Origin: a virus
Virus record (IMG/VR): IMGVR_UViG_3300046692_000200
Location: 1-58,691 of that record
Length of the DNA: 58,691 bases
Reading direction: 5' to 3' (one strand)
How positions within the stretch are numbered: position 1 is the stretch's first letter; each line of letters starts with the position of its first letter. The notes beneath the pieces were generated by a model. That model saw nothing but the letters and a program-made list of their open reading frames with translations. It was not told the origin of the DNA and ran no database searches. A program made the translations under genes and the position numbers. Below, piece after piece: positions 1 to 58,691 of this stretch.

Positions 1-222
1 GGCCAGGCGCACCAATGCCAGGGCCAGGCGGCCAGGCGCACCAATGCCAGGGCCAGGCGGCCAGGCGCACCAATGCCAGGGCCAGGCGGCCAGGCGCACC
101 AATGCCAGGGCCAGGCGGCCAGGCGCACCAATGCCAGGGCCAGGCGGCCAGGCGCACCAATGCCAGGGCCAGGCGGCCAGGCGCACCAATGCCAGGGCCA
201 GGCGGCCAGGCGCACCAATGCC
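1..222. repeat. 29-bp tandem repeat array, left end
   Basis: Seven full 29-bp units and a 19-nt partial eighth. Each unit starts GGCCAGGCGCACCAATGCC and ends AGGGCCAGGC. The same array occupies the right end of the window (58,515-58,691), so the two ends belong to one array in a circular or concatemeric molecule. Because 29 is not a multiple of three, all frames stay open through it; the proline/glycine/arginine-rich open frames here are artefacts. Copy number may be mis-assembled. Confidence 0.95.
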
Positions 223-319
223 CCAAATTTTCCGGCGCATGTGATCCCTTTGCGCACTCACGACATTTTCGGCGGTCGCCCCAGGCGCCGGACCACTACC
301 CCCGGTACAGATCGAGGCT

Positions 320-647
320 CACGCGCTGGAAACCCAGCCGGTACAGCAAATTCTCGCCCTGGAAACCCAGCGAGATCTCGGCAGATCCCCACGATTCTCG
401 CGCTGGAACCCTGGCCAGATCTCCGCGGCCCCGCCAACCTGGTCTCGCCCTGGAAACCCAGCCGGATCTCGTAATACGTACCACGTTGCATGTACCACGC
501 CGTCACCTGGTCGGGCGGCGACCTGGCCCCGCGCTGAAACCCCAGCCGGATCTCGACAACACCGCCCACCTGGTAGGCTGCGCCGATCGCCTCGCGGCCT
601 GGCCCCGCACCGGTACAGATTTTTCGCGCTGGGAACCTGACCGAACC
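320..647. repeat. Six degenerate ~27-bp dyad repeats
   Basis: The 223-660 interval has no credible gene. It carries six related elements near 320, 352, 395, 442, 529 and 621. The common core is roughly TCGCSCTGGAAACCCAGC, usually followed by a GGATCTCG-like end. The core holds a short dyad (CTGG-AAAC-CCAG) and several copies end in AGATCT or GGATCT. Spacing is irregular (about 30 to 90 bp). They lie between the terminal array and the first early promoter, so a protein-binding, packaging or replication role is possible but unproven. Confidence 0.75.
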
Positions 648-660
648 TTCACGGTTTTAG

Positions 661-688
661 TTGACACCTGTGGCAGTTGTATTATCAT
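661..688 (+). promoter_or_regulatory. Early promoter PL1
   Basis: A perfect -35 TTGACA (661-666) is followed after 16 bp by TATCAT (683-688). It lies about 37 nt before the first left-arm gene and just after the repeat-rich leader. The TTGACAC is followed at fixed distance by CAGTTGTA, a weaker match to the CGGGTKT block in the other early promoters. Confidence 0.7.
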
Positions 689-724
689 CGCAGCCATTCA
701 CACCAACCACCGGACAACGCCGCC

Positions 725-1072
725 ATGCCGCGCACCGAACAGATCATTCCCAAAGCCATGCCAGAACACGTTCCTTTGCCAGACCCCATCCCGTCAGGCC
801 GCCCAGTCGTGCCGGACTCGTTCGCCCAACAGATCGCCCGCCTCGAGGTTGGCGACACCGCATCGCGTGCCCAGCGCATGCCGGCCGCGACCACCACCTA
901 CCCGGTGATCCTCGAAGCCAAGGCCAAGATGCGCAACGTGATCGGCAGTCAGGTGAAGAACGTCAAGGACAAGCCCGAGTGCGAAGGGCGCCTGTTCACC
1001 ACGGCGATCGGCAACTTCAACTCCCCGGACGGCGACACCCTGGTTGTCGTCACCGTGACCCGCACCCACTGA
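725..1072 (+). CDS. Hypothetical early protein
   Basis: 115 residues, first gene of the left early operon. I chose the ATG at 725, about 30 nt after the expected transcription start of PL1; no strong Shine-Dalgarno is visible, and an in-frame ATG at 758 is an alternative. The N-terminal third is proline-rich and looks disordered. The rest (VILEAKAKMRN..., then VVVTVTRTH at the end) looks like a small beta-rich fold. Family not recognised. Confidence 0.75.
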   Translation: MPRTEQIIPKAMPEHVPLPDPIPSGRPVVPDSFAQQIARLEVGDTASRAQRMPAATTTYPVILEAKAKMRNVIGSQVKNVKDKPECEGRLFTTAIGNFNSPDGDTLVVVTVTRTH

Positions 1073-1124
1073 TAGACGGGGCAACCCCATGTCTGACCAT
1101 AAGTTCACAAGGAGCTACACCCCG

Positions 1125-1799
1125 ATGAGCGACCACAATTTCACCGTGATCATCGCTGGCCACGGCGTATCAAATGCAGGGGAAATCACCCTCAAGCTGA
1201 ACGAAGTGACCCTGGACCCGGCCCGGTACGAAGACTGGTTGAACGGCGGGCGCTACCTCAAGCTGGCTGACCCTGCGAACTTCAACGGCTGGGTGTCGTG
1301 GTCCAACCAGGATAAGAGCATGCCGAAGCTGCCCAACTATCTCGCGCTGATGCAGAAGCGCTGGGATTCGTTCACCGAGGTCGTCACCGGCCACGCACCC
1401 GTAACCGACTTCACCCCAACCATCGAAGGTCAGGCCGGTGAGCTGGCCACCTCGACCAAGAACGCCATCGCCGCGGCGCTCGATCGCTTCACTGATGAGC
1501 GTTGCGGCCAGTTGTATGTCACCGACATGGGTGAGCTGCAGGAAGCGCTCAACGAGCTGATCCCATCGCCGCCAGTAGCCGCCCAGGTGCTGCAGGCTCG
1601 CGGCCAGACGATGCTCGAGCTGGTTGCCCTGGGCCTGCTCAGCGATGAGGACATGGCCAACCACATGGCCGACTGCTTCACCGCCATCACGGGAAAGCCT
1701 TGCACCGCCAAGCACGCAGAAGCGTTTATCGCCAGCTTGCGCGGGTTGCAGACGCTGCTTAGCGGCGTAGCCGTGGTGCCTGTCAGCGATAAGGGCTGA
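1125..1799 (+). CDS. Hypothetical early protein
   Basis: 224 residues, family not recognised. The ATG at 1125 has AAGGAG ten bases upstream. An in-frame ATG at 1089 precedes it and encodes a near copy of the same N-terminus (MSDHKFT versus MSDHNFT), so a 236-residue form is possible. The protein has an N-terminal segment with WVSW and a more helical C-terminal half. It is followed after 3 nt by the next gene, so the two are probably translationally coupled. Confidence 0.85.
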   Translation: MSDHNFTVIIAGHGVSNAGEITLKLNEVTLDPARYEDWLNGGRYLKLADPANFNGWVSWSNQDKSMPKLPNYLALMQKRWDSFTEVVTGHAPVTDFTPTIEGQAGELATSTKNAIAAALDRFTDERCGQLYVTDMGELQEALNELIPSPPVAAQVLQARGQTMLELVALGLLSDEDMANHMADCFTAITGKPCTAKHAEAFIASLRGLQTLLSGVAVVPVSDKG

Positions 1800-1802
1800 C
1801 CC

Positions 1803-2141
1803 ATGAAGGTCAAGATCCATACGGAAGACGGGGCCATCATGGTCGAGTCACACGGCATGTTCACGGTGAACGTCGCGGGCGAGGACGTGCTGTTCTGCGT
1901 CACCGATAACTTCGACAAGACCAGCCTTGAGGCGACCGAGTACATGACCGGCTTGCGCTGGCCAACCGCGCTAACGCTCAAGGTGGACCCGAACCAAACG
2001 CATCGCTTCTCACCGGCTGAGCAGGTCCCGCTCATCGAGATGCTGGTGCGCGCAGATCTGAATTACCGCAACCCGGACGAGTCGTTGAAGACCATCCAGG
2101 GTATGCGCAAGCGGTACAAGACCAACGAAATCGACTTCTAA
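1803..2141 (+). CDS. Hypothetical protein, C-terminus -EIDF
   Basis: 112 residues, family not recognised. It begins 3 nt after the preceding stop. The first half looks beta-rich (MKVKIHTEDGAIMVE), the second helical with many basic residues (MRKRYKTNEIDF at the end). The last residues fit the acidic-plus-hydrophobic terminus shared by many DNA-handling proteins of this phage, though here the acidic run is short. Confidence 0.85.
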   Translation: MKVKIHTEDGAIMVESHGMFTVNVAGEDVLFCVTDNFDKTSLEATEYMTGLRWPTALTLKVDPNQTHRFSPAEQVPLIEMLVRADLNYRNPDESLKTIQGMRKRYKTNEIDF

Positions 2142-2164
2142 CAGCCAACCCAAGGAATTACCGC

Positions 2165-2476
2165 ATGAGCAAGAAAGATCAAACCCTGGCGCTGATGAGC
2201 GCGATGAACCAGCAACAGTCGCAACAGTTCATGGCGGCCACGCTGCTGGCCATTGCCATCACCATGAAGAAGCAGGGCCTGACCGAGTTGGAGATCAGCC
2301 CGAACGACTACGCGCTGCTCGAGCCGGGCGAGACCCTGGAACCGCTGCCAACCGTGGAAGGCGGCATGATCTACAAGTTCGTGAAGGTGACCCCGCCGCT
2401 GGCCAAGCGTGTCGTGCCTGCCGAGATGAAGCCGGCTAAAGCCAAGCCACTCAACGGCAAGAAGGTGAAACTGTGA
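2165..2476 (+). CDS. Hypothetical protein
   Basis: 103 residues, preceded by AAGGAA in an SD-like position. A Gln-rich N-terminal helix (MNQQQSQQF) is followed by a hydrophobic stretch (AATLLAIAITM) that could be a helix packing surface or a weak membrane segment. The C-terminus is Lys/Pro-rich and ends KKVKL. Its stop overlaps the GTG start of the next gene. Function unknown. Confidence 0.85.
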   Translation: MSKKDQTLALMSAMNQQQSQQFMAATLLAIAITMKKQGLTELEISPNDYALLEPGETLEPLPTVEGGMIYKFVKVTPPLAKRVVPAEMKPAKAKPLNGKKVKL

Positions 2477-2658
2477 GCCGCGATCGCGAAGAAGTGATGA
2501 CCCTGGCCGTGGCGATACTGCACGCCAACACCGTCAAGGACGGCTTGCCGCTTGCCCGAAGCCGCCAAGTGGAAGGGCTGGTCAACGAATGCTTCGATCT
2601 CGCCGAAGCCATGCTCGATGAGCAGCAACGCCGCTACCCTGCCAAAAAGGACGCATGA
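2473..2658 (+). CDS. Small helical hypothetical protein
   Basis: 61 residues from a GTG start at 2473 that overlaps the preceding stop (GTGA). It is predicted mostly helical and acidic in the middle (LVNECFDLAEAML). It overlaps the rdgC-like gene by an ATGA, so it is probably co-translated with it. No family recognised; a small partner of the RdgC homologue is possible from position only. Confidence 0.75.
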   Translation: MSRDREEVMTLAVAILHANTVKDGLPLARSRQVEGLVNECFDLAEAMLDEQQRRYPAKKDA

Positions 2659-3710
2659 CCGTGCTAAAGACAATGCTGCTGTACCGCCTCACGAATGCCG
2701 ACCACATCGCGCTGCTCAACAACTGGGCCATGCTCAACGATGCCCTGGGCAACCAGCCCGAGTTCGAGCCCACCGGTTCGCAGTGGCGCGGCATCGGCTT
2801 CGCCCCTTACGCACCGTCGCTCAACGAGGAACTGGTGTGGTCCGGAGCCAACGGCGTGAACCTGTTCACCCTGATGATCCACGAGCGCAACCTCACCGCG
2901 GCCACGATCCGCGAGCATGTGCTGCTGCGCGGCAAGGTCATCGAGGAACGCGAGCAGCGCAAGGTGTACCGCAACGAGTATGCGCAGATCAAAGACGAGG
3001 TGATCGCTGAGCTGCTGCCCAAAGCGTTCCTCAAGCATCGCCGCATCCCCGCGCTGGTGATCGACGACCTGCTCATTGTAGGAGCGAGCAGCGCCAAGCT
3101 GGCCGAAGACTTCCTGTGCACCCTGCGCGAAGCCATGAACGGCCTGGCGGTGCGGCCACTGTCGACCAAGATGCCACCGGGCGAGGCGCTGAGCCGCCTG
3201 ATGCAAGAGCGCAAGGCCGGCGAGCTGCTACTGGGCGACACCGCCAAGCTGGCCAACGAGTTGAAGGACACCGTCACGTTCAAGGGCATCGACCTGGGCG
3301 AAGACGAGCCACAGAGCTACCTGCACAACTGCTTCGCCCCCAAAGAGCTGGCCCTGTTCCTCGGCCAAGACCTTTACTTCAAGCTGACCGACACCCTGAT
3401 ATTCAAGGGGATGAAATTCAGCGACAAGCTGATCGGCGATGCCTACCTCGATGCCGACGGCGACCACGCGGCCCTGATCGACGCCGACATCATCCTGACC
3501 ACCAACGTGGTGAAGCGCCTGGTGGCAGCGATCGCCGACCTGGCCGGTGAGGACCGCCCGCAAATCGTGGCCAGTGAGTCGGGGCTCAAGATGACCCACA
3601 TCAACAACGTGCCGCTCGAGGACCTGATGTCACCAGACGAGAAGCTGCGCAGCCTGCAGGAGCAATTCGCAGGGGCCGGCGCCGATATTGACGAAGACGA
3701 GGACTTCTAA
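2655..3710 (+). CDS. rdgC: RdgC-like recombination-associated DNA-binding protein
   Basis: 351 residues. The order of conserved segments matches bacterial RdgC: an N-terminal MLLYRL strand, a KDEVIAELLPKAF-type helix near residue 115-130, the LIVGASSAKLAEDFL segment, and a C-terminal KGMKFSD...DADIILTTN region. RdgC forms a ring dimer that binds double-stranded DNA without sequence specificity and limits RecA loading. The phage copy is longer than host RdgC (about 300 residues) and carries an acidic C-terminal extension ending DIDEDEDF. It overlaps the upstream gene by an ATGA. A plausible role is protecting or remodelling recombining phage DNA. Confidence 0.85.
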   Translation: MTVLKTMLLYRLTNADHIALLNNWAMLNDALGNQPEFEPTGSQWRGIGFAPYAPSLNEELVWSGANGVNLFTLMIHERNLTAATIREHVLLRGKVIEEREQRKVYRNEYAQIKDEVIAELLPKAFLKHRRIPALVIDDLLIVGASSAKLAEDFLCTLREAMNGLAVRPLSTKMPPGEALSRLMQERKAGELLLGDTAKLANELKDTVTFKGIDLGEDEPQSYLHNCFAPKELALFLGQDLYFKLTDTLIFKGMKFSDKLIGDAYLDADGDHAALIDADIILTTNVVKRLVAAIADLAGEDRPQIVASESGLKMTHINNVPLEDLMSPDEKLRSLQEQFAGAGADIDEDEDF

Positions 3711-3711
3711 A

Positions 3712-4026
3712 ATGCAAAAGATCGAGTTGGACGAAGGTGTACCGGTGACGCCGCCGCGCAAGTGCCGCTCGTTTAACGACCCCCGGGCCAAGCAACTGCT
3801 CGAGATGGACATCAACGTCGGGCACAACAGCTTCTTCCTGGTCGGCAAGACCAAGAAGGACGTGCGCAGCCTGGTGGCCCTGGGCAAACGCATCGGCGCC
3901 CACTTGATCGCCCGAGAGTTCCCCGTTGGAACCGATGCGGTCTACGACGAGGCGGGCGTCAGGGTCTGGCGGGTGAGCGAGGATAAGGTGCCTCGCCGCA
4001 AGGCCCACGAGGATGAGGACCTGTAA
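3712..4026 (+). CDS. Hypothetical protein with acidic -EDEDL tail
   Basis: 104 residues, starting one base after the rdgC stop; a start 24 nt upstream would sit inside rdgC. The N-terminus is acidic (MQKIELDEG), the middle contains ALGKRIGAHLIAREF, and the protein ends RKAHEDEDL. No family recognised. It is the last gene of the first early operon; a hairpin terminator follows within 15 nt. The acidic tail is not explained by an SD for a downstream gene because none is close. Confidence 0.85.
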   Translation: MQKIELDEGVPVTPPRKCRSFNDPRAKQLLEMDINVGHNSFFLVGKTKKDVRSLVALGKRIGAHLIAREFPVGTDAVYDEAGVRVWRVSEDKVPRRKAHEDEDL

Positions 4027-4039
4027 CGGCAACACGAAA

Positions 4040-4063
4040 AGGCTCGCTTAGGCGGGTCTTTTT
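4040..4063 (+). terminator. Rho-independent terminator
   Basis: An 8-bp stem (4040-4047 with 4052-4059, two G-U pairs) with loop TTAG, leading directly into TTTTT. It ends the PL1 operon and is immediately followed by the next promoter. Confidence 0.75.
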
Positions 4064-4068
4064 ATTTG

Positions 4069-4097
4069 TTGACACGCCTCACGGGTTTAATTAATGT
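4069..4097 (+). promoter_or_regulatory. Early promoter PL2
   Basis: -35 TTGACA (4069-4074), 17-bp spacer, -10 TAATGT (4092-4097). The spacer carries CGGGTTTA at the same offset as PL3 (8532). It drives the second early operon starting at 4137. Confidence 0.75.
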
Positions 4098-4136
4098 ACG
4101 CACGTTCATACACATAAACCAAAACGGTACACGATA

Positions 4137-4469
4137 ATGAATGATCACCACTTGGCCGACTGGCTCACCGATGTGCTGCGCACCCTGGAAGGGCGCCGGG
4201 TTCAAGAGAAGAACGCTGCGCGCAACTACGGCGAGATCGAATGGTACATCGACGCCGTCAAGGCGTGCGTGACCCGCATCCGCCTGCTGGAAAGCGAGGC
4301 CGCCGATAAGCTGCAGATGCGCGACAAGATCGCCCTGCAGATCCTGCCGAGCCTGAGCGGCCACGACGACATCGGCATGGCCATCGGTGAATCCCTGCGC
4401 ATCGCCGACCTGTACATCGAGGCGCGCAAAGAGCCAAGCAGCAAGACCATCCAGTCGGTGCGCCCATGA
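4137..4469 (+). CDS. Helical hypothetical protein
   Basis: 110 residues, first gene of the second early operon. Sequence suggests an all-helical protein (WLTDVLRTLEGRR; RIRLLESEAADKL). Its last codons overlap the next start (ATGA). No family recognised and no motifs of catalysis seen. Confidence 0.8.
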   Translation: MNDHHLADWLTDVLRTLEGRRVQEKNAARNYGEIEWYIDAVKACVTRIRLLESEAADKLQMRDKIALQILPSLSGHDDIGMAIGESLRIADLYIEARKEPSSKTIQSVRP

Positions 4470-4984
4470 CCAAGAAGTCAGAACTGCGCGAACAGATCGA
4501 GTTCCTGCAGCGGCAGAACGAAGCCCTGGCCACCACAAACGACACGCTCGAGTCGTGGCGCGCATCGTGGCTCAACGGCTACAGCTCGACAGACCAAGTC
4601 AAGCTGCAGACCACGCACAACGCCTTCACCGAGCTGCTGCAGAAACTCGGCGTGGACAACATGACCATGGCGGTTTACCGCATCGAGGCCCTGCTCAAGA
4701 ACGAGCATGCGGACAAGGCGATCTTGGCCGTCACTCAGGGGAAGGCCGCCGCCGAACAAAGCGTGCGCGTCCACCAACTGGCCATCAGGCAGCTTGAGTT
4801 CCAACGCGACAGTGCGCAGAAGCGGGAATTCGACACCGGCTTCGACCTGGACAACACCAAGGCGCGTTGCGGTGAGCTGGAAGAGCTGCTGCGCGAGCTG
4901 CTGGGTGGCATGCAAGGCCGCGCCACTCGCTCGACCGAGGAACTGATCAAGGTTATTACGCTGGTACTGGGTGACGAAAAATGA
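4466..4984 (+). CDS. Coiled-coil hypothetical protein
   Basis: 172 residues with a strong N-terminal heptad pattern (LREQIEFLQRQNEALATTND) and a second helical region toward the C-terminus (ELEELLRELLGG). Probably an elongated oligomer. ATGA overlaps on both sides place it in a coupled cistron chain. Function unknown. Confidence 0.8.
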   Translation: MTKKSELREQIEFLQRQNEALATTNDTLESWRASWLNGYSSTDQVKLQTTHNAFTELLQKLGVDNMTMAVYRIEALLKNEHADKAILAVTQGKAAAEQSVRVHQLAIRQLEFQRDSAQKREFDTGFDLDNTKARCGELEELLRELLGGMQGRATRSTEELIKVITLVLGDEK

Positions 4985-5187
4985 AAACCAACAAGATCGA
5001 CAGCAGCAAGTTCCCCATCCGCAAAGTGGTGAGCGTTCGTGATGCCAATAAGGGTGCGATGTCTGCCGCGATGGGCATTGCCAAGTTCGTAACGCTCGAT
5101 TGCGGCCACGTCGTTGGCGTGAAAGTTGGCGCCGATGTCCCGACCGAGGTGGGTTGCTACTGGTGCCACAAGGACGCCGCCCAATGA
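4981..5187 (+). CDS. Small putative zinc-ribbon protein
   Basis: 68 residues. A CGH at about residue 42 and a CYWCH near the C-terminus give a C-H...C-x-x-C-H arrangement compatible with one bound zinc. It begins with a basic, Ser-rich segment. Overlaps the upstream and downstream genes by ATGA. It is one of several CxxC proteins in this arm; no partner is known. Confidence 0.8.
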   Translation: MKTNKIDSSKFPIRKVVSVRDANKGAMSAAMGIAKFVTLDCGHVVGVKVGADVPTEVGCYWCHKDAAQ

Positions 5188-5687
5188 ACCGGGACATTCA
5201 GGAACTGATCTACGCCAGCGAGGCCGAGTTGTGGCAAGTGCTGGAAGCAACCACCAACGTGCTGACCCGTCGGGCCGCCCCGCACGCCTGGGAGTCGGAA
5301 GCGCACAACGCTGGGCTGTCGATCATCCTCGATCGCCGCAAGCGCCTGGCCCTGTCGTGCGAAGCGCTGCAGGTGTCACGCGAGACCACGATGCAGGTTA
5401 GCTGCGCGTGGCTGGCGCAACTGCGAACCGAGTTCCTCGGTGTACACCGCAACCGCGACGACCTGTTCGCCGCACAGCAGTGGCAGCCAATGAACACCGC
5501 CCCGGTGGATCGCCGCATCATGCTCAAGCGGCCACGGCCGTGGGGTATGGATGTTGGCATAGGCCGCTACGAGGCTCAGCCGCACCACAAGACACCCCGC
5601 CCATACTGGGGTGATGACCGCCGACACATCAGCGTGGTCAACAACCGCGAATCTGAGCCTGTAGGCTGGCGGGAGATCCCCCGATGA
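5184..5687 (+). CDS. Hypothetical protein with DUF551-like end
   Basis: 167 residues. The first hundred are helical (ELIYASEAELWQVLEATTN). The C-terminal third starts with WQPMNTAPVDRRIML, which resembles the W-x-P-I-x-T-A-P-K-D-G-x-x-ILL signature of small phage DUF551-type domains. The start at 5184 overlaps the upstream stop; a longer frame to 5100 would run through the previous gene. Function of such domains is not established. Confidence 0.75.
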   Translation: MNRDIQELIYASEAELWQVLEATTNVLTRRAAPHAWESEAHNAGLSIILDRRKRLALSCEALQVSRETTMQVSCAWLAQLRTEFLGVHRNRDDLFAAQQWQPMNTAPVDRRIMLKRPRPWGMDVGIGRYEAQPHHKTPRPYWGDDRRHISVVNNRESEPVGWREIPR

Positions 5688-6382
5688 GCTGCGATTACTG
5701 CAAGTCGATCGGCGTTGTCGGTGGGTCGATGCCCTGGCCCAACGGCACCAGCCACGCGGCACCGTGCGATTACTGCACCAGCAGCCCGGCGTTGAAGTTC
5801 AAGCCCGGCGTCACCCCGTGGACCGGCGTTGTCATGCCCGTGCCTGAGTGGAACAGCACCGTCGATATGCCGGCCTTCTCTCTGTACGCCGAGCCCGACG
5901 TGGCCGGCGAGCGGGTGATCGTCGTTGTCGACCCGACCTGCCGCATGTGGTGCTGGGGTGAGGGCGGCAAGTACGCCATGAGCAAGCTGTTGATCGACGA
6001 GCTCACGGTGCTGGCCACCGATGTGATGTTCGACGGCCACAAGGAATATGCGTGCGGCATCGCGTTCGAGGGTGTGATGACTGGCGGCGACATCGCGCTG
6101 TACATGATGGTGCCCCTGCTGTCGCTTCTGGACGGCGTAGACACGCATCACCTTGGAACGAGGCGTCTTGACCTTGAAGTCGCCGTGAAGCGGGTAGGGG
6201 ACGCTCTCAGCTACACCCTGATACCGCGCATCATGCTCAAGGCCCGGCCGAAGGTCGTGCAGGCAGACATTGATCTGGCGTGCGATCGCCTAGGCGTCGA
6301 CTCGATCATGGTCAAACAGGTGCAAGGGTTTTGGGGTGTGACCCCGTGCTGGACCCGCGCCAAGCGTGAAGAGGACTTCTGA
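5684..6382 (+). CDS. Hypothetical protein, N-terminal C4 cluster, -REEDF tail
   Basis: 232 residues. Two CDYC motifs at about residues 3-6 and 28-31 form a likely four-cysteine zinc site. The remaining protein contains a hydrophobic beta segment (VIVVVDPTCRMWCW) and no recognised fold. It ends AKREEDF. The GAGGACTTCTGATG at the 3' end encodes the acidic tail, supplies a GAGG for the next gene and overlaps its start, so the tail could partly reflect translational coupling. Confidence 0.8.
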   Translation: MSCDYCKSIGVVGGSMPWPNGTSHAAPCDYCTSSPALKFKPGVTPWTGVVMPVPEWNSTVDMPAFSLYAEPDVAGERVIVVVDPTCRMWCWGEGGKYAMSKLLIDELTVLATDVMFDGHKEYACGIAFEGVMTGGDIALYMMVPLLSLLDGVDTHHLGTRRLDLEVAVKRVGDALSYTLIPRIMLKARPKVVQADIDLACDRLGVDSIMVKQVQGFWGVTPCWTRAKREEDF

Positions 6383-6771
6383 TGAGCCGACAACCCTATT
6401 ACATCCTGGTGTGCGGCGGCCGGCATTTCCACGACTACGACTTCCTCAAGGAAACGCTGCACGACTGCCTGCTGAGCGTGCGTGACCACTTCCCCGATCG
6501 GCGCATGGTGATCGTCCACGGTGACGCGCTCGGCGCCGATAAGCTGGCCGGGACCTGGGCGAACACGTTCAACGTGCCGTGCTTCAAGATCCCGGCCGAG
6601 TGGGACCTTTGGGGCACGAGTGCGGCCGGCCCGATCCGCAACGTGCAGATGCTCGACTGGCTGCCGATCGACCGGGTTGTCGCCTTCACGGGTGGTTCGG
6701 GCACGGCCAGCATGGCGGCGCTCGCCAAGGCCAGGGGCATCCCGGTCACGCACGCGGTGCAGGACTTCTGA
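6382..6771 (+). CDS. SLOG-domain (YspA-like) protein
   Basis: 129 residues. The N-terminal CGGRHFHDYDF and the VIVHGDALGADKLAG segment match the cpYpsA/YspA branch of the SLOG superfamily, whose members bind nucleotides or nucleotide-derived ligands in a Rossmann-like fold. The GFTGGSGTASM-type region (FTGGSGTASM) is the usual second glycine-rich loop. Ends AVQDF. Start and stop overlap neighbours by TGATG. In phages such proteins are common and their ligand is generally unknown; a role in nucleotide signalling or defence evasion is only a hypothesis. Confidence 0.85.
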   Translation: MSRQPYYILVCGGRHFHDYDFLKETLHDCLLSVRDHFPDRRMVIVHGDALGADKLAGTWANTFNVPCFKIPAEWDLWGTSAAGPIRNVQMLDWLPIDRVVAFTGGSGTASMAALAKARGIPVTHAVQDF

Positions 6772-7052
6772 TGGCCAGTTGGAAGAAGCAACGAGAGCGC
6801 GACCTGGCCGACAAGGCCGAGCGGCGTGACAGCCTGTTCGAGCTGGTCAAGAAGCACGAGCAGATGATGGGCGGGAACTTCTCGGTGATGTGGATCAGCG
6901 AGAAGGACATCGGGAAGGCTTGCCGCGACTTGTGGGCCAGCATCCCGACTCGCCGGGGTAGCGAGGAACCCGCTTTCCAAACCGACATCGCCACGGCACT
7001 GTGCCGCGGTGGAATCCGAATCAGCAAAACGACTATCAAGGTACGACAATGA
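6771..7052 (+). CDS. Basic hypothetical protein
   Basis: 93 residues. The N-terminus is very basic and helical (KKQRERDLADKAERRD), the rest contains WISEKDIGKACRDLW and ends TTIKVRQ. Possibly nucleic-acid binding on charge alone. The start overlaps the upstream stop (TGATG); a longer in-frame opening upstream lies in the SLOG gene and is rejected. Confidence 0.75.
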   Translation: MASWKKQRERDLADKAERRDSLFELVKKHEQMMGGNFSVMWISEKDIGKACRDLWASIPTRRGSEEPAFQTDIATALCRGGIRISKTTIKVRQ

Positions 7053-7453
7053 GAGATCCCCGCCACATCGCTATGGAAATGCCGATGAACCAGGCCGGCA
7101 CGCACTACACAACGCCGTCGGGCGACATCGAGCCGGCCACGGTCGATCACATACTCGACCTGCTCAGCAAGACCATCGACAACCCCAACACCACGGTGAG
7201 CAAAGGCAAGCTCAAGCACATCGCCAGCCAGTTGTTGGCCCGCAACGCCATGCTCGAGCGCGAGAACGAAGTGCTGAAAGTTGAGCTGGCCAAGGTCCAC
7301 CGATTGCGCCAGCTTCACCCATTGCACCAGGTCACCGAGTTGACGATCGACTCGAGCAACCTGAAGCCTGGCGATATTGAGCGCATGGAAGAGCTGATGC
7401 GCAAAGGTACGCTCGCTGAGCAGGGACTGGCCATCAAGGGGAGCCTGTTGTGA
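7049..7453 (+). CDS. Hypothetical protein with central coiled coil
   Basis: 134 residues starting at 7049, where ATGA overlaps the preceding stop and AAGG lies upstream. A leucine-rich helix (LLARNAMLERENEVLKVELA) is the main feature, followed by a histidine-rich loop (LHPLHQ). Likely a small dimer. Function unknown. Confidence 0.75.
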   Translation: MRDPRHIAMEMPMNQAGTHYTTPSGDIEPATVDHILDLLSKTIDNPNTTVSKGKLKHIASQLLARNAMLERENEVLKVELAKVHRLRQLHPLHQVTELTIDSSNLKPGDIERMEELMRKGTLAEQGLAIKGSLL

Positions 7454-7803
7454 AACGCGACATCACCCGTCACATCGAAGTGGTCAAGGCGTACTGCGCC
7501 AGTCACCTGGGCATCAAGCTGGAAGAGTTCTGGCTCAGCCAGTGGGATACCGACTGCCTGCTCGAGCAGCTCAAGAACGTGCCGATGTTCAAGAGCGAGC
7601 TGCTGACCGGCAACACCGACTTGATCCTCGACGGCGTGGTCATCAAGACCCTGGGCAAGCACAACCGCAAGTGCCAACACCTGACCAAGTCGCACTTCCA
7701 GGATGTCGGCGAGATCTACTGCCACGACTGCCGTACCATCATCGGCGAACCAACACCAACAGCCACCCACCGACGAAGCAGCAACATAGGAATGAGTTCA
7801 TGA
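7450..7803 (+). CDS. Hypothetical protein with C/H-rich C-terminus
   Basis: 117 residues from a GTG that overlaps the preceding TGA. The C-terminal half contains C-x-H (KCQH) and HDC (CHDC) groups at about residues 75 and 93, spaced like a short zinc-binding unit. The N-terminal half is helical. Family not recognised. Confidence 0.75.
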   Translation: MKRDITRHIEVVKAYCASHLGIKLEEFWLSQWDTDCLLEQLKNVPMFKSELLTGNTDLILDGVVIKTLGKHNRKCQHLTKSHFQDVGEIYCHDCRTIIGEPTPTATHRRSSNIGMSS

Positions 7804-8288
7804 GTGAGCAACAAGCTGTATTGGCCAAGGAAGTCCTGGTCGCAGAACCCGGCTACGAGCGCATGGTCGCCGTGTTTCGGGATGCCCACAATCAAGCCGC
7901 CCATGGCAAGGGCAAGGAGCGCCACGCCAACGACCTGCCGTTCGAGGCCCAGCGCATGCTCAGCATCTGCAGACTGCAGGGCTCGCCCGACGGCATGGCG
8001 TACCAGGTGATCAAGAAGGTGACCGAGGGCCTGGCCATGCCCGAGCATCACCGCAAGGTCGCCGAGCTGTATGGCGCGATCAACTATCTGGCGGGTATCG
8101 TGATCTTCCTCGAGGACCTGCAGGGTGAACCGGGGCCGCCCCCAACGCCAGACGAGCTGGCCACGGCTGAAATGCTGCGCCGAGCCCGCGAAACCGCGTC
8201 GACGAGCTGCGAAACCTGCAACGGCGACGGCGTGGTGCCAATGAACGGCGGCCAAGCATTCGCCCCTTGCGCTGACTGCCGCCCATGA
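7800..8288 (+). CDS. Hypothetical protein with DnaJ-type half zinc finger
   Basis: 162 residues, AGGAA upstream of the ATG at 7800. An N-terminal helical region (residues 1-110) is followed by a proline-rich linker (EPGPPPTPDE) and a C-terminal CETCNGDGVVP...CADC unit. C-x-x-C-x-G-x-G followed by C-x-x-C resembles half of a DnaJ cysteine-rich repeat and should hold one zinc. Similar tails occur on many phage small proteins. Overlaps the next gene by ATGA. Confidence 0.8.
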   Translation: MSEQQAVLAKEVLVAEPGYERMVAVFRDAHNQAAHGKGKERHANDLPFEAQRMLSICRLQGSPDGMAYQVIKKVTEGLAMPEHHRKVAELYGAINYLAGIVIFLEDLQGEPGPPPTPDELATAEMLRRARETASTSCETCNGDGVVPMNGGQAFAPCADCRP

Positions 8289-8521
8289 ACTGCGCCTACC
8301 GTGAACTGGAACCGGGCGAACCGCTCGAGGCTGGCGACTGGTGGGCCTTCAAACCGACCGGCCTGGATGACCGCATGACGTTCTCGGCGCCGAACTGGTT
8401 TGACCATGACGAGCTGGGCAAGTGCTTCCGCATCACGCGCAAGGACGCCGAGTGGCTCAACGGTCTGGACCGCAAGGATGACGACAGCGCCAAGTTCCGC
8501 GAAGTATTCGAAGACTTTTAA
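8285..8521 (+). CDS. Small acidic hypothetical protein, -FEDF tail
   Basis: 78 residues, acidic, two Trp-rich segments (DWWAFK; APNWFDHDE). Ends REVFEDF; the next gene starts 81 nt later behind its own promoter, so this acidic end is not needed as a ribosome-binding site. Last gene of the PL2 operon. Function unknown. Confidence 0.85.
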   Translation: MNCAYRELEPGEPLEAGDWWAFKPTGLDDRMTFSAPNWFDHDELGKCFRITRKDAEWLNGLDRKDDDSAKFREVFEDF

Positions 8522-8531
8522 GCGTTTAGTA

Positions 8532-8560
8532 TTGACACCCACCTCGGGTTTATCTAAAGT
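8532..8560 (+). promoter_or_regulatory. Early promoter PL3
   Basis: -35 TTGACA (8532-8537), 17-bp spacer containing CGGGTTTA, -10 TAAAGT (8555-8560). It shares the block layout of PL2 and precedes the cupin-like gene at 8603. No clear terminator separates it from the upstream gene. Confidence 0.75.
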
Positions 8561-8602
8561 GCGGCCTACACCACACAACGATAAACCCGAGGATCGCCAA
8601 CC

Positions 8603-9805
8603 ATGACCATCTGGAATCTGATTGCCCGCACCGCCGCCCGCCCGGCAGTCGCAAACTGGCTCATCCGCCGCGCAATCAAGACCCCCTTCTCGCATCTCCC
8701 GTCCAACGATGACCCGAGCTACATGGCTCGCTACTGGCTCTTCAACCCGTACCCGGAAAGCTCGAGCGATCGCAAGCGCTGGCAGTTCCCGTGGTCGATC
8801 CGCATCCATCACATCAAGCGTGAAGACCACGACCGTGCGCTGCACGATCACCCGTGGAACGCCCGCACGATAATCCTGAAAGGCTGGTACACCGAGAAGC
8901 GCCGGTTGGAGCTGACCGACCCGATGCTGACCCACGCGCTTGCCGACCTGGCCAAGATCATGCCGGTGACCAACGCCGAAGCGACCCAGCACTTCCTTCG
9001 CCAACCCGGCGACACCGCGAAGCTGGCCTACAACGAGTACCACACGATCACCAGCGTGAGCGACGACGGCGTGTGGACCTTGTTCATCAGCGGCCCATGG
9101 CGTGGCGTGTGGGGCTTTCTCGTCGACGGCGTGAAGATCCCATGGAAAACCTACCTCGGTGTTGACGCGCCGGCCCCGATCGAGGGCTCAGCTCTCGAAG
9201 TCGGCACCGCGGTTCATCAGGCGATCGCGACCGGTGTGGGCCGCCCAAGTCTGACCCCTGAGCAAGAGCATTTGCTGGGCTTGTGGCAGCAGCGCTTGGA
9301 CAACCACGGCCAAACCCTGACGGCCGAGCAGCACCAGACCCTGGCCCGGTGCGAACAACGATCGACCGATCAGTTGGTGATTCGGGACTTCGGATCTGAT
9401 CGCCGCAAGTCTGACCCGGTGGCCAAAGAGTTCGCCAACATGTATGTCGAGGTGGTCAACGAGCGGGGCCGCGTGATCGAGCATCACAACGTCGTGCCGA
9501 TCGGCAAAATGGGGACGCCTGACACACTGCGACCGTCGAACCTGCCGATGTGGGACTCGTGCACGGGCCAAGCCGCCGATGCGGAAGAGGACGCCAACCA
9601 TCAATTGGTAGCCTATGCCGGGGCGATCGCTAGCCTCAAGCCGGCCAAGCAGCGCCCATGCCACCCGCTGACCAACATCGCCAAGTGGCAGCATGGCTGC
9701 TCGTGCGCCCCAACGAACAACCCGGTCGAGTGCAGCGACTGCACCCTGGGCCTGATCGCCAGCATCGAGGCGTGGTTTAAGTGGCAGCAAGGCGGTGCGC
9801 AATGA
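8603..9805 (+). CDS. Cupin-like protein with C-terminal cysteine cluster
   Basis: 400 residues. Residues ~60-195 read like a cupin barrel: IHHIKREDHDRALHDHPW (metal-binding His/Asp cluster), ILKGWYTE, HFLRQPGDTAKL, then a second motif with H-T-I and TLFISGPWRG-WGF. The C-terminal ~200 residues are helical and end with CSC...CSDC, a probable zinc site. The substrate cannot be told from sequence; members may be sugar-nucleotide epimerase-like or oxygenase-like. First gene of the PL3 operon, with weak SD GAGGAT. Confidence 0.65.
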   Translation: MTIWNLIARTAARPAVANWLIRRAIKTPFSHLPSNDDPSYMARYWLFNPYPESSSDRKRWQFPWSIRIHHIKREDHDRALHDHPWNARTIILKGWYTEKRRLELTDPMLTHALADLAKIMPVTNAEATQHFLRQPGDTAKLAYNEYHTITSVSDDGVWTLFISGPWRGVWGFLVDGVKIPWKTYLGVDAPAPIEGSALEVGTAVHQAIATGVGRPSLTPEQEHLLGLWQQRLDNHGQTLTAEQHQTLARCEQRSTDQLVIRDFGSDRRKSDPVAKEFANMYVEVVNERGRVIEHHNVVPIGKMGTPDTLRPSNLPMWDSCTGQAADAEEDANHQLVAYAGAIASLKPAKQRPCHPLTNIAKWQHGCSCAPTNNPVECSDCTLGLIASIEAWFKWQQGGAQ

Positions 9806-10155
9806 GGCGCCTGCCGATATTCGAGCGCAGGGCCGGCCCGAAGAAAACGTTCATGGTTGGCGGCGATGCCGAAGACCAGCACAACACCATTTGCGAGAAC
9901 GTGCGCGAGCAGGTGATATGGGCGGCCAGTGACGACCCATGGGTTGAGCCGGGCACCCGGCCGCCGACTGCAGTGCTGTACCTGCAGAACGAGGAACTGG
10001 TCGAGGCTGAGCGGCAACGCTACCTTGATTTCTATGACCTACAGGGCGAGCTGGCCAAAATCGACGCCGATGGCCACTTCGTAAACATGACCGTGCGGGT
10101 GCGCTGGGAAGGCTGGCTCGGTGCACGGTTGGGCTTTAAAAGGGATGACTACTGA
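9802..10155 (+). CDS. Hypothetical protein, -KRDDY end
   Basis: 117 residues from the ATG at 9802, which overlaps the upstream TGA; a GTG at 9781 would lie in the preceding gene. The protein has a basic N-terminus and a central ALYLQNEELVEAERQ-type helix. It ends GFKRDDY, an acidic-aromatic end loosely like the -DF/-DL tails. Family not recognised. Confidence 0.75.
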   Translation: MRRLPIFERRAGPKKTFMVGGDAEDQHNTICENVREQVIWAASDDPWVEPGTRPPTAVLYLQNEELVEAERQRYLDFYDLQGELAKIDADGHFVNMTVRVRWEGWLGARLGFKRDDY

Positions 10156-10544
10156 TGAGCAATGACAAGATCGAGCATTACCTGCAGGCGCCGTTGCCGG
10201 ATGGGCCGCGAGCCGAAGGCAACGGGATTCACACCTATCTCGTTCACCAGTTGGCCCTGGGTGACGTTGGGAAGGACTACAGCGAAGACGAGTGCTTCGT
10301 TGCTGACGCGGTCCACCAGTTCGGCTTCGAAACGCTTGACGACGACGCCACGGTCTATGGCTGCACGCTCGGTCAGTTGGTCGAGCTGATGCGGGCATAC
10401 GGGGTGACGATCGCCAAGCCCGGGGAGCCACGGCTTTGCCAGCACGGCGTTGAGATCATCCAGGGTAAACGGTGCGACGAGTGCCAAGAAGAGTATCGCC
10501 AGATGCGCAGTGACGATCAGCGCGGCTATGAGAATCGAGGTTGA
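10155..10544 (+). CDS. Hypothetical protein with C-terminal zinc motif
   Basis: 129 residues. The C-terminus contains CQHGVEIIQGKRCDEC, a C-x-H...C-x-x-C unit common in small phage proteins and probably zinc-binding. The first 90 residues are acidic and without recognised fold. Coupled to the preceding gene by TGATG. Confidence 0.8.
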   Translation: MSNDKIEHYLQAPLPDGPRAEGNGIHTYLVHQLALGDVGKDYSEDECFVADAVHQFGFETLDDDATVYGCTLGQLVELMRAYGVTIAKPGEPRLCQHGVEIIQGKRCDECQEEYRQMRSDDQRGYENRG

Positions 10545-10546
10545 GC

Positions 10547-10681
10547 ATGAGCAAGGAAAGCCGGCCGGGCGTTGAGGCCGTATGCACGGAACTGCGCCGC
10601 AAATACCCGCTGTGGTCTGACAAGAAGATCATGGCCGAAGCACAAGTCATCCACAAAAAGCGTTCACAAGGACAGAAGTAA
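10547..10681 (+). CDS. 44-residue basic protein
   Basis: Too short for most gene callers but flanked by tight junctions: it starts 2 nt after the preceding stop and its TAA overlaps the next ATG at 10681. Sequence is basic at the C-terminus (IHKKRSQGQK) and includes LRRKYPLWSDKKIMAEA, a likely helix pair. Probably real because it fills the only gap in a cistron chain. Confidence 0.6.
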   Translation: MSKESRPGVEAVCTELRRKYPLWSDKKIMAEAQVIHKKRSQGQK

Positions 10682-10863
10682 TGAGCAAAACAGTAATCCT
10701 TCGAGGCACCGCGACCGTGTCGTTCGTGAAGATCATCCGCGAGGTGGAAGAGGACGAAGCCGAAACCCTGCAGACCGATGCTGACCTGCAGGAAGGGCAG
10801 ATTTTCTTCGAGGATTGCCAGGAGCTGATCGGCATCGAACGCATCGAGGTCGAAGTGCGATGA
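10681..10863 (+). CDS. Small acidic beta/alpha protein
   Basis: 60 residues: a strand (TVILRGTATVSFVKII) followed by a very acidic helix (REVEEDEAETLQTDAD) and a final IERIEVEVR strand. No family recognised. Overlaps next gene by ATGA. The net negative charge is noteworthy for an early protein (DNA mimicry is conceivable but nothing specific supports it). Confidence 0.7.
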   Translation: MSKTVILRGTATVSFVKIIREVEEDEAETLQTDADLQEGQIFFEDCQELIGIERIEVEVR

Positions 10864-11219
10864 ATGGGCCTGATAAACACCACATGATTGTTCTCGAAGC
10901 GGACGACGGCGGACACGTCATGTGTTCCGGCTGCCGGGCTCAGGGTGAAGGTTTCAAGTATCGCCCACCGGGTGAGTGCCCGAAGCCGTGGCTTGACCGG
11001 GAACAACTGCAGCAGCGCAATACCGATCTGGCTGAGCTGCTGCGCAAGTTCTTTTCCTTTGTCCAAGAGGCGCCTGTCGGTAGCGGGGTTTGCTGCTGTG
11101 GCGGTGATATGTCGATTGAGCATCACGGCGACCATACGCCGGTCGATCAGTGGGATCACAGCGTGTCGTGTTGGGGCCGTGAGATCGAGGCGGCACTCAC
11201 GCAGGGGGTCGAACCATGA
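10860..11219 (+). CDS. Cysteine-rich hypothetical protein
   Basis: 119 residues from the overlapping ATG at 10860. Contains CSGC near residue 24, then CPKPW and a CCCGG cluster near residue 80, and SCWGRE near the C-terminus: probably one or two metal sites. A central helix (LAELLRKFFSF) separates them. Function unknown. Confidence 0.75.
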   Translation: MNGPDKHHMIVLEADDGGHVMCSGCRAQGEGFKYRPPGECPKPWLDREQLQQRNTDLAELLRKFFSFVQEAPVGSGVCCCGGDMSIEHHGDHTPVDQWDHSVSCWGREIEAALTQGVEP

Positions 11220-11677
11220 CCAAGTCCCGACTCTCAACGTGCAAGGCCCGGCAGTACAGCGATCAGATGTCGTGCGCGTGCGGCCTGGGCTGGGACATCG
11301 GCGATCCCGATCCACCGGAATGCCGCAACATCGTCGTGGCGAACCAGGAGCTGAAAGCGATGCGATCGACCCTGGCCGAACCCAAGACGTGGGCGCTGAA
11401 AAAGAAGGGGCTGCTGATCCTGCAGGAGATGCCGTTGCGCAGCCTGCCGACGCACAGTGTCCCCGAGGGGCTGTATCAGGTGGTCTGGCCAAGCATGCCC
11501 GAGGCGTGTTTCGTGGCGGTCGACATCCCCGACGGCCACATGGCCACGATCCAAGGTCGGGACTATCGGTTTTTTGACGTCAAGGGTCACACCTACCTCG
11601 ACGTGAAGCGCCGGGAGTGCCACACGGATCAGCGCTTTACCTATCGCTACCACGGCGGGGAATGGGCTCACGAATGA
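11216..11677 (+). CDS. Hypothetical protein, N-terminal cysteine motif
   Basis: 153 residues. N-terminal C-(x)n-CAC...C spacing (CKARQYSDQMSCACG, then PECRN) suggests a small zinc unit. The remainder looks beta-rich with several aromatic strands (YRFFDVKG; FTYRYHGG). Starts by ATGA overlap. Family not recognised. Confidence 0.75.
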   Translation: MTKSRLSTCKARQYSDQMSCACGLGWDIGDPDPPECRNIVVANQELKAMRSTLAEPKTWALKKKGLLILQEMPLRSLPTHSVPEGLYQVVWPSMPEACFVAVDIPDGHMATIQGRDYRFFDVKGHTYLDVKRRECHTDQRFTYRYHGGEWAHE

Positions 11678-12057
11678 CCATCCCGCGAATCGACATCAAC
11701 GAAGAGATCGACAAAATGTTAAAGGGTGAAAAGGGTACGACCGTCGCGGCATGTGCTGCGCAGGCCGCCGCCATCCGCTATCTGGTGCTGCGCAAGAACG
11801 CCATCCTATTGCCGGCCGCGCACGAGGTCGCCCATCGCGAGCGCGTCATGGTCCCGGCCGACCGCTATGACGACCTGGTCCTGCAGCTAGAGCGCACCAG
11901 TGAGTCGTTGTTCCAGACCAGCAACACGGCCGAGCAGATGTGCCTCGAGCGCAATGCCGCGCAGGAGCAATGCCGGGAACTGGCTCAGCGGGTCAACGAG
12001 CAGGCGCAGACGATCGAGAACCTCGAGCGGCAACTGCACGATCGGAGTCGGCCGTGA
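11674..12057 (+). CDS. Coiled-coil hypothetical protein
   Basis: 127 residues, start overlapping the preceding stop. Residues ~65-125 form a long predicted coiled coil (LVLQLERTSESL; QRVNEQAQTIENLERQ). The N-terminal part is short helices. Its stop overlaps the GTG of the next gene. Function unknown. Confidence 0.75.
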   Translation: MTIPRIDINEEIDKMLKGEKGTTVAACAAQAAAIRYLVLRKNAILLPAAHEVAHRERVMVPADRYDDLVLQLERTSESLFQTSNTAEQMCLERNAAQEQCRELAQRVNEQAQTIENLERQLHDRSRP

Positions 12058-12467
12058 AGAAGAAGCCGAAAGCCGCCGCGCTGGTCGATGACCTGACCTT
12101 GTTCACGGCACTGGCACTGGCGGCCACGATCCATAACCACCCTGGCGTTATCCAAGAGATTGCGCGCAGCTTCGAGCATCGGGTTAGCCGGGCGCGCCGT
12201 AGCACGGTGATCGCCATCCGCAAATCCAAAGACCCGAAAGCTCTAATCCAGAAAGCCATGCTGGTGTACGAAACCCCTGTTGAGGATCTACCGAATGTCG
12301 AACCAACCACGCCGCAACCCGATGCCGCTGGCCAACATGAAGAGCCACTGGATCAAGGTGGGTGCGGATCTGCTGCAGAACCTGCACCGGCGCCTGAAAG
12401 AAGAACACCCAAGCGTGACCCTCGCACTGGCCGGTGGGTGCGTGCGGGATCAGTTGAACGGCCTTGA
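12054..12467 (+). CDS. Hypothetical protein overprinting the nucleotidyltransferase start
   Basis: 137 residues from a GTG at 12054. An N-terminal helical domain (LFTALALAATIHN; RARRSTVIAIRKS) is followed by an Ala/Pro-rich linker and a basic RTPKRDPRTGRWVRAG end that looks like a genuine motif. The last 173 nt overlap, in another frame, the start of the nucleotidyltransferase gene. The overlap is far longer than the usual 1-4 nt here. Either two proteins are truly encoded or the C-terminus of one is wrong (a sequencing frameshift). Confidence 0.6.
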   Translation: MKKKPKAAALVDDLTLFTALALAATIHNHPGVIQEIARSFEHRVSRARRSTVIAIRKSKDPKALIQKAMLVYETPVEDLPNVEPTTPQPDAAGQHEEPLDQGGCGSAAEPAPAPERRTPKRDPRTGRWVRAGSVERP

Positions 12468-12963
12468 GCCGAAAGACATCGACCTGGTCGTGATCGGCGC
12501 CATCCCGTTCAACCCTGAAACGCAAGAGCAGGGCACCGAGGGGGTGCTGTATGACCTGATCACATACTACGGTTACGAGCAGATCGAGCATTTCAACCGC
12601 GACATGGCCGACAGCTACGCCACGCGGTTTCCCGGGGATGAGGATCGCTTCGACGCCATCGTCAAGTATCGGCCGCGCTATCTAATAGCCGACGATGCGC
12701 CGGGTGAGGGTTTGCCGCTCGACGTGCTGTTCTATAACGATCGCTACAAGACCGTGGCCGATATTGCGGCATCGCACGACCACTCGATCAACCAGTTCGC
12801 CGCCTGGATCGACGACGCGGGTGAACTGCAGTGGAAATATTTCGGCGACGTGGACGGCTGGGGCTTCTGCATGCAGATCCGCAACGGCGTGACCGAAGAG
12901 CGCAGGGTGCGCGTCGGCGAGATCTGTGACGCGATCGGCTGGGCCTACGCGGGGGACTTGTGA
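12295..12963 (+). CDS. Stand-alone nucleotidyltransferase (poly(A)/CCA head-domain type)
   Basis: 222 residues. LAGGCVRDQLNGLEPKDIDL near residue 50 is the G-G-x-V-R-D-x-L-x-G...D-x-D signature of the CCA-adding/poly(A) polymerase head domain: glycines hold the nucleotide and the two Asp bind metal. Bacterial family members are ~400 residues with a tRNA-binding C-terminus; that part is absent. GAGGAT precedes the ATG at 12295; ATGs at 12322 and 12337 are alternatives. Ends AYAGDL. Substrate unknown; RNA, small-molecule or protein nucleotidylation are all possible. Confidence 0.8.
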   Translation: MSNQPRRNPMPLANMKSHWIKVGADLLQNLHRRLKEEHPSVTLALAGGCVRDQLNGLEPKDIDLVVIGAIPFNPETQEQGTEGVLYDLITYYGYEQIEHFNRDMADSYATRFPGDEDRFDAIVKYRPRYLIADDAPGEGLPLDVLFYNDRYKTVADIAASHDHSINQFAAWIDDAGELQWKYFGDVDGWGFCMQIRNGVTEERRVRVGEICDAIGWAYAGDL

Positions 12964-13328
12964 TGGTAACGATCGGTGAACCGCCATACCTCGAGTGCAG
13001 CAGCCGGGGTGACAAGCGATTCAGCGCGTTTTGCGCAATGATCGGCAACGAGAGTATCGAGGCTCGCTATCAAGGGGCCAAGGTGCTGTCGGATGGCCGA
13101 ACCAACCTACACTGGCGACTAGCCAAGGGTATGCCCGCGGTTAACGGCGAGGCGGTGGCGCTGCTGTACAAACACTTGTGGAAGATTTACCTGGATCTAA
13201 ACCCGATGCTTTGGCTCGAGCTGCATGCCGCCACCGGGCTGTCGGATATGTTTGGCAAGAAGGGGCATGTCTGCCAGGCGGTAACGCTTTGGGAACTACG
13301 AAACGAATCATTGAAGGATGAGCTGTGA
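12963..13328 (+). CDS. Conserved phage-type hypothetical protein
   Basis: About 121 residues; the ATG at 12963 overlaps the upstream TGA (a GTG at 12960 is also possible). Segments RFSAFCAMIG, YQGAKV, the AVALLYKHLW helix and GLSDMFGKKGHVCQA recall, from memory, a widespread small phage family of unknown function; I cannot confirm it without a search. Mixed alpha/beta, no catalytic motif I can name. Confidence 0.75.
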   Translation: MVTIGEPPYLECSSRGDKRFSAFCAMIGNESIEARYQGAKVLSDGRTNLHWRLAKGMPAVNGEAVALLYKHLWKIYLDLNPMLWLELHAATGLSDMFGKKGHVCQAVTLWELRNESLKDEL

Positions 13329-13540
13329 TGACCCGCGCCGAGAAAAAGGAGCTGCGCCAACTGGCCCGGCAAGCTGCAGCGAAAGAGATGGCCAAGTTCT
13401 CGAGGAAGCCTGAAACGCTGTTCCCCGACGCCACGCCAGAAGAACTGGTGATCATCGGGCGGGAGCTCAGCGCGGTGGGGGATCGGATCGACTGGGGCCA
13501 GTGGGCCGCGAAGGGCGAGGCTGCAGAACCGGAAACATAA
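13328..13540 (+). CDS. Small helical hypothetical protein
   Basis: 70 residues from the ATG at 13328 (TGATG with the preceding gene). A strongly charged helix (AEKKELRQLARQAAAKEMAK) leads into an acidic C-terminal half ending AEPET. Last protein gene before the ~530-nt structured block. Function unknown. Confidence 0.75.
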   Translation: MTRAEKKELRQLARQAAAKEMAKFSRKPETLFPDATPEELVIIGRELSAVGDRIDWGQWAAKGEAAEPET

Positions 13541-13544
13541 GCTA

Positions 13545-14075
13545 TCGTAAACGGTGCCGGCCCAAGCAAGCGCCGGCCCAAACAATTAAGCCCCACCGAA
13601 GTGAGGCTTAACGGACTGGCGGATGTTGCAAGCATCTCCAGCCAAGGTCCTCGGGAAATCTGGTTTAGCGGCCGGGTTCGAGGTCCTGGGATTAGCTTGG
13701 CCCGAAAATGGCCAGATGTCAAAGTCCCGTGGCCCATCCCGAGTAATCCTTCTTCCCGGCACTTGGAATCATGATGCTGTGGGTCCGGGAACGTATAGCC
13801 GCCTATCACGGGGATCTTCTCAGGGCGGCCGGTATGGCCAGTAGGCGCGAACCCGAAAGGGTCGAGAAGGCAATGACAGGGCGGTGCTATCTAAGCCAGC
13901 CAAGGGCGCCGTCACTGCCTCAAAACCCGCCACTGACGGACGCCGAGAAGGGCCGGGGACGCGGCGACACCAACCCCCGAAAGTTCGTGATGCCTGCTGG
14001 TAGTGATGCGGGAGAAATCCGTAACATGAGGCAAGAAATCATCTTAAATGCCCGTCATTTTTGAGGCATTTTTGA
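13545..14075 (+). ncRNA. Candidate large structured non-coding RNA
   Basis: A ~530-nt gap in an otherwise gapless cistron chain. Visible helices include 13586-13592/13605-13611 (TTAAGCC arms), 13616-13625/13633-13641, 13658-13663/13712-13717, 13689-13694/13744-13749, 13753-13759/13785-13791 (TTCCCGG arms), a closing helix 13816-13821/13864-13869 enclosing two hairpins, one being ACCC-GAAA-GGGT (GNRA tetraloop, 13851-13862), and 13869-13877/13911-13919. It ends in a terminator-like hairpin at 14046-14074. The open frames inside look unlike phage proteins. Size and phage context recall large ornate RNAs such as GOLLD and ROOL, but I see no sequence match. Confidence 0.6.
14046..14074 (+). terminator. 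Terminator at end of RNA candidate
   Basis: A perfect 7-bp stem AAATGCC (14046-14052) with GGCATTT (14065-14071), continuing into TTTTT. It closes the structured block and probably ends the left early transcript; one small gene lies beyond it. Confidence 0.7.
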
Positions 14076-14160
14076 GGGGCTGGCCTGCCAGTGATCTTTA
14101 GCACGGCGGCGCCCAAAAGAAACAAATTCAAGCAATCCAAGACCATGGGGAGTGATCGTG

Positions 14161-14367
14161 ATGCGCAATGAGAAGATTGAGTTGGACAAGAGGGAGTTGC
14201 GGTTGATCAACAACCTGCTTGATTCGTCAGCCCCGAATGTGACTGAGCGGTTCAACGCGCTTTGTCGCCAGATCCTGACCAGGAAGGGAGTGGGGGACCC
14301 GAAGCCCCCGTTTGAAGTGCTGATAACTGCAGGTGGCCACACCACCAAGCTCATCTATTCGGTGTGA
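14161..14367 (+). CDS. Small hypothetical protein
   Basis: 68 residues from the ATG at 14161, with GGGGAG eight bases upstream; an in-frame GTG at 14152 is less likely. Helical N-terminal half (LDKRELRLINNLLD), then VLITAGGHTTKLIYSV. Converges on the lysis genes and overlaps them by 17 nt at its 3' end. Function unknown. Confidence 0.65.
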   Translation: MRNEKIELDKRELRLINNLLDSSAPNVTERFNALCRQILTRKGVGDPKPPFEVLITAGGHTTKLIYSV

Positions 14368-14626
14368 CCGCGAAGGGTGTCGACGATTCGTTCGCAGGTC
14401 CGTCCGGCGAGGAAGGCGCGGTCAGCGCTTTCAGCCATCCGCTTTGTTGTTTCTGCACATACTCCAAGCATGTCGGATAACACCATGGCGGCCTTGGTTG
14501 CTGCCTCGCCTCGCCGGGCAACGCCGGTATCGCAGGTGGCGGCACTGGCGTACACACCGGCCGCACGCTGCAGCCCACCAGTAACAGCGCTGGCCACGCC
14601 AGCAGCCTCGTCGATCTGTTGAACAT
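14351..14626 (-). CDS. Rz1: o-spanin lipoprotein (Rz1-like)
   Basis: 91 residues, encoded out of frame inside the i-spanin gene and ending just past it. An N-terminal hydrophobic segment (LLAWPALLLVGCS) ends in a lipobox, so Cys19 should be lipidated and anchored in the outer membrane. It is followed by a proline-rich region (CTPVPPPAIPALP). Nested Rz1 within Rz is the classic arrangement; together they fuse inner and outer membranes at the last step of lysis. Confidence 0.85.
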   Translation of the reverse strand: MFNRSTRLLAWPALLLVGCSVRPVCTPVPPPAIPALPGEARQQPRPPWCYPTCLEYVQKQQSGWLKALTAPSSPDGPANESSTPFAVTPNR

Positions 14627-14843
14627 CCTTGCGTGCCTCCTGGGCTATCTGGTTGGTGGTTGTCTGCAGTCGGCGCTCTTCGGCTCGGGCGTCATCCTGG
14701 GCAGCGATCACGGCCTTGTCGAAGGTGCCGCGCAGGGCAAGAAGATCCCGATCGGCTTGAACACCGCGCTGGTGCCAGGCGCCGATCGACCCAACCAACA
14801 CACCGATGGTCAGGGCGATCGCGAATCCACGGATGTCGATCAC
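14355..14843 (-). CDS. Rz: i-spanin (Rz-like, DUF2514 type)
   Basis: 162 residues. One N-terminal transmembrane segment (GFAIALTIGVLVGSIGAW) with the rest periplasmic: RDLLALRGTFDKAV and a long helical, Gln/Ala-rich segment as in DUF2514 spanins. Contains the nested Rz1 gene. It overlaps the endolysin stop by 4 nt, giving the order membrane proteins - endolysin - Rz/Rz1. Confidence 0.85.
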   Translation of the reverse strand: MIDIRGFAIALTIGVLVGSIGAWHQRGVQADRDLLALRGTFDKAVIAAQDDARAEERRLQTTTNQIAQEARKDVQQIDEAAGVASAVTGGLQRAAGVYASAATCDTGVARRGEAATKAAMVLSDMLGVCAETTKRMAESADRAFLAGRTCERIVDTLRGHTE

Positions 14844-15385
14844 TGGATCACCGACAGGGCACGGCGGTAACGTATCTGGCGATCCTCGAACCCGTTGAGC
14901 CCGCCGTTCACCTTGAGGGTGATGCGCTCGAAGTCACCGGCATCGGCCAGCTCGTTGAGCTTGCGGCTGTTCCAGAACCAGACGGCCGACTTCACCGCCC
15001 ACTCGGGTTGCTCGAGCAAATCGGGCTTGCGTAGCAGGCGCTCATCGCCGAACAGTGCTTTACTGCAGGAAGCGTAATTGGCCCGGCCGGTAACCTGAAT
15101 CAGCCCGCGGCCCTTGTAGAGCTGGCCGTCACCGTCTGCTGCCGCCGTGTTGCCCAACCGCTTGGCCAGCGTGCCGGTGTCGTACTTCGAAAGGTACTTG
15201 TCGCCACCCAGCTCGGCCGAGTAGACCAAGCCTTCACTCTCGTGGCCGATTTGAGCGAGGAAGCTACAGATGCGTAGCCGGTTATTGATCTGGCCCCATT
15301 CCATGCCGCTTGTGATGGCCGGTGCCCATTTATCTGCCCGGGCCTGTGGGATTCCCATCGCTGCAGCTAGAGTCTTACTTTCCAT
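14840..15385 (-). CDS. Endolysin, glycoside hydrolase family 19
   Basis: 181 residues. FLAQIGHESEG carries the likely catalytic acid Glu49, and YKGRGLIQVTGRANY is the other hallmark of the chitinase-19-like endolysin fold; Glu58 is a candidate second acid. There is no signal peptide, so export should depend on the adjacent holin. The family cleaves the glycan strands of peptidoglycan. Size is typical for a single-domain GH19 endolysin. Confidence 0.92.
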   Translation of the reverse strand: MESKTLAAAMGIPQARADKWAPAITSGMEWGQINNRLRICSFLAQIGHESEGLVYSAELGGDKYLSKYDTGTLAKRLGNTAAADGDGQLYKGRGLIQVTGRANYASCSKALFGDERLLRKPDLLEQPEWAVKSAVWFWNSRKLNELADAGDFERITLKVNGGLNGFEDRQIRYRRALSVIQ

Positions 15386-15407
15386 TCATTACCTCAACGT
15401 CCAGGGT

Positions 15408-15728
15408 TTACTTCCACGGCCAACTGGCCATCTTGCGAGCCTCACGAAGACGGTGCAGCAGCAACGCGACGTCGCCCCTGCACCACACGATCGGGAGAAA
15501 TACGAAAAGGAAGAAGGCGGTGAGCTGGGGGCGGGGTTCTTGCTCGACCATGCGTGGCCACTGACTGAGGATCTGCCAAGCCAGCAACCCCGACGTGGCG
15601 ATTAGCCCCGCGGCGATGAGGCTTGGCACTGACTTGAAGCGCGCGTCGGGGTTGTAGTAGCTGCCCAGCACAACGACCGTTGCTATGTGAAGGATCAACT
15701 CGAGGCTAAGGAGAATCTGAGCATTCAT
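15408..15728 (-). CDS. Small membrane protein, putative holin/antiholin
   Basis: 106 residues from the ATG at 15728, which overlaps the upstream stop. Three hydrophobic segments (LELILHIATVVVLG, LIAAGLIATSGLLAW, AFFLFVFLPIVW) suggest a class I-like holin topology, with a basic C-terminal tail (LHRLREARK). It sits between the other holin-like gene and the endolysin. Which of the two makes the hole and which regulates it cannot be told. Confidence 0.7.
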   Translation of the reverse strand: MNAQILLSLELILHIATVVVLGSYYNPDARFKSVPSLIAAGLIATSGLLAWQILSQWPRMVEQEPRPQLTAFFLFVFLPIVWCRGDVALLLHRLREARKMASWPWK

Positions 15729-16102
15729 TCTTCGCTTCCTTTGTTTTTGATCCGAAGCACCAGGCGTAGAAAACCATCGAGCCATGGCGGCATCGGGCTG
15801 CTTGTGTTCACCATCGCTTGGACGCTAACGATGACGACGTGGATGAGACTTGCGCCCAGGCCGGCAAAGATCCATTCCCAACCGGCCCAATCCTGAGACC
15901 GTGCTGCTGGCAATCCTATCCCATAACCGAGGCTGATCGACGCGATGGCCAGCCAGAACCTGTCCTTTTTGGGGATGTTGGGAGCCAGTGCCCAAAAGAA
16001 CAGGCCACCAGTGATGGCGCCGGCCGCGGCCTCGGGGTAGATGGCGTGCCATAGCATCACGAGCCACCCCCAAACGATCATGAGTTTTGCCTCTTCGTTC
16101 AT
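15725..16102 (-). CDS. Putative phage holin
   Basis: 125 residues from the ATG at 16102; a longer frame to 16192 crosses the terminator and is rejected. Hydrophobic segments around AKLMIVWGWLVMLW, AGAITGGLFFWALA, FWLAIASISLGYGI and ASLIHVVIVSVQAM indicate three to four membrane spans. The HAIYPEAAAGA segment resembles the 'putative phage holin' family found with GH19 endolysins in Pseudomonas phages. First gene of the lysis cassette. Confidence 0.75.
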   Translation of the reverse strand: MNEEAKLMIVWGWLVMLWHAIYPEAAAGAITGGLFFWALAPNIPKKDRFWLAIASISLGYGIGLPAARSQDWAGWEWIFAGLGASLIHVVIVSVQAMVNTSSPMPPWLDGFLRLVLRIKNKGSEE

Positions 16103-16177
16103 GCAGTTAGCACCTGTTATCAATGTCCGTTCACGGTGCGGGCATGATGCCACCATAGCCGCCTTTCTGACACGCAC

Positions 16178-16202
16178 AAAAAAGGCCGGCACTTGGCCGA
16201 CC
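16178..16202 (-). terminator. Terminator after tail genes
   Basis: On the minus strand GGTCGGC-CAAGT-GCCGGCC (one G-U pair) is followed by TTTTTT. It separates the tail operon, whose last gene ends at 16232, from the lysis cassette starting at 16102. Confidence 0.75.
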
Positions 16203-16231
16203 TTTCCGTGACGCCGGGATTATGTCGCAGG

Positions 16232-16975
16232 TTACACGGTGATACCACGGTTGGCGTAAAACGCTTTTACCGATTTGTACAGTTTCGCCAACTCGTCGGC
16301 TGTCAAAACACGGTCATAAATGGCGGCGTACATGCCGGTGAATGCCGCGGTGCCGGCCAGCGCGCCGTAGGTGGAACCGATGCGGAAGGTTTGCGCCAGG
16401 TCAAACTCGAAGCCGGCAGCCAGGGCCACCTCACCCGACAGGCCGGTGGTCTCGTTCTTCAATACCACTTTGCGCGCAGCGTTGTCCTGCACCAGACTCA
16501 CGGCCACGGGTGCGCCTACGGTCGTATCCAAGGAGATCGATAAGTTGGACGTGGCCAGGGTCGAAGCGTTGTATGACGCCACGGTTGCGGTGAGCTTGCC
16601 GGACGGGTTGACACCAACGCTGGTGCCGAACGTGGTGCCGCCTCGTCCGCTCTTCGGTGCCGATCCGAAGTTGGATACGAAGTGGTTCCAGGCGGCAGGG
16701 TTGGTTGGGATAGCCACGGCAAAAATCGTCATGTTAGCCGTGTGTTCTGCCGCGCTTCGCAGGTAGTTGGCCAAGTTGGTGAAGGTCACGCCGTTCGCAC
16801 CGACAACCGGGGCGCCGGTTACCACGGCAGACGGTTTGCTGGCGGCCAGGTTGCGTGCAAGGGTCGACGCATCGCCGCCCAGGTAGTTCATGTATTCAAG
16901 CGACCCCGCAACAGGCGGGATGAAACCCACGTTATTCAGGGAGAAGTCGCCGTCGACCAGTAGTTGTACGCCCAT
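16232..16975 (-). CDS. Tail-associated protein, lectin-like
   Basis: 247 residues. The layout (TMTIFAVAIPTN-like strand NMTIFAVAIPTN, repeated short strands, and a C-terminal YDRVLTADELAKLYKSVKAFY helix) is typical of concanavalin A/LamG-type domains in phage tail proteins. It lies directly downstream of the tailspike, so it may be a receptor- or glycan-binding accessory. No catalytic residues recognised. Confidence 0.6.
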   Translation of the reverse strand: MGVQLLVDGDFSLNNVGFIPPVAGSLEYMNYLGGDASTLARNLAASKPSAVVTGAPVVGANGVTFTNLANYLRSAAEHTANMTIFAVAIPTNPAAWNHFVSNFGSAPKSGRGGTTFGTSVGVNPSGKLTATVASYNASTLATSNLSISLDTTVGAPVAVSLVQDNAARKVVLKNETTGLSGEVALAAGFEFDLAQTFRIGSTYGALAGTAAFTGMYAAIYDRVLTADELAKLYKSVKAFYANRGITV

Positions 16976-16987
16976 GTGTGAAGCTCC

Positions 16988-18877
16988 TTAAATGGCTTCT
17001 GGAGCAAGGCTGAACGCGATGCACCAGTTATGAAGAGGGTAAGGCTTACCAACCAGGGCGGCGATGTCTGCGCCCGCGTATTGGCCTGTGCCTGCTTGGT
17101 ATTCGTAGTTCTCGGACGCCACGGTATCGTCGCTATCCCGAAGGTTTCCGTTGCCGTTGCTGGCGGTCTTGCTGGCGTACTGGACTTTCACGGCGCCAGA
17201 CACATCGCGCCCAAGTGTGATGCGCACGATCGTGTCGGCCGCAATTTCCACACTGGTGATGGCGATGGTGCCAAGCGCGTCAAGCACGCGGAATCCTTTG
17301 TCGGTGTACGACGTCGGCGCGAGGATGACATACGGGTCAGCAAAGACCAAGGGCGGGCAGGGCACATGGAAGTCGATCAGGATCTCGCGACCCTCGATGG
17401 TCATACCACGAGGCGACAGTGGCTTCCAGTTCTGGCCCAGGGTCGATACCCGGTGCAGCACTTTGCCCAGTTGCATACCAACCCAGCGATAGCCGTTCGG
17501 GTCCAGGTGGCCACCCTTGTCGGTGTAAGGATAGATCGGCGTGGCCATGTACCAGTTGCGCTCTTCCTCGCTCAACTCCCACTGCGCCATGCCGATGGCC
17601 AGGTCGTTGGTGTCGGATGTATAACTCGCGCCGGTCTGGTAGGTGATGATCGCAGGTGGTGCGGTTTGTCCCGCGACACCGACGGCCAGGTCAGACTTCC
17701 ACAACTCAGACTGGGCTTTGAGCTTGGACTTGTAGCCTTCCTTCGTGGTATCCGAGCCGCTGAACGAGTTGTAGTTGTACTCACCTTGCATGAAGAAAAT
17801 CGCAGGGATGCAGTAACTGGCCGACTCTGCAACGGCGATAGCCTTGACGGCTTGGGTTGCCTGGATCAAGCGGTTGTAAAGCTCAGGCGATGCCCCTTTG
17901 CTCAACTGCTCGATGCTGCGACCGGCCACGGCGGCGTTAGACGTCACGAACAAACGGCTGGTGTCTTGGGCCACGCCGAAGTATTGCAGGAACTGCTTGC
18001 GCGCGAAGTTCATGGCGCCGACGTCAGGGCTCTCGCCTTCGTTGCCGTCCCCTGGGGTCAGGGCCGCGACTTCGACATCCGTGAGGATCGTAGCGCCCGA
18101 GATGCTTTGCACAACGGCAGCAAGCGGGTTCAACGTGGAACCGCCGAGCGGGGTGTAGGACGATGAGGACGCGCCGGCTGGTCGGTTGCTGTTGCCCAGC
18201 ATAAGCGCACCGACATTGCGTGAGGTTTTGGACAGTGCCGGCCAACCCTCGAAGCCGCTCATGAGGCTTTGGCCGTAGGACGGATAGTGGTTGTATTTGG
18301 CTGTCGGCCGTTGCACCTCGGTGTTGAACTCACCACGCACGGCCAGCGATGCCGACAGGTTTTCAGCGTTGCGCCTGGCCACGCGATCGTCGGCAACACC
18401 TTCGCCGGTCTCAGGGACCAGGAAACTTCCGCCGTTGCCCAGCTCCATGCCGATGAATCCGGCCTTGTCGACTACGCGCAGGGCGGCATCGGTGATCTTG
18501 CTGGTGGTGTACGCGGCGGTTTTAACGCCGTCGGGGCCGATCGCGAAGCCTGTGCTGTCGAGCGTGCCATCGTCCAGGCGTTGCATCAGCACGAAGCCCG
18601 ACTTGTCCGTCACCGAGAACGCGGCGTAACCCGGTGGGGATGCCTGGATCAGTCCGCGAAGCTCGATCATTGCCGCCGATTCGAGCGTGGTGGCGAGGAT
18701 GTCGAGGTAGGCTTCCACGCGGCCGGCAATGGTCGGCTGATTCGGGTAGCCGTTAACCGGCACCATGTCCGTCTCGCTGCCACCCAGCGTCATCTCATAC
18801 GCAAGTGCGGCATCACGGACACGCGCAACAGACGCCTCCATGAGTGCGTATAAGTTTGGGTAATCTTGGTCAGCCAT
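16988..18877 (-). CDS. Tailspike/fibre with SGNH (sialate O-acetylesterase-like) domain
   Basis: 629 residues. Residues 1-190 form a helical/beta virion-attachment region. SYGQSLMSG places a nucleophile at Ser204; FFMQGEYNY in the middle and GGHLDPNGYRWVG around residue 457 match the later blocks of SASA-type SGNH hydrolases, the latter holding the Asp/His pair. Such domains remove O-acetyl groups from surface sugars. The C-terminal ~130 residues are beta-rich. Probably the main host-recognition enzyme of the virion; the target (O-antigen or capsule) is inferred. Confidence 0.8.
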   Translation of the reverse strand: MADQDYPNLYALMEASVARVRDAALAYEMTLGGSETDMVPVNGYPNQPTIAGRVEAYLDILATTLESAAMIELRGLIQASPPGYAAFSVTDKSGFVLMQRLDDGTLDSTGFAIGPDGVKTAAYTTSKITDAALRVVDKAGFIGMELGNGGSFLVPETGEGVADDRVARRNAENLSASLAVRGEFNTEVQRPTAKYNHYPSYGQSLMSGFEGWPALSKTSRNVGALMLGNSNRPAGASSSSYTPLGGSTLNPLAAVVQSISGATILTDVEVAALTPGDGNEGESPDVGAMNFARKQFLQYFGVAQDTSRLFVTSNAAVAGRSIEQLSKGASPELYNRLIQATQAVKAIAVAESASYCIPAIFFMQGEYNYNSFSGSDTTKEGYKSKLKAQSELWKSDLAVGVAGQTAPPAIITYQTGASYTSDTNDLAIGMAQWELSEEERNWYMATPIYPYTDKGGHLDPNGYRWVGMQLGKVLHRVSTLGQNWKPLSPRGMTIEGREILIDFHVPCPPLVFADPYVILAPTSYTDKGFRVLDALGTIAITSVEIAADTIVRITLGRDVSGAVKVQYASKTASNGNGNLRDSDDTVASENYEYQAGTGQYAGADIAALVGKPYPLHNWCIAFSLAPEAI

Positions 18878-18917
18878 GCGGCCAGCTCCTTATTTAAGAT
18901 CCGTCAAATGTGCAGTC

Positions 18918-18952
18918 CGGTCGTGCGGTGCATATTACACACCACACGACCG
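18918..18952. other. Inverted repeat between tail genes
   Basis: Arms CGGTCGTG / CACGACCG plus an inner GGTG / CACC around a 9-nt loop, one mismatch. It occupies most of the 88-nt gap between the two tail-fibre genes and has no following T-run, so it is more likely an mRNA processing or stability element than a terminator. Confidence 0.6.
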
Positions 18953-18965
18953 CTCGTCGTGCCGG

Positions 18966-20297
18966 TTAACTGCCTATCTTGGTGATCTTGAGCTCGCCAT
19001 AGGTGAAAGCGATGGGTGCCGCTGCAGTGTGGTTACCGAAGATGAAGTAGGGCGTGCCCGCGACCAGGCGCATCGGTTTGCAGAAAGAAATAGTGAACGG
19101 CAAGGTGTCGCTCGAGGTGTCGCATTCGACGTCGATGCCGTCTGCCGCTGCCGATCCAAAACCCAGTTTGAGGTTGGTGTCGATTGGCATGTTGTCGGTG
19201 CCGACACGAACTGGTCGAAGCATCGCCTGCACCAGATACATGCCGCTCTCGGCCGGGGTGTAGGTGTTGTTCGGCACGCTCCAACCGTTGCGCGTGTCCT
19301 CGACGACGGTGCCCAGCGCGATCTTGGTGAAGCCGGCGCCGTTGACCAGCGTGGCCGCGCCCGGGTTGTTTACTTGCAGCGAAGTGGCACGGGTCAACGC
19401 CGCGACACGGGCTGCCGAGTTGCCAGGGGCGAACGGGGGAGGGGTTGTGCCCGAACCGGGTGATGCCCGCTTGGAACACATCGGGCTGTCGATGGTTACG
19501 TCCACGCCCGACACGCCGCTACGGTTGATCAGGAAATACATCGAGGCGATGGTCGCGGCCGTGATCGTTATGACGGCACTGTATCGAGTCCGCGTTGTCG
19601 TCAGGGTGATGTCAGGGCTCAGCTTGGCCACGCCATCCCAAAAGCCGACTTGGATTCGGTGGCCAGCGGAAGGGGACGAGGCGTAGAACGACAGGACGTA
19701 GTCGCCTGGCTCCAACGCGATGTTCCAGCCCGTGGCGGTGTTGGCCGGCGACAGCATATAGAAGCTGGATGTCGCGGTACTGGTCGTGGTCGTTTTGAAC
19801 CCCCACGCCGACAGGGCCGCCGACACCGCCTGGGCAATGACGGTATAGCCCGACGTGGCCGGCGTGACGGGCAGTGTGGCCGCACCCCAGCTATAGGCGT
19901 CGGGCAGCAGGTTGTTGCCGGGCGAGATCGCCGCAAGTACGTCGACCCATGCGGCGCCATCCCATTTCAGCACGGCGCCTGTCGCTTGGTTCTCAGCCAG
20001 CCAGCCGCGCCCAGGTACATAGAACTCCCACGCACCAGCAACGCGCACGGCCACTTGGTTCTCTTTCCCGGCGAAGGCGCCTGTCGCCCCTGTAGGTGGG
20101 ACGATGTAGCGCGTGCCGTCAGTAGTCACGACAGGGGCCGTAACTGCTGCGCTGAGAACCGATAGGCCCACCAGCGCGTCGAGCTTCTTGAAGTTGGCGC
20201 TGACCGGGTCACCCCAGCCACTGTCGCCCGGGGTGCCGCCGCTTCGAGGTGTCCAGCCATACGAAAGACTGAGGTTCGGCCCTGTTGACGCTGCCAT
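18966..20297 (-). CDS. Tail fibre protein with DUF2793 domain
   Basis: 443 residues. The N-terminal GWGDPVSANFKKLDALVG segment is typical of fibre attachment regions. Residues ~50-120 (YIVPPTGATGAFAGKENQ; WEFYVPGRGWLAEN; VLKWDGAAW) match the DUF2793 domain of phage fibres. The C-terminal half looks like two jelly-roll modules. Located between the tail hub and the tailspike gene. Confidence 0.8.
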   Translation of the reverse strand: MAASTGPNLSLSYGWTPRSGGTPGDSGWGDPVSANFKKLDALVGLSVLSAAVTAPVVTTDGTRYIVPPTGATGAFAGKENQVAVRVAGAWEFYVPGRGWLAENQATGAVLKWDGAAWVDVLAAISPGNNLLPDAYSWGAATLPVTPATSGYTVIAQAVSAALSAWGFKTTTTSTATSSFYMLSPANTATGWNIALEPGDYVLSFYASSPSAGHRIQVGFWDGVAKLSPDITLTTTRTRYSAVITITAATIASMYFLINRSGVSGVDVTIDSPMCSKRASPGSGTTPPPFAPGNSAARVAALTRATSLQVNNPGAATLVNGAGFTKIALGTVVEDTRNGWSVPNNTYTPAESGMYLVQAMLRPVRVGTDNMPIDTNLKLGFGSAAADGIDVECDTSSDTLPFTISFCKPMRLVAGTPYFIFGNHTAAAPIAFTYGELKITKIGS

Positions 20298-20322
20298 GCA
20301 GATTCCCTTTTAGTTGCGGGGC

Positions 20323-22578
20323 TTAATCGCCCCAGTCAGTTCCCCAATCCGCACCCCAGCCACTCAGCAATTCGTTGCTCAGCGTCAGTTCATGGGCGAA
20401 GTCTTGGTAGTTGTCGAGGCCGTCACGGATGGTCCGGACCACAATTGTCGTCGTGCCGCTCGGAATGCCGGTGATCGGCAACTCGGCGAAACCCACTGCC
20501 GGGTCGGGCACAAGCACCGAGGATACAACGAGGCCGCCCTGCATGGCGAACACCAACACCTCGGTGCCTGGCTCGGTGAGGATGCTACCCTCGTTCCAAA
20601 GGATCTGGTCGTCGCCGTTCTGCATCAGCCGGTTGCGCGTGTTGAATGTCACATGCACATAGCCGTCAGTTACCGTGAGCAGCGAAGGCCAATAGGAGCC
20701 CTCGATCTGGACGTTGGCCACCGGGTAGGGCCGACCCTGTCGCCCTTCGAGCATGAACACGGTTGGCGGCACCTCGTCGACTTCGCTTTTGCCCAGCGAG
20801 GTCTGCATGGTCACCTTGTAGTTCACGGTCTCGAACATCGAGCGGGCAGTCGGGTCGGCCGGGAATTGCTCGCGCCCAATGAAGAAGATCCGGGTGCCGA
20901 TCGGCCACGCTTGCGGGTGGGTGTCCATCAAGCCACGCTGCAGCACGAAGGTGCCGCCACCGATGTTATCGACCACGCGGGCAATTTCGGCGTCAGGACC
21001 GCTGCCCAGGGCAACGAACGAGTCCACTTCGATCAGGGTCTTGCTGGTGAGCGAGCTGGTCAGGATCGTGGTGGTGGACGTAAAGCCGCGAGTCAGCGCC
21101 ACCGACAGCAGCGCCGACGGGGTTACGTTTGCGATGTCCACCTCGCTGTAGATCGAGGCACTCGGCGTCACGCTCAGCGCGTTGAGGTCAACCGACAGCA
21201 CGCCCACGTTGGTCGACACCGGCAGAACGGCGCCGTAGCTGACTTCCGCGGCAGGAGCCACACCGGACAGCGCCTGGAACACCCACCAATACGGCAACTC
21301 GAACGGCGCCAGGACGTCGAACTGCGTCGGCTGCGTGCGGGTGTCGACCCAGTCGCTTTCCTCGTCGTCGTTGAACGATGCGAGCGCCTGGCCGAACACG
21401 TCCTCGACCAAACTGATGCCGATCTCGGCGGTGTCTTGGTTATGCGTCGTGTCGACTACGCGCATGCGGATGCGGTCGATGTTATGGGCCGGCCATGAGA
21501 AGTCGACCAGATCGCCCGGGTTGAGAATCCACGCCTTGCGGTTGGCGGTGATCTGGCCTGACGCCAATGTCGCACTGAGCGCGCGCAGATCCCGCAAGCC
21601 AAGCCTGGCCGCCAATGACTCGGAACGCACACCCGGGAAGTCCTTGCTGCCGCTGATCGTTTGGCCCGTGGCGGTGATGTTGGCTCCATCGTGCACGGTC
21701 AGCGACTGGAATTCCTCGGTTGTCGGGTTCACCCAGCGCACGACCAGTTCGTTCACGGTCTCGCCGTACATGCGACGGTTGAAGTTGCCGAGTTTGCAGA
21801 TCTCAGGCCCCAGTTCCATCACCACCGGATCGCCCGATCGGATCAGCCGCAAGGTCCACTTCCCGGTCTTCTGGCTAAAGTAGAACGTGGCGTCGATCTG
21901 GTCGGCGATGATATTGATGAAGTCCTCGATCGAGCTGGTTTCTGACCAGGCTTGCGATAGGCCGAGTCCCTCGTCGAACAGCTTACCTGCAGCAACGCGG
22001 AACGAATCGTCGTCGAGCTGGGCAGGGCTGTAACCGAGCCCCCACTGGTCGTTGGTCAGGCAGACGTAGATGATGTGCGCCGGGTTCATGTCGACGCCGA
22101 TGACCGACTTCTCGATGAACCAGCCACGCCAGTACGATTCGATCTCGAAGGCGATGTCGCTGATATACGGGTTGGTGCCCCAGTAGAAATCGAAGAAGTT
22201 CACCACGGCCATGCCGCGATAGTGCGTGCCGCGGGGTGGCATGTAGGGGAACAGAACGCCGAGCGCGAGCTGGTCGTTGATGTGGGTGGTGCCGTCATTG
22301 TTGACGCCGAGCAGAACCTGGTCGAGACCGCCGAAGCCAACCTCGAATTTCCCCTTCACACCGCCCTCGAGCGACTTGCCGCCGAACAGGCCGAGCCAAC
22401 TGATGCTGCCGTTCTTCGAAGTACCGTCGACGCCACGGCGCAGGTTGCCGGTCCACGCTCGCTTATCCTTGATCCAGACCGACCGCAAGGCGTCGATGGG
22501 GCCGTGGCACAACCCCATGTTCATCGTGCGGTAATACATGTAGCCAACAACTGATTTCTTCGAACCGCCCCCACTCAT
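20323..22578 (-). CDS. Tail tip hub protein (Phage-tail_3 / gpJ-like)
   Basis: 751 residues. Its position after the gpL-like protein and two small tail-tip genes, and segments such as PYMPPRGTHYRGMAV, the DDDSFRVAAGKLFDEGLGLS stretch and KTGKWTLRLIRSGD, correspond to the central hub protein of siphophage tail tips with a Phage-tail_3 domain. The C-terminal region contains fibronectin-like beta domains (VANVQIEGSYWP). It should form the trimeric hub onto which fibres attach. Confidence 0.8.
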   Translation of the reverse strand: MSGGGSKKSVVGYMYYRTMNMGLCHGPIDALRSVWIKDKRAWTGNLRRGVDGTSKNGSISWLGLFGGKSLEGGVKGKFEVGFGGLDQVLLGVNNDGTTHINDQLALGVLFPYMPPRGTHYRGMAVVNFFDFYWGTNPYISDIAFEIESYWRGWFIEKSVIGVDMNPAHIIYVCLTNDQWGLGYSPAQLDDDSFRVAAGKLFDEGLGLSQAWSETSSIEDFINIIADQIDATFYFSQKTGKWTLRLIRSGDPVVMELGPEICKLGNFNRRMYGETVNELVVRWVNPTTEEFQSLTVHDGANITATGQTISGSKDFPGVRSESLAARLGLRDLRALSATLASGQITANRKAWILNPGDLVDFSWPAHNIDRIRMRVVDTTHNQDTAEIGISLVEDVFGQALASFNDDEESDWVDTRTQPTQFDVLAPFELPYWWVFQALSGVAPAAEVSYGAVLPVSTNVGVLSVDLNALSVTPSASIYSEVDIANVTPSALLSVALTRGFTSTTTILTSSLTSKTLIEVDSFVALGSGPDAEIARVVDNIGGGTFVLQRGLMDTHPQAWPIGTRIFFIGREQFPADPTARSMFETVNYKVTMQTSLGKSEVDEVPPTVFMLEGRQGRPYPVANVQIEGSYWPSLLTVTDGYVHVTFNTRNRLMQNGDDQILWNEGSILTEPGTEVLVFAMQGGLVVSSVLVPDPAVGFAELPITGIPSGTTTIVVRTIRDGLDNYQDFAHELTLSNELLSGWGADWGTDWGD

Positions 22579-22790
22579 TGGTCGTCACCCTGGGCCGCAC
22601 GTTTTTCAGCGGCATCGCAGGCACGGTTGGCCAGTGGGCAATCCAGCTCGCGAAGAGTCTCAACAGCCAGGCCGTCGCGGATGAAGTTGCGGAAGTCCAG
22701 GCCGTAAGCCTCAAACCACTGGCGGGCACCAGCAATGCAGCTACCCGATGCGACGACGTCAGCCGGCATAACGCGCAATCCTTGTGTCAT
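22575..22790 (-). CDS. Small tail-tip associated protein
   Basis: 71 residues, with ATGA overlaps on both sides. Pattern VMPADVVASGSCIAGARQWF...GLDF is seen in small genes next to tail hubs of Pseudomonas siphophages; two cysteines (near 18 and 51) are prominent. Probably an assembly or tip component; function not established. Confidence 0.7.
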   Translation of the reverse strand: MTQGLRVMPADVVASGSCIAGARQWFEAYGLDFRNFIRDGLAVETLRELDCPLANRACDAAEKRAAQGDDQ

Positions 22791-23014
22791 TTCTTGATTT
22801 CCTCGGTTCGGTCGCCGCCGTAAGCCAGCGTGTTCGGGTTGCGGATGCGCATCTTGCCAAAGACCACCTGCATCGGGGTGCCCGCGTCAAGCTGGGGGCT
22901 GGTTACCGTCTGCGCGGCTGGTGGTTGGCCCCTCTTGGGCTTGGGCATCATCGCGTAGGAGATAATCGCTGATACGATCATCATCGCTACGGCAATGCCG
23001 ATTTGAATCCACAT
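22787..23014 (-). CDS. Small tail assembly protein with N-terminal membrane-like segment
   Basis: 75 residues. A hydrophobic N-terminal helix (IGIAVAMMIVSAIISYAM) is followed by a basic proline-rich linker and a GTPMQVVFGKMRIRNPN motif that commonly precedes hub proteins in this tail type. The position between the gpL-like gene and the hub supports a tip-assembly role. Confidence 0.7.
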   Translation of the reverse strand: MWIQIGIAVAMMIVSAIISYAMMPKPKRGQPPAAQTVTSPQLDAGTPMQVVFGKMRIRNPNTLAYGGDRTEEIKK

Positions 23015-23023
23015 GGGTGATCC

Positions 23024-23878
23024 TCAGAACGTGTTGGAGCGGTACGGGTCTTTTGTCGGGATACTCGGGCAACCGCCGTAGTTGACCGTGTTGCCGAACT
23101 GTTGGCAAGCCGTCCAGTTGTGCTTGCAACCGTAGGACGCCGTCGCTGTGATTCCGGGCTCGAGGTTCGAGATGGCAGACATCAACACCAGTCGGTAAAA
23201 GGCCCCGACAACCGACACGCTGGTGATGGTGCGTAGCGATCTGCGCGGACTTTCATAGGCGTAGTTGAACGTACCGCCGACGAGGCGCGCGGGTTCGAAG
23301 CCTGCAGGGAATGCGGTGATTGCCATGTCCACGACTTGCGCGTTAACCAGCGGCCCCACATAGCCATAGGCGGTGTTGTCGGCTTCCACCATTTTGCAGG
23401 CGTTGCCGTAAAGGACGTGCGCGCAGCCGTATTGGTAATAGCGGCGCAGGCCGATGCGCTTTAGGGATGTGGCGATCGCTTCACAGCTCAGCTCTAGCCC
23501 CGACTCAGTCCAGTTCGGCGACAGCACCCGACCAGCCCATATCCGCGTGAAGTCGTCGAGTTTCGCCTCACCGGTAAGCGCGTGTCCCCGCCAGATATTA
23601 AGCAGCAGTTGTCGGCTCGGCGGGGTGATCATGAAGATGTCGGATAGCGGCGTATCAGACGGCATCGTCACGGTTAGCTCAGCACGGTCAAGTGATCCCG
23701 AGCTAACGATGGCCGAATGACTGATGTTGAACGGCTCCCATATCCGCCCGGCCGCCACGATCGTATCGACAGTAGTGGCGTACCGGTAAACGTCCTCGCT
23801 CGAGTCCCCATATATGAACTCGAACAAGGTGATCGGAGAACCGAGGTCGGTGCTTTGCTCAATTGCGGCGTAGGTCAT
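23024..23878 (-). CDS. Tail tip protein, gpL/BR0599-like with cysteine cluster
   Basis: 284 residues. The N-terminal domain (SPITLFEFIYGDSSEDVYRY) and the C-terminal cysteines C-(x)n-CAHVLYGNAC, GCKHNWTACQ and NYGGCPSIPTKDP match the Phage_BR0599 family. In lambda the equivalent gpL holds an iron-sulfur cluster in the tail tip; the cysteines here are placed to do the same. It lies between the 1023-residue tail protein and the hub genes, as expected. Confidence 0.85.
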   Translation of the reverse strand: MTYAAIEQSTDLGSPITLFEFIYGDSSEDVYRYATTVDTIVAAGRIWEPFNISHSAIVSSGSLDRAELTVTMPSDTPLSDIFMITPPSRQLLLNIWRGHALTGEAKLDDFTRIWAGRVLSPNWTESGLELSCEAIATSLKRIGLRRYYQYGCAHVLYGNACKMVEADNTAYGYVGPLVNAQVVDMAITAFPAGFEPARLVGGTFNYAYESPRRSLRTITSVSVVGAFYRLVLMSAISNLEPGITATASYGCKHNWTACQQFGNTVNYGGCPSIPTKDPYRSNTF

Positions 23879-23887
23879 GCGGGCCTT

Positions 23888-26800
23888 CTACGTCATGGGT
23901 TCGTCGAATACCGAGATGAACGAGACGTTGGTTTCCGCAACATGATCGGTCAGCCACCGGATGCTCGCAGTATCACTCATTTGTCGCACGCGATACATCA
24001 GACTGATCATTTTGATGTCCGCGATGGGTGGCGAAACGGCCAGCTCACGGTCGAACCGCAACTGCATGTCGGTGATATTCGGGATCAACTGCGTGACCCT
24101 GGCCGTGTAGACGGTGCCGTCCTTCATGGTGATGAAAATGCCCACGGTCGGATCGAGCAGCACGCCCAGCTCGGTGTGCGCGTTGGGCTTGACGAAGATG
24201 CGGTCTTTCGACGAAGTGTTTCGCGACGGCACGAAGTCATCGGTCCACGACGGCAGCCACGCGGCATAACGCTTGCCGTGCAGGCGCTTGATTAGCCCGA
24301 GGTAGTATTCGATCTGGACTTTGTCAAGGAGCGACCAGGTGCCCGAGATCGAACGCTTGCCTTGCTCTTCGCCGTTGATGGGGCGAACCGGCCCGTTGAT
24401 GTAGCTGGCCGTGCTGTTGTAGGTCCAGATGTTGCCCACGCTCAGCGCATCGCGGCGGTTCGGCTTGCGCAGGATGACTTCCCGGGTATCGGTTCCGACG
24501 GTAAACGTCATCTCGGCCGGCAGGTCTGGCAGTAGGCGGCGATCCTCTTGCGGCACGATGTCCATGGTCGTCTGCGCCTCGAGGACTTGCGAGGTCCGGC
24601 GTGTCGACGTCTGTTGAGGATCGAGCAGGGCGGTGTCGGTCGGTAGGACCTTGGCGTCAAACGGAACCGCTTCGGCCAGTGGGGCCATGAGGTTGACCCG
24701 CAAACCGGTGAAGCTCTTGATCGTGGCGAACTGCAGGGCGCTGCCCACGCCGATACCGATGTAGTCACCAGCGCCGAAGCGCCCGGCCGGCAAGGCGTCG
24801 ATCATGAAGTAGCTTTGGCCGGCGATCACGTTCTCGGTGACGCGGTTCGACAGGTGCCATTGCGGGACGCTCAGCAACTGGTTCTGCTTGGCGAGCAGCA
24901 CGGCATCGTAGCGTCGGGCGTCGTCGCCTTTCAGCGTGTGCATCATCGACAGGCCGCGTCGTGGTTTGACCCGCATCGAGATCCGCTGCTCGGCGCCGTT
25001 AAACGACGTGAAGATCGAGGTGGAATGCTCGAAGGTCTCAACGATCGCCGAGCGCCAGTTCGGGGCAAATGTCCAAGGGTAGTGCTTGGCATCAGGATAG
25101 ACTTCGCTGTGAACTCGCGCCCACTCGACCATGCCGAGAACCCACGATCGGCACTGCTGATAGATGGACTGGCGATTAACGGCAAGCGGTCGGGCCCAAC
25201 TGGCCACGCGGCTCAGGCATTCGATGATCTCGCCGTGCCAGACGCCATACCACTCGCGGTTGTCCGGGTCAGGGCTGAAAGTACCAACCATCTCGCCTTC
25301 GGTGACCCACATCACGGCCAGCACGGCCATGCACTTATGCAGCACCGCGCGAAGCTCAATGATCATCTCGCCGTCGGCGTCACCCAGGGGGCGCAGCAGT
25401 GTGTCGAGCTTGGTCACCGAGAGCATGATCATCGCCGCCATGTGCGGATCTGGTCGGTTGATCTGCGCAGCGCCTTGCGGGAAGTCGGTGGGCGGGCCGA
25501 GCGGTGGGCGTTGCGGCCAGTCGATCGGGATCGAGAACAGCGGGTGGCTGTAGCGCTTGGCTTGGGTCAGCATCGGATGGGCGACATCGCCGACGTCGTA
25601 GTCCAGCGCCGAGCCCATGTTCGTGAAGACGGCGAACTGGTCAACGTGGGCCATCGAGAAGGGCTTCCAGTCCAGCGCGCACGACCGCTCGATGTAGCCG
25701 GCGAAGTCGTCGGAGAACGGTGCCCACATCGGATGCCAGATGTTGTCCATGGCCAACCACTTGAGCTGGTTTGTCGCGATGGCGATAGCCGAGTTGCGCA
25801 CGGCGTCACCAACGACCAAGCGGCTGGCCAGTGTTAGCAGGTCGAGGATCGGGCGGTATTGGTAGACACCCGACAACACGGTGCTGTCGACACCCGCCCA
25901 GTCGAAGGTTCCGGCCGGCCCGTACTGGATCATCCCCTCATTGGTCAGGTGGTAAACCGGCACGAACGGCCCAAGGTTTGGCTGACCGGTCATTGTGCGC
26001 CAGGCGGTTTGGGCGGCAGCCAGCAACGCGACGTTCTTCGTGTAGCCGTCGACCCGGCTGTTGGACAGGAATAGCGACGGCGTCTGCATGCCAATGTAGG
26101 CCGGGCCGCGCATGCCGAGTAGCGACGTGGGAGTACCGCCGAAGTTCACCTGGTTGGGCACGATACCCGGGCTGTATGCCGTCGCGTCAGCCACGAACTC
26201 GGTGACCAATCCGAATTGCTCGCGAACCCGTGTGGCGGCAAGGCCCCAAGTATCCCCGCCGAACACGGCATTGGCCTGAGATAGCGCCTCGTAGGCGGCC
26301 AGGTACAGATCGCCCGATGTGATCACCTGGTTGTTGTCGAGGGTGCGCCAGTCGGGGTAATTGTCGAACGCGCCGGCCATGTCGATCACCGGCCCGTTGC
26401 GCGTCGAGAACATCAGATACAGGTTGCCGTTGTAGCCGCTGGTCAGCTTCACGCGCACGCCAACACCTGTTTCGTGGTGATACTCGAAGATAGGGTAGGA
26501 GGTCCCGACTAACAGCGGCGCGTATGGGTTCTGGAACGCCAACACCGAATCGAGGCTTCGCGCGCTAAACACGCGGACCACCAAGTCGCCGGTCGCCCCA
26601 CTGATGAGGGTCTCGCCGTTGGTGAAGGAATACAGGTCGCCGTAGTGGATCGACGCCGAGTTGAATGGCGACTTCACGGCGAACATGTTGTGCGGGCTGA
26701 AAGTGTTGGTTAGCGATACGGCTTCCTGACCTTCGGCACCGCGGAAGATGTAGGTGAGCAGACCGTAGAGCGCGGCTTCCGCCTGACTCCGCGCGTCGGC

Positions 26801-26959
26801 GCTGCCGGTTAGCTGGTAGGCGCGGATCATGCCGGTGATGTAGTGCAGTTGATCGGCGGCCAGTCCGGCCGAAGCCGGATACAGTGCGCCAAGCGGTTCG
26901 ATGTCGTTGTACTGATGAACGACCAACCCTTGCGAGGTGATCAAGGCAGAGTTGGTCAT
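23888..26959 (-). CDS. Large tail protein with helical-barrel-like N-terminus and tip domain
   Basis: 1023 residues. The first ~650 have repeated helical pairs with Trp/His/Asp-rich loops (HYITGMIRAYQLTG; ETGVGVRVKL; CLSRVASWARP) reminiscent of (alpha/alpha) barrel glycosidases, though no catalytic pair can be assigned. The last ~370 (FEHSTSIFTSFNGAEQRIS; LHGKRYAAWLPSW) resemble the tail-tip/distal tail module found after the tape measure in related phages. Possibly a structural tip protein with glycan-degrading ability. Confidence 0.65.
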   Translation of the reverse strand: MTNSALITSQGLVVHQYNDIEPLGALYPASAGLAADQLHYITGMIRAYQLTGSADARSQAEAALYGLLTYIFRGAEGQEAVSLTNTFSPHNMFAVKSPFNSASIHYGDLYSFTNGETLISGATGDLVVRVFSARSLDSVLAFQNPYAPLLVGTSYPIFEYHHETGVGVRVKLTSGYNGNLYLMFSTRNGPVIDMAGAFDNYPDWRTLDNNQVITSGDLYLAAYEALSQANAVFGGDTWGLAATRVREQFGLVTEFVADATAYSPGIVPNQVNFGGTPTSLLGMRGPAYIGMQTPSLFLSNSRVDGYTKNVALLAAAQTAWRTMTGQPNLGPFVPVYHLTNEGMIQYGPAGTFDWAGVDSTVLSGVYQYRPILDLLTLASRLVVGDAVRNSAIAIATNQLKWLAMDNIWHPMWAPFSDDFAGYIERSCALDWKPFSMAHVDQFAVFTNMGSALDYDVGDVAHPMLTQAKRYSHPLFSIPIDWPQRPPLGPPTDFPQGAAQINRPDPHMAAMIMLSVTKLDTLLRPLGDADGEMIIELRAVLHKCMAVLAVMWVTEGEMVGTFSPDPDNREWYGVWHGEIIECLSRVASWARPLAVNRQSIYQQCRSWVLGMVEWARVHSEVYPDAKHYPWTFAPNWRSAIVETFEHSTSIFTSFNGAEQRISMRVKPRRGLSMMHTLKGDDARRYDAVLLAKQNQLLSVPQWHLSNRVTENVIAGQSYFMIDALPAGRFGAGDYIGIGVGSALQFATIKSFTGLRVNLMAPLAEAVPFDAKVLPTDTALLDPQQTSTRRTSQVLEAQTTMDIVPQEDRRLLPDLPAEMTFTVGTDTREVILRKPNRRDALSVGNIWTYNSTASYINGPVRPINGEEQGKRSISGTWSLLDKVQIEYYLGLIKRLHGKRYAAWLPSWTDDFVPSRNTSSKDRIFVKPNAHTELGVLLDPTVGIFITMKDGTVYTARVTQLIPNITDMQLRFDRELAVSPPIADIKMISLMYRVRQMSDTASIRWLTDHVAETNVSFISVFDEPMT

Positions 26960-26970
26960 CCGGTTTCTCT

Positions 26971-29900
26971 TTATGTCAGCATTGATTTGATCGAGCTTTT
27001 GTTCGCTCGGATTCGGTTCATGAATACTTTGTCACCGGCCGGGGTGCTGAGTCCAGCTTCGACCACCGACAGCGAATCAATCTGGTTGATCACCGTCATG
27101 TTGCCGCCTGATGGCGCTGCAGCACCGTCGCCGCCCCCGTTGATCATGTTGCGCGGGTTGCTCTCGCTCAACACTTCCTCGTTCTTTTTCAGGATCGTCG
27201 GGTACTCGTTGGCCTTCAAGCCGATGATACCTTGATCGCCGTAGCTCGGGGCGTTGTTGAACCAATCCGCGTTGGCCGAACGGGTCACACCGGCACCACC
27301 CGCCATACCGCCGCTGTGACGCTGTGACGCCTGCACCGAGCTGCCGCCACCCGACGCACCACCGGCCACCCCATTGACGCCGCCGCTGATGAATCCGCCG
27401 ATGCTGCTGTTCTGCAGAAGGTTGAGGATGATCTGCTTAACAATCATCATCGCGATCTCTTTCAGGAAGTCCGCGGCGAACTGCAGGAAGCTATCGCGCA
27501 ATGCCTCGATGGCGTTCTCGCCCTGGGCCGCCGCACTCACGAAGTCACCGAACGCATCGGCCATTCCGCCCGCGATCTTGTCGTTGACCTGGGCCGTGGT
27601 GATCAGCTCGTTGCGCACCTGCTTTAGCGATGCCGGGATGGCATTCAGCTTGGCGATGAAGTTGTCGTAGGCCAGCGTGTCACCGAACGCCGCCTTGTTG
27701 GCTTCGGCGAGCTGCAGCGTGGCTTGGGTGGCCGCGTTGATCTGAGGCACATAGTTGGCGTCGATCGTTGCGACCTGCTCCTTGGCTTCCTGGTCGGTGA
27801 GCCCACCCATCTTGCGTTGCGCTTCGACGTTCTGCAGGAGCTGGGTGCGCAGGGCGATCAGCTCGTTGATCCGCGTTTCGGAATCCTTGATGTCGGCCAG
27901 GGTCTTCTTCTGCTCTTCCATGGCGAACTTCACGCGCTCTTGCTCTTTCAGCAGGCTCACATAAAGCCCGAGCTGGGTGCGCATGGTATCGGCGCCGGCC
28001 TTGCCACCAGGCAGCTTGGCCAGCTCGTCGATCTTGCGGAAAATCTTCGCATACTCGGTATCGATCGCCATCAACCGCGATTCGAGCGAGTCCTTTTCGT
28101 TCTTCTGGATCTTCGCCTCGGCACCTTCCAGGGCGCGGGTCAACTGATCGGCCAGGCTGATGCGCTTCTTGACCAGCTTCTCTTGGGCCGCGGCGTCGGC
28201 ATCCGGGTCGGCGGGCTTCGGTTTCAGGGTCGGCTTGCCGGTCGGGCCGCTTTGATCCGGGTTCGCCGGGTTCGGGTAGTTGACGCGGTCCTTACCGACG
28301 TTTGCCCGCTGCAGCGCGAACATGTTGGTGTTGAGCTCCATCTCGTCTTCGAACTCTTTTTTCAGCTTCGCGAGTTCGCCCTTGATGTCCGTGGCGCCGG
28401 CCCGGGTCCCGTCGGTCATCCCTTTGCGGATACTCGCCGCGATGTCGTTCTTCCCGACAGCTTCGGCACCCTTGGCCAGCACATCGAGGACGCCGTCAAA
28501 CCCGTCTTTCAGGTAGTTGAGTGCATCGTTGAACGCGCCTTTCAGGTTGCCGCCGATGCTGGTGGCGAACGCATTGAAGGCGTAGGTCAGTTGCACCGTC
28601 AGGCCCTTGAGGACTTCGGCCATGCTGATGCCGGCCCGCTTAGCGATGTCGAACTGGTCATACAGGTACTCGCCGATCTTCCAGCCAGCGAACAGGGCCA
28701 CGACGGCGGCGAAGGCGGTTGTGATCACCGTGGCGGCGCTGGCACCGGCAACACCGGTCGCGAGCAACTCGGCCTGGGCCAAGGCCAGTGCCGGGATCAG
28801 CTTGGTGGTGATCGTGCTGGCAAGGCCGGCCACCAGCGACAGCGCCTTGATGCCGAACGCCAGCTCGAGCGCTAGGGTTAACTCGTCGAGGTGGTCGAGC
28901 AGGAAGGTCAGGCCGGTCGAGATGGCGGCAAACGCTTTGCTCAAGTTCTGCGCGAGCTTGGTGCCGTCGTCACTGCGCAGGAAGGCGCTCAGCTTGATGA
29001 CCAGCTTCTCGTATTCGGTGGCGAAGCCGCTATCGGCGATCAGCACCTTGAAGTCGAAGAACGCGCTGTTGAGGCGGTTCTGGTTCGCGGTCAGGGATTC
29101 CATCGACGTCGGCAGCCGGTTGGCCACAGTCTTGCGGTATTCCTCGGCGATGGCCAGCAACTGCTCGCTGGTGATCAAACCCTTCTGCATCGCTTTGTCG
29201 AGGTCGGGGAACTGATCCTTCAACGCCTTGGCCGCGATCTCGAACGCACCGAACAGCCGGTCACCGAGCTGGCCACGCAACTCTTCCGCTTGGATCTTGC
29301 CCTTGGAATAGATCTGCTCGAGCGCCTTGAACACGCCGCCCATGTCGTCAGCCGTGAGCCCGGCGACCACGCCGACCTCCTGGAATGCCTCGGATACATA
29401 ACGGATCTCTTCGATGCTCCGACCGGCCAGCGATGCGGCAGCCGCGAACTTCGCGTAACCCTTCGCCGCGGCTTCGAACGACACACCGATGCGATCGGCC
29501 TGGGCGCGGATGTAGGCGTATTCCTTGGCGATCTTCGCAGGGTCATCGCCCACGGTCAGGGCCAACTGGTTCTGGATCGCGCGCTTCGAGTTGCTGGCGT
29601 TGAGCGAGTCGTTGGCAAGCCCGATGCCGCCCTGCAGACCAACATAGGCCGCCGCCAGGGCCAGCACCTCACCGCGAAGCCGCTGCACGAACGACAGGGC
29701 GGTGCGGCCGTTGTTCTCGAACGAGCTGGTGTTGTCTTCGGCCTTCTTCACCGAGGTGCCGTATTTCTCGGCGGCGGTGTTGAGGTTGGCCAGCGCCTGG
29801 GTGCTGCCCTTGGCGGCGGTAACCAGGCGGGCTTGCGCGCCGGCCAAGTCGTTGGTGGCGATGCCGCCTTCGCGCAGGGTGGTTTGCGTGGTGCGCGCGG

Positions 29901-31110
29901 CCGCCGCTTGGGTACGGTACGACGCGGCAGAGCTCGCCAGCGCCGATTCTAGGCGTTTCAGCTCGGCCGCCATCTCAGCGGTCGGGGCTTCGGCTTCTCG
30001 CACCGTGGCCGCGTACTGCGTCAGCGCTGTGCGGTTCTTCACGAACTCGGCGCGGGCCTCACGCAATGCGGTGACTTGGCGCTGGAACAGGTCGATGCCC
30101 GAACCCTGGGCGGCCAGTGCTTTGTTCGTGGCGGCGAGCGCCTGCACCTGGGCCCGGTAATCGGTGATGGGGCCGGCCGCCGAGATCGCCGCCTGGTTGA
30201 CTTGGCGGATCTCTTCCTCGACGCCACCCAACGAACTGCGCGCTGCTGCAGCCGGGTCGAGGATCTCGCGTAGCGACTTGCCGACCTTGTCGTTCTCTTG
30301 GATCAGCTTCTTGCTGGCATCACCGAGGGTTCGATAGCCACGCGCGGCGGCAATGGCACGATCGGCCATCAGGTTGAGAGCTTCGGAATTGCTGGCACGA
30401 CGCTGGGCCGCGTCCATCTTGTCGAGCTGCTCGGTCCAGAACTGCACGTATTGCCCGGCACGGTTCAACTCGGCAGCGCGCTCGGCGGCCTTGGTGAAGT
30501 CGGCGGCAGCCTGGAACTCTTTGCTCGCAGTCGCGGCCAGCTTCGCCTCGATCGCGAAGTTCTCGACGGCGGCGGCCTGCTTGTCGTATTGGGTGCTGAG
30601 CTTGCGGCCGGACTCGAGGACGCGATCCTGAGAACCGACGAGGTCGTTGAGGTCGACGCCCAGCTCTTCGGCAGCCTTGCCCGCGTTGGCCACGCGGATG
30701 GCCTGCTTATCGACAGCTTCGGTCGAGCGGGTGACGGCCTTCTCGTAGGTGGCGAGCTGCGCGGTCTGGCGCTTGGTGACCTTCTCGGTTTTGGCGAGTG
30801 CTTCCTGGTGCGCGGTCAGCTTGGCCGTTGCGGCGGCTTGCGCCTTCTGCAGATCCTCGAGCCGGGCGCGTTGGGCCTCGAAGGTTTTGATGACCGCTTG
30901 CTGTTGCAGCAGCGACTTCATCGCATCTTCGAGTTTCCCATAGGACTTTTCAAGATCCTTGAGTGAACCTTCCCCGCGCTTGCTGGCGTCGACCTGATCA
31001 TCCAGGGCCTTGCTGATGCTCTCGATTTCCTTCTGGACATCGGTAAGCGTTTTCTTGCTCAGGTTTTTGGCCCTGATCACCAGTTCGACGTTGCGGCTTT
31101 GGTCAGTCAC
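26971..31110 (-). CDS. Tail tape measure protein
   Basis: 1379 residues from a GTG at 31110 that overlaps the chaperone stop. Residues 1-450 are long coiled coils; about 480-700 is the tape-measure domain (ADDMGGVFKALEQIYSKG; AEELRGQLGDRLFGAFE); hydrophobic segments follow near 740-810 (TKLIPALALAQAELLATG). The C-terminus has Gly/Ser-rich segments. At roughly 0.15 nm per residue this predicts a tail of about 200 nm. It sets tail length and takes part in DNA ejection. Confidence 0.95.
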   Translation of the reverse strand: MTDQSRNVELVIRAKNLSKKTLTDVQKEIESISKALDDQVDASKRGEGSLKDLEKSYGKLEDAMKSLLQQQAVIKTFEAQRARLEDLQKAQAAATAKLTAHQEALAKTEKVTKRQTAQLATYEKAVTRSTEAVDKQAIRVANAGKAAEELGVDLNDLVGSQDRVLESGRKLSTQYDKQAAAVENFAIEAKLAATASKEFQAAADFTKAAERAAELNRAGQYVQFWTEQLDKMDAAQRRASNSEALNLMADRAIAAARGYRTLGDASKKLIQENDKVGKSLREILDPAAAARSSLGGVEEEIRQVNQAAISAAGPITDYRAQVQALAATNKALAAQGSGIDLFQRQVTALREARAEFVKNRTALTQYAATVREAEAPTAEMAAELKRLESALASSAASYRTQAAAARTTQTTLREGGIATNDLAGAQARLVTAAKGSTQALANLNTAAEKYGTSVKKAEDNTSSFENNGRTALSFVQRLRGEVLALAAAYVGLQGGIGLANDSLNASNSKRAIQNQLALTVGDDPAKIAKEYAYIRAQADRIGVSFEAAAKGYAKFAAAASLAGRSIEEIRYVSEAFQEVGVVAGLTADDMGGVFKALEQIYSKGKIQAEELRGQLGDRLFGAFEIAAKALKDQFPDLDKAMQKGLITSEQLLAIAEEYRKTVANRLPTSMESLTANQNRLNSAFFDFKVLIADSGFATEYEKLVIKLSAFLRSDDGTKLAQNLSKAFAAISTGLTFLLDHLDELTLALELAFGIKALSLVAGLASTITTKLIPALALAQAELLATGVAGASAATVITTAFAAVVALFAGWKIGEYLYDQFDIAKRAGISMAEVLKGLTVQLTYAFNAFATSIGGNLKGAFNDALNYLKDGFDGVLDVLAKGAEAVGKNDIAASIRKGMTDGTRAGATDIKGELAKLKKEFEDEMELNTNMFALQRANVGKDRVNYPNPANPDQSGPTGKPTLKPKPADPDADAAAQEKLVKKRISLADQLTRALEGAEAKIQKNEKDSLESRLMAIDTEYAKIFRKIDELAKLPGGKAGADTMRTQLGLYVSLLKEQERVKFAMEEQKKTLADIKDSETRINELIALRTQLLQNVEAQRKMGGLTDQEAKEQVATIDANYVPQINAATQATLQLAEANKAAFGDTLAYDNFIAKLNAIPASLKQVRNELITTAQVNDKIAGGMADAFGDFVSAAAQGENAIEALRDSFLQFAADFLKEIAMMIVKQIILNLLQNSSIGGFISGGVNGVAGGASGGGSSVQASQRHSGGMAGGAGVTRSANADWFNNAPSYGDQGIIGLKANEYPTILKKNEEVLSESNPRNMINGGGDGAAAPSGGNMTVINQIDSLSVVEAGLSTPAGDKVFMNRIRANKSSIKSMLT

Positions 31111-31815
31111 TGGACTCTATCCTATTGAGCAGGTCTTTAAATAGGCGATTCGCCTCGTTCCCGCCCATCACGGTGGATATGGCGGACTGCAGTACAAGCG
31201 CTTCCTGGATCGTTTTCGCGTTGATCCGTTGCCTTGCCATGCGTGCTTCCGACCACATCATACCGATGCGATAGTGTCTTGCGTATGGGTGACCCTCCGA
31301 GAGCAGCAGACTCACATCTCGGCGGATGCCCAGGTACAACCTTACGAAGTAGGAGTCATCTGATTCGTCGCTTCCGCCTGGCTCATCAGCGGCTTCGTCC
31401 TCAAGCGCGCGAGTAAGCTCATCAGAGACTCGGCGGCTTTTTTTACGCCACCCACCTCTTCGAAGGTCATGCTGCCGATCGTGGTAAGGGCATCGACCTG
31501 CACCGGGAACGGCAAGCGCCGGGCCGTGCGGATCAATTCGTCGTTGATGGGTTCGCCGCTGGCCACGGCAATGATGTTGGCCACGAGGCCCGGGGCCTGA
31601 GTTGCAAGGCCGAGCGACACGCGGATCAACTGTTCGGGGAATGTTTCGTCAACCCGCTCGCCCTTGACGATGATGTCAAAGACGTGTTCGAGGTCGGGTA
31701 GGTGCGTCTTTACGAGAACCGCCAGCGTTTCAAGAGAAAGGCCCTCAACAGAGAAGAGGGCCTGACCATTTACTAACACCGGGCGGCGCTCAGGGATGAA
31801 ATCCGAGAGAGCCAT
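31103..31815 (-). CDS. Tail assembly chaperone, frameshifted GT-type product
   Basis: A -1 frameshift at the seven-A run (31444-31438) joins 126 residues of the upstream frame to 111 residues of the -1 frame, giving about 237 residues. The -1 frame is open from the slip through SDELTRALEDEAADE to the C-terminal YLGIRRDVSLLLSEG...IESSD region, with no stop between. This is the gpG/gpGT arrangement conserved in siphophages upstream of the tape measure. The isolated 78-residue frame (31103-31339) has only a weak TTG start, which also favours frameshifting. Confidence 0.88.
31342..31815 (-). CDS. Tail assembly chaperone, unshifted G-type product
   Basis: 157 residues, the in-frame product. It is mainly helical (GLSLETLAVLVKTHL; LTTIGSMTFEEVGG) and follows the tail tube gene by 14 nt. 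It should bind the tape measure during tail assembly together with a smaller amount of the frameshifted form and is not expected in the virion. Confidence 0.88.
   Translation of the reverse strand: MALSDFIPERRPVLVNGQALFSVEGLSLETLAVLVKTHLPDLEHVFDIIVKGERVDETFPEQLIRVSLGLATQAPGLVANIIAVASGEPINDELIRTARRLPFPVQVDALTTIGSMTFEEVGGVKKAAESLMSLLARLRTKPLMSQAEATNQMTPTS
31438..31444 (-). promoter_or_regulatory. -1 frameshift slippery site
   Basis: Minus strand reads GTA AAA AAA GCC: an A-AAA-AAA heptamer in the correct phase for a -1 slip. The shifted frame stays open to 31103. No strong downstream pseudoknot was obvious by eye. Confidence 0.85.
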
Positions 31816-31829
31816 TTAGTGTCCTTACT

Positions 31830-32627
31830 TTAAGGGGCGACAGTCACTGCGCGATCAGCGATATACACCGATTCCATGCCCGACTTCTTCAAGAACTCGA
31901 CGTTGAACGGAATGGTCATCCAGTCATCGCCCGACTTGAGGTTGAAGTCGCCGTTCGGGGTGAGCTTGGCATACGGCCAGGTGTAGTCGAACTTCAAGCC
32001 TTTCGGGTTGGTGGCTTCGAAGAACAGCTCGCCGCTGATGTCTTGCGAGGAACTGATCACGCGGTTCTGCGTGTAGGCCGATTGGTCGTAGGTCACGGTG
32101 TATTCGCTACCGTCGACGAAGTCCTCGGAATCGACTTCGATGTACAGGCGTGCCGCTTCCAGATCCAGCTCGACGTTGTTGAGCAGCGGCACCACGGTTA
32201 CAGCGGCAGCCGGGCCGGTGATGACCACGTTGGTGATGTGGCGAGTGCCCGACGGGTTCGAGTCGGTCTTGCCGAGCTGGTAGTAGCGGCCTTTCTTCGC
32301 GATGATCTTCTCGACGACGGCAGTGCCCGAGGTCTTCGAGTAGGTCGCCGAAGTACCGAGGTACATCATGGCCACGTTGTCGAGGCTGATGTTGTCGGTA
32401 GTGAACGAGCCGGAACGGGTGTGCGACAGGGTGACCGAGTCATCCTTCTCGTTGATGCCGTTGTCAGCGTCGAAGTGTTCCAGCTCTTCGCTGTCGGTGG
32501 AAGTCGAGAACTCAGGCGTGTTACCGAAGTAACGCTGTGGGCCTGGGGTCATGGTGCCAGCCAGGAACATGGCAAAGTACAGCTTGCCTCGTCCAAGAGT
32601 GTAGTTTTTGCCGCCTGGGTTTCTCAT
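31830..32627 (-). CDS. Major tail tube protein
   Basis: 265 residues. NYTLGRGKLYFAMFL at the N-terminus and a beta-rich body (ARLYIEVDSEDFVDGSEYTV; SGELFFEATNPKG) fit the tail tube fold. Single copy between the tail completion gene and the chaperones, the standard position. Present in many copies as stacked hexamers. Confidence 0.9.
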   Translation of the reverse strand: MRNPGGKNYTLGRGKLYFAMFLAGTMTPGPQRYFGNTPEFSTSTDSEELEHFDADNGINEKDDSVTLSHTRSGSFTTDNISLDNVAMMYLGTSATYSKTSGTAVVEKIIAKKGRYYQLGKTDSNPSGTRHITNVVITGPAAAVTVVPLLNNVELDLEAARLYIEVDSEDFVDGSEYTVTYDQSAYTQNRVISSSQDISGELFFEATNPKGLKFDYTWPYAKLTPNGDFNLKSGDDWMTIPFNVEFLKKSGMESVYIADRAVTVAP

Positions 32628-32668
32628 GTAGCGATTTCCTTGTGTAGAACGATAAGCGAAGCTGCCAG

Positions 32669-33196
32669 TCAGGCCGAAAGATACGGTTCGGCGATGGTCT
32701 GCGCAAGGCTAATTCGGATTGGTAAATAGAAAAACGCCCGGCTCGAAGCCTTGTTATCAAGCGGCCGGACAACATATGGGCCGACTTGCAGGTTGTCGAT
32801 CAAACCGCCGAGCTTGTAGGCCGCCTTGTCTGCTGGCCGCCCTGAGCCATCATCCTTGGTTGCGACGACTTTGCCCAGTTGTGCGACGGTTGCCGCGGCT
32901 AAATAGTAGGCCGGGTCAGACGGGTTCATCTTGTCGTCCTTCGCCCAGCCCTGAATCAGCAGCACCCAGGTGTCGCGCATCGCCTCGCCTTCCCCGGCGA
33001 ACGTGCCGATGTCAGGGTTTGGCGCCTCGAGGATCGACAGGGCAGGCAGTTGGGTCTCGTCGCCGAACTCGGTGCGGCCGCGGAACACTTGACCCACCAG
33101 GTTATGCGGCAGGCCGTCAGGATCGTTCCCGGTGGTTTGCTCGAGCAACGCGGTCAGGGCCTGCAGCACCGCCAACCGGAAAGGGATGTTAGCCAT
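32669..33196 (-). CDS. Tail terminator/completion protein
   Basis: 175 residues from the ATG at 33196; a longer frame upstream lies in the neighbouring gene. Alpha/beta pattern with DTWVLLIQGWAKDD and a C-terminal RAFFYLPIRISL strand, located immediately before the tail tube gene as in lambda gpU-type proteins. It should cap the tail tube. Confidence 0.75.
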   Translation of the reverse strand: MANIPFRLAVLQALTALLEQTTGNDPDGLPHNLVGQVFRGRTEFGDETQLPALSILEAPNPDIGTFAGEGEAMRDTWVLLIQGWAKDDKMNPSDPAYYLAAATVAQLGKVVATKDDGSGRPADKAAYKLGGLIDNLQVGPYVVRPLDNKASSRAFFYLPIRISLAQTIAEPYLSA

Positions 33197-33800
33197 TGGA
33201 AAGTCTCGTGAATTGACGGAAAAATTCGGTCGCCACCTCGTCGGCCACGTTCGGGGCAATGTCACTGGCCACGGCCTTGAACACCTGATCAACCGATGGG
33301 CCGTAGAGCAGCGCCACGTTGTTGCCGAGCATGGTCATGTGCGTGCTGGTGCGGTTCTGGATCGTTTCCCCGGGGCCCAGGCGGATCGCCAGCCCGACGT
33401 TGAAGGTCGACCCGTCCATGGTCTTGCCTTGGCGCAGCTTCACGAGGAAGGCTTTCTTGAGCGAGGTGGAAGAGCCCTTGGATACCGACACCGTGACGCC
33501 GCCACGCGAGCCGACGCTGCCGCTGGTGGCGAAGCGGGCCAACGACGTCGCACGGTCCCGGCCGGTGATGACCGCCTCGAGATCCGCGTTGGTGGCCAGC
33601 TTGTCGACGTAGAGTCGATCCTTGTTCAAGTAGCCGGTGGGGAAGTTGATCTCGCTGTTCATCTGCATGCGCGCCAACTTCATGGCCGGCCCGCGCGCGG
33701 TGTCGTTCAATGCAAGACGGGCCGCCGTGGTAGTTACACCGGGCAGCCCGTCAAAGTATTGCTCGAGGTCTTTGAATGCGTCGGCAAGGACTGAAATCAT
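33189..33800 (-). CDS. Head-tail joining / tail completion protein (gpZ- or gp10-like)
   Basis: 203 residues; the ATG at 33800 overlaps the preceding stop. ALNDTARGPAMKLARMQM in the N-terminal half and a basic middle segment are common in minor tail proteins of the lambda Z / HK97 gp10 kind. Gene order between the FII-like and U-like genes supports this. Confidence 0.7.
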   Translation of the reverse strand: MISVLADAFKDLEQYFDGLPGVTTTAARLALNDTARGPAMKLARMQMNSEINFPTGYLNKDRLYVDKLATNADLEAVITGRDRATSLARFATSGSVGSRGGVTVSVSKGSSTSLKKAFLVKLRQGKTMDGSTFNVGLAIRLGPGETIQNRTSTHMTMLGNNVALLYGPSVDQVFKAVASDIAPNVADEVATEFFRQFTRLSNG

Positions 33801-34138
33801 TCGGAGGATACCGCCCATATTTCTTCGACGGGCCCATCCTTCGGTTCCATGGCGCTGAGCGTCACGGATTGGCCGCCGAGTGTTGGGAAGGTGATAACGC
33901 CAGTCCGCTTCACGTTTAGGGCGCGGGCCTGGTCGATGCTCAGCACGATGCGCTCGATGCCTTCGATAACTTCGGCATAACCACCATCGGCGCCGAAGCG
34001 CTCGATCTTGGTGTGCCAGCGCGCACGAATCGGCACCGGCACAACCGTGACGTCGTCGCTGTACAACGCATCAACGCCGAGCGTCGTCATGACCGCCCGG
34101 CGTGTGCGTGTCTTCGCAGCAGCGAAGTCGAAGGCCAT
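33797..34138 (-). CDS. Head-tail connector protein (gpFII-like)
   Basis: 113 residues, beta-rich (VTVVPVPIRARWHTK; IERIVLSIDQARALN; GVITFPTLGGQSVTLSAME). Small beta-barrel connectors of this size follow the capsid gene cluster in lambda-like phages (gpFII). It abuts the HeH-domain gene and overlaps the next by 4 nt. Confidence 0.7.
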   Translation of the reverse strand: MAFDFAAAKTRTRRAVMTTLGVDALYSDDVTVVPVPIRARWHTKIERFGADGGYAEVIEGIERIVLSIDQARALNVKRTGVITFPTLGGQSVTLSAMEPKDGPVEEIWAVSSE

Positions 34139-34489
34139 TTACAGCTCTTCGGCTTCGGCAGCAGCTTCGATCACAGCGCGGATCTCGGCTTTGGTCTTGG
34201 CTTCGCCCAGCACTACGTTGCGTGCAGCGGCTTCGGCGGTCAGCTCTTCCAGGTTCATCGCGGACAGTGCTTTAGGCGCTTTGGGCTCGGTATTAGAACC
34301 CTCGTCACCTTCGACGATCAGCTTGCGAACCAGGCGGTTGCCGCTGGCTTTTTCCAGACCGGTGATTTCGACCAGTTCTTCCGCGGTGAAGTCGAACGCT
34401 TCACCGGTAGTTTCGGTGCCGATTTGCGGGTAAACGGTTTTGCCGTCGCGGGTAACGCCGATCGAACCGAGGGGGATACGTTTTGGCAT
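34139..34489 (-). CDS. Head protein with C-terminal HeH/LEM-like domain
   Basis: 116 residues. The N-terminal half (IPLGSIGVTRDGKTV) is unassigned. The C-terminal ALSAMNLEELTAEAAARNV...TKAEIRAVIEAA is a helix-extended-loop-helix (HeH/LEM/SAP-like) unit often found in phage head proteins. Ends AEAEEL, acidic. Follows the capsid gene after a stable hairpin. Confidence 0.7.
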   Translation of the reverse strand: MPKRIPLGSIGVTRDGKTVYPQIGTETTGEAFDFTAEELVEITGLEKASGNRLVRKLIVEGDEGSNTEPKAPKALSAMNLEELTAEAAARNVVLGEAKTKAEIRAVIEAAAEAEEL

Positions 34490-34515
34490 GTGAAGCTCCT
34501 AGCAGAAAGTAATTT

Positions 34516-34533
34516 CCGCGCCCGAAGGCGCGG
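34516..34533 (-). other. UUCG hairpin after capsid gene
   Basis: On the minus strand CCGCGCC-TTCG-GGCGCGG, a 7-bp GC stem closed by a UUCG tetraloop, 15 nt past the capsid stop and before the SD of the next gene. No T-run follows, so it is better read as an mRNA stabiliser or partial attenuator that could favour capsid expression. Confidence 0.65.
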
Positions 34534-34547
34534 CGGATTAACCGGGG

Positions 34548-35597
34548 TTATTGAACGGTCAGCGACCAGGTGGCGTTGGTTACACGAGGAACCAGCAGCG
34601 GGGCCGACTGGGTCATGATGTATTCAACGCTTGGATCTTCCACTTCCCACATTTTCGGGAAGTAGCGGATCGCCTGCAGGCCCGCTTTCTTGTCCTTGAT
34701 GGCGCCGAACGCTTGCACGCCGTTTACCATTTGCGAGATGCCGATGACCTTGTTAGGGGCCAGCAGCGCTTGTTGCGTGCCGTCTTCGAGGGTGACTTTG
34801 GCCGAGTAGATCCAGCAGTCGAAACCAGCGCCGCCAGCCAGGCCCTGCACACGACCAGCGTATTCCAGACCGTCGAAGCCGTTGGTGATCAGCGCCAGGT
34901 TGGTGGACGAGCCACGATAATTGGTGTCGATCAGTTTCAGGTTGTTGGCCAGAATCCACGCAACGAACGAATCGAATGCGTCGGCACCGAACACCAGCAT
35001 GTGGTTGGTCGCGCCGCACAGATCGTTGGAAGCACGGTTGGCCGCCTTGATGTCGCCCAGCGGGTTGGCAGCAGTGCTGTTCCACTTGGCAGTGCCGGTC
35101 AGCACGCGGGTCAGGCTGGCGTCACGGTTGAAGTTGATGGTCACAGTCGGGTAGTCGACACCATCGCAGGTGACGGAACCGTCTTGGATCGCCTTGGCCG
35201 CCATCCACTCGAGGCGGTTGTCGATCTTGATCTTCTGACCGACCAGCAGGTTGGCCACGGTTGCCTGGTAGCGCTGTTGAGGGGTCAGGCTGCCAGTGGT
35301 CAGCGACTCACCTGCAGTACGGGTGAAGAAGTTGTTGTTCGGGTCGACGATGTCCTTCGGCTTAACGTAAGCCGGGCGGTAGGACACGGTCTGGAAGCCG
35401 TACTGCTTCTGCACGCGACCTTGGACGTTCGGGGCAACGAATGGCGCCATGCGGCGGTAGTCTTCGCTGATCTCGTCCATGGCGATGGATTCGGTCTGGA
35501 AGGTCATCTCATCGGGGAAGAACTGCAGCCAGAAGGCAGGCAGCGTCTTGGTAACGCGAAGCACGCCGAGCAGGGTAATCAGGTCAAACGGTCCCAT
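34548..35597 (-). CDS. Major capsid protein (gpE-like)
   Basis: 349 residues, the expected length for lambda gpE-type capsids. LPAFWLQFFPDEMTFQTESI and the RRMAPFVAPNVQGRV segment are recognisable N-terminal features; GIKFRYFPKMWEVEDPS-like C-terminus (ALRYFPKMW is AIRYFPKMWEVEDPS here) matches the family end. Adopts the HK97 fold. Flanked by the decoration protein and head completion genes. Confidence 0.92.
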   Translation of the reverse strand: MGPFDLITLLGVLRVTKTLPAFWLQFFPDEMTFQTESIAMDEISEDYRRMAPFVAPNVQGRVQKQYGFQTVSYRPAYVKPKDIVDPNNNFFTRTAGESLTTGSLTPQQRYQATVANLLVGQKIKIDNRLEWMAAKAIQDGSVTCDGVDYPTVTINFNRDASLTRVLTGTAKWNSTAANPLGDIKAANRASNDLCGATNHMLVFGADAFDSFVAWILANNLKLIDTNYRGSSTNLALITNGFDGLEYAGRVQGLAGGAGFDCWIYSAKVTLEDGTQQALLAPNKVIGISQMVNGVQAFGAIKDKKAGLQAIRYFPKMWEVEDPSVEYIMTQSAPLLVPRVTNATWSLTVQ

Positions 35598-35660
35598 GTA
35601 TATTTCTCCATTGGGTCAACGGCGTGGTCGGGTGACCAAGCGGCCGAAAAGATTTTGGTT

Positions 35661-36020
35661 TTAGTTGACCAGTCGGCCGATTTTCAGAGAGCCGTTTGGA
35701 CCCACAAGGGCACGGCGTTGTTCGAACGTGGTGGAACCTGCAGGCCAGCCATTCAAGGCTTCGTGGTTGAAGAAGCCACCCTCGAAGAAGGCGATGCGGT
35801 CACCGATCACACCGGCTTGGCTGGCGATTACGAAACCAACAGCGTCGACCGCGTCAACCGCGACTTGCTTGCCCGCAGCGTCCAGGCGGCAAACCTGATA
35901 CTTGGCCACGTTGGTGGTCAGCTCGTAATCGTTGGTGACGATTGGAGCTTCACCAGCGAAAAGTTGTACCGGGGCGGTGCTGCCGAGAACGGTGCGACCG
36001 CCTGCGATGTCATTGCTCAT
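35661..36020 (-). CDS. Head decoration protein (gpD-like)
   Basis: 119 residues. The LFAGEAPIVTNDYEL segment and the VGFVIASQAG...AFFEGGFFNHEAL region match lambda gpD family decoration proteins, which trimerise at capsid threefold axes after expansion. A good GGGGGA precedes the ATG. Located between the scaffold and capsid genes as in lambda. Confidence 0.9.
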   Translation of the reverse strand: MSNDIAGGRTVLGSTAPVQLFAGEAPIVTNDYELTTNVAKYQVCRLDAAGKQVAVDAVDAVGFVIASQAGVIGDRIAFFEGGFFNHEALNGWPAGSTTFEQRRALVGPNGSLKIGRLVN

Positions 36021-36068
36021 TGCGATTCCCCCAAGGAAAAAAGTGCTTACAGATGCGCAGCTTAAAGG

Positions 36069-36548
36069 TTAGGCGAGCTGCTTGCCAGTAGCGGCAGCGT
36101 AGGACGCCAGCAGTACGTTGCCTTGGTTGGCAGCTTCTTGGCCCGGGATGACAGTTACGTCGGCGCCCACGTTCGGTTGCTGGCCATTATCCATGGCTTG
36201 CTGGAAGGTGGCGGCCACTGCAGGGGCTGCAGCAACAACCGGTGCGGCAGGGGCGGCAGCAGCAGCAGCAGTGCCGATCGGTGCGGCGGCCAGCATGCCT
36301 TTGGCTTCTTCGGCGGTCATGTTGGTGTTGAACGCGATGTGACTGGCCAGGGTTTCTTTGCCCTTGGCTTCGGCGCAGCCGGTGATTGCCAGGCAGCGTT
36401 CGCGTTCGGCTTTCTGCAGTGCGGCGGCATCCGGTGCAGCAGCGGCCACGGCAGGCGCAGCAGCAACAACAGGGGCTGCAGCGACAACAGGTGCGGCAGG
36501 TGCAGCGGCGCTCAGTGCGGCGGCAGCGGCTTGTTGTTCTGGTGTCAT
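36069..36548 (-). CDS. Scaffold protein from internal in-frame start (Nu3-like)
   Basis: 159 residues from the internal ATG at 36548 (Met298 of the protease frame). GAGGAC lies 8-10 nt upstream. The sequence begins MTPEQQAAAA and is low-complexity Ala/Pro/Val, then a conserved helical part (AERERCLAITGCAEAKG-like). Independent expression is inferred by analogy with lambda Nu3. Confidence 0.65.
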   Translation of the reverse strand: MTPEQQAAAAALSAAAPAAPVVAAAPVVAAAPAVAAAAPDAAALQKAERERCLAITGCAEAKGKETLASHIAFNTNMTAEEAKGMLAAAPIGTAAAAAAPAAPVVAAAPAVAATFQQAMDNGQQPNVGADVTVIPGQEAANQGNVLLASYAAATGKQLA

Positions 36549-37439
36549 GTCATCGTCCTCGGTTTCGGGTGAGCCGTTGAGCTCGTTTAGTAATTTGATT
36601 GCAGCTTGCGACGGGGTCAGCACTTCGTGCACCAGACCCATCGACAATGCTTCGGTAGCGCGGTAGCACGCGGCCTCGGTGGCGAATATAACCTGTTCTT
36701 CAATCCCGAGGTTGCGCGAAACCAGCGAAACGAAACTATCGCGTGACGCATCAACCGCGATCTGGATTTCAGCGCGCACGCTTTCCGGCAGATCCTTGTA
36801 CGGGGTGCCGTCGACTTTGTGCGATCCCGAGTAGATCGGGGTGACCTTGATGCCGTTCTTCGTGAGCAACTCTTCGAAGCTGACGTGAAGGCACATGGCG
36901 CCGATCGAGCCAACGCCGCCGCTCGGGGTGAGGATCATTTTGTCGCAGGAACTGGCCAGCGCGTAGCAGGCCGAATACGACGCGGTGTCGATCATGGCCA
37001 CCATCGGCTTCTTGCCGCGCGACAGGTAGATCTCGTCAGCGGTCTCGAACAGGCCGTTGACTTCGCCGCCTGGGCTGTTGCAGTCGAAGATGATGCCCTT
37101 CACGTCGTCGTCGTCGAGCGCGGCGCGCAACTGGTTCTGGATGAAGTTGTAGCCGGTGACGTAACCCCAGCTACGGGTGAACCGGTTGATCAGGCTGCCG
37201 TGAATCGGGATCACCGCGATGCCGTTGCCGAAGGCGAACGGCTTCTCGGCGTAGCCGTCGATCCCGTACATGGCGACCAGATCCATGCGGCTTTCGATCA
37301 CGCGCGCGCTTTCGTCGGCGGTGCTGCTGTTGGACAGTTGAATCAGGTCCGCGGCGAAGTCGGCCTGGGGCGCGATCATCACCGGATTGAGGTTAACCCG
37401 GTTGGCAATCTGCCGTGCAAGGGCGAGTGGTGTGGGCAT
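36069..37439 (-). CDS. Head maturation protease (S49/ClpP-like) with scaffold tail
   Basis: 456 residues. The S49-family domain spans ~60-280: FDCNSPGGEVNGL, nucleophile Ser156 in DTASYSACYAL and Lys208 in SGSHKVDG. The Ser-Lys spacing of 52 is the same as lambda gpC (Ser166/Lys218). The C-terminal ~160 residues are an Ala/Pro-rich scaffold region. As in lambda C/Nu3, the protease degrades scaffold and itself inside the prohead. Confidence 0.92.
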   Translation of the reverse strand: MPTPLALARQIANRVNLNPVMIAPQADFAADLIQLSNSSTADESARVIESRMDLVAMYGIDGYAEKPFAFGNGIAVIPIHGSLINRFTRSWGYVTGYNFIQNQLRAALDDDDVKGIIFDCNSPGGEVNGLFETADEIYLSRGKKPMVAMIDTASYSACYALASSCDKMILTPSGGVGSIGAMCLHVSFEELLTKNGIKVTPIYSGSHKVDGTPYKDLPESVRAEIQIAVDASRDSFVSLVSRNLGIEEQVIFATEAACYRATEALSMGLVHEVLTPSQAAIKLLNELNGSPETEDDDMTPEQQAAAAALSAAAPAAPVVAAAPVVAAAPAVAAAAPDAAALQKAERERCLAITGCAEAKGKETLASHIAFNTNMTAEEAKGMLAAAPIGTAAAAAAPAAPVVAAAPAVAATFQQAMDNGQQPNVGADVTVIPGQEAANQGNVLLASYAAATGKQLA

Positions 37440-39088
37440 TACAGATCCTCGTCATCATTGTTCTCGGCGTTGCCGCCTTTGTCCTTTAGCGTGCCCTGAC
37501 TGCTTGCCCCGCTGGTACTTTTTTCGGCGGCCATCGTGAAGTCTAAACCAAGCGTTTTCGCAAGTTTCATTTCGCGGGAACGCTGCATAAACACTTCGCG
37601 GAAATCCTCACCAAGCCGAGCGATTTCTTTCTCGTAGGTGGATAGGCCCGAATTGATGCGCAGGATAGCAGCTTGTGTCTCTTTCAACTCATCAATCTGA
37701 CCACGGCTGGCACCAATCCACGTCGCCGAACAGATCGCATCCTTGACGCCTGGCTCGTAGAACCACGACAGGTTTTTGCCTTCTGGAAGCGGGATGCGGC
37801 CGGCGTTCCATTCCTCTTCAAGCCAAAGCTGATAGATGAACGATGCGACCCGGTCAGCCACCATCTTTTTGCGCGATGACATGAACTTCCAGGTCTCGCC
37901 CATCGAGGCGCGTGCCGAGCTGTAGTTCGTATTGCTGTAGTCCCGCGAAAACTGCTCGTAGGACAGGCCCAGCGCCGACGCGGTGTGGCGCAGCAGCGAT
38001 CGCTCGTAGCCGTCACCCACGCCGCCCGGGGCGCCCAGCGACTTGATGTTGAGCTTGGTGCCGGGGAACAGGTGCGGCATCTTCACGCCGTCGATGGCGA
38101 TGTTCTTCGAGGCATCGAGGTAGCTGCCCATCATCTCCATGTAGTTGCCGATGTACGCGCCCAGCGCCTCGGGGTTCCCCGCGCCGCCGCCCATTTGTTC
38201 GAAGACCATGCCCGGTGGCAGTTCCGACTCGATCGCGGCAGCGTAGGTTGCGGCCACGACGGCCTGCTGCAGTGTGATGTCCTGGAACTTCTTGGTCATC
38301 TTCATCTGTTTGAGGACGGCGACCATGTCGGCGATGCCACGGTTCTGCTCGGGCATCAACTGCTCGACGATGTGGCACACCAGCTTGCGGCCCCACGGCT
38401 TTTCGGCAGGCACCTTGGTCCAGGTGTAGACGAACCCGTATGGGTCATCCGAGTAGCCGTTGCGGATGTGGTACGCGGTGCAGCGCCCACGGAAGTCCAG
38501 CACCATGCCTTTGCGCAGATTCTGCGAGTCCATGATGTTGTCGGGGTTGCTCAGACGGCTCGGGCTGATCATCTGGATGGCGGTGCTGAATGGGCGCCGG
38601 TATTCCTTGATCCACTCGGCCGTGGCCAACACTTCGCCCGACATCAGGAAGCCGCCGACGGCGAGGCGCACCAGGCCGGTCAGCGTGTTCTTGCGCGAGG
38701 CGTCGAACCAGCAGTCTTGAGAGTCGGCCAGGTTGTTGAAGCGAGCCTCAACGATGAGCTGGAACTGTTCGGCCCACTCTTCGGTGACACCCAGGGCAGT
38801 GATGTTCGGCTTGGCGTTGAGGCGGTACTGCGCCCCCACGATGTTGTCGCGGTGCAGTGCCACGGCGCCGGTCGCATAACCGTCGTTCTGGACGATGTCA
38901 CGGCCACGGGCGTCTGCCATGTCCTTGCCCGGGTTGATGATCTGGTCGGGCGACGACATTGACGGCGTCCACAATGCGGTCTCACGCTCGAGCTTGCTGG
39001 CCCCCTCAAGGCCCCCGCCGAGCGCTTGCTGGTTAACTGGGGTGGCGTCGGCCACGATGATCTCGGGTTTCTTCGCTGTGCGCGCCAT
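37439..39088 (-). CDS. Portal protein (lambda gpB family)
   Basis: 549 residues from the ATG at 39088. DNIVGAQYRLNAKPN and the later YNRDYSNTNYSSARASM-type block (FSRDYSNTNYSSARAS) are hallmarks of lambda-family portals. It forms the dodecameric DNA gate at one capsid vertex. Unusually the C-terminus ends GGNAENNDDEDL, an acidic -DL tail also seen on replication proteins of this phage. Overlaps the protease start (ATGA-type junction). Confidence 0.92.
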   Translation of the reverse strand: MARTAKKPEIIVADATPVNQQALGGGLEGASKLERETALWTPSMSSPDQIINPGKDMADARGRDIVQNDGYATGAVALHRDNIVGAQYRLNAKPNITALGVTEEWAEQFQLIVEARFNNLADSQDCWFDASRKNTLTGLVRLAVGGFLMSGEVLATAEWIKEYRRPFSTAIQMISPSRLSNPDNIMDSQNLRKGMVLDFRGRCTAYHIRNGYSDDPYGFVYTWTKVPAEKPWGRKLVCHIVEQLMPEQNRGIADMVAVLKQMKMTKKFQDITLQQAVVAATYAAAIESELPPGMVFEQMGGGAGNPEALGAYIGNYMEMMGSYLDASKNIAIDGVKMPHLFPGTKLNIKSLGAPGGVGDGYERSLLRHTASALGLSYEQFSRDYSNTNYSSARASMGETWKFMSSRKKMVADRVASFIYQLWLEEEWNAGRIPLPEGKNLSWFYEPGVKDAICSATWIGASRGQIDELKETQAAILRINSGLSTYEKEIARLGEDFREVFMQRSREMKLAKTLGLDFTMAAEKSTSGASSQGTLKDKGGNAENNDDEDL

Positions 39089-39315
39089 CAGAAATAGAAC
39101 CCCATCGGGCGGTGTGCGCGCGTCGGCGTCGACGGATTGAGGCACGCTTCGGCCTCTTGGATCAGCGCATACAGTCGCGGGGCGTTAGCCGCGGTGAACT
39201 CAACACGCTCGCCGTTCTGGTCGACGATCACGCGAGCCTTGTTGCCCGAGATCAGATCGCGGTAGTCGGTCCTCATCTCGAGAAGCAACTCTTGTGTAAT
39301 TCCTGTGCAGTTCAT
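39088..39315 (-). CDS. Head-tail connector gpW-like
   Basis: 75 residues. ELLLEMRTDYRDLISGNKAR followed by VDQNGERVEFTAANAPRLY is the gpW family signature. Its ATG at 39315 overlaps the terminase stop and its own stop overlaps the portal start. gpW plugs the portal after packaging and is needed for tail joining. Confidence 0.92.
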   Translation of the reverse strand: MNCTGITQELLLEMRTDYRDLISGNKARVIVDQNGERVEFTAANAPRLYALIQEAEACLNPSTPTRAHRPMGFYF

Positions 39316-41450
39316 GCCATCGCCTCGGCTAGTTTGGAAAAGTCGTAATTTTTTGGTGTCGGTTGCGCAAACCGCTTTGGCTGATCCGCTGCACTGATGA
39401 GGATGTTTTGATCCCATTCGGCCGCCCACTTCGGCGGGTTGGTCCAGTCCATTTTCTCAACCAGCATGAGCGGCGACACGCAAACCCCGATGCAATAGTA
39501 CGACAAGTCCCACGCTTCGTTGTTGGCGTGCTGCCGTTTTTCCCAACCTTTCGGTGTGCGGGTTTCGGCGCACATTTCCTGATACCACCAATCCGGCAGC
39601 CAGTTCGGGATTCGGTACATGCCTTTGCCGGGCTCGAGCGAGTCCAGGCGGGCGTGCAGCATGTCCTTGAGGACGTTCGAGTTGAGCATCAGCACCGGCA
39701 CGTCGCCGCGCGCTGTCGCGTTCTTGTCGCGCTGCTGGGCATCGGGGTGAGTGATGCGGGCACGCGGGATGCCGGGCTTGGAATCACCCTTGACCAGATG
39801 GAAGCGACCCTGGATGCCGAGCTTGCGCACGTTGCGGTAGAAGTCGTAGGACATGGCCGTAACCGACTGGCCCTTCTCCTTCGAGTAGCCACCCGAGTCG
39901 CAGGTGGTCATCTTGATCGCCATCCGCCGCTTGGTGCCGTCGCCCAGCTCATAAGTCCGTTCCAGCACCTGCTCGATCAGCAGATCCCAATCCTCGAGAT
40001 AGGTGGCCGGCTTGACCCATAGCTTTTCATCGTCATCGCCGACGCGGTTGGACTGGCGGATCTGGAAGCGGTCGATCAGCACCATGTCGAAGGGCCGGCC
40101 CGGCGCGATCCCGTGGACCTGCACCACGAACATGTTCTTCTGGACGTCGATGTTGGCCACGAGGAACCGCACGCCGATGGGGACCTGCTTTTCCTGCAGC
40201 GGTTCGGCGCGGGCGGCCAGATGCTCGGGTAGGCGGTCATCGCCGATCGCTTTCGGTAGGTACGGTTCGCCCAGGTCGGTGTTGTAGAACTTCTTGAGCG
40301 CCTCTTCGCTGTTGGTGCTGGCGTACTCTTCTTCTGCAGTGATGTAGGTCCGGACCAGGCCCGGCCAAGTGGTGAACGAGGCGGCCATGCCGTTGAGCCA
40401 GAAGCTCGCGGTCTTCGTGCGGCGGCCGTTGCCGTAGCGCTGGCCCTTCTTGTTGACCATCTCCCCATCCTTGACCCACATGCCCCACTGCTGCATCTCG
40501 TGACGCTCATCGGGGTGGATCAGGTGCAGGCACTTGGGGCACTCGAGGCGCACGGTCTCCGACGCGGTCACCGGGTCATAGACCTCACCCGTGGCTTTGT
40601 CAAACGTGTCGTAGCGCAGCATCGAGAAGCGACCCTCGAAGTAGTGATTGCAGTGCAGGCAAGGCCAGTACCATCGGCGCCGATCGCCGCGGTTGTACAG
40701 CGCCAGGATGCCTTCGGCCGGTGGCGCCTCGTGGCCCTTGGTGATGTAGCGCGGGTCAAGGATCGGTTTCGACGGCGAGCTCTCGGCCAGCGCCATCTTG
40801 AACGAGCCGAACGTGGTGGTCCGCTTGGCCGCCAGGTCGAAGGCGTTGCCGTCCCCCTCGATGTCGTCGTCCATGCGGTCGTAGTCGGTCAGCGCCACGC
40901 GGGGGATCGGCTTACCCGACATCTCCGACACCGACGGCCAGCTCAGGGTCAGCATCATGCCGTTGGTGAAGTGCTTGTCGAACTTGTTGTCCGCGTCCCG
41001 GCGCTTCACCAGCAGATCCTTGATCACCGAGCTGGTTCGCACCAGACGGTCGACCCGTCGCATCGAGAAGTCGCGAGCCGCTGCCGTAGTCGGGTTGTAG
41101 ATCGTCAGGTCCATCGGGCTCGACTTCACGCTGTAGAGCGTCCAGTTGAGGATCAGGGCGTCGGTCTTGCCCGACTGGGCCGGCCCCACGAACACCACGG
41201 CGTCATAGAAGCGCGAGTCGAGCGTGTCCATCGGCTCAACGATGTAGGCGACCTTCTCGTTGATCCACGGGCCGGTGTACGAGCCCAGGTTATTCAGCTT
41301 GCGATACTTGGCGGCACATTCGGCAACGGTCAGGCGCTCGGGCGGGTTGAACATCTGCCCAACGCCCAGGGCGATCTGGTTGAGGCTGCTAAAAGTCACC
41401 TTCCCCGAGTTGAGCAGCCGTTCCCGGGCCGAATTGCTTAGCAACGGCAT
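39312..41450 (-). CDS. terL: Terminase large subunit (gpA family)
   Basis: 712 residues from the ATG at 41450, chosen because GAGGAA lies upstream. VFVGPAQSGKT (about residues 86-96) is the Walker A of the packaging ATPase, with VALTDYDRMDDD as Walker B region; the C-terminal half carries the nuclease (LVANIDVQKNMFVVQVHG). gpA-type terminases usually cut cos sites, so cohesive ends are possible, but no cos site was recognised. Confidence 0.94.
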   Translation of the reverse strand: MPLLSNSARERLLNSGKVTFSSLNQIALGVGQMFNPPERLTVAECAAKYRKLNNLGSYTGPWINEKVAYIVEPMDTLDSRFYDAVVFVGPAQSGKTDALILNWTLYSVKSSPMDLTIYNPTTAAARDFSMRRVDRLVRTSSVIKDLLVKRRDADNKFDKHFTNGMMLTLSWPSVSEMSGKPIPRVALTDYDRMDDDIEGDGNAFDLAAKRTTTFGSFKMALAESSPSKPILDPRYITKGHEAPPAEGILALYNRGDRRRWYWPCLHCNHYFEGRFSMLRYDTFDKATGEVYDPVTASETVRLECPKCLHLIHPDERHEMQQWGMWVKDGEMVNKKGQRYGNGRRTKTASFWLNGMAASFTTWPGLVRTYITAEEEYASTNSEEALKKFYNTDLGEPYLPKAIGDDRLPEHLAARAEPLQEKQVPIGVRFLVANIDVQKNMFVVQVHGIAPGRPFDMVLIDRFQIRQSNRVGDDDEKLWVKPATYLEDWDLLIEQVLERTYELGDGTKRRMAIKMTTCDSGGYSKEKGQSVTAMSYDFYRNVRKLGIQGRFHLVKGDSKPGIPRARITHPDAQQRDKNATARGDVPVLMLNSNVLKDMLHARLDSLEPGKGMYRIPNWLPDWWYQEMCAETRTPKGWEKRQHANNEAWDLSYYCIGVCVSPLMLVEKMDWTNPPKWAAEWDQNILISAADQPKRFAQPTPKNYDFSKLAEAMA

Positions 41451-41964
41451 CAGATAATTCCTCAAGTAGTCCGTCGATGATGTGGGTGAGCGCCTTCTGC
41501 TGGGCTTCGCTCAATTCCATCTCGTTTGCGATCGTGTCGTTGGCCAGTACCAGGGGTATGCGCACGGCCTTCACCAGATCGGCGAATACCTCCGACACCT
41601 TGTCGGTGCGCCACAAGTCCCCGGCGTTTTCCTCGAATTTCTGCTTCGCCGTCATCGCCGCCCAAAACTCTTTGGTCAGCATCTTCGGCAGGTTGGTGTG
41701 GTTGAGCTTTCGAACGTAGGTGATGACCTGCTCGATGTCGTCCACGTCCAGTTGGGTCTCAACGAGGAACGGGGCGGCGTCCTTCACCGCATAGATCGGG
41801 TGGCCGGCCCGCTTCCCGCACGGCTCGATGCCGGTGATCTTCGACTGGACGGTGCGGTTGTCCATGCCGAACAGCTTGCCGAGTTGCGAGATGCTGGCCC
41901 CCTCGAACAGAAGGCCCTTTGTTTCCTCGTCCATTATCTTGGTGTCGATGTGCTTAACGGCCAC
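41389..41964 (-). CDS. terS: Terminase small subunit (Nu1/DUF1441-like)
   Basis: 191 residues. An N-terminal winged-helix segment (GASISQLGKLFGMDNRTVQ) should bind the packaging site. The helical middle includes LTKEFWAAMTAKQKFEENAG, and the C-terminus ends AAQLGEGDF. It overlaps TerL by 62 nt, a longer overlap than the norm here and suggestive of coupling. Confidence 0.88.
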   Translation of the reverse strand: MAVKHIDTKIMDEETKGLLFEGASISQLGKLFGMDNRTVQSKITGIEPCGKRAGHPIYAVKDAAPFLVETQLDVDDIEQVITYVRKLNHTNLPKMLTKEFWAAMTAKQKFEENAGDLWRTDKVSEVFADLVKAVRIPLVLANDTIANEMELSEAQQKALTHIIDGLLEELSDAVAKQFGPGTAAQLGEGDF

Positions 41965-42166
41965 GGACGTGTTCCTTAATCAATTTGTCGAGGTCCTTGC
42001 GGCTCAGCATGTGGATGACCTGCAGATGACGGCGCGTGTAGGTTTGCATGGGCCTGGCCCCGCTTCGAACTTGCGCATAGGTCGAGTACGCCAAGCCGAG
42101 CAGCTCAGACGCATAGGTCGGGCCGAGCTGGGTGTGCTTTTCGAAGTCGAGTAGTAGCTGGTTCAC
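41954..42166 (-). CDS. Small helix-turn-helix protein, possible late regulator
   Basis: 70 residues from a GTG at 42166 with AGGG upstream; the longer frame to 42253 would cross the promoter and terminator. LGPTYASELLGLAYSTYAQVRSG resembles a phage HTH with a recognition helix. It is the first gene after the late promoter and its operator-like dyad, so autoregulation is plausible. Confidence 0.65.
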   Translation of the reverse strand: MNQLLLDFEKHTQLGPTYASELLGLAYSTYAQVRSGARPMQTYTRRHLQVIHMLSRKDLDKLIKEHVRGR

Positions 42167-42182
42167 CGGGGTGCCCTGTTGA

Positions 42183-42222
42183 TATACGCAATGAGCATAT
42201 CGACATGCCGGTGCCGGGGCAA
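42183..42222 (-). promoter_or_regulatory. Late promoter with operator-like dyad
   Basis: On the minus strand TTGCCC (42222-42217), 17-bp spacer, TATGCT (42199-42194). The -10 is embedded in the 18-bp imperfect dyad ATATGCTCATTGCGTATA (42200-42183), an exact copy of which lies at 52,827-52,844. It would drive HTH, terminase, head and tail genes. Confidence 0.6.
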
Positions 42223-42232
42223 ACTGCAGGCG

Positions 42233-42282
42233 AAAAAAAACCTGCAACATCAACCCCCTGGAGAGTAAACGTTGCAGGTTTT
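42233..42282 (-). terminator. Strong terminator between replication and late operons
   Basis: A 12-bp perfect stem (AAAACCTGCAAC / GTTGCAGGTTTT) on the minus strand followed by eight T in total. It stops transcripts from the helicase gene ahead of the late promoter. On the plus strand the same stem is followed by TTTT, so weak bidirectional action is possible. Confidence 0.9.
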
Positions 42283-42432
42283 CCCGTGTTCGCCTGCGAG
42301 TCGGCCACGATGTAAGGGCTGGTGGCCCCGCTTGCCAAAACCGATCCGCTTTACATAGAGAACGTACAAGTTAATGAGGTTTTCGACGAAGCGGTTTTGA
42401 CAAACGGGCGTCCTTGCCCTACGCATCGCACT

Positions 42433-44163
42433 CTATAGATCATGGCACTCTGCCGTCAATGCCTTTTTCCATTTCTTCTGCAGCTTCTTGAGCAGTCTAA
42501 ACAGCCCCTCTTGAGCATCTTGCTTGCGCATCATGCACTCGACCACATATTCGTCGAGCGTTCCCCGGGATACGGCGTGGCAGACAAAAACCGCATCCTT
42601 TTGGCCTTGGCGGTGAAGTCGGCCAATGAACTGCAGGTACAGCTCGAGCGACCACGGGATGTCGTAGAAATAGATGTAGCGGCCACCTTTCTGCAGGTTC
42701 AACCCGTGCGCGCCAGACTGGGGGTGCATCAGCAGGATCGGGATGTCGCCTTTGTTCCACTTCTTGACCGCGTTGCCGGCCTTGTCCATCACCACGGCCT
42801 TCGGGAACGCCTTTTTCAGCTTATCGAGCGACGACTTGAAGTGGTAGGCGACCAGGATTCGCTCGCCGGTTTCCTCGACCAGCTCCTTGAGGTCTTGGAT
42901 CTTGCGGTCATGCACCTCGTGCACATGCTTGACCTTGACCATGTCCTCGGTGTCGATGTCCTCGAGCAAATAGGTTTCGTACAGCACGCCCGACGCGATC
43001 TGCAGCAGCTTTTGCGACATCGACGCGGCGGTCTCGGCCTCGATCTCACGGCCCTGCAGGGTGACCAGGCCGTCGCGTTCCATCGTGCGGTACAAGTCCA
43101 TCGCCGAAGCCGGCATGTCGACGTACCGGTTGACGAACGTTGGCGCGTCCATCGGCAGGTAGTCTTCGGCCTTCATCGTCAGGCAGATGTCAGAAATTGC
43201 CTTGGCGATCTCTTCTTCGGCGCCGGGCCGCAACGTGTCCTCGCGGGTGTACTTGTTGTGGACGAAGTAGCGCGCGAGGAAGTCGGTGTAGGTGGAACCC
43301 AGGCGCTGGCCAAGGTCGAGCAAACCGATCTGGCCGAACAGGTGCGCGTAGGTCTCGGCGGCCGGCGTGGCCGTGAGCTGGATCATCCGCTTCATGTACT
43401 GGCGGGCGAACCGCAAGGCGCCCCAGCGCTTGGTGCGGTGATCCTTGAACGCGGATGACTCGTCGACCACCACGCCGTCATAGGGCCAGTCGTGCCCCCA
43501 GGCGCGCACAAGGAACTCTACCTGCTCGCGGTTGATGACGTAGATCGAAGCCGGGTTGCGCTTCTTGTGAGCCCTGACGGCCGCTGCTGCCGCCTGGTCC
43601 CGCTTCACGTTGACGTAGATTTTGCGCTCGGCCGGGGTGATCGGGTTGAGCATGGCCTTTTCGATGTGCTGCTTGCCGTAGCGGGTGATGTCGGCGCCGC
43701 GCAAGGCGAGTTTGGTCTTGGCCCGGCGCCGTAGCTCGAGCTCGCGATGCCGACGGATCAGGGCGACCACGTCCGGGTGCGTGACGCCGTACATCTTGAG
43801 CAGTTGCCGGGCCGCCTGGCCAGCCGCGTTCACCGCTCCGACCAGGTCCTCGTCACGGATGTGCGAGATCGACATGGCGCGGGTGTGCGACCACTCTTCA
43901 ATTTCTGTTGGCCATGTGGTGTTGGCCACCCGCAATGGCGCGATCACCAGCCAAGTGTCGATGCCGGTGTCAGTGAAGTCGCACACCAATTTCAGCATAG
44001 CCGTCATTGTGCTGATCGTCTTGCCCAGGCCCAGGTCGACGAACAATGCGCAGAACGGGTTGTCGACCACGAAGTCAACGATCTCGTCCTGGTACATGTG
44101 CAGATCTTCGATGCCCAGTCGCTTCTTGGTGAACGGCACCAATTCCTTAGCGAAAGATGACAT
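42433..44163 (-). CDS. SNF2-family DNA helicase
   Basis: 576 residues from the ATG at 44163. Motif I DLGLGKT near residue 43, motif II as VVVDESS (DESS instead of DEAH), TATPA motif III, and GRLHRQGQKD motif VI near the C-terminus define an SF2/SNF2 ATPase. Phages carry these beside VRR-NUC nucleases and polymerases. Ends AECHDL. Probably the replicative or recombination translocase. Confidence 0.9.
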   Translation of the reverse strand: MSSFAKELVPFTKKRLGIEDLHMYQDEIVDFVVDNPFCALFVDLGLGKTISTMTAMLKLVCDFTDTGIDTWLVIAPLRVANTTWPTEIEEWSHTRAMSISHIRDEDLVGAVNAAGQAARQLLKMYGVTHPDVVALIRRHRELELRRRAKTKLALRGADITRYGKQHIEKAMLNPITPAERKIYVNVKRDQAAAAAVRAHKKRNPASIYVINREQVEFLVRAWGHDWPYDGVVVDESSAFKDHRTKRWGALRFARQYMKRMIQLTATPAAETYAHLFGQIGLLDLGQRLGSTYTDFLARYFVHNKYTREDTLRPGAEEEIAKAISDICLTMKAEDYLPMDAPTFVNRYVDMPASAMDLYRTMERDGLVTLQGREIEAETAASMSQKLLQIASGVLYETYLLEDIDTEDMVKVKHVHEVHDRKIQDLKELVEETGERILVAYHFKSSLDKLKKAFPKAVVMDKAGNAVKKWNKGDIPILLMHPQSGAHGLNLQKGGRYIYFYDIPWSLELYLQFIGRLHRQGQKDAVFVCHAVSRGTLDEYVVECMMRKQDAQEGLFRLLKKLQKKWKKALTAECHDL

Positions 44164-44446
44164 ATGCGTCCTCGAGGTTGTCGATGGCGTGAACCGGGAT
44201 GCCCTGGGCCCGCAACTCGCGGTGCCGCTTGGCCTGCTTGGTGGTCGGCACCTCGCCGGGCTTCTTGTATTCCACATAGAGCGTCATGCCCTTGCGGTGA
44301 TACAGGCGATCCGGCATGGAGTCCTTGTTGCACCGCATCAGCTTCACCGCGAACCACCCTCGGCGCTCGGCGAACTCGGTGCCCTTTGTTTCGATGTCGC
44401 TCTCGTCGGCCAGCTCGGCCAACCGGTCAAATCTGTCAACGGCCAT
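44147..44446 (-). CDS. VRR-NUC domain nuclease
   Basis: 99 residues, a minimal VRR-NUC: Glu near residue 23, GWFAVKLMRCNKDSMPDRL, YVEYKKPGEVPTTKQAKRH with the catalytic D-(x)n-E-x-K. Such phage proteins are structure-specific or nicking endonucleases. It overlaps both the polymerase stop (ATGA) and the helicase start (17 nt), implying a coupled unit. Confidence 0.9.
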   Translation of the reverse strand: MAVDRFDRLAELADESDIETKGTEFAERRGWFAVKLMRCNKDSMPDRLYHRKGMTLYVEYKKPGEVPTTKQAKRHRELRAQGIPVHAIDNLEDAYVIFR

Positions 44447-46419
44447 CAGGCGGCAACCTCGCGCAAAATCCTTCTTGTCTTGTCGATGTACCAGTCATAG
44501 TCGATGTCCATCGGCATCTCGTCTGGCAGCGTCATCAGGGCCAGCGACCCGGTGGAATCACCCACGATCGCCCCAGTCTTGGCGCGGCGGATCGGGCCCG
44601 GCGAGTTGGTCGAGTAATAGAACCGGACGGCCTTGCCCAATGGTGTCGGGTCGACCTGGACGGTAACCGGTGGCGGCCGCTTGGTGACCAGCTTGACCTT
44701 TTTGTTTTCGAGCCAGATGTCGTTCTGCCCCTCATCAATCCACGCCTGGCGCACCCAGTGACGTTCATCACGGCGCACCCAGTCGTCGATCTTCATCTCG
44801 CCACCCTGCAGGGCCCCGCCGTCCACCTTCTTGATCGACACGAACTGGCGAACATCCTGGCACCACTCGATGGTCTCTTCGATCGGCGTGCCTTTCGCGA
44901 GGAATTCGACGGCTGCCTCGGTGCAGATGCTGACCGTTGGGTTCTTCGACAGGCCCGGCTTGCCATAGGCGCCTTTGCGCTTCACTTCGCCGTCGGTTTT
45001 GATCGCGATGTAATTGTTCACGTCGCGCGAGAAGATTGACTTGTAGTGCGTTGTTTCCATTACGAAACCGGTCTTCTCCATCCACTCGGCGATGAGCTTG
45101 GCTTCGCGCTTGAGCAGGTATTTCGGGCAGCGGGTCACGATGCCGTCGGTGTTGGCCGACACGACCGGGATGCCTTCCTCTTCGAACGCCTCGATCAGCA
45201 TCAGCAGGCACAGTTGACCAGTGATCGTGGTCTGGATCATCAGCTCGGGGGCGAACAGGATCGAGTAGCCCGACCCGAACTTGCCGAAGGACCCGTTGAG
45301 AATAATTTTGAAGGTTTCCTTCTTCTCGCCGGTCGAGATCTGGCGCTCTTCGTAGATCGGTTCGTAGACCTGCAGGAAGGCCGGCCCCAGGTGCTTCGGA
45401 TAGAGCTGCTGGCCAATGATGATCGACGGGTAATAGCTTCGGGCGTCGATGTCCTTTAGCTCGTGATCCTCGTCCGCGTGGTGCGCGACACTCGACTCGG
45501 TTGAGTGCAGGCCGCCGATGCCGAGCTGATAGCGCGAGTCGCCCATGGTGATGACCAGGGCTTCGAGGGTTGGGGGCATTGGGATTTTGCCGTTCTCGAC
45601 CACGAACAGGGTGTCACGCACGACGCGCAAAACCTTCTGCATGTCGGGGGTCTGGAACGAAACGAAGTCCGGCACCTGGTAGGTGAAGGCCATGTTCTTC
45701 GTCTTTTCGTCGGCCTTCCAGACGCGCTTGCCGGTGATGCGCTCGATCTCGCTCTTGATCACCGCTTCGGCGATCTGCGCATCCGACTTCGAACGTAGGT
45801 CGATACCGTACTGCTGCGACATGACTTCGCGGGTGCGCAGTTGCTTGACCAGCGCGCGATAGAGATCCTGGGTGGTCTCGTGGTCGTTGCCGCAATAATT
45901 GTAGGTGACTTCTCGGCGAGCGCTACTGCTCAGCGGGAAGCCGGGCTCGACGTCGCTGAAAATGTAGTCGTCGTGATGATAGGGAAGGTCTTGCATCAGG
46001 CGGGTGTGCAGCCGGCCGCCGTAGATCTTCAAGCTGGCTTGGCCCGGGGCCACTTCCATGAGGTCGACGTGGTCGATCGAGGGGTGGACGCTGACGCCGT
46101 ATTGCTCTTCGAACTGCCAGTTGCGCAAGTTGCCCTGGATGATGTGGTCGGAAGCGGCCTTGAGCTGCTTGTTGGTCACACCGGTCAGCGCGTACATCAG
46201 CATGTTCATGTCGTAGCCCAGGCCGTTGAAGGTGACCATGGTGTACGACCTGAGAACGGAAACCACGCCGCGGGAGTCCAGGGGGTGGTCGTGATACTTC
46301 TCGAAGCCTTTGAAGCGGATCTTCTTGCCGTCGACGATCTTGCTGAACATCACGAGGAAGTAGTCGCGGAAGCACTCAATATCGAGCGTGGCCAAGGGTC
46401 GGCCAGTGGGTTGCCACAT
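44446..46419 (-). CDS. Family B DNA polymerase with 3'-5' exonuclease
   Basis: 657 residues; AGGAG precedes the ATG at 46419, while an upstream in-frame ATG (46452) lies in a terminator. Exo I TLDIECF (13-15), Exo II FNGLGYD (64-70) and Exo III YCGNDHETTQD (~175-185). Polymerase motif A DIDARSYYPS (323-332), motif B KIILNGSFGKFG (371-382), motif C SANTDG (421-426). Motif C has Asn where most family B enzymes have the first Asp of DTD. No terminal protein gene is seen nearby. Confidence 0.92.
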   Translation of the reverse strand: MWQPTGRPLATLDIECFRDYFLVMFSKIVDGKKIRFKGFEKYHDHPLDSRGVVSVLRSYTMVTFNGLGYDMNMLMYALTGVTNKQLKAASDHIIQGNLRNWQFEEQYGVSVHPSIDHVDLMEVAPGQASLKIYGGRLHTRLMQDLPYHHDDYIFSDVEPGFPLSSSARREVTYNYCGNDHETTQDLYRALVKQLRTREVMSQQYGIDLRSKSDAQIAEAVIKSEIERITGKRVWKADEKTKNMAFTYQVPDFVSFQTPDMQKVLRVVRDTLFVVENGKIPMPPTLEALVITMGDSRYQLGIGGLHSTESSVAHHADEDHELKDIDARSYYPSIIIGQQLYPKHLGPAFLQVYEPIYEERQISTGEKKETFKIILNGSFGKFGSGYSILFAPELMIQTTITGQLCLLMLIEAFEEEGIPVVSANTDGIVTRCPKYLLKREAKLIAEWMEKTGFVMETTHYKSIFSRDVNNYIAIKTDGEVKRKGAYGKPGLSKNPTVSICTEAAVEFLAKGTPIEETIEWCQDVRQFVSIKKVDGGALQGGEMKIDDWVRRDERHWVRQAWIDEGQNDIWLENKKVKLVTKRPPPVTVQVDPTPLGKAVRFYYSTNSPGPIRRAKTGAIVGDSTGSLALMTLPDEMPMDIDYDWYIDKTRRILREVAA

Positions 46420-46435
46420 CGGTTTTGCTCCTGAC

Positions 46436-46461
46436 AAAAAAATGCCCACCAAAAGGCGGGC
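46436..46461 (-). terminator. Terminator between SSB and polymerase
   Basis: Minus-strand stem GCCCGCC-TTTT-GGTGGGC (one G-U) followed by ATTTTTTT. It lies downstream of the SSB gene and immediately upstream of the polymerase SD, so read-through would set polymerase level below SSB. Confidence 0.8.
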
Positions 46462-46466
46462 CGTTA

Positions 46467-46500
46467 CCCCTGACGCGCAAAGAGCAAAGCGTGTCAGGGG
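46467..46500. other. Long hairpin downstream of SSB gene
   Basis: Arms of 12 bp, CCCCTGACGCGC and GCGTGTCAGGGG (one mismatch on DNA, wobble in RNA), loop AAAGAGCAAA. It precedes the terminator by 6 nt, forming tandem hairpins that may protect the SSB mRNA 3' end. Confidence 0.7.
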
Positions 46501-46517
46501 TCAAGGGTCATGCGGTT

Positions 46518-47132
46518 TTACAGATCTTCGTCATCGTCGAGCTGATCCACACCACCGGCTGGTTCCAGCACATCCCATGCGTCGTCATCGTCGATCGCCG
46601 CTTCGCCGATCCGGGTGCCGTCGCGAACGAACTGCACGGCGATCAGGTTGGCGTTGATCTTCTTGCCGAAGTCGTTGTTCTGCGCCCAAGGGCGGATCAG
46701 CATGTTGACCACGGCACCTGCATAGATGCGCTTCAAGATCTCGGCCGAGTCCATCAGGCGGGCCAACTCGTTACGCACTTTCGGCGGACGATCCGGGTTT
46801 TCCGACGCCTTGACGATCCACATAGCTTCGGTTTCAGGCTTGAGCGGGCCGTCTTCGGTGTCGCCGTTACGCACGAACTTATGCTCGGCGCCGATCTTGC
46901 CCATCTTCGCGCCAGCCAGCAGCGAGTTGATGACTTCGACCATCAAGGCTTTCGCCTCACCGTGGGTTTCCTTTGGAGCAAGGCCCGTCAGGCTGTACTT
47001 CGGCTTGTCAGTAGGGTTTTTCGCCCATGGTTTGTCCAGGTGCGGGTAAGAAGCGATCACACCATCCAGACGAATGCAGCCGTCGTCGTACAGAATTGCG
47101 TTTGGGACTTGCTTAACGATGGTACGAGCCAT
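46518..47132 (-). CDS. Single-stranded DNA-binding protein (Enc34/DUF2815 type)
   Basis: 204 residues. SYPHLDKPWAKNPTDKPKYS and the LAPKETHGEAKALM segment match Enc34-like OB-fold SSBs. LIRPWAQNNDFGKKINANL and the core strands follow. The C-terminus is a classic SSB acidic tail, AIDDDDAWDVL...QLDDDEDL. It should coat ssDNA during replication and recruit partners through that tail. Confidence 0.9.
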   Translation of the reverse strand: MARTIVKQVPNAILYDDGCIRLDGVIASYPHLDKPWAKNPTDKPKYSLTGLAPKETHGEAKALMVEVINSLLAGAKMGKIGAEHKFVRNGDTEDGPLKPETEAMWIVKASENPDRPPKVRNELARLMDSAEILKRIYAGAVVNMLIRPWAQNNDFGKKINANLIAVQFVRDGTRIGEAAIDDDDAWDVLEPAGGVDQLDDDEDL

Positions 47133-47135
47133 TAT

Positions 47136-47178
47136 CCGATTTACCTTTTTCCGATTTACGAGTTAGGGATTTACGAGT
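47136..47178 (-). promoter_or_regulatory. Three 15-bp-spaced repeats in SSB leader
   Basis: On the plus strand CCGATTTAC at 47136, CCGATTTACGAGT at 47151 and GGGATTTACGAGT at 47166: starts exactly 15 bp apart, filling the gap upstream of the SSB start. Translational autoregulation of an SSB is a reasonable guess; no protein is known to bind here. Confidence 0.6.
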
Positions 47179-48510
47179 TTACAAATCATCGTCGAGGCTC
47201 ACCACCTCGAAGACCCCGTCACCGTCGTCGATCGCCTCAAAGCAATCATCGTCGTCTAGCGTGACGGATGGGCGCTTATCATACTCGGCGGCCATGACTG
47301 GCTTGCCGGGCAGTTTAAGCAAAAATCCTTCGAACAGGCCGGGTAATTCTTTCGCCCGGTAACCGCCCTTGTTCTGCAGCACTTCCTCGATCTTCGTGAT
47401 GCCGTGGATCGAAGTTTCGAGGAACTCTTCCTCGGGCAAACCCGAGATCATCGACAGGTTTTCCGCCAGCTTTTTCGGGTCTTTCTCAAGGAACACCCGC
47501 TTACCCCTGCCGGCCACCAACTTGCGCCCGGGCACTTCTTTCCCGGCCATAAGGTGGCGCTCGATGTCGTTCTCGATGTCCTTGAGCCAGTTCTCGATCG
47601 ACTTGCGATAGCCGATCAGCTTGACCTTCTGCGACATGGACAGCTCGCGGGCCGGTACAAGTTGAACCCCAAAATCATCGCTTTCGAGCATCGTCATGAA
47701 ACCCACCATGTTTATCGGTTCGGCCAGGTCATCAAAGACCCCATCCAGAACCTCGTAGATCCAGCGTGCCCGCTCAGTGCAGGACGCTCTCACTTTGCAC
47801 CACTGACACTGCTTGATGCCGGCCGTGCGTATCGCGTCAGGGTCCCAAGCCATAAAGGCCCGTTCGATGACGTAGTCCGCAAATTCGAGCAGCTCTTCAA
47901 CGCTGACTTCCCATTCATCGAAGTGGCCAAGCCGTGGCTGGCAAATCCTGATGATGATCCGCTTGAAGTGGTACATATGATCCCAACGGAAGTACGCGCC
48001 AAGGGCATACAGCAAACCCTGGGTGTTTCCTTTCGCGAAGACCTGAAACCCCTTGCCCATCTTCAAGTCGGTGATGGTCAGCACGCCTGGCTGACACGCG
48101 ATGTGGTCGGCGGTCCCGCTTTGGCCTTCAATCGGCGTTAGCCGCGAGAAGTCCACCCGCTTTTCCACATAGTGGTCACCGGGCAAATAGTTGCACCAGT
48201 TAACGTACTGCTCGGCGTAGTTCAACATGATGGTGTCGATGGTTATATCGAACACCGCGTGCCCTTCGTCAACCTGCTCGACCCGACCCACCAGGTGATC
48301 GGGTCTAACATTGGTCTTGAGCCACATCTCGCCGACGCCGTGAGCGACTGTGCCGTATGCGGCATCCTCGCCCGCGTCATCTTCGGCAAGAAGGTTGGCG
48401 ATCAAGGAGCCGGAACAGTAAAGCCACATCGCCGAAGCTGACGGGGCGAAAATGCTGTGCCCATTCAGCTTGGCTCTCACGGCGTCGAGGTCGATACCGT
48501 GATCAGCCAT
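47179..48510 (-). CDS. PD-(D/E)XK nuclease (DUF2800, Cas4/RecB-like)
   Basis: 443 residues. GQSGTADHIACQPG and ITDLKMGKG give the D...D-x-K core; a Cys near residue 32 and CQWCKVRASC near residue 245 are placed like the iron-sulfur cysteines of Cas4/AddB-type nucleases. Ends FEVVSLDDDL. Within the SSB-polymerase-helicase block it probably acts in recombination or end processing. Confidence 0.88.
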   Translation of the reverse strand: MADHGIDLDAVRAKLNGHSIFAPSASAMWLYCSGSLIANLLAEDDAGEDAAYGTVAHGVGEMWLKTNVRPDHLVGRVEQVDEGHAVFDITIDTIMLNYAEQYVNWCNYLPGDHYVEKRVDFSRLTPIEGQSGTADHIACQPGVLTITDLKMGKGFQVFAKGNTQGLLYALGAYFRWDHMYHFKRIIIRICQPRLGHFDEWEVSVEELLEFADYVIERAFMAWDPDAIRTAGIKQCQWCKVRASCTERARWIYEVLDGVFDDLAEPINMVGFMTMLESDDFGVQLVPARELSMSQKVKLIGYRKSIENWLKDIENDIERHLMAGKEVPGRKLVAGRGKRVFLEKDPKKLAENLSMISGLPEEEFLETSIHGITKIEEVLQNKGGYRAKELPGLFEGFLLKLPGKPVMAAEYDKRPSVTLDDDDCFEAIDDGDGVFEVVSLDDDL

Positions 48511-48518
48511 GACGAGAC

Positions 48519-48953
48519 TTACAGGTCGTCGTCAGCGCCGGAAGCGTCGGCAGCGTAGGCGCCGGTCTTGTTGGCGAAGTCTTCCAGCTCTTTGTTGGCG
48601 GCAGCGAGGACGGCGTCGAAGTCTTTCTCTTCGATCTTGGACATCGCGGTGTAGCCGAACGGCTGGTACACGGCCTGGGCAGCTTCTTTGCTGATGGTGT
48701 CCTTCACCGCTACCAGCGCCTTGTTCAAGGTCGGGCGGTCGGTCTTCGGTGCGGATGCAGCAGCCTTGGCAGCAGCTTCGGCGTCGGCAGCGGCTTTCTT
48801 CTCAGCAGCGGTTGGCTTCTTGGCGTCTGCAGCAGGGGTGGTTGCAGCTACGGCAACCTTGCCACCTTTCATTGCAGCTTCGATTGCTTCGGCGGAATTG
48901 GCGATGCGGGACAGTTGTGCAACAAGTTTTTCGCCGAAAGTGTTGAGATCCAT
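48519..48953 (-). CDS. Replication-associated protein with acidic tail
   Basis: 144 residues, first gene of the minus-strand replication operon. An N-terminal helix (LVAQLSRIANSAEAIEAAM), an Ala/Lys-rich linker, and a C-terminal helical domain (LNKALVAVKDTISKEAA; YTAMSKIEEKDFDAVL) resembling the small C-terminal domain of phage recombination accessory proteins. Ends ASGADDDL. Function unknown; partner of the nuclease or SSB by position. Confidence 0.8.
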   Translation of the reverse strand: MDLNTFGEKLVAQLSRIANSAEAIEAAMKGGKVAVAATTPAADAKKPTAAEKKAAADAEAAAKAAASAPKTDRPTLNKALVAVKDTISKEAAQAVYQPFGYTAMSKIEEKDFDAVLAAANKELEDFANKTGAYAADASGADDDL

Positions 48954-49015
48954 TTTGTAGCTCCAGGTCTGAATTTATGTCCCGAGACACTTACTGCATC
49001 TCGGCGACGGGGTGA

Positions 49016-49044
49016 ATTAAAACCGATCGAGAACGTTTGGTCAA
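49016..49044 (-). promoter_or_regulatory. Replication operon promoter (minus)
   Basis: -35 TTGACC (49044-49039), 17-bp spacer, -10 TTTAAT (49021-49016). A 6-bp hairpin (48982-48987 with 48999-49004) lies in the leader before the 48,953 start codon. Confidence 0.75.
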
Positions 49045-49057
49045 CATCTTTTTTCGA

Positions 49058-49085
49058 TTGATTTAAACGCTGTAGTTGGTTTAAT
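49058..49085 (+). promoter_or_regulatory. Promoter for Cro-like and primase-helicase genes (plus)
   Basis: -35 TTGATT (49058-49063), 16-bp spacer, -10 TTTAAT (49080-49085). It is divergent from the minus promoter at 49016-49044 with the -35s about 14 bp apart, so one regulator could control both replication transcripts. Confidence 0.65.
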
Positions 49086-49124
49086 CTCGCGGGCTTGAAC
49101 CAGCACCTACATAAAGGCATCACC

Positions 49125-49388
49125 ATGAACCTTCCAGCATGGGTCACCGACCCGACCATCACTGACCAGGAAAGGACCAAGCGCGAACTGCGTTACCGCT
49201 TTGTTTTGGCGGCCGCCTTCCACAACCAGTACGCTTCGGTCATGAAATTGAGCGTTGCAGCCGGGTTCGCCGGCCAACACATCACCAACTGCATCAATCG
49301 TGGGGAGTTGCCACGCAAGGTCGGTTTGGCGGTCGAGGCCCTCGTGGGTCACGCCGTCTTCAACCGCGCAATGTTCCAGTACCTTTGA
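49125..49388 (+). CDS. Cro-like helix-turn-helix regulator
   Basis: 87 residues from the ATG at 49125 with AAGG upstream. KLSVAAGFAGQHITNCINRG is a compact HTH with recognition helix GQHITNCINR, followed by the ELPRKVGLAVEALVG segment typical of Cro/YdaS-like proteins. Placed at a divergent promoter, it likely represses or balances the two replication operons. Confidence 0.8.
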   Translation: MNLPAWVTDPTITDQERTKRELRYRFVLAAAFHNQYASVMKLSVAAGFAGQHITNCINRGELPRKVGLAVEALVGHAVFNRAMFQYL

Positions 49389-49395
49389 GGTCGCT

Positions 49396-51921
49396 ATGCC
49401 TGAGATAGCAGGGAGTAAGAAATTGGGGGGTTATCTCGAGCAGCATGGAGAAACACTTATTGCCAATGGATACAACATTGTTCCAATTGAAGCGGGGAAG
49501 AAGGGACCGGTCGATGACGACTGGCAGAAGACGGTTTCAACACAAAAACTGCTCGACAATTGGCTTGCCTCGGGGCGGGGCAGCCAGGGGATCGGCATTC
49601 TAACGAAAAACCTGCCGGCCGTTGACATTGACGTGCCGGATGAAGAGTTTGCGCTTGAACTGCAGGAAAAGGCGATTGAGCTTTGGGGGCCATCGCCGGT
49701 TCGTGTGGGCAACGCGCCGAAGCGCCTGATGCTTTACCGCACCAGCACGCCGTTCCCGAAAATCACCTCACGAACCTTTATTGATGAGTGGGGCGACCGC
49801 TGCCGCATCGAGATCCTCGGTGACGGCCAGCAGTTCGTGGCGTACCACATCCACAAGGACACGAATCGTCCATATAAGTGGATCACGCCCGAGCAGCCGA
49901 CCACGGTTGAGGCTTCGGATCTGCCGCGCTTCGATCAGACCAAGGCGCAAGAGCTCATCGACTTGTTCGAGGACGGGGCGCGGGCGCGTGGCTGGAAAGA
50001 GGCCCAGGGTTCGATTCTTCGTCGTCAGGCCGCGGCTGGCCAGATCGACCACAACGACCCGTTCGCCGCTGACTCGCACAAGATCGACATGTCGCAGCCT
50101 GACCTGCAGCGCCGGTTGATGATGGTTCCGGGGAACGACGATTACGACGTCTGGTTCCAGATCGGCATGTGCCTGTTCCACCAGTACGACGGCGAGGACA
50201 TCGGCCGCGAGATGTGGCACGAGTGGTCTGAGTCGGCCAACAACTACGATCGCGAAGCGCTGGACCGCAAGTGGAAGACCTTCGACATCGAGGACAAGCG
50301 CCGGGCGCCGGTCACCGCGCGGCTGATCCTGAAACTCGCAAAGGATGCCGCCGAAAGCAAGGCGCTCGAGACCGCGGCGGATCTGCGCAACAAGTTCGCC
50401 CTGGCCAAAGACCGGGCGGAATGGAACGAAGCGGCAAAGGAGGCTCGTTCTGCTGAGATCGACCACCTGACCCGGGCCGGCCTTGCCGAAGTTGCGCGCG
50501 ATCGCCTGCAGGTGTTGAGCGGTGCCAAGGTCCCGCTGGCCGACGTGAAGAAGACGATCGCCTTCGAGATCAACACGAAGGACATGCCGAAGTGGTGCCG
50601 AAACTGGGTGTACGACTCGACCGACGACCGCTTCTATCACACCGAAGCCAAGTATGCCGTGACCGTCCAGGGTTTCAACGCGATCAACGATCGGTTCTCG
50701 ATGACGAAGAAAGACATCCTCGAGGGTAAGCCGGCGCAGTCGTCCGCGGCGAACCTGGCCCTGAATGTCTACAAGATCCCGACGGTGAACGGCCGGATGT
50801 ACGCGCCTGGCCGCGACTCGATCTTCATCTACAACGACACCACGATGGTCAACACCTACCCCGAGAACCAGGTTCCGGCCCGCCCGCATAACATCCGCCC
50901 GATCGACCTGGCCAACATCAAGCGGATCAAGCAGCACATCCGTCACCTGTTGGTTGAGCCGAAAGAGCGCCGCATGCTGCTGGACTGGATCGCGTTCGTG
51001 GTGCAGAACCCGGGCAAGCGCGTCAACTACGCCCCGCTCCTACAGGGTGTGCAGGGTGACGGGAAGTCGTTCTTCGCGTTCCTGCTGGCAGCGACCATGG
51101 GATTGCCGAACGTGCGGATGGGCAACGCCCACATCCTGGAAGGCGCGTTCACCGGCTGGGCCCAGGGCCAATGCGTGATGGCCATCGAGGAAATCCGCCT
51201 CATCGGCCACAACCGGTACGACGTCCTCAACCGCGTGAAGCCGTTCATCACGAACCCGGTTATCGAGATCCACCCAAAGGGGCGCGACCCCTACAACGTG
51301 GAAAACACCACCAACTACCTGATGTTCACCAACTACCGGGACGCCATGCCGCTCAGCCAGAACGAGCGCCGGTTCCTCGTGCTTTTCAGCCGGTGGCAGA
51401 ACAGTGATCAGTTGCGGGAGTTCAAAAACGAGAACCCGGATTACTACGTCGACCTTTATGCGGCCCTGGACGACTCGGCACCAGCGATTCGCCAATGGCT
51501 GCTGCAGCATGAAATGGACGAATCGTTCAATCCAAAGGGTGATGCGCCACACACGGAAGCGTTCATGCACATGGTAAATGCGGCGATGCCAGGGGAAGCC
51601 CGGGGCATTATGGAAGTGATCGACAGCGGTGAATTCCCCGACGTATCTGACGAATTGCTCAACATCACGTTCCTGCAGGGGCTCGAGATGACGCATGACT
51701 TCGAGGTTCCGAAGGGTAAATCGCTGGAAAAAACGCTGGAAATTTTGGGGTTCTGGTCGCTGGGCCGCATAAAAATCGAGGGTCAACGCCAACGGTTTTA
51801 CAGCAAAACCCCCGAAAAATTTCAGTCAATGATGGGCGATTCGATGGGGATTGATCCGAGCAAAGTGCGCCAATGGCTCAAGGATCACAACGTCGCCAGC
51901 GACGAAGATGAGGACTTTTAA
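49396..51921 (+). CDS. Primase-helicase (prim-pol, PriCT-2, SF3/DUF5906)
   Basis: 841 residues; GAGG precedes the ATG at 49396. Residues 20-190 are a bifunctional primase/polymerase-type domain (NGYNIVPIEAGKKGP; AVDIDV with metal Asp77/79). About 240-300 is PriCT-2 (YDVWFQIGMCLFHQYDG). The C-terminal helicase has Walker A GVQGDGKS near residue 550, MAIEEIR as Walker B and FTNYRDAMPL as the SF3 motif C region. It ends NVASDEDEDF, like T7 gp4. It should prime and unwind at the adjacent candidate origin. Confidence 0.92.
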   Translation: MPEIAGSKKLGGYLEQHGETLIANGYNIVPIEAGKKGPVDDDWQKTVSTQKLLDNWLASGRGSQGIGILTKNLPAVDIDVPDEEFALELQEKAIELWGPSPVRVGNAPKRLMLYRTSTPFPKITSRTFIDEWGDRCRIEILGDGQQFVAYHIHKDTNRPYKWITPEQPTTVEASDLPRFDQTKAQELIDLFEDGARARGWKEAQGSILRRQAAAGQIDHNDPFAADSHKIDMSQPDLQRRLMMVPGNDDYDVWFQIGMCLFHQYDGEDIGREMWHEWSESANNYDREALDRKWKTFDIEDKRRAPVTARLILKLAKDAAESKALETAADLRNKFALAKDRAEWNEAAKEARSAEIDHLTRAGLAEVARDRLQVLSGAKVPLADVKKTIAFEINTKDMPKWCRNWVYDSTDDRFYHTEAKYAVTVQGFNAINDRFSMTKKDILEGKPAQSSAANLALNVYKIPTVNGRMYAPGRDSIFIYNDTTMVNTYPENQVPARPHNIRPIDLANIKRIKQHIRHLLVEPKERRMLLDWIAFVVQNPGKRVNYAPLLQGVQGDGKSFFAFLLAATMGLPNVRMGNAHILEGAFTGWAQGQCVMAIEEIRLIGHNRYDVLNRVKPFITNPVIEIHPKGRDPYNVENTTNYLMFTNYRDAMPLSQNERRFLVLFSRWQNSDQLREFKNENPDYYVDLYAALDDSAPAIRQWLLQHEMDESFNPKGDAPHTEAFMHMVNAAMPGEARGIMEVIDSGEFPDVSDELLNITFLQGLEMTHDFEVPKGKSLEKTLEILGFWSLGRIKIEGQRQRFYSKTPEKFQSMMGDSMGIDPSKVRQWLKDHNVASDEDEDF

Positions 51922-51938
51922 CAGACCCGTGACACGAG

Positions 51939-51959
51939 ACCCGCTTCGGCGGGTTTTTT
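51939..51959 (+). terminator. Terminator after primase-helicase
   Basis: ACCCGC-TTCG-GCGGGT (51939-51954) followed by a T-run: a textbook rho-independent terminator 18 nt past the stop. Confidence 0.95.
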
Positions 51960-51966
51960 ATTGCCT

Positions 51967-52292
51967 GGGGCCGGAAGGGCCGGATAAAACAGAGTTTTCG
52001 CCATTTCTGAAAATTTCTATCCGGCCCCTGACACCCGAGGGGCCGGATAGATTTAGGGGCCGGGCCCAAAAACGCCATTTTCGGCCACTGGTGTAAAAGC
52101 GGACGCGACCCCGTATTTCCTACTCCTTTTCCCTTTATCTCTTTGATTTATATAGACATTACATAATAAATAAAAAGTATAGATAAACAGTAGGGGCCGG
52201 AAGGGCCGGATAAAAGTGCCTAAAGCTGAAAGACATCAAAAAAATAATAGTAGAGAAGTAGAACGACCGTTTTATCCGGCCCCACCGGCCCC
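51967..52292. repeat. Iteron-like repeats around AT-rich core; candidate replication origin
   Basis: A 23-bp element beginning GGGGCCGGAAGGG and ending CCGGATAAAA occurs identically at 51967-51989 and 52193-52215, and inverted with two mismatches at 52270-52292. Between them an 11-bp palindrome (TATCCGGCCCC / GGGGCCGGATA, 52018-52049) forms a perfect hairpin, and 52125-52192 is strikingly AT-rich for this genome. No gene overlaps. Repeats plus an AT-rich stretch next to the primase-helicase gene is the usual make-up of a phage origin. Confidence 0.65.
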
Positions 52293-52696
52293 TCGCTATT
52301 CCTGGCACGCAAAAACAGCCCGTGGCCGGCACCCGCGCCTGGCCGGTAAGCACGAAAAACCGCAAAGGTGGTTCACCCTGGTTCGAACGAAAAAATTGCG
52401 TGTACGTTTCGCCGCGACACCGACTTAAACCTATAAACGAACGCATTAAAGGTGGCATAACGACGTTGCGACAAACTGTGAGGCCGGGGCTCAGCGCCCC
52501 CGCGTGGCTCCTAGCCCCCTCGGGAGGGACCCAAACCGCCAACCCATAAACCGACCAACCCACTAGACGCCCGCCAGCACAGCCGCCAAGACACCCAACA
52601 ACACCGATAAAAGAACGCACACCAACACCGCATAGCACGCACCACATGACACCCCATGTCGCACGCATAGCCGCACCACACCCGACACCCCATAGC
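52293..52696. other. Non-coding spacer
   Basis: About 400 nt without a credible gene. It contains short GC-rich inverted repeats (GGGGC...GCCCC near 52480, CCCTC...GAGGG near 52520), a C/A-rich plus strand from 52500 to 52690, and no clear promoter. Open frames here have low-complexity or unlikely translations. Confidence 0.6.
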
Positions 52697-52772
52697 CGCA
52701 CCACATGCCAGGCGGCCAGGCGGCCAGGTCGCACCACATGCCAGGCGGCCAGGCGGCCAGGTCGCACCACAT
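52697..52772. repeat. 33-bp tandem repeat related to terminal array
   Basis: Two exact 33-bp units (52697-52729, 52730-52762) and a partial third. Each begins CGCACCACATGCCAGG and continues with two CGGCCAGG blocks. The CGCACCA-ATGCCAGG core and GGCCAGG blocks are shared with the 29-bp terminal array, so the two arrays are diverged relatives. Together they bracket the right-arm gene module. Confidence 0.85.
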
Positions 52773-52826
52773 ACCAACCCCCTGGCATAACCGAACGCCC
52801 ACGACAGGGCCTAGCCATACCTGGTC

Positions 52827-52844
52827 ATATGCTCATTGCGTATA
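52827..52844. promoter_or_regulatory. Second copy of 18-bp operator-like dyad
   Basis: ATATGCTCATTGCGTATA, identical to the sequence covering the -10 of the late promoter (42,183-42,200). Its half sites ATATGC and GCGTAT match at five of six positions. No promoter is obvious here; it lies between the candidate origin and the right-arm terminator. Confidence 0.65.
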
Positions 52845-52995
52845 CGGTTTAAACGGCCGCTGTGCCGCCTGCTAGGTGCGCACCCCAAAAGCGCTACCCT
52901 GCTAGCTATTTAGCCGGATAACGTCGCCTATCCCCGCCAGCGGGGCGCCTTGCCCTATGCGCCTTGCCCGTCCCTACTGGCCGAATCGCGCCCAC

Positions 52996-53018
52996 AAAAA
53001 AGCCCGCATTAAGCGGGC
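52996..53018 (-). terminator. Terminator of right-arm operon
   Basis: Minus-strand stem GCCCGC-TTAAT-GCGGGC followed by TTTTTT, 22 nt downstream of the last right-arm stop codon. Confidence 0.92.
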
Positions 53019-53039
53019 ATAGGGTGAAACGGGTTTAAA

Positions 53040-53276
53040 TCAGGCGGCCAGGATACCGCGAGCCAATAACCTGGCCGCTTCGTTGGCTTGATCACAACAG
53101 GCGTCAAGGGTCCGGGAATGTTTCGGCAACACCGCCAGGTTGACCCATGTGGCGTTGGGGCTAGGGTAGTAGGAGAAGGGGACACGCACGGCGGCCAGCT
53201 TGCGGACCACTTCGGCCAGGTCGCTTGCCAGAAGGGGGCGATGATATTGCCCGTCGCGTTGGTTGGCCGTGCTCAT
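53040..53276 (-). CDS. Small hypothetical protein
   Basis: 78 residues from the ATG at 53276, overlapping the preceding stop. VFSYYPSPNATWVNLAV-like middle (VPFSYYPSPNATWV) and a helical end (CDQANEAARLLARGILAA). Last gene of the right-arm operon. A longer open frame upstream reads antisense-like sequence and is rejected. Function unknown. Confidence 0.7.
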   Translation of the reverse strand: MSTANQRDGQYHRPLLASDLAEVVRKLAAVRVPFSYYPSPNATWVNLAVLPKHSRTLDACCDQANEAARLLARGILAA

Positions 53277-53521
53277 TGCGCACCCCCGCCGACCATGGCC
53301 GCGTTGCACGCCTTCGCATTGGCCGACCAACCGCACGCGGCCAGGTCCCGGCGCATGCCTGCAATCCAGCTTTTGCAGGCCGCGCGGTGTCCCTTGTGAC
53401 GGCGGGCGAAGTGGTGACCAACGATGCGCCGATATTGGAAGATCTGAGGCGCCATGGTGCGGCATTGGTTCTGAGGAAACGCGCAAGGCGTTGATACGTC
53501 TTTTCGATAAACCGGATACAT
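53273..53521 (-). CDS. Small basic hypothetical protein
   Basis: 82 residues; AAAGGGG precedes the ATG at 53521. Basic and Cys/His-containing (RRIVGHHFARRHKGHRAACK; ACGWSANAKAC), ends MVGGGAQ. An internal ATG at 53455 could give a 60-residue form. It may bind nucleic acid on charge alone. Unrecognised. Confidence 0.65.
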   Translation of the reverse strand: MYPVYRKDVSTPCAFPQNQCRTMAPQIFQYRRIVGHHFARRHKGHRAACKSWIAGMRRDLAACGWSANAKACNAAMVGGGAQ

Positions 53522-53523
53522 GG

Positions 53524-53712
53524 TTAAACCCCTTTCGGCGCGGTAACAGGTCGGCGCTTTGCCGTTTTGAATGTTTCGCCGGGCTCATCGCCCCGCAGGA
53601 TTGCCAGCCAACGCCCGGCATTTTCGATATAGGTGTCCCGGACCAACGCCCAATAGCCCGCGCGCTTATTCCAGCGCCAGATGTTAGTCAATTCGCTCTT
53701 AACCTGGCTCAT
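53524..53712 (-). CDS. Small basic hypothetical protein
   Basis: 62 residues with a Trp-rich N-terminus (IWRWNKRAGYWAL) and basic C-terminus (KTAKRRPVTAPKGV). ATGA-coupled to the upstream gene. No family recognised. Confidence 0.65.
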   Translation of the reverse strand: MSQVKSELTNIWRWNKRAGYWALVRDTYIENAGRWLAILRGDEPGETFKTAKRRPVTAPKGV

Positions 53713-53972
53713 TGCATAGCCCCCTTGTGATAGGCCACAAGCGCCGATTTAATCAAACCCGTTACGTCGCGGTCCCGTTGATCGAAGATCTCGAACCCGC
53801 CGCGCTTGCGTGCTACGACCAACAACGACGGGCGCTTGCGGCGGTTATACACTTCGACCTGGCCGACACCGTGGGGCGCGTTCGGGCGGTTCGCCTTTGC
53901 GACGGCGCGCAACACGGCGGCCTTGATCCTGGCCAGGTAATGCGGATTTAGCGAAGTGGTCGAAAGGCTCAT
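53709..53972 (-). CDS. Basic hypothetical protein
   Basis: 87 residues, very basic: IKAAVLRAVAKANRP helix, YNRRKRPSLLVVARKRGGF beta hairpin, then RDRDVTGLIKSALVAYHKG. The charge and compact alpha/beta pattern suggest nucleic-acid binding, without proof. ATGA overlaps on both sides. Confidence 0.7.
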   Translation of the reverse strand: MSLSTTSLNPHYLARIKAAVLRAVAKANRPNAPHGVGQVEVYNRRKRPSLLVVARKRGGFEIFDQRDRDVTGLIKSALVAYHKGAMQ

Positions 53973-54355
53973 TGGGTCACCTTCAAAGCGGCAAACCGCG
54001 CCATGGCCAGATAATCGCGCCCAACCTTGCGCAACAGCGCGGCCAGGTCCGGACGGTTAGAGCGTGTGGCCGACACCGCGTCAATGCTGCAGCCATGGGC
54101 GCGGCGGGCGTAGTGGTCGCGCCATACTTCGGCGCTGTACTTGGCTGGCGCTGCAGGCGTTGGGGTAATGTGCTGCAGGCGTTCGGCGTCAAACAAGCTA
54201 ACCGAATCGCCCAACCGGCAAAGCCACACGCCGTCGTCGTGCACGATTAGCGCCAGCGATTCGCCGCTATCCGGCAACACGTAATAGTCCGCGCAATTGC
54301 GCACCAATTCGGCGGCCTTGTCGGCCAGTTGTTGCGGGGTATGTTGGGTAGCCAT
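53969..54355 (-). CDS. Hypothetical protein
   Basis: 128 residues, preceded by AAAGGAG. N-terminal helix (LADKAAELVRNCADYY), a short beta region (LALIVHDDGVWLCRLGD), then KYSAEVWRDHYARRAHG and a helical end. Not recognised. It starts a run of coupled cistrons reaching 53,040. Confidence 0.75.
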   Translation of the reverse strand: MATQHTPQQLADKAAELVRNCADYYVLPDSGESLALIVHDDGVWLCRLGDSVSLFDAERLQHITPTPAAPAKYSAEVWRDHYARRAHGCSIDAVSATRSNRPDLAALLRKVGRDYLAMARFAALKVTQ

Positions 54356-54384
54356 AAGGGCAACACTCCTTTGCGGGTTGGGGT

Positions 54385-54582
54385 TTAAAACTCGCCTTGT
54401 TTCCAGCGGATAACGCTAATTTTGCCCATGATGCGGTCGGCGCCTTGCTTTTCGGCCTGTTGCACTTTGTAGGCATGCGCCTTGCCCGCGCCGTCGATGT
54501 CGGCGATAACCGCCAACATGCCGACCGGCATAGCAACACCGCCAAGGAATAGAGCCAAGACAAATGCAGATATGGAATTCAT
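54385..54582 (-). CDS. Small membrane protein
   Basis: 65 residues from the ATG at 54582. One hydrophobic helix (ISAFVLALFLGGVAMPVGML) could be a membrane anchor or an uncleaved signal, followed by a charged tail (YKVQQAEKQGADRIMG). Overlaps the preceding stop by 4 nt. Possibly acts at the inner membrane, e.g. in exclusion, but nothing specific shows it. Confidence 0.65.
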   Translation of the reverse strand: MNSISAFVLALFLGGVAMPVGMLAVIADIDGAGKAHAYKVQQAEKQGADRIMGKISVIRWKQGEF

Positions 54583-55178
54583 GCGGCCACCACTTCGGCG
54601 CACAGCGCGTCAATCATGGCGATAGTTTTTTCCAGAAGTACCAATTTGCCGCGCTTTGCGAAGTCGTCGCGCATATCCATAAGGGAACGAAGGCGCATTG
54701 CCAGGATCAACGCCTCTTCTTGCTGGCGAACGGTTTCGACGTCGGATTCATCGGCGAACGCATAATCTAGAACGTCTTCCTGGCATTCGGCCAGGCGTTC
54801 GGCCAGCACAGCGCGAGCCACTTTTGCGCCGTTCGAGTCATAGCCGACTGTCGTTTCATAGTTGCGGATAACATCGCGAATGGCGGCCAGGTCGTAATTC
54901 TCGCGACACCCCATGCAAGCGCGCATTTGCTGTTCCTGTTCCGAAAAAATCAGCGCCAGGCGAAGCGATAACAGCTCATCGACCATGCCGCCCAAGGTCA
55001 AGGCGTGTTCTTTACAGTAGGCGGCCAGGCGAGCCGCGCGGATAGCGTCAAACGGCTCGCCAGCGGCCAGCTCATCGACCAAACCGCCCAACGACAAGGC
55101 GTGTTCTTCACAGTAGGCGGCCAGGCGAGCGGCAAAGTTAGCGGATTTTTCGTTGGCTACTTGAATTTGACTGGTCAT
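54579..55178 (-). CDS. Hypothetical protein with duplicated helical motif
   Basis: 199 residues from the ATG at 55178; the upstream TTG at 55211 lies at the promoter start point and is rejected. Residues ~15-70 contain a tandem duplication: ARLAAYCEEHALSLGGLVDEL then ARLAAYCKEHALTLGGMVDE about 33 residues later, also visible in the DNA. The rest is helical with CMGCRENYD. First gene of the inner right-arm operon behind promoter PR2. Function unknown. Confidence 0.75.
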   Translation of the reverse strand: MTSQIQVANEKSANFAARLAAYCEEHALSLGGLVDELAAGEPFDAIRAARLAAYCKEHALTLGGMVDELLSLRLALIFSEQEQQMRACMGCRENYDLAAIRDVIRNYETTVGYDSNGAKVARAVLAERLAECQEDVLDYAFADESDVETVRQQEEALILAMRLRSLMDMRDDFAKRGKLVLLEKTIAMIDALCAEVVAA

Positions 55179-55209
55179 TTTCGGCGACTCGGTTGGGGTG
55201 TGAGTCGTC

Positions 55210-55237
55210 AAGATACCACACCCGCCGCGAGTGTCAA
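55210..55237 (-). promoter_or_regulatory. Early promoter PR2 with conserved spacer
   Basis: -35 TTGACA (55237-55232), 16-bp spacer starting CTCGCGGCGGGTGT, -10 TATCTT (55215-55210). The spacer is the same as in PR1 at 58,469, and contains a near-palindrome ACACTCGC-G-GCGGGTGT. Confidence 0.8.
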
Positions 55238-55241
55238 CTAA

Positions 55242-55436
55242 CTACAGGAACTTCGTGGGCTCTTCGTCCGGGGGATAGAGCGGAACCAACGCGCCCAACA
55301 TGGTGCAAATCGCGACAAAGGCGCTAAACGTGTGACCCTGTTGCACGCACCATGCCGCGACACCAACACCGGCCAACACGACTACCGGGCCCGCGACGGC
55401 CAGGGCTAGCGGGTGAATCTTCGGCGCGCGATTCAT
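55242..55436 (-). CDS. Small membrane protein
   Basis: 64 residues with two hydrophobic segments (LALAVAGPVVVLAGVGVAAW; FVAICTMLGALVPLY), predicted as a two-span inner-membrane protein with a short acidic cytoplasmic tail (PPDEEPTKFL). ATGA-coupled to the upstream gene; last gene before PR2. Function unknown. Confidence 0.7.
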   Translation of the reverse strand: MNRAPKIHPLALAVAGPVVVLAGVGVAAWCVQQGHTFSAFVAICTMLGALVPLYPPDEEPTKFL

Positions 55437-55786
55437 AGCGCACCCATTCGGCGCAATGCGACCTTGTGAAGTGCCAGGTTAAGCGGGCCCATGTATGGCG
55501 TTGGATTCGCCAGGGAACGGCGCACCCATTCGGCGGGTTGGGCCAGAAGCGCGGCCAGCAAATCGCGCTTTTGCTTTGCCGTCATAGGCTGAAATTCGGC
55601 CAGGGTGTCGGCCAAACGGAACTCATTGTTGGCCCACTTGCTTTGCGCCCATGCCAGATCGTCGGCGCCCCACATAGCCTTTTGCGGCAACCCCTTCGCC
55701 TTTTCGGTCGTTGTCTTGACCTGGCCGCCGACGTTGGCGAATACATACGCCCATTGGCCGTTTATCTTCACTTGTAATTTCTTCAC
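55433..55786 (-). CDS. Hypothetical protein
   Basis: 117 residues. N-terminal beta hairpin (KLQVKINGQWAYVFA), then a helical region with Trp repeats (WGADDLAWAQSKWANNEF) and PLNLALHKVALRR at the end. The N-terminal pattern resembles the 290-residue and 225-residue neighbours (short basic beta strands with 'NG'), hinting at a shared small domain. Not recognised. Confidence 0.7.
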   Translation of the reverse strand: MKKLQVKINGQWAYVFANVGGQVKTTTEKAKGLPQKAMWGADDLAWAQSKWANNEFRLADTLAEFQPMTAKQKRDLLAALLAQPAEWVRRSLANPTPYMGPLNLALHKVALRRMGAL

Positions 55787-55788
55787 GG

Positions 55789-56001
55789 TTAAACCCCTTC
55801 GTTTTCAAACTGCGCCAGGGTACGGCACCCGATACGCCATTCGCGTTTATCGCTGGCATGCTTAACCGCCATAACTTCGGCGCGCTTATCGCAATCCGAC
55901 ACCGCCGCCACACCGCTAAACTTGTCTTCAACAAATACGTGGCCGCTTTCGCAATCGGCGCCAAGGCACAACACGAATAACAAATAAACCGTTTCCATCA
56001 T
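55789..56001 (-). CDS. Small cysteine-rich protein, possibly exported
   Basis: 70 residues (tandem ATG start). Hydrophobic start (VYLLFVLCLGADC) followed by a cysteine-containing soluble part (SDCDKRAEVM; RIGCRTLAQFE). This could be a short signal or lipoprotein-like leader with disulfide-bonded periplasmic part; the lipobox is poor. Overlaps the upstream stop. Confidence 0.6.
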   Translation of the reverse strand: MMETVYLLFVLCLGADCESGHVFVEDKFSGVAAVSDCDKRAEVMAVKHASDKREWRIGCRTLAQFENEGV

Positions 56002-56675
56002 TCGTCCCCTTCGCCCGAATCAATACCGGCCTCTTCGTTAGACACCCAAACCCAACATTGGACAAAGGCGCCTTTTTCACTTGGCGACACTTTCGGCGCA
56101 TCGTCGAATTCGCAATCGTCGCTGGCATACTTGCTGTTTGCCGCTTCGATAAACTTTTGATCATCGCAATCTCCGGCAACCGGCGCGGGGATTTGCTCGC
56201 CAAGTTCGGCGGCCAGCTCTTTTGCCACTTCGTCTGGATAGTTAGGATCGAAGTTATCCACACCCCACAAGCTATTAGACAATTCGGTCTCTTCGCCTTC
56301 GTCGTCTAGCAAAGTGACGATAACGCCAACATACGACCAACGATTATCGCAAAAGGCGCGCAAGAATTCGAAGTCGGCCATGGCGGCCTTTGCCGCTTGC
56401 TGGCGCTTAGTTTGGGTGCCGTCGTTATACGGTTTGGCGTCCCAACCGTCGCGCAACGCGGTGCGGCAAGCCCCGGCAAAGTCGTAATATCGTTTCTGGC
56501 CGCGGTCGGTGTTCAACACCAGCTCGCCCGGTAACTTATCGCGCGTTGTCCAATCCGAAACATCCCCATGGCCGCCGCTGTTTTTCCAGGGTGCGCCCAT
56601 GTCGGTGTCATCTTCGAATTTAACCGAGAAGGTGCGAAGGGTGCCGTTAACCATAAGTTCGATTTGGGTAGCCAT
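55998..56675 (-). CDS. Acidic hypothetical protein
   Basis: 225 residues, AGGAG upstream. N-terminal strand IELMVNGTLRTFSVKF; middle Trp/Asp-rich (GWDAKPYNDGTQTKR); C-terminus markedly acidic (YASDDCEFDDAPKVS; EEAGIDSGEGDE). Strong negative charge is a feature of some anti-host early proteins, but no motif supports a specific role. It does not end in -DF/-DL. Confidence 0.7.
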   Translation of the reverse strand: MATQIELMVNGTLRTFSVKFEDDTDMGAPWKNSGGHGDVSDWTTRDKLPGELVLNTDRGQKRYYDFAGACRTALRDGWDAKPYNDGTQTKRQQAAKAAMADFEFLRAFCDNRWSYVGVIVTLLDDEGEETELSNSLWGVDNFDPNYPDEVAKELAAELGEQIPAPVAGDCDDQKFIEAANSKYASDDCEFDDAPKVSPSEKGAFVQCWVWVSNEEAGIDSGEGDE

Positions 56676-56727
56676 GGGGTAAAACTCCTAAAATAATTCG
56701 GGTTGGGGTGTGGCGGGTTAATCGCGT

Positions 56728-57600
56728 TTATTCGCTATCTTCGTCGGCGCTTTCGAAGTAATCCAGCGCCAGGCTATGCGAACCAAACTCACAATAAGGA
56801 ACGGTTATTTGTTTGTGCACTTCGGCGCCGAACGCATCATAAAGGCCGACACCGTGGCCCATGGCTTGCATTGCGCAATAGTGGCCGAACATTTCAGGCG
56901 TTACCGCCCGGTCCCCACTATCGCCCGTGTTGCGCTGGATTACGGCCACACGGTTAAACACGTTGTCGATTGAATAACAGCCGTGCGCCTTGCACATATC
57001 AGCGGCCAGGGTATCAGCGGCGTGAAGCGCGGCATTGTCGATAGTCGTGGGCATTTGATCCATGATTTCACCCGCGCACCCTTCGCCCGCTTCGTCGCGA
57101 GCGTCCGCCCATGCACTTGCAAAAAACGCCTTCGCCATGTGGTGTTTAATCGTATTGGCGACAGTTCGCCCGGCGATGTCGGCGCGCTGTTGAATATCCC
57201 GCGCGGCCAGAAGCCAGGCGCCCGCCGCTGTTGCGGACTTGCCCAACCATTGACCCTCAAACCGCGCGACGTAATGCGGGTCAACTTCCCCGCAAAATTC
57301 GCGTTCTACGCTATAGCGCTTATCGGCCTTTGCGGCCTTGATCCTGGCACCGTGAAGCTGTTCAACCAATTGCGCCCATAGTTTGCGGGCGTTGCCGATA
57401 CTTTCGGTCACGGTGTAATGAATCGAACCGCGCCCGCCGAATTCGTGCGCCTTGACGGCGTAGCAGTTGCCGCCCGTATGGGCCAACGTCACTTCGATTT
57501 CAACGCCTTGCAAGTCTGTAAACTTGGCAGTCTGCAGATAGCCGCAAGCGAAGGCATAAACGGTCAAGCCGTTGACTTGGTTAAACTTCACGGTAGCCAT
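56728..57600 (-). CDS. Hypothetical protein, largest of right arm
   Basis: 290 residues, AAGGA upstream. N-terminal beta region (ATVKFNQVNGLTVYAFACG), central helices rich in Ala (AGAWLLAARDIQQRADIA; ALHAADTLAADMC), C-terminal His/Cys region and an acidic end (FESADEDSE). Nine or so cysteines. No family recognised; it is likely a major early product by size and position in the operon. Confidence 0.75.
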   Translation of the reverse strand: MATVKFNQVNGLTVYAFACGYLQTAKFTDLQGVEIEVTLAHTGGNCYAVKAHEFGGRGSIHYTVTESIGNARKLWAQLVEQLHGARIKAAKADKRYSVEREFCGEVDPHYVARFEGQWLGKSATAAGAWLLAARDIQQRADIAGRTVANTIKHHMAKAFFASAWADARDEAGEGCAGEIMDQMPTTIDNAALHAADTLAADMCKAHGCYSIDNVFNRVAVIQRNTGDSGDRAVTPEMFGHYCAMQAMGHGVGLYDAFGAEVHKQITVPYCEFGSHSLALDYFESADEDSE

Positions 57601-57612
57601 AACGATTAATCC

Positions 57613-57759
57613 TTAAATGAGTTTGGATATGTACAGTTTAGCGGCGGCCAGGTCGGCGCATTCTTTAGTGCCGGTGCCGTGCGGCACACCGGTAATGCGC
57701 ACCCCTGGCCGGTCGCAATAGCCGTGCAAGAAAAAACCTTTGTAGTTAAGAATCCACAC
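57613..57759 (-). CDS. 48-residue protein
   Basis: A GTG-initiated frame filling the gap between two larger genes; it starts two bases after the upstream stop and ends 12 nt before the next start. Sequence runs VWILNYKGFFLHGYCDRPG through GVPHGTGTKECADLAAAKLY and reads like a compact real protein rather than random coding. The SD is weak. Confidence 0.55.
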   Translation of the reverse strand: MWILNYKGFFLHGYCDRPGVRITGVPHGTGTKECADLAAAKLYISKLI

Positions 57760-57761
57760 GA

Positions 57762-58391
57762 TTAGATAGCCTGGATTACGGTGTAACCGAGATCCTGCAA
57801 ACGGCGCAGACCGCCAGCCATAAACAAGGAGGTATAGCCTTTGCCGGTTTGGTAGTTAGCGAAGCTGGCGCCGATACGCTTTGCTTTTTCATCCCATATC
57901 TTTTGCAAGTCGCGAACTTGCCCTTCGCTGTCGTGCACCCATTGCGCCACAAGTTCGCCCCGCGCGGCCTGATACTTGGCCAGGAGTTTGGCCGTTTGTT
58001 CATCCTTGCCGCAATGATCGAAAAGATATTGGCCGTCGATAACCAAACCGGCCAGCGCACCTTCTATATCGTTGCCGCGACTTTGCTGCAGACCGAAAAG
58101 ATCAAAGGCCGCCCATTGTGCGCGCTCATCTTCGCTAACCCAGTCGCGGTTTTTAGTGGCTTCGGCCAGTGCCTTTTCTACGCCCGCTTTCGACAACTTG
58201 CCGGACTTGATAGCCGCCGCCCATGCGTTGTTGTTTGCAGATTGGCCCAGGTTCCAAACGTCAACAGTGCAACCGCCGCCGTTCGGGAAATAGGCGTTAA
58301 CCGTTGCAACGTGTTCACCCTTCTTATTCAAAACAACGAAGGCCGACACCGATTTGCCCGCTGCAGTCTCGCGCACTTGTTTGATAGCCAT
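57762..58391 (-). CDS. Hypothetical early protein, first right-arm gene
   Basis: 209 residues, strong AAGGAG before the ATG at 58391. N-terminal beta-rich region (SVSAFVVLNKKGEHVATVN; GGGCTVDVWNLGQ), then long helices (AEATKNRDWVSEDERAQW; LLAKYQAARGELVAQW). As the first gene behind PR1 it is probably among the earliest and most expressed phage products. Family not recognised. Confidence 0.75.
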   Translation of the reverse strand: MAIKQVRETAAGKSVSAFVVLNKKGEHVATVNAYFPNGGGCTVDVWNLGQSANNNAWAAAIKSGKLSKAGVEKALAEATKNRDWVSEDERAQWAAFDLFGLQQSRGNDIEGALAGLVIDGQYLFDHCGKDEQTAKLLAKYQAARGELVAQWVHDSEGQVRDLQKIWDEKAKRIGASFANYQTGKGYTSLFMAGGLRRLQDLGYTVIQAI

Positions 58392-58440
58392 GGGATGTTT
58401 CTCCTTTTCGTTTGTGCCGCATAGCGCGGCTAGGACTCGA

Positions 58441-58469
58441 ACATTACAGACACCCGCCGCGAGTGTAAA
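58441..58469 (-). promoter_or_regulatory. Early promoter PR1
   Basis: -35 TTTACA (58469-58464), 17-bp spacer starting CTCGCGGCGGGTGT, -10 TAATGT (58446-58441). Spacer nearly identical to PR2; the TAATGT -10 is the same as PL2. It reads leftward away from the terminal array. Confidence 0.8.
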
Positions 58470-58514
58470 CCCCTATCGCCGAAAATTTCCGCCCGTGAAT
58501 CCCGTCTATATAGC

Positions 58515-58691
58515 GGCCAGGCGCACCAATGCCAGGGCCAGGCGCACCAATGCCAGGGCCAGGCGGCCAGGCGCACCAATGCCAGGGCCAGGCGGCCAGG
58601 CGCACCAATGCCAGGGCCAGGCGGCCAGGCGCACCAATGCCAGGGCCAGGCGGCCAGGCGCACCAATGCCAGGGCCAGGCGGCCAGGCGCA
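58515..58691. repeat. 29-bp tandem repeat array, right end
   Basis: A truncated 21-bp first unit (58515-58535), five full 29-bp units from 58536 to 58680, and an 11-nt partial at the very end. Same unit as positions 1-222. The end (GGCCAGGCGCA) and the start (GGCCAGGCGC...) do not join in repeat phase, which fits an assembly cut at an arbitrary point of a longer array. Confidence 0.95.

Follow-up and report, generated by a model that had tools for sequence, protein, structure and literature searches.

A probable ColE1-like plasmid replication origin, containing the PAGEV RNA, captured by a Casjensviridae-like phage

Background

Replication of plasmid ColE1 is primed by RNA: RNA II folds and forms an R-loop with the template, RNase H cuts it and DNA polymerase I extends it, and the antisense RNA I, whose specificity depends on its loops, limits priming. 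GOLLD and ROOL are large structured RNAs associated with phages. ColE1-like origins of the CLV type are carried by Vibrionaceae plasmids, and PMC5703827, citing Pan, Leung & Gu (2010), maps the CLV origin of plasmid pSDH-2 (KY486774) to orf7 and half of orf8 (3702-4123), an assignment made there by similarity to experimentally studied plasmids. Three stem-loops in the antisense RNA of Enterobacterales ColE1 plasmids and two in that of Vibrionales were described in PMC8683028, in which one Pseudomonas ColE1 plasmid was found and the authors asked whether the sensitivity of their method fell short. Among phages, cluster A mycobacteriophages, which are temperate and carry parABS, have RNA-based prophage origins (Wetzel et al. 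2020, PMC7157519).

In this study, a virus record of 58,691 nt (IMG/VR record IMGVR_UViG_3300046692_000200; this whole stretch is called the window) was analyzed, focusing on a block in which an initial annotation, made from the letters alone, had proposed a large phage RNA similar to GOLLD and ROOL or of a new class. The block is the Rfam RNA PAGEV plus conserved flanks, very probably a plasmid RNA-primed replication origin and no new giant RNA. We estimate at roughly 85% the probability that it represents a ColE1-like, protein-independent plasmid origin (the CLV type of Vibrionaceae with its sister type in Pseudomonas) that was captured by a Casjensviridae-like phage.

Identification of the block

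The gene upstream of the block ends at 13540, and the next one begins with a GTG at 14152 or, if homology is followed, with an ATG at 14161, leaving a gene-free cassette at 13541-14160 (+) between two small phage genes. Stops were present in all three forward frames, and the longest same-strand ORF in the block (13771-14064, 97 aa) had no PHROG match, which confirmed the earlier statement that ~530 nt are without a plausible protein.

The Rfam family PAGEV (RF03037) matched 13757-13995(+) with 98.3 bits (E 7e-23, gathering threshold 61.1) over model positions 1-185, so that the window copy shares the full-length model and its consensus helices. The model corresponds to about half of the conserved unit, which runs in the window from about 13586 to 14091; it covers neither the 5' antisense/leader domain (13586-13756) nor the 3' origin-proximal part (13996-14091). 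RF03037 is listed in Rfam as 'Gene; sRNA' only, and the window copy resides in a phage. The proposal of a structured non-coding RNA was thus right, with nearly right borders, and its class was wrong, whether taken as GOLLD/ROOL-like or as new. The block is like GOLLD and ROOL in being a large phage-associated structured RNA; however, the Rfam search that had been suggested as a check gave no match to them at gathering or at E <= 5, and these and other large RNAs were ruled out. Canonical RNAI (RF00106) also had no match in the window at E <= 5, with the ColE1 control matching, and no tRNA or tmRNA was found in the window scan. Weak minus-strand matches to istR and RsmY were judged to reflect a common terminator hairpin only.

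Folding statistics and comparative support for structure

The MFE of 13541-14100 was -218.7 (z = -1.06), with 14 of 100 shuffles as good, and 6-bp inverted repeats within 60 nt numbered 14 compared with 9.3 in shuffles, 13 of 100 of which had as many. The excess of pairing described for the block therefore did not stand; with a single-sequence fold no better than shuffles, pairing noticed by eye is not evidence by itself, and folding of this kind was rejected as evidence. A terminator scan of the block passed no terminator-like site. The complementary arms listed in the initial annotation were located exactly where they had been placed (TTAAGCC at 13586 and GGCTTAA at 13605, TTCCCGG at 13753 and CCGGGAA at 13785, CTTCTC at 13816 and GAGAAG at 13864), as was the GAAA hairpin at 13851, and the long-range pairs 13658/13712 and 13689/13744 had no conserved counterpart in the alignment inspected by eye.

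Real structure was instead supported by comparison, namely by the covariance-model match of 98 bits and by the helix 13798-13803/13824-13829 (GCCGCC/GGCGGC), which closes a hairpin at 13798-13829 (+) with a G-rich loop and GGGG at 13810-13813. This helix was paired in 84 of 84 cells (14 sequences), with changes on both sides at five of its six pairs; none of 500 shuffles was as good, and slid versions of it lose pairing. CTTCTC (13816-13821) and GAGAAG (13864-13869) would form a pseudoknot with the G-loop hairpin. The corresponding places in other copies carry TCTC/GAGA, TTCC/GGAA or GCTC/GAGC, and the pseudoknot is unproven because the register shifts between copies.

PAGEV units on plasmids

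The same ~540-nt unit was found on small Pseudomonas, Vibrio and Marinobacter plasmids, with an element order that agrees between the window and the plasmids across ~540 nt. BLASTn of the block retrieved 11 plasmid records, all from Pseudomonas, at 77% identity or slightly less over 13751-14005 and with no annotated gene underneath, and the Rfam consensus used as a query against PLSDB gave PAGEV-like matches on 43 records, mostly small Vibrio, Pseudomonas and Photobacterium plasmids. A paired-pattern search of 84,980 species genomes returned six loci, all on Pseudomonas contigs of 3.7-7.5 kb; the PAGEV model matched five of 299 Pseudomonas genomes, exclusively on contigs of 3.7-7.5 kb. Compared with the single Pseudomonas plasmid of PMC8683028, the model recovers a whole group of such plasmids.

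The PAGEV plasmids have the RNA unit in common and not their genes. The ORFs of a 2,081-bp V. parahaemolyticus plasmid match HicA and HicB only, and the annotation of a 2,285-bp V. harveyi plasmid consists of a single hypothetical protein; no replication families were found among the tested ORFs of these two or, by annotation only, on others of the smallest plasmids, and the smallest plasmids with the unit thus have no recognizable initiator of their own. As HicA and HicB are all that the 2,081-bp plasmid recognizably encodes, its replicon is very likely the PAGEV RNA unit. On pSDH-2, PAGEV matches 3749-3834, inside the CLV origin as mapped in PMC5703827. A 194-kb V. campbellii plasmid (NZ_CP026317.1), described as a ColE1 co-integrate (PMC8683028), also carries a PAGEV match. 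Because of the smallest plasmids without a Rep match, the pSDH-2 overlap and the ColE1 co-integrate, PAGEV was read as the 3' half of a CLV/ColE1-like RNA II primer. In the literature searched, coverage of which was incomplete, no earlier statement linking PAGEV to a CLV/ColE1-like origin was found, and PAGEV was not in use there as an RNA name. An RNA known from Rfam only as an sRNA thereby gains a testable function, as RNA II of ColE1-like CLV and Pseudomonas plasmids.

It is quite improbable that PAGEV is a trans-acting regulatory sRNA of plasmids and phages whose presence on small plasmids is incidental, replication being due to unrecognized proteins or DNA elements. The Rfam type would agree with such a role, small hypothetical proteins on some plasmids could be unrecognized initiators, and a 'protein rep' is among the annotations of the 77-kb Pseudomonas plasmid pA62H2, but PAGEV is what the two smallest plasmids have in common, the CLV origin of pSDH-2 was mapped at its place, and the RNA I/RNA II architecture, promoters and spacing agree with ColE1 (see below).

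A related published result concerns pLz4W, a PAGEV plasmid whose copy number rises about four-fold without RNase R at 4 C (PMC11375266), which would fit RNA-controlled copy number; the authors of that work favor a toxin-antitoxin route, and nuclease-dead RNase R also restores the normal copy number. The XbaI REP fragment of pA4J1 (PMC6896180) was not used as evidence, since pA4J1 has two XbaI sites and the identity of the cloned fragment was ambiguous from the text.

Some further features of these plasmids were recorded. The 31-kb Pseudomonas saxonica plasmid NZ_CP142034.1 bears two full PAGEV units (950-1188 and 16486-16724), which suggests a plasmid co-integrate. On P. fragi plasmids, a ~230-bp segment downstream of PAGEV (4247-4480 of record L002) recurs without the PAGEV part on other Pseudomonas plasmids at 72-80% identity, in part up to 92%, and is perhaps a recombination or transfer site. 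A diverged PAGEV copy at 1556-1825 of pA62H2 (31.9 bits, below the cut-off) adjoins a ParA gene.

Architecture of the window copy

The alignment of units comprised 18 copies, and its conservation extends far past the borders of the Rfam model. An RNA I-like antisense RNA of about 100 nt with three stem-loops is predicted at 13583-13687 (-), as judged from the minus-strand fold (13575-13692) and from the geometry of ColE1 RNA I (749-645(-), an RF00106 match), which it mirrors. Its putative promoter at 13694-13722 (-), TTGACA(13722-13717)-N17-CAAGCT(13699-13694), was the best-scoring minus-strand site, with 3% of shuffles as good. The aligned promoters read TGGACA/TAGACA-N17-CAGAAT on Pseudomonas plasmids and TTGAAG-N17/18-TATCAT in Vibrio. 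The candidate terminator hairpin of the antisense RNA, TTAAGCCTCAC-TTCG-GTGGGGCTTAA at 13586-13611 (-), has a stem that is complete on the minus strand only, with a C-A mismatch on the plus strand being G-U on the minus strand, and differs from the plasmid hairpins by both-side changes. The opposing candidate RNA I signals of the window consist of a terminator hairpin and a perfect -35 with a weak -10.

A use of this antisense half against plasmids was considered, in which expression of RNA I or of the RNA II leader during infection would block the replication of a resident PAGEV plasmid by incompatibility. The kept terminator and intact -35 speak for such a device, which we nevertheless regard as improbable, since a lytic cycle is short for plasmid dilution and the antisense loops of the window are unlike those of known plasmids.

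On the plus strand, the predicted RNA II-like primer begins with a leader stem-loop, GGaCTGG...CCAGCC (13614-13641 (+)), whose pairs covary among the plasmid, phage and Marinobacter copies, followed by a conserved leader hairpin, GGTCCTCG...CGAGGTCC (13646-13686 (+)), which was aligned in seven Pseudomonas-type copies and lies outside the Rfam model. The PAGEV RNA proper (13757-13995 (+)) includes the near-invariant block CTTGGAATCATGATG (13762-13776 (+)), with its ColE1 RNA II counterpart TTGGACTCAAGACG at 878, and the covarying G-loop hairpin. A weak stem, AAATGCC/GGCATTT, runs into a T run at 14047-14073 (+), the final stem of the initial annotation, and this T-rich stretch aligns in other copies. 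The origin-proximal GGGG at 14076 and the hairpin CTGGC-CT-GCCAG behind it (together 14076-14091 (+)) were assigned by spacing as the putative site of R-loop formation and primer switch, immediately before the origin; the arms of the hairpin vary between copies, yet pair in those inspected. The distance from TCAnGATG to the origin-proximal GGGG is 286-319 nt in 18 of 18 copies and 307 nt in the window, and GGGGGG of ColE1 is about 291 nt from TCAAGACG.

A search for an RNA II promoter ahead of the RNA I terminator gave no recognizable site in the window (score 0.8), and the claim made here is therefore a captured ColE1-like unit and not a proven autonomous replicon. The sense promoter of CLV plasmids, identical in ColE1 and pSDH-2 (TTGAGA-N17-TAATCT), is without a counterpart in the window. 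Of the two sources of transcription proposed earlier, the phage operon is the likelier, because no sense-strand promoter of the block's own was found.

Comparison with ColE1, CLV and mycobacteriophage origins

The order, spacing and polarity of the ColE1 RNA II/RNA I elements are as in the window, with the predicted antisense terminator on the left followed by the TTGGA block, the G-rich loop and the origin-proximal G run, whereas significant sequence similarity and an RF00106 match of the window copy are lacking. Direct similarity of the window to ColE1 was not significant, Smith-Waterman comparison giving z 1.2 and nhmmer no match. Vibrio CLV plasmids, with Smith-Waterman z values of about 3-5, carry the link to ColE1, and the case for a ColE1 relationship depends on a chain from the window through Pseudomonas and CLV plasmids to ColE1. 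CLV origins have the convergent RNA I/RNA II layout predicted for the window; the PAGEV core that coincides with the mapped pSDH-2 origin and the covarying helix provide the conserved folded core of an RNA II primer region. The Pseudomonas-type units, including that of the window, have a predicted antisense RNA with three stem-loops, like ColE1 of Enterobacterales and in contrast to the two of Vibrionales (PMC8683028). The cluster A mycobacteriophage origins, likened here by description, are non-coding RNA regions on which these phages depend for replication in place of a Rep protein, as proposed for the window; those phages are temperate with parABS, whereas no partition or lysogeny genes were found in the window phage.

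Phage context and distribution

The window is a single virus record that has a 156-bp terminal repeat, as expected of a closed genome. Its genes for terminase, portal, primase-polymerase, DNA polymerase and exonuclease assign it to the vicinity of Casjensviridae, with Pseudomonas phage vB_Pae-SS2019XI as the closest named relative by terminase (69%). Integrase, parA/parB, plasmid Rep and repressor families were not detected in the ORFs scanned, many of which have no assigned function. A P1-like phage-plasmid was rejected, as partition, replication-protein and lysogeny genes were absent from the ORFs scanned.

The flanking genes have homologues at 5965-6171 and 6164-6388 of a diverged relative (contig L073), where an overlap of 8 nt leaves no DNA between them, and the downstream flanking gene matches its homologue with E 9e-17 and 48% identity. 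With no block between the overlapping genes of the relative, the block of the window looks inserted, and either insertion in the window lineage or loss in that of the relative may account for the difference. No PAGEV over the cut-off was found in 31 related phage records, many of them partial, which indicates that this phage group does not need it. A complete PAGEV unit of 89.5 bits was also present in a second viral contig (G001, 64.6 kb), where it fills a gap with a tail-fibre-like gene on one side and, on the other, the gene that precedes the terminase, and the window terminase has no match in it. In annotated phages, BLASTn gave no match to the window unit and only short matches of 27-47 nt to that of the second contig. 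Degenerate-pattern matches in 15 viral contigs were rejected, all being below the cut-off. At least two phage contigs that are unrelated to each other thus appear to have acquired this plasmid origin.

A chimeric plasmid/phage assembly might be suspected, since the record comes from a public virus-contig collection and is not a finished isolate genome. We consider this very improbable: the plasmid-like DNA amounts to only ~600 bp without plasmid genes, the phage genes on both sides are ordered as in the relative, an analogous unit is present in an unrelated phage contig, and the terminal repeat is that expected of a closed genome. Capture of a plasmid origin is suggested, at the level of sequence comparison, by the homology to plasmid units, the kept helices, the positions of the antisense promoter and terminator, the spacing of the G runs and the insertion between genes that abut in the relative.

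Proposed mechanism and role in the phage

In the proposed mechanism, an RNA II of ~450-500 nt, read rightward, would fold, and its G-rich loop and origin-proximal GGGG would hybridize with C-rich template DNA; RNase H would then cleave RNA II at the R-loop and DNA polymerase I would extend the primer. RNA I of ~100 nt, read leftward from about 13687 to 13583, would pair with the RNA II leader and limit priming. Read-through of the rightward phage operon may supply RNA II, which would prime replication in infected cells.

Use of the unit by the phage, be it for additional or early initiation at an R-loop or for persistence in the manner of a plasmid, is in our analysis about as probable as not. 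A captured origin could also be a non-functional relic or hitchhiker of plasmid recombination under no selection, a possibility that we rate as real but rather doubtful. The missing sense promoter, the degenerate RNA I -10, the patchy presence, with related phages lacking PAGEV, and the absence of partition, integrase, Rep and repressor genes from the ORFs scanned would favor a relic. Use would be favored by key helices that are intact, with compensatory changes, despite ~23% divergence of the core, which could predate capture, and by the intact unit in a second, unrelated phage contig. A more specific proposal is put forward tentatively, as possible although not probable: a virulent Casjensviridae-like Pseudomonas phage and, independently, an unrelated phage may have adopted a ColE1-type origin that is driven by phage transcription and partly freed from RNA I control, either to start replication at an R-loop or to persist like a plasmid. 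With a protein-free plasmid origin recognized in a phage, borrowing of R-loop origins between plasmids and virulent phages becomes testable. The GC skew of the window reaches its lowest value around 8-10 kb and not at 14 kb.

Several other features of this phage group were recorded. Four terminase relatives (L048, L051, L052 and L053; 45-62 kb) bear names that we read as those of isolate genomes, which hints that members of this group, considered lytic, may also occur as prophages or in a carrier state. The left arm of the window encodes an RdgC-like recombination-associated exonuclease (2655-3710) and a protein (8603-9805) whose N-terminal half matches the cysteine-dioxygenase family.
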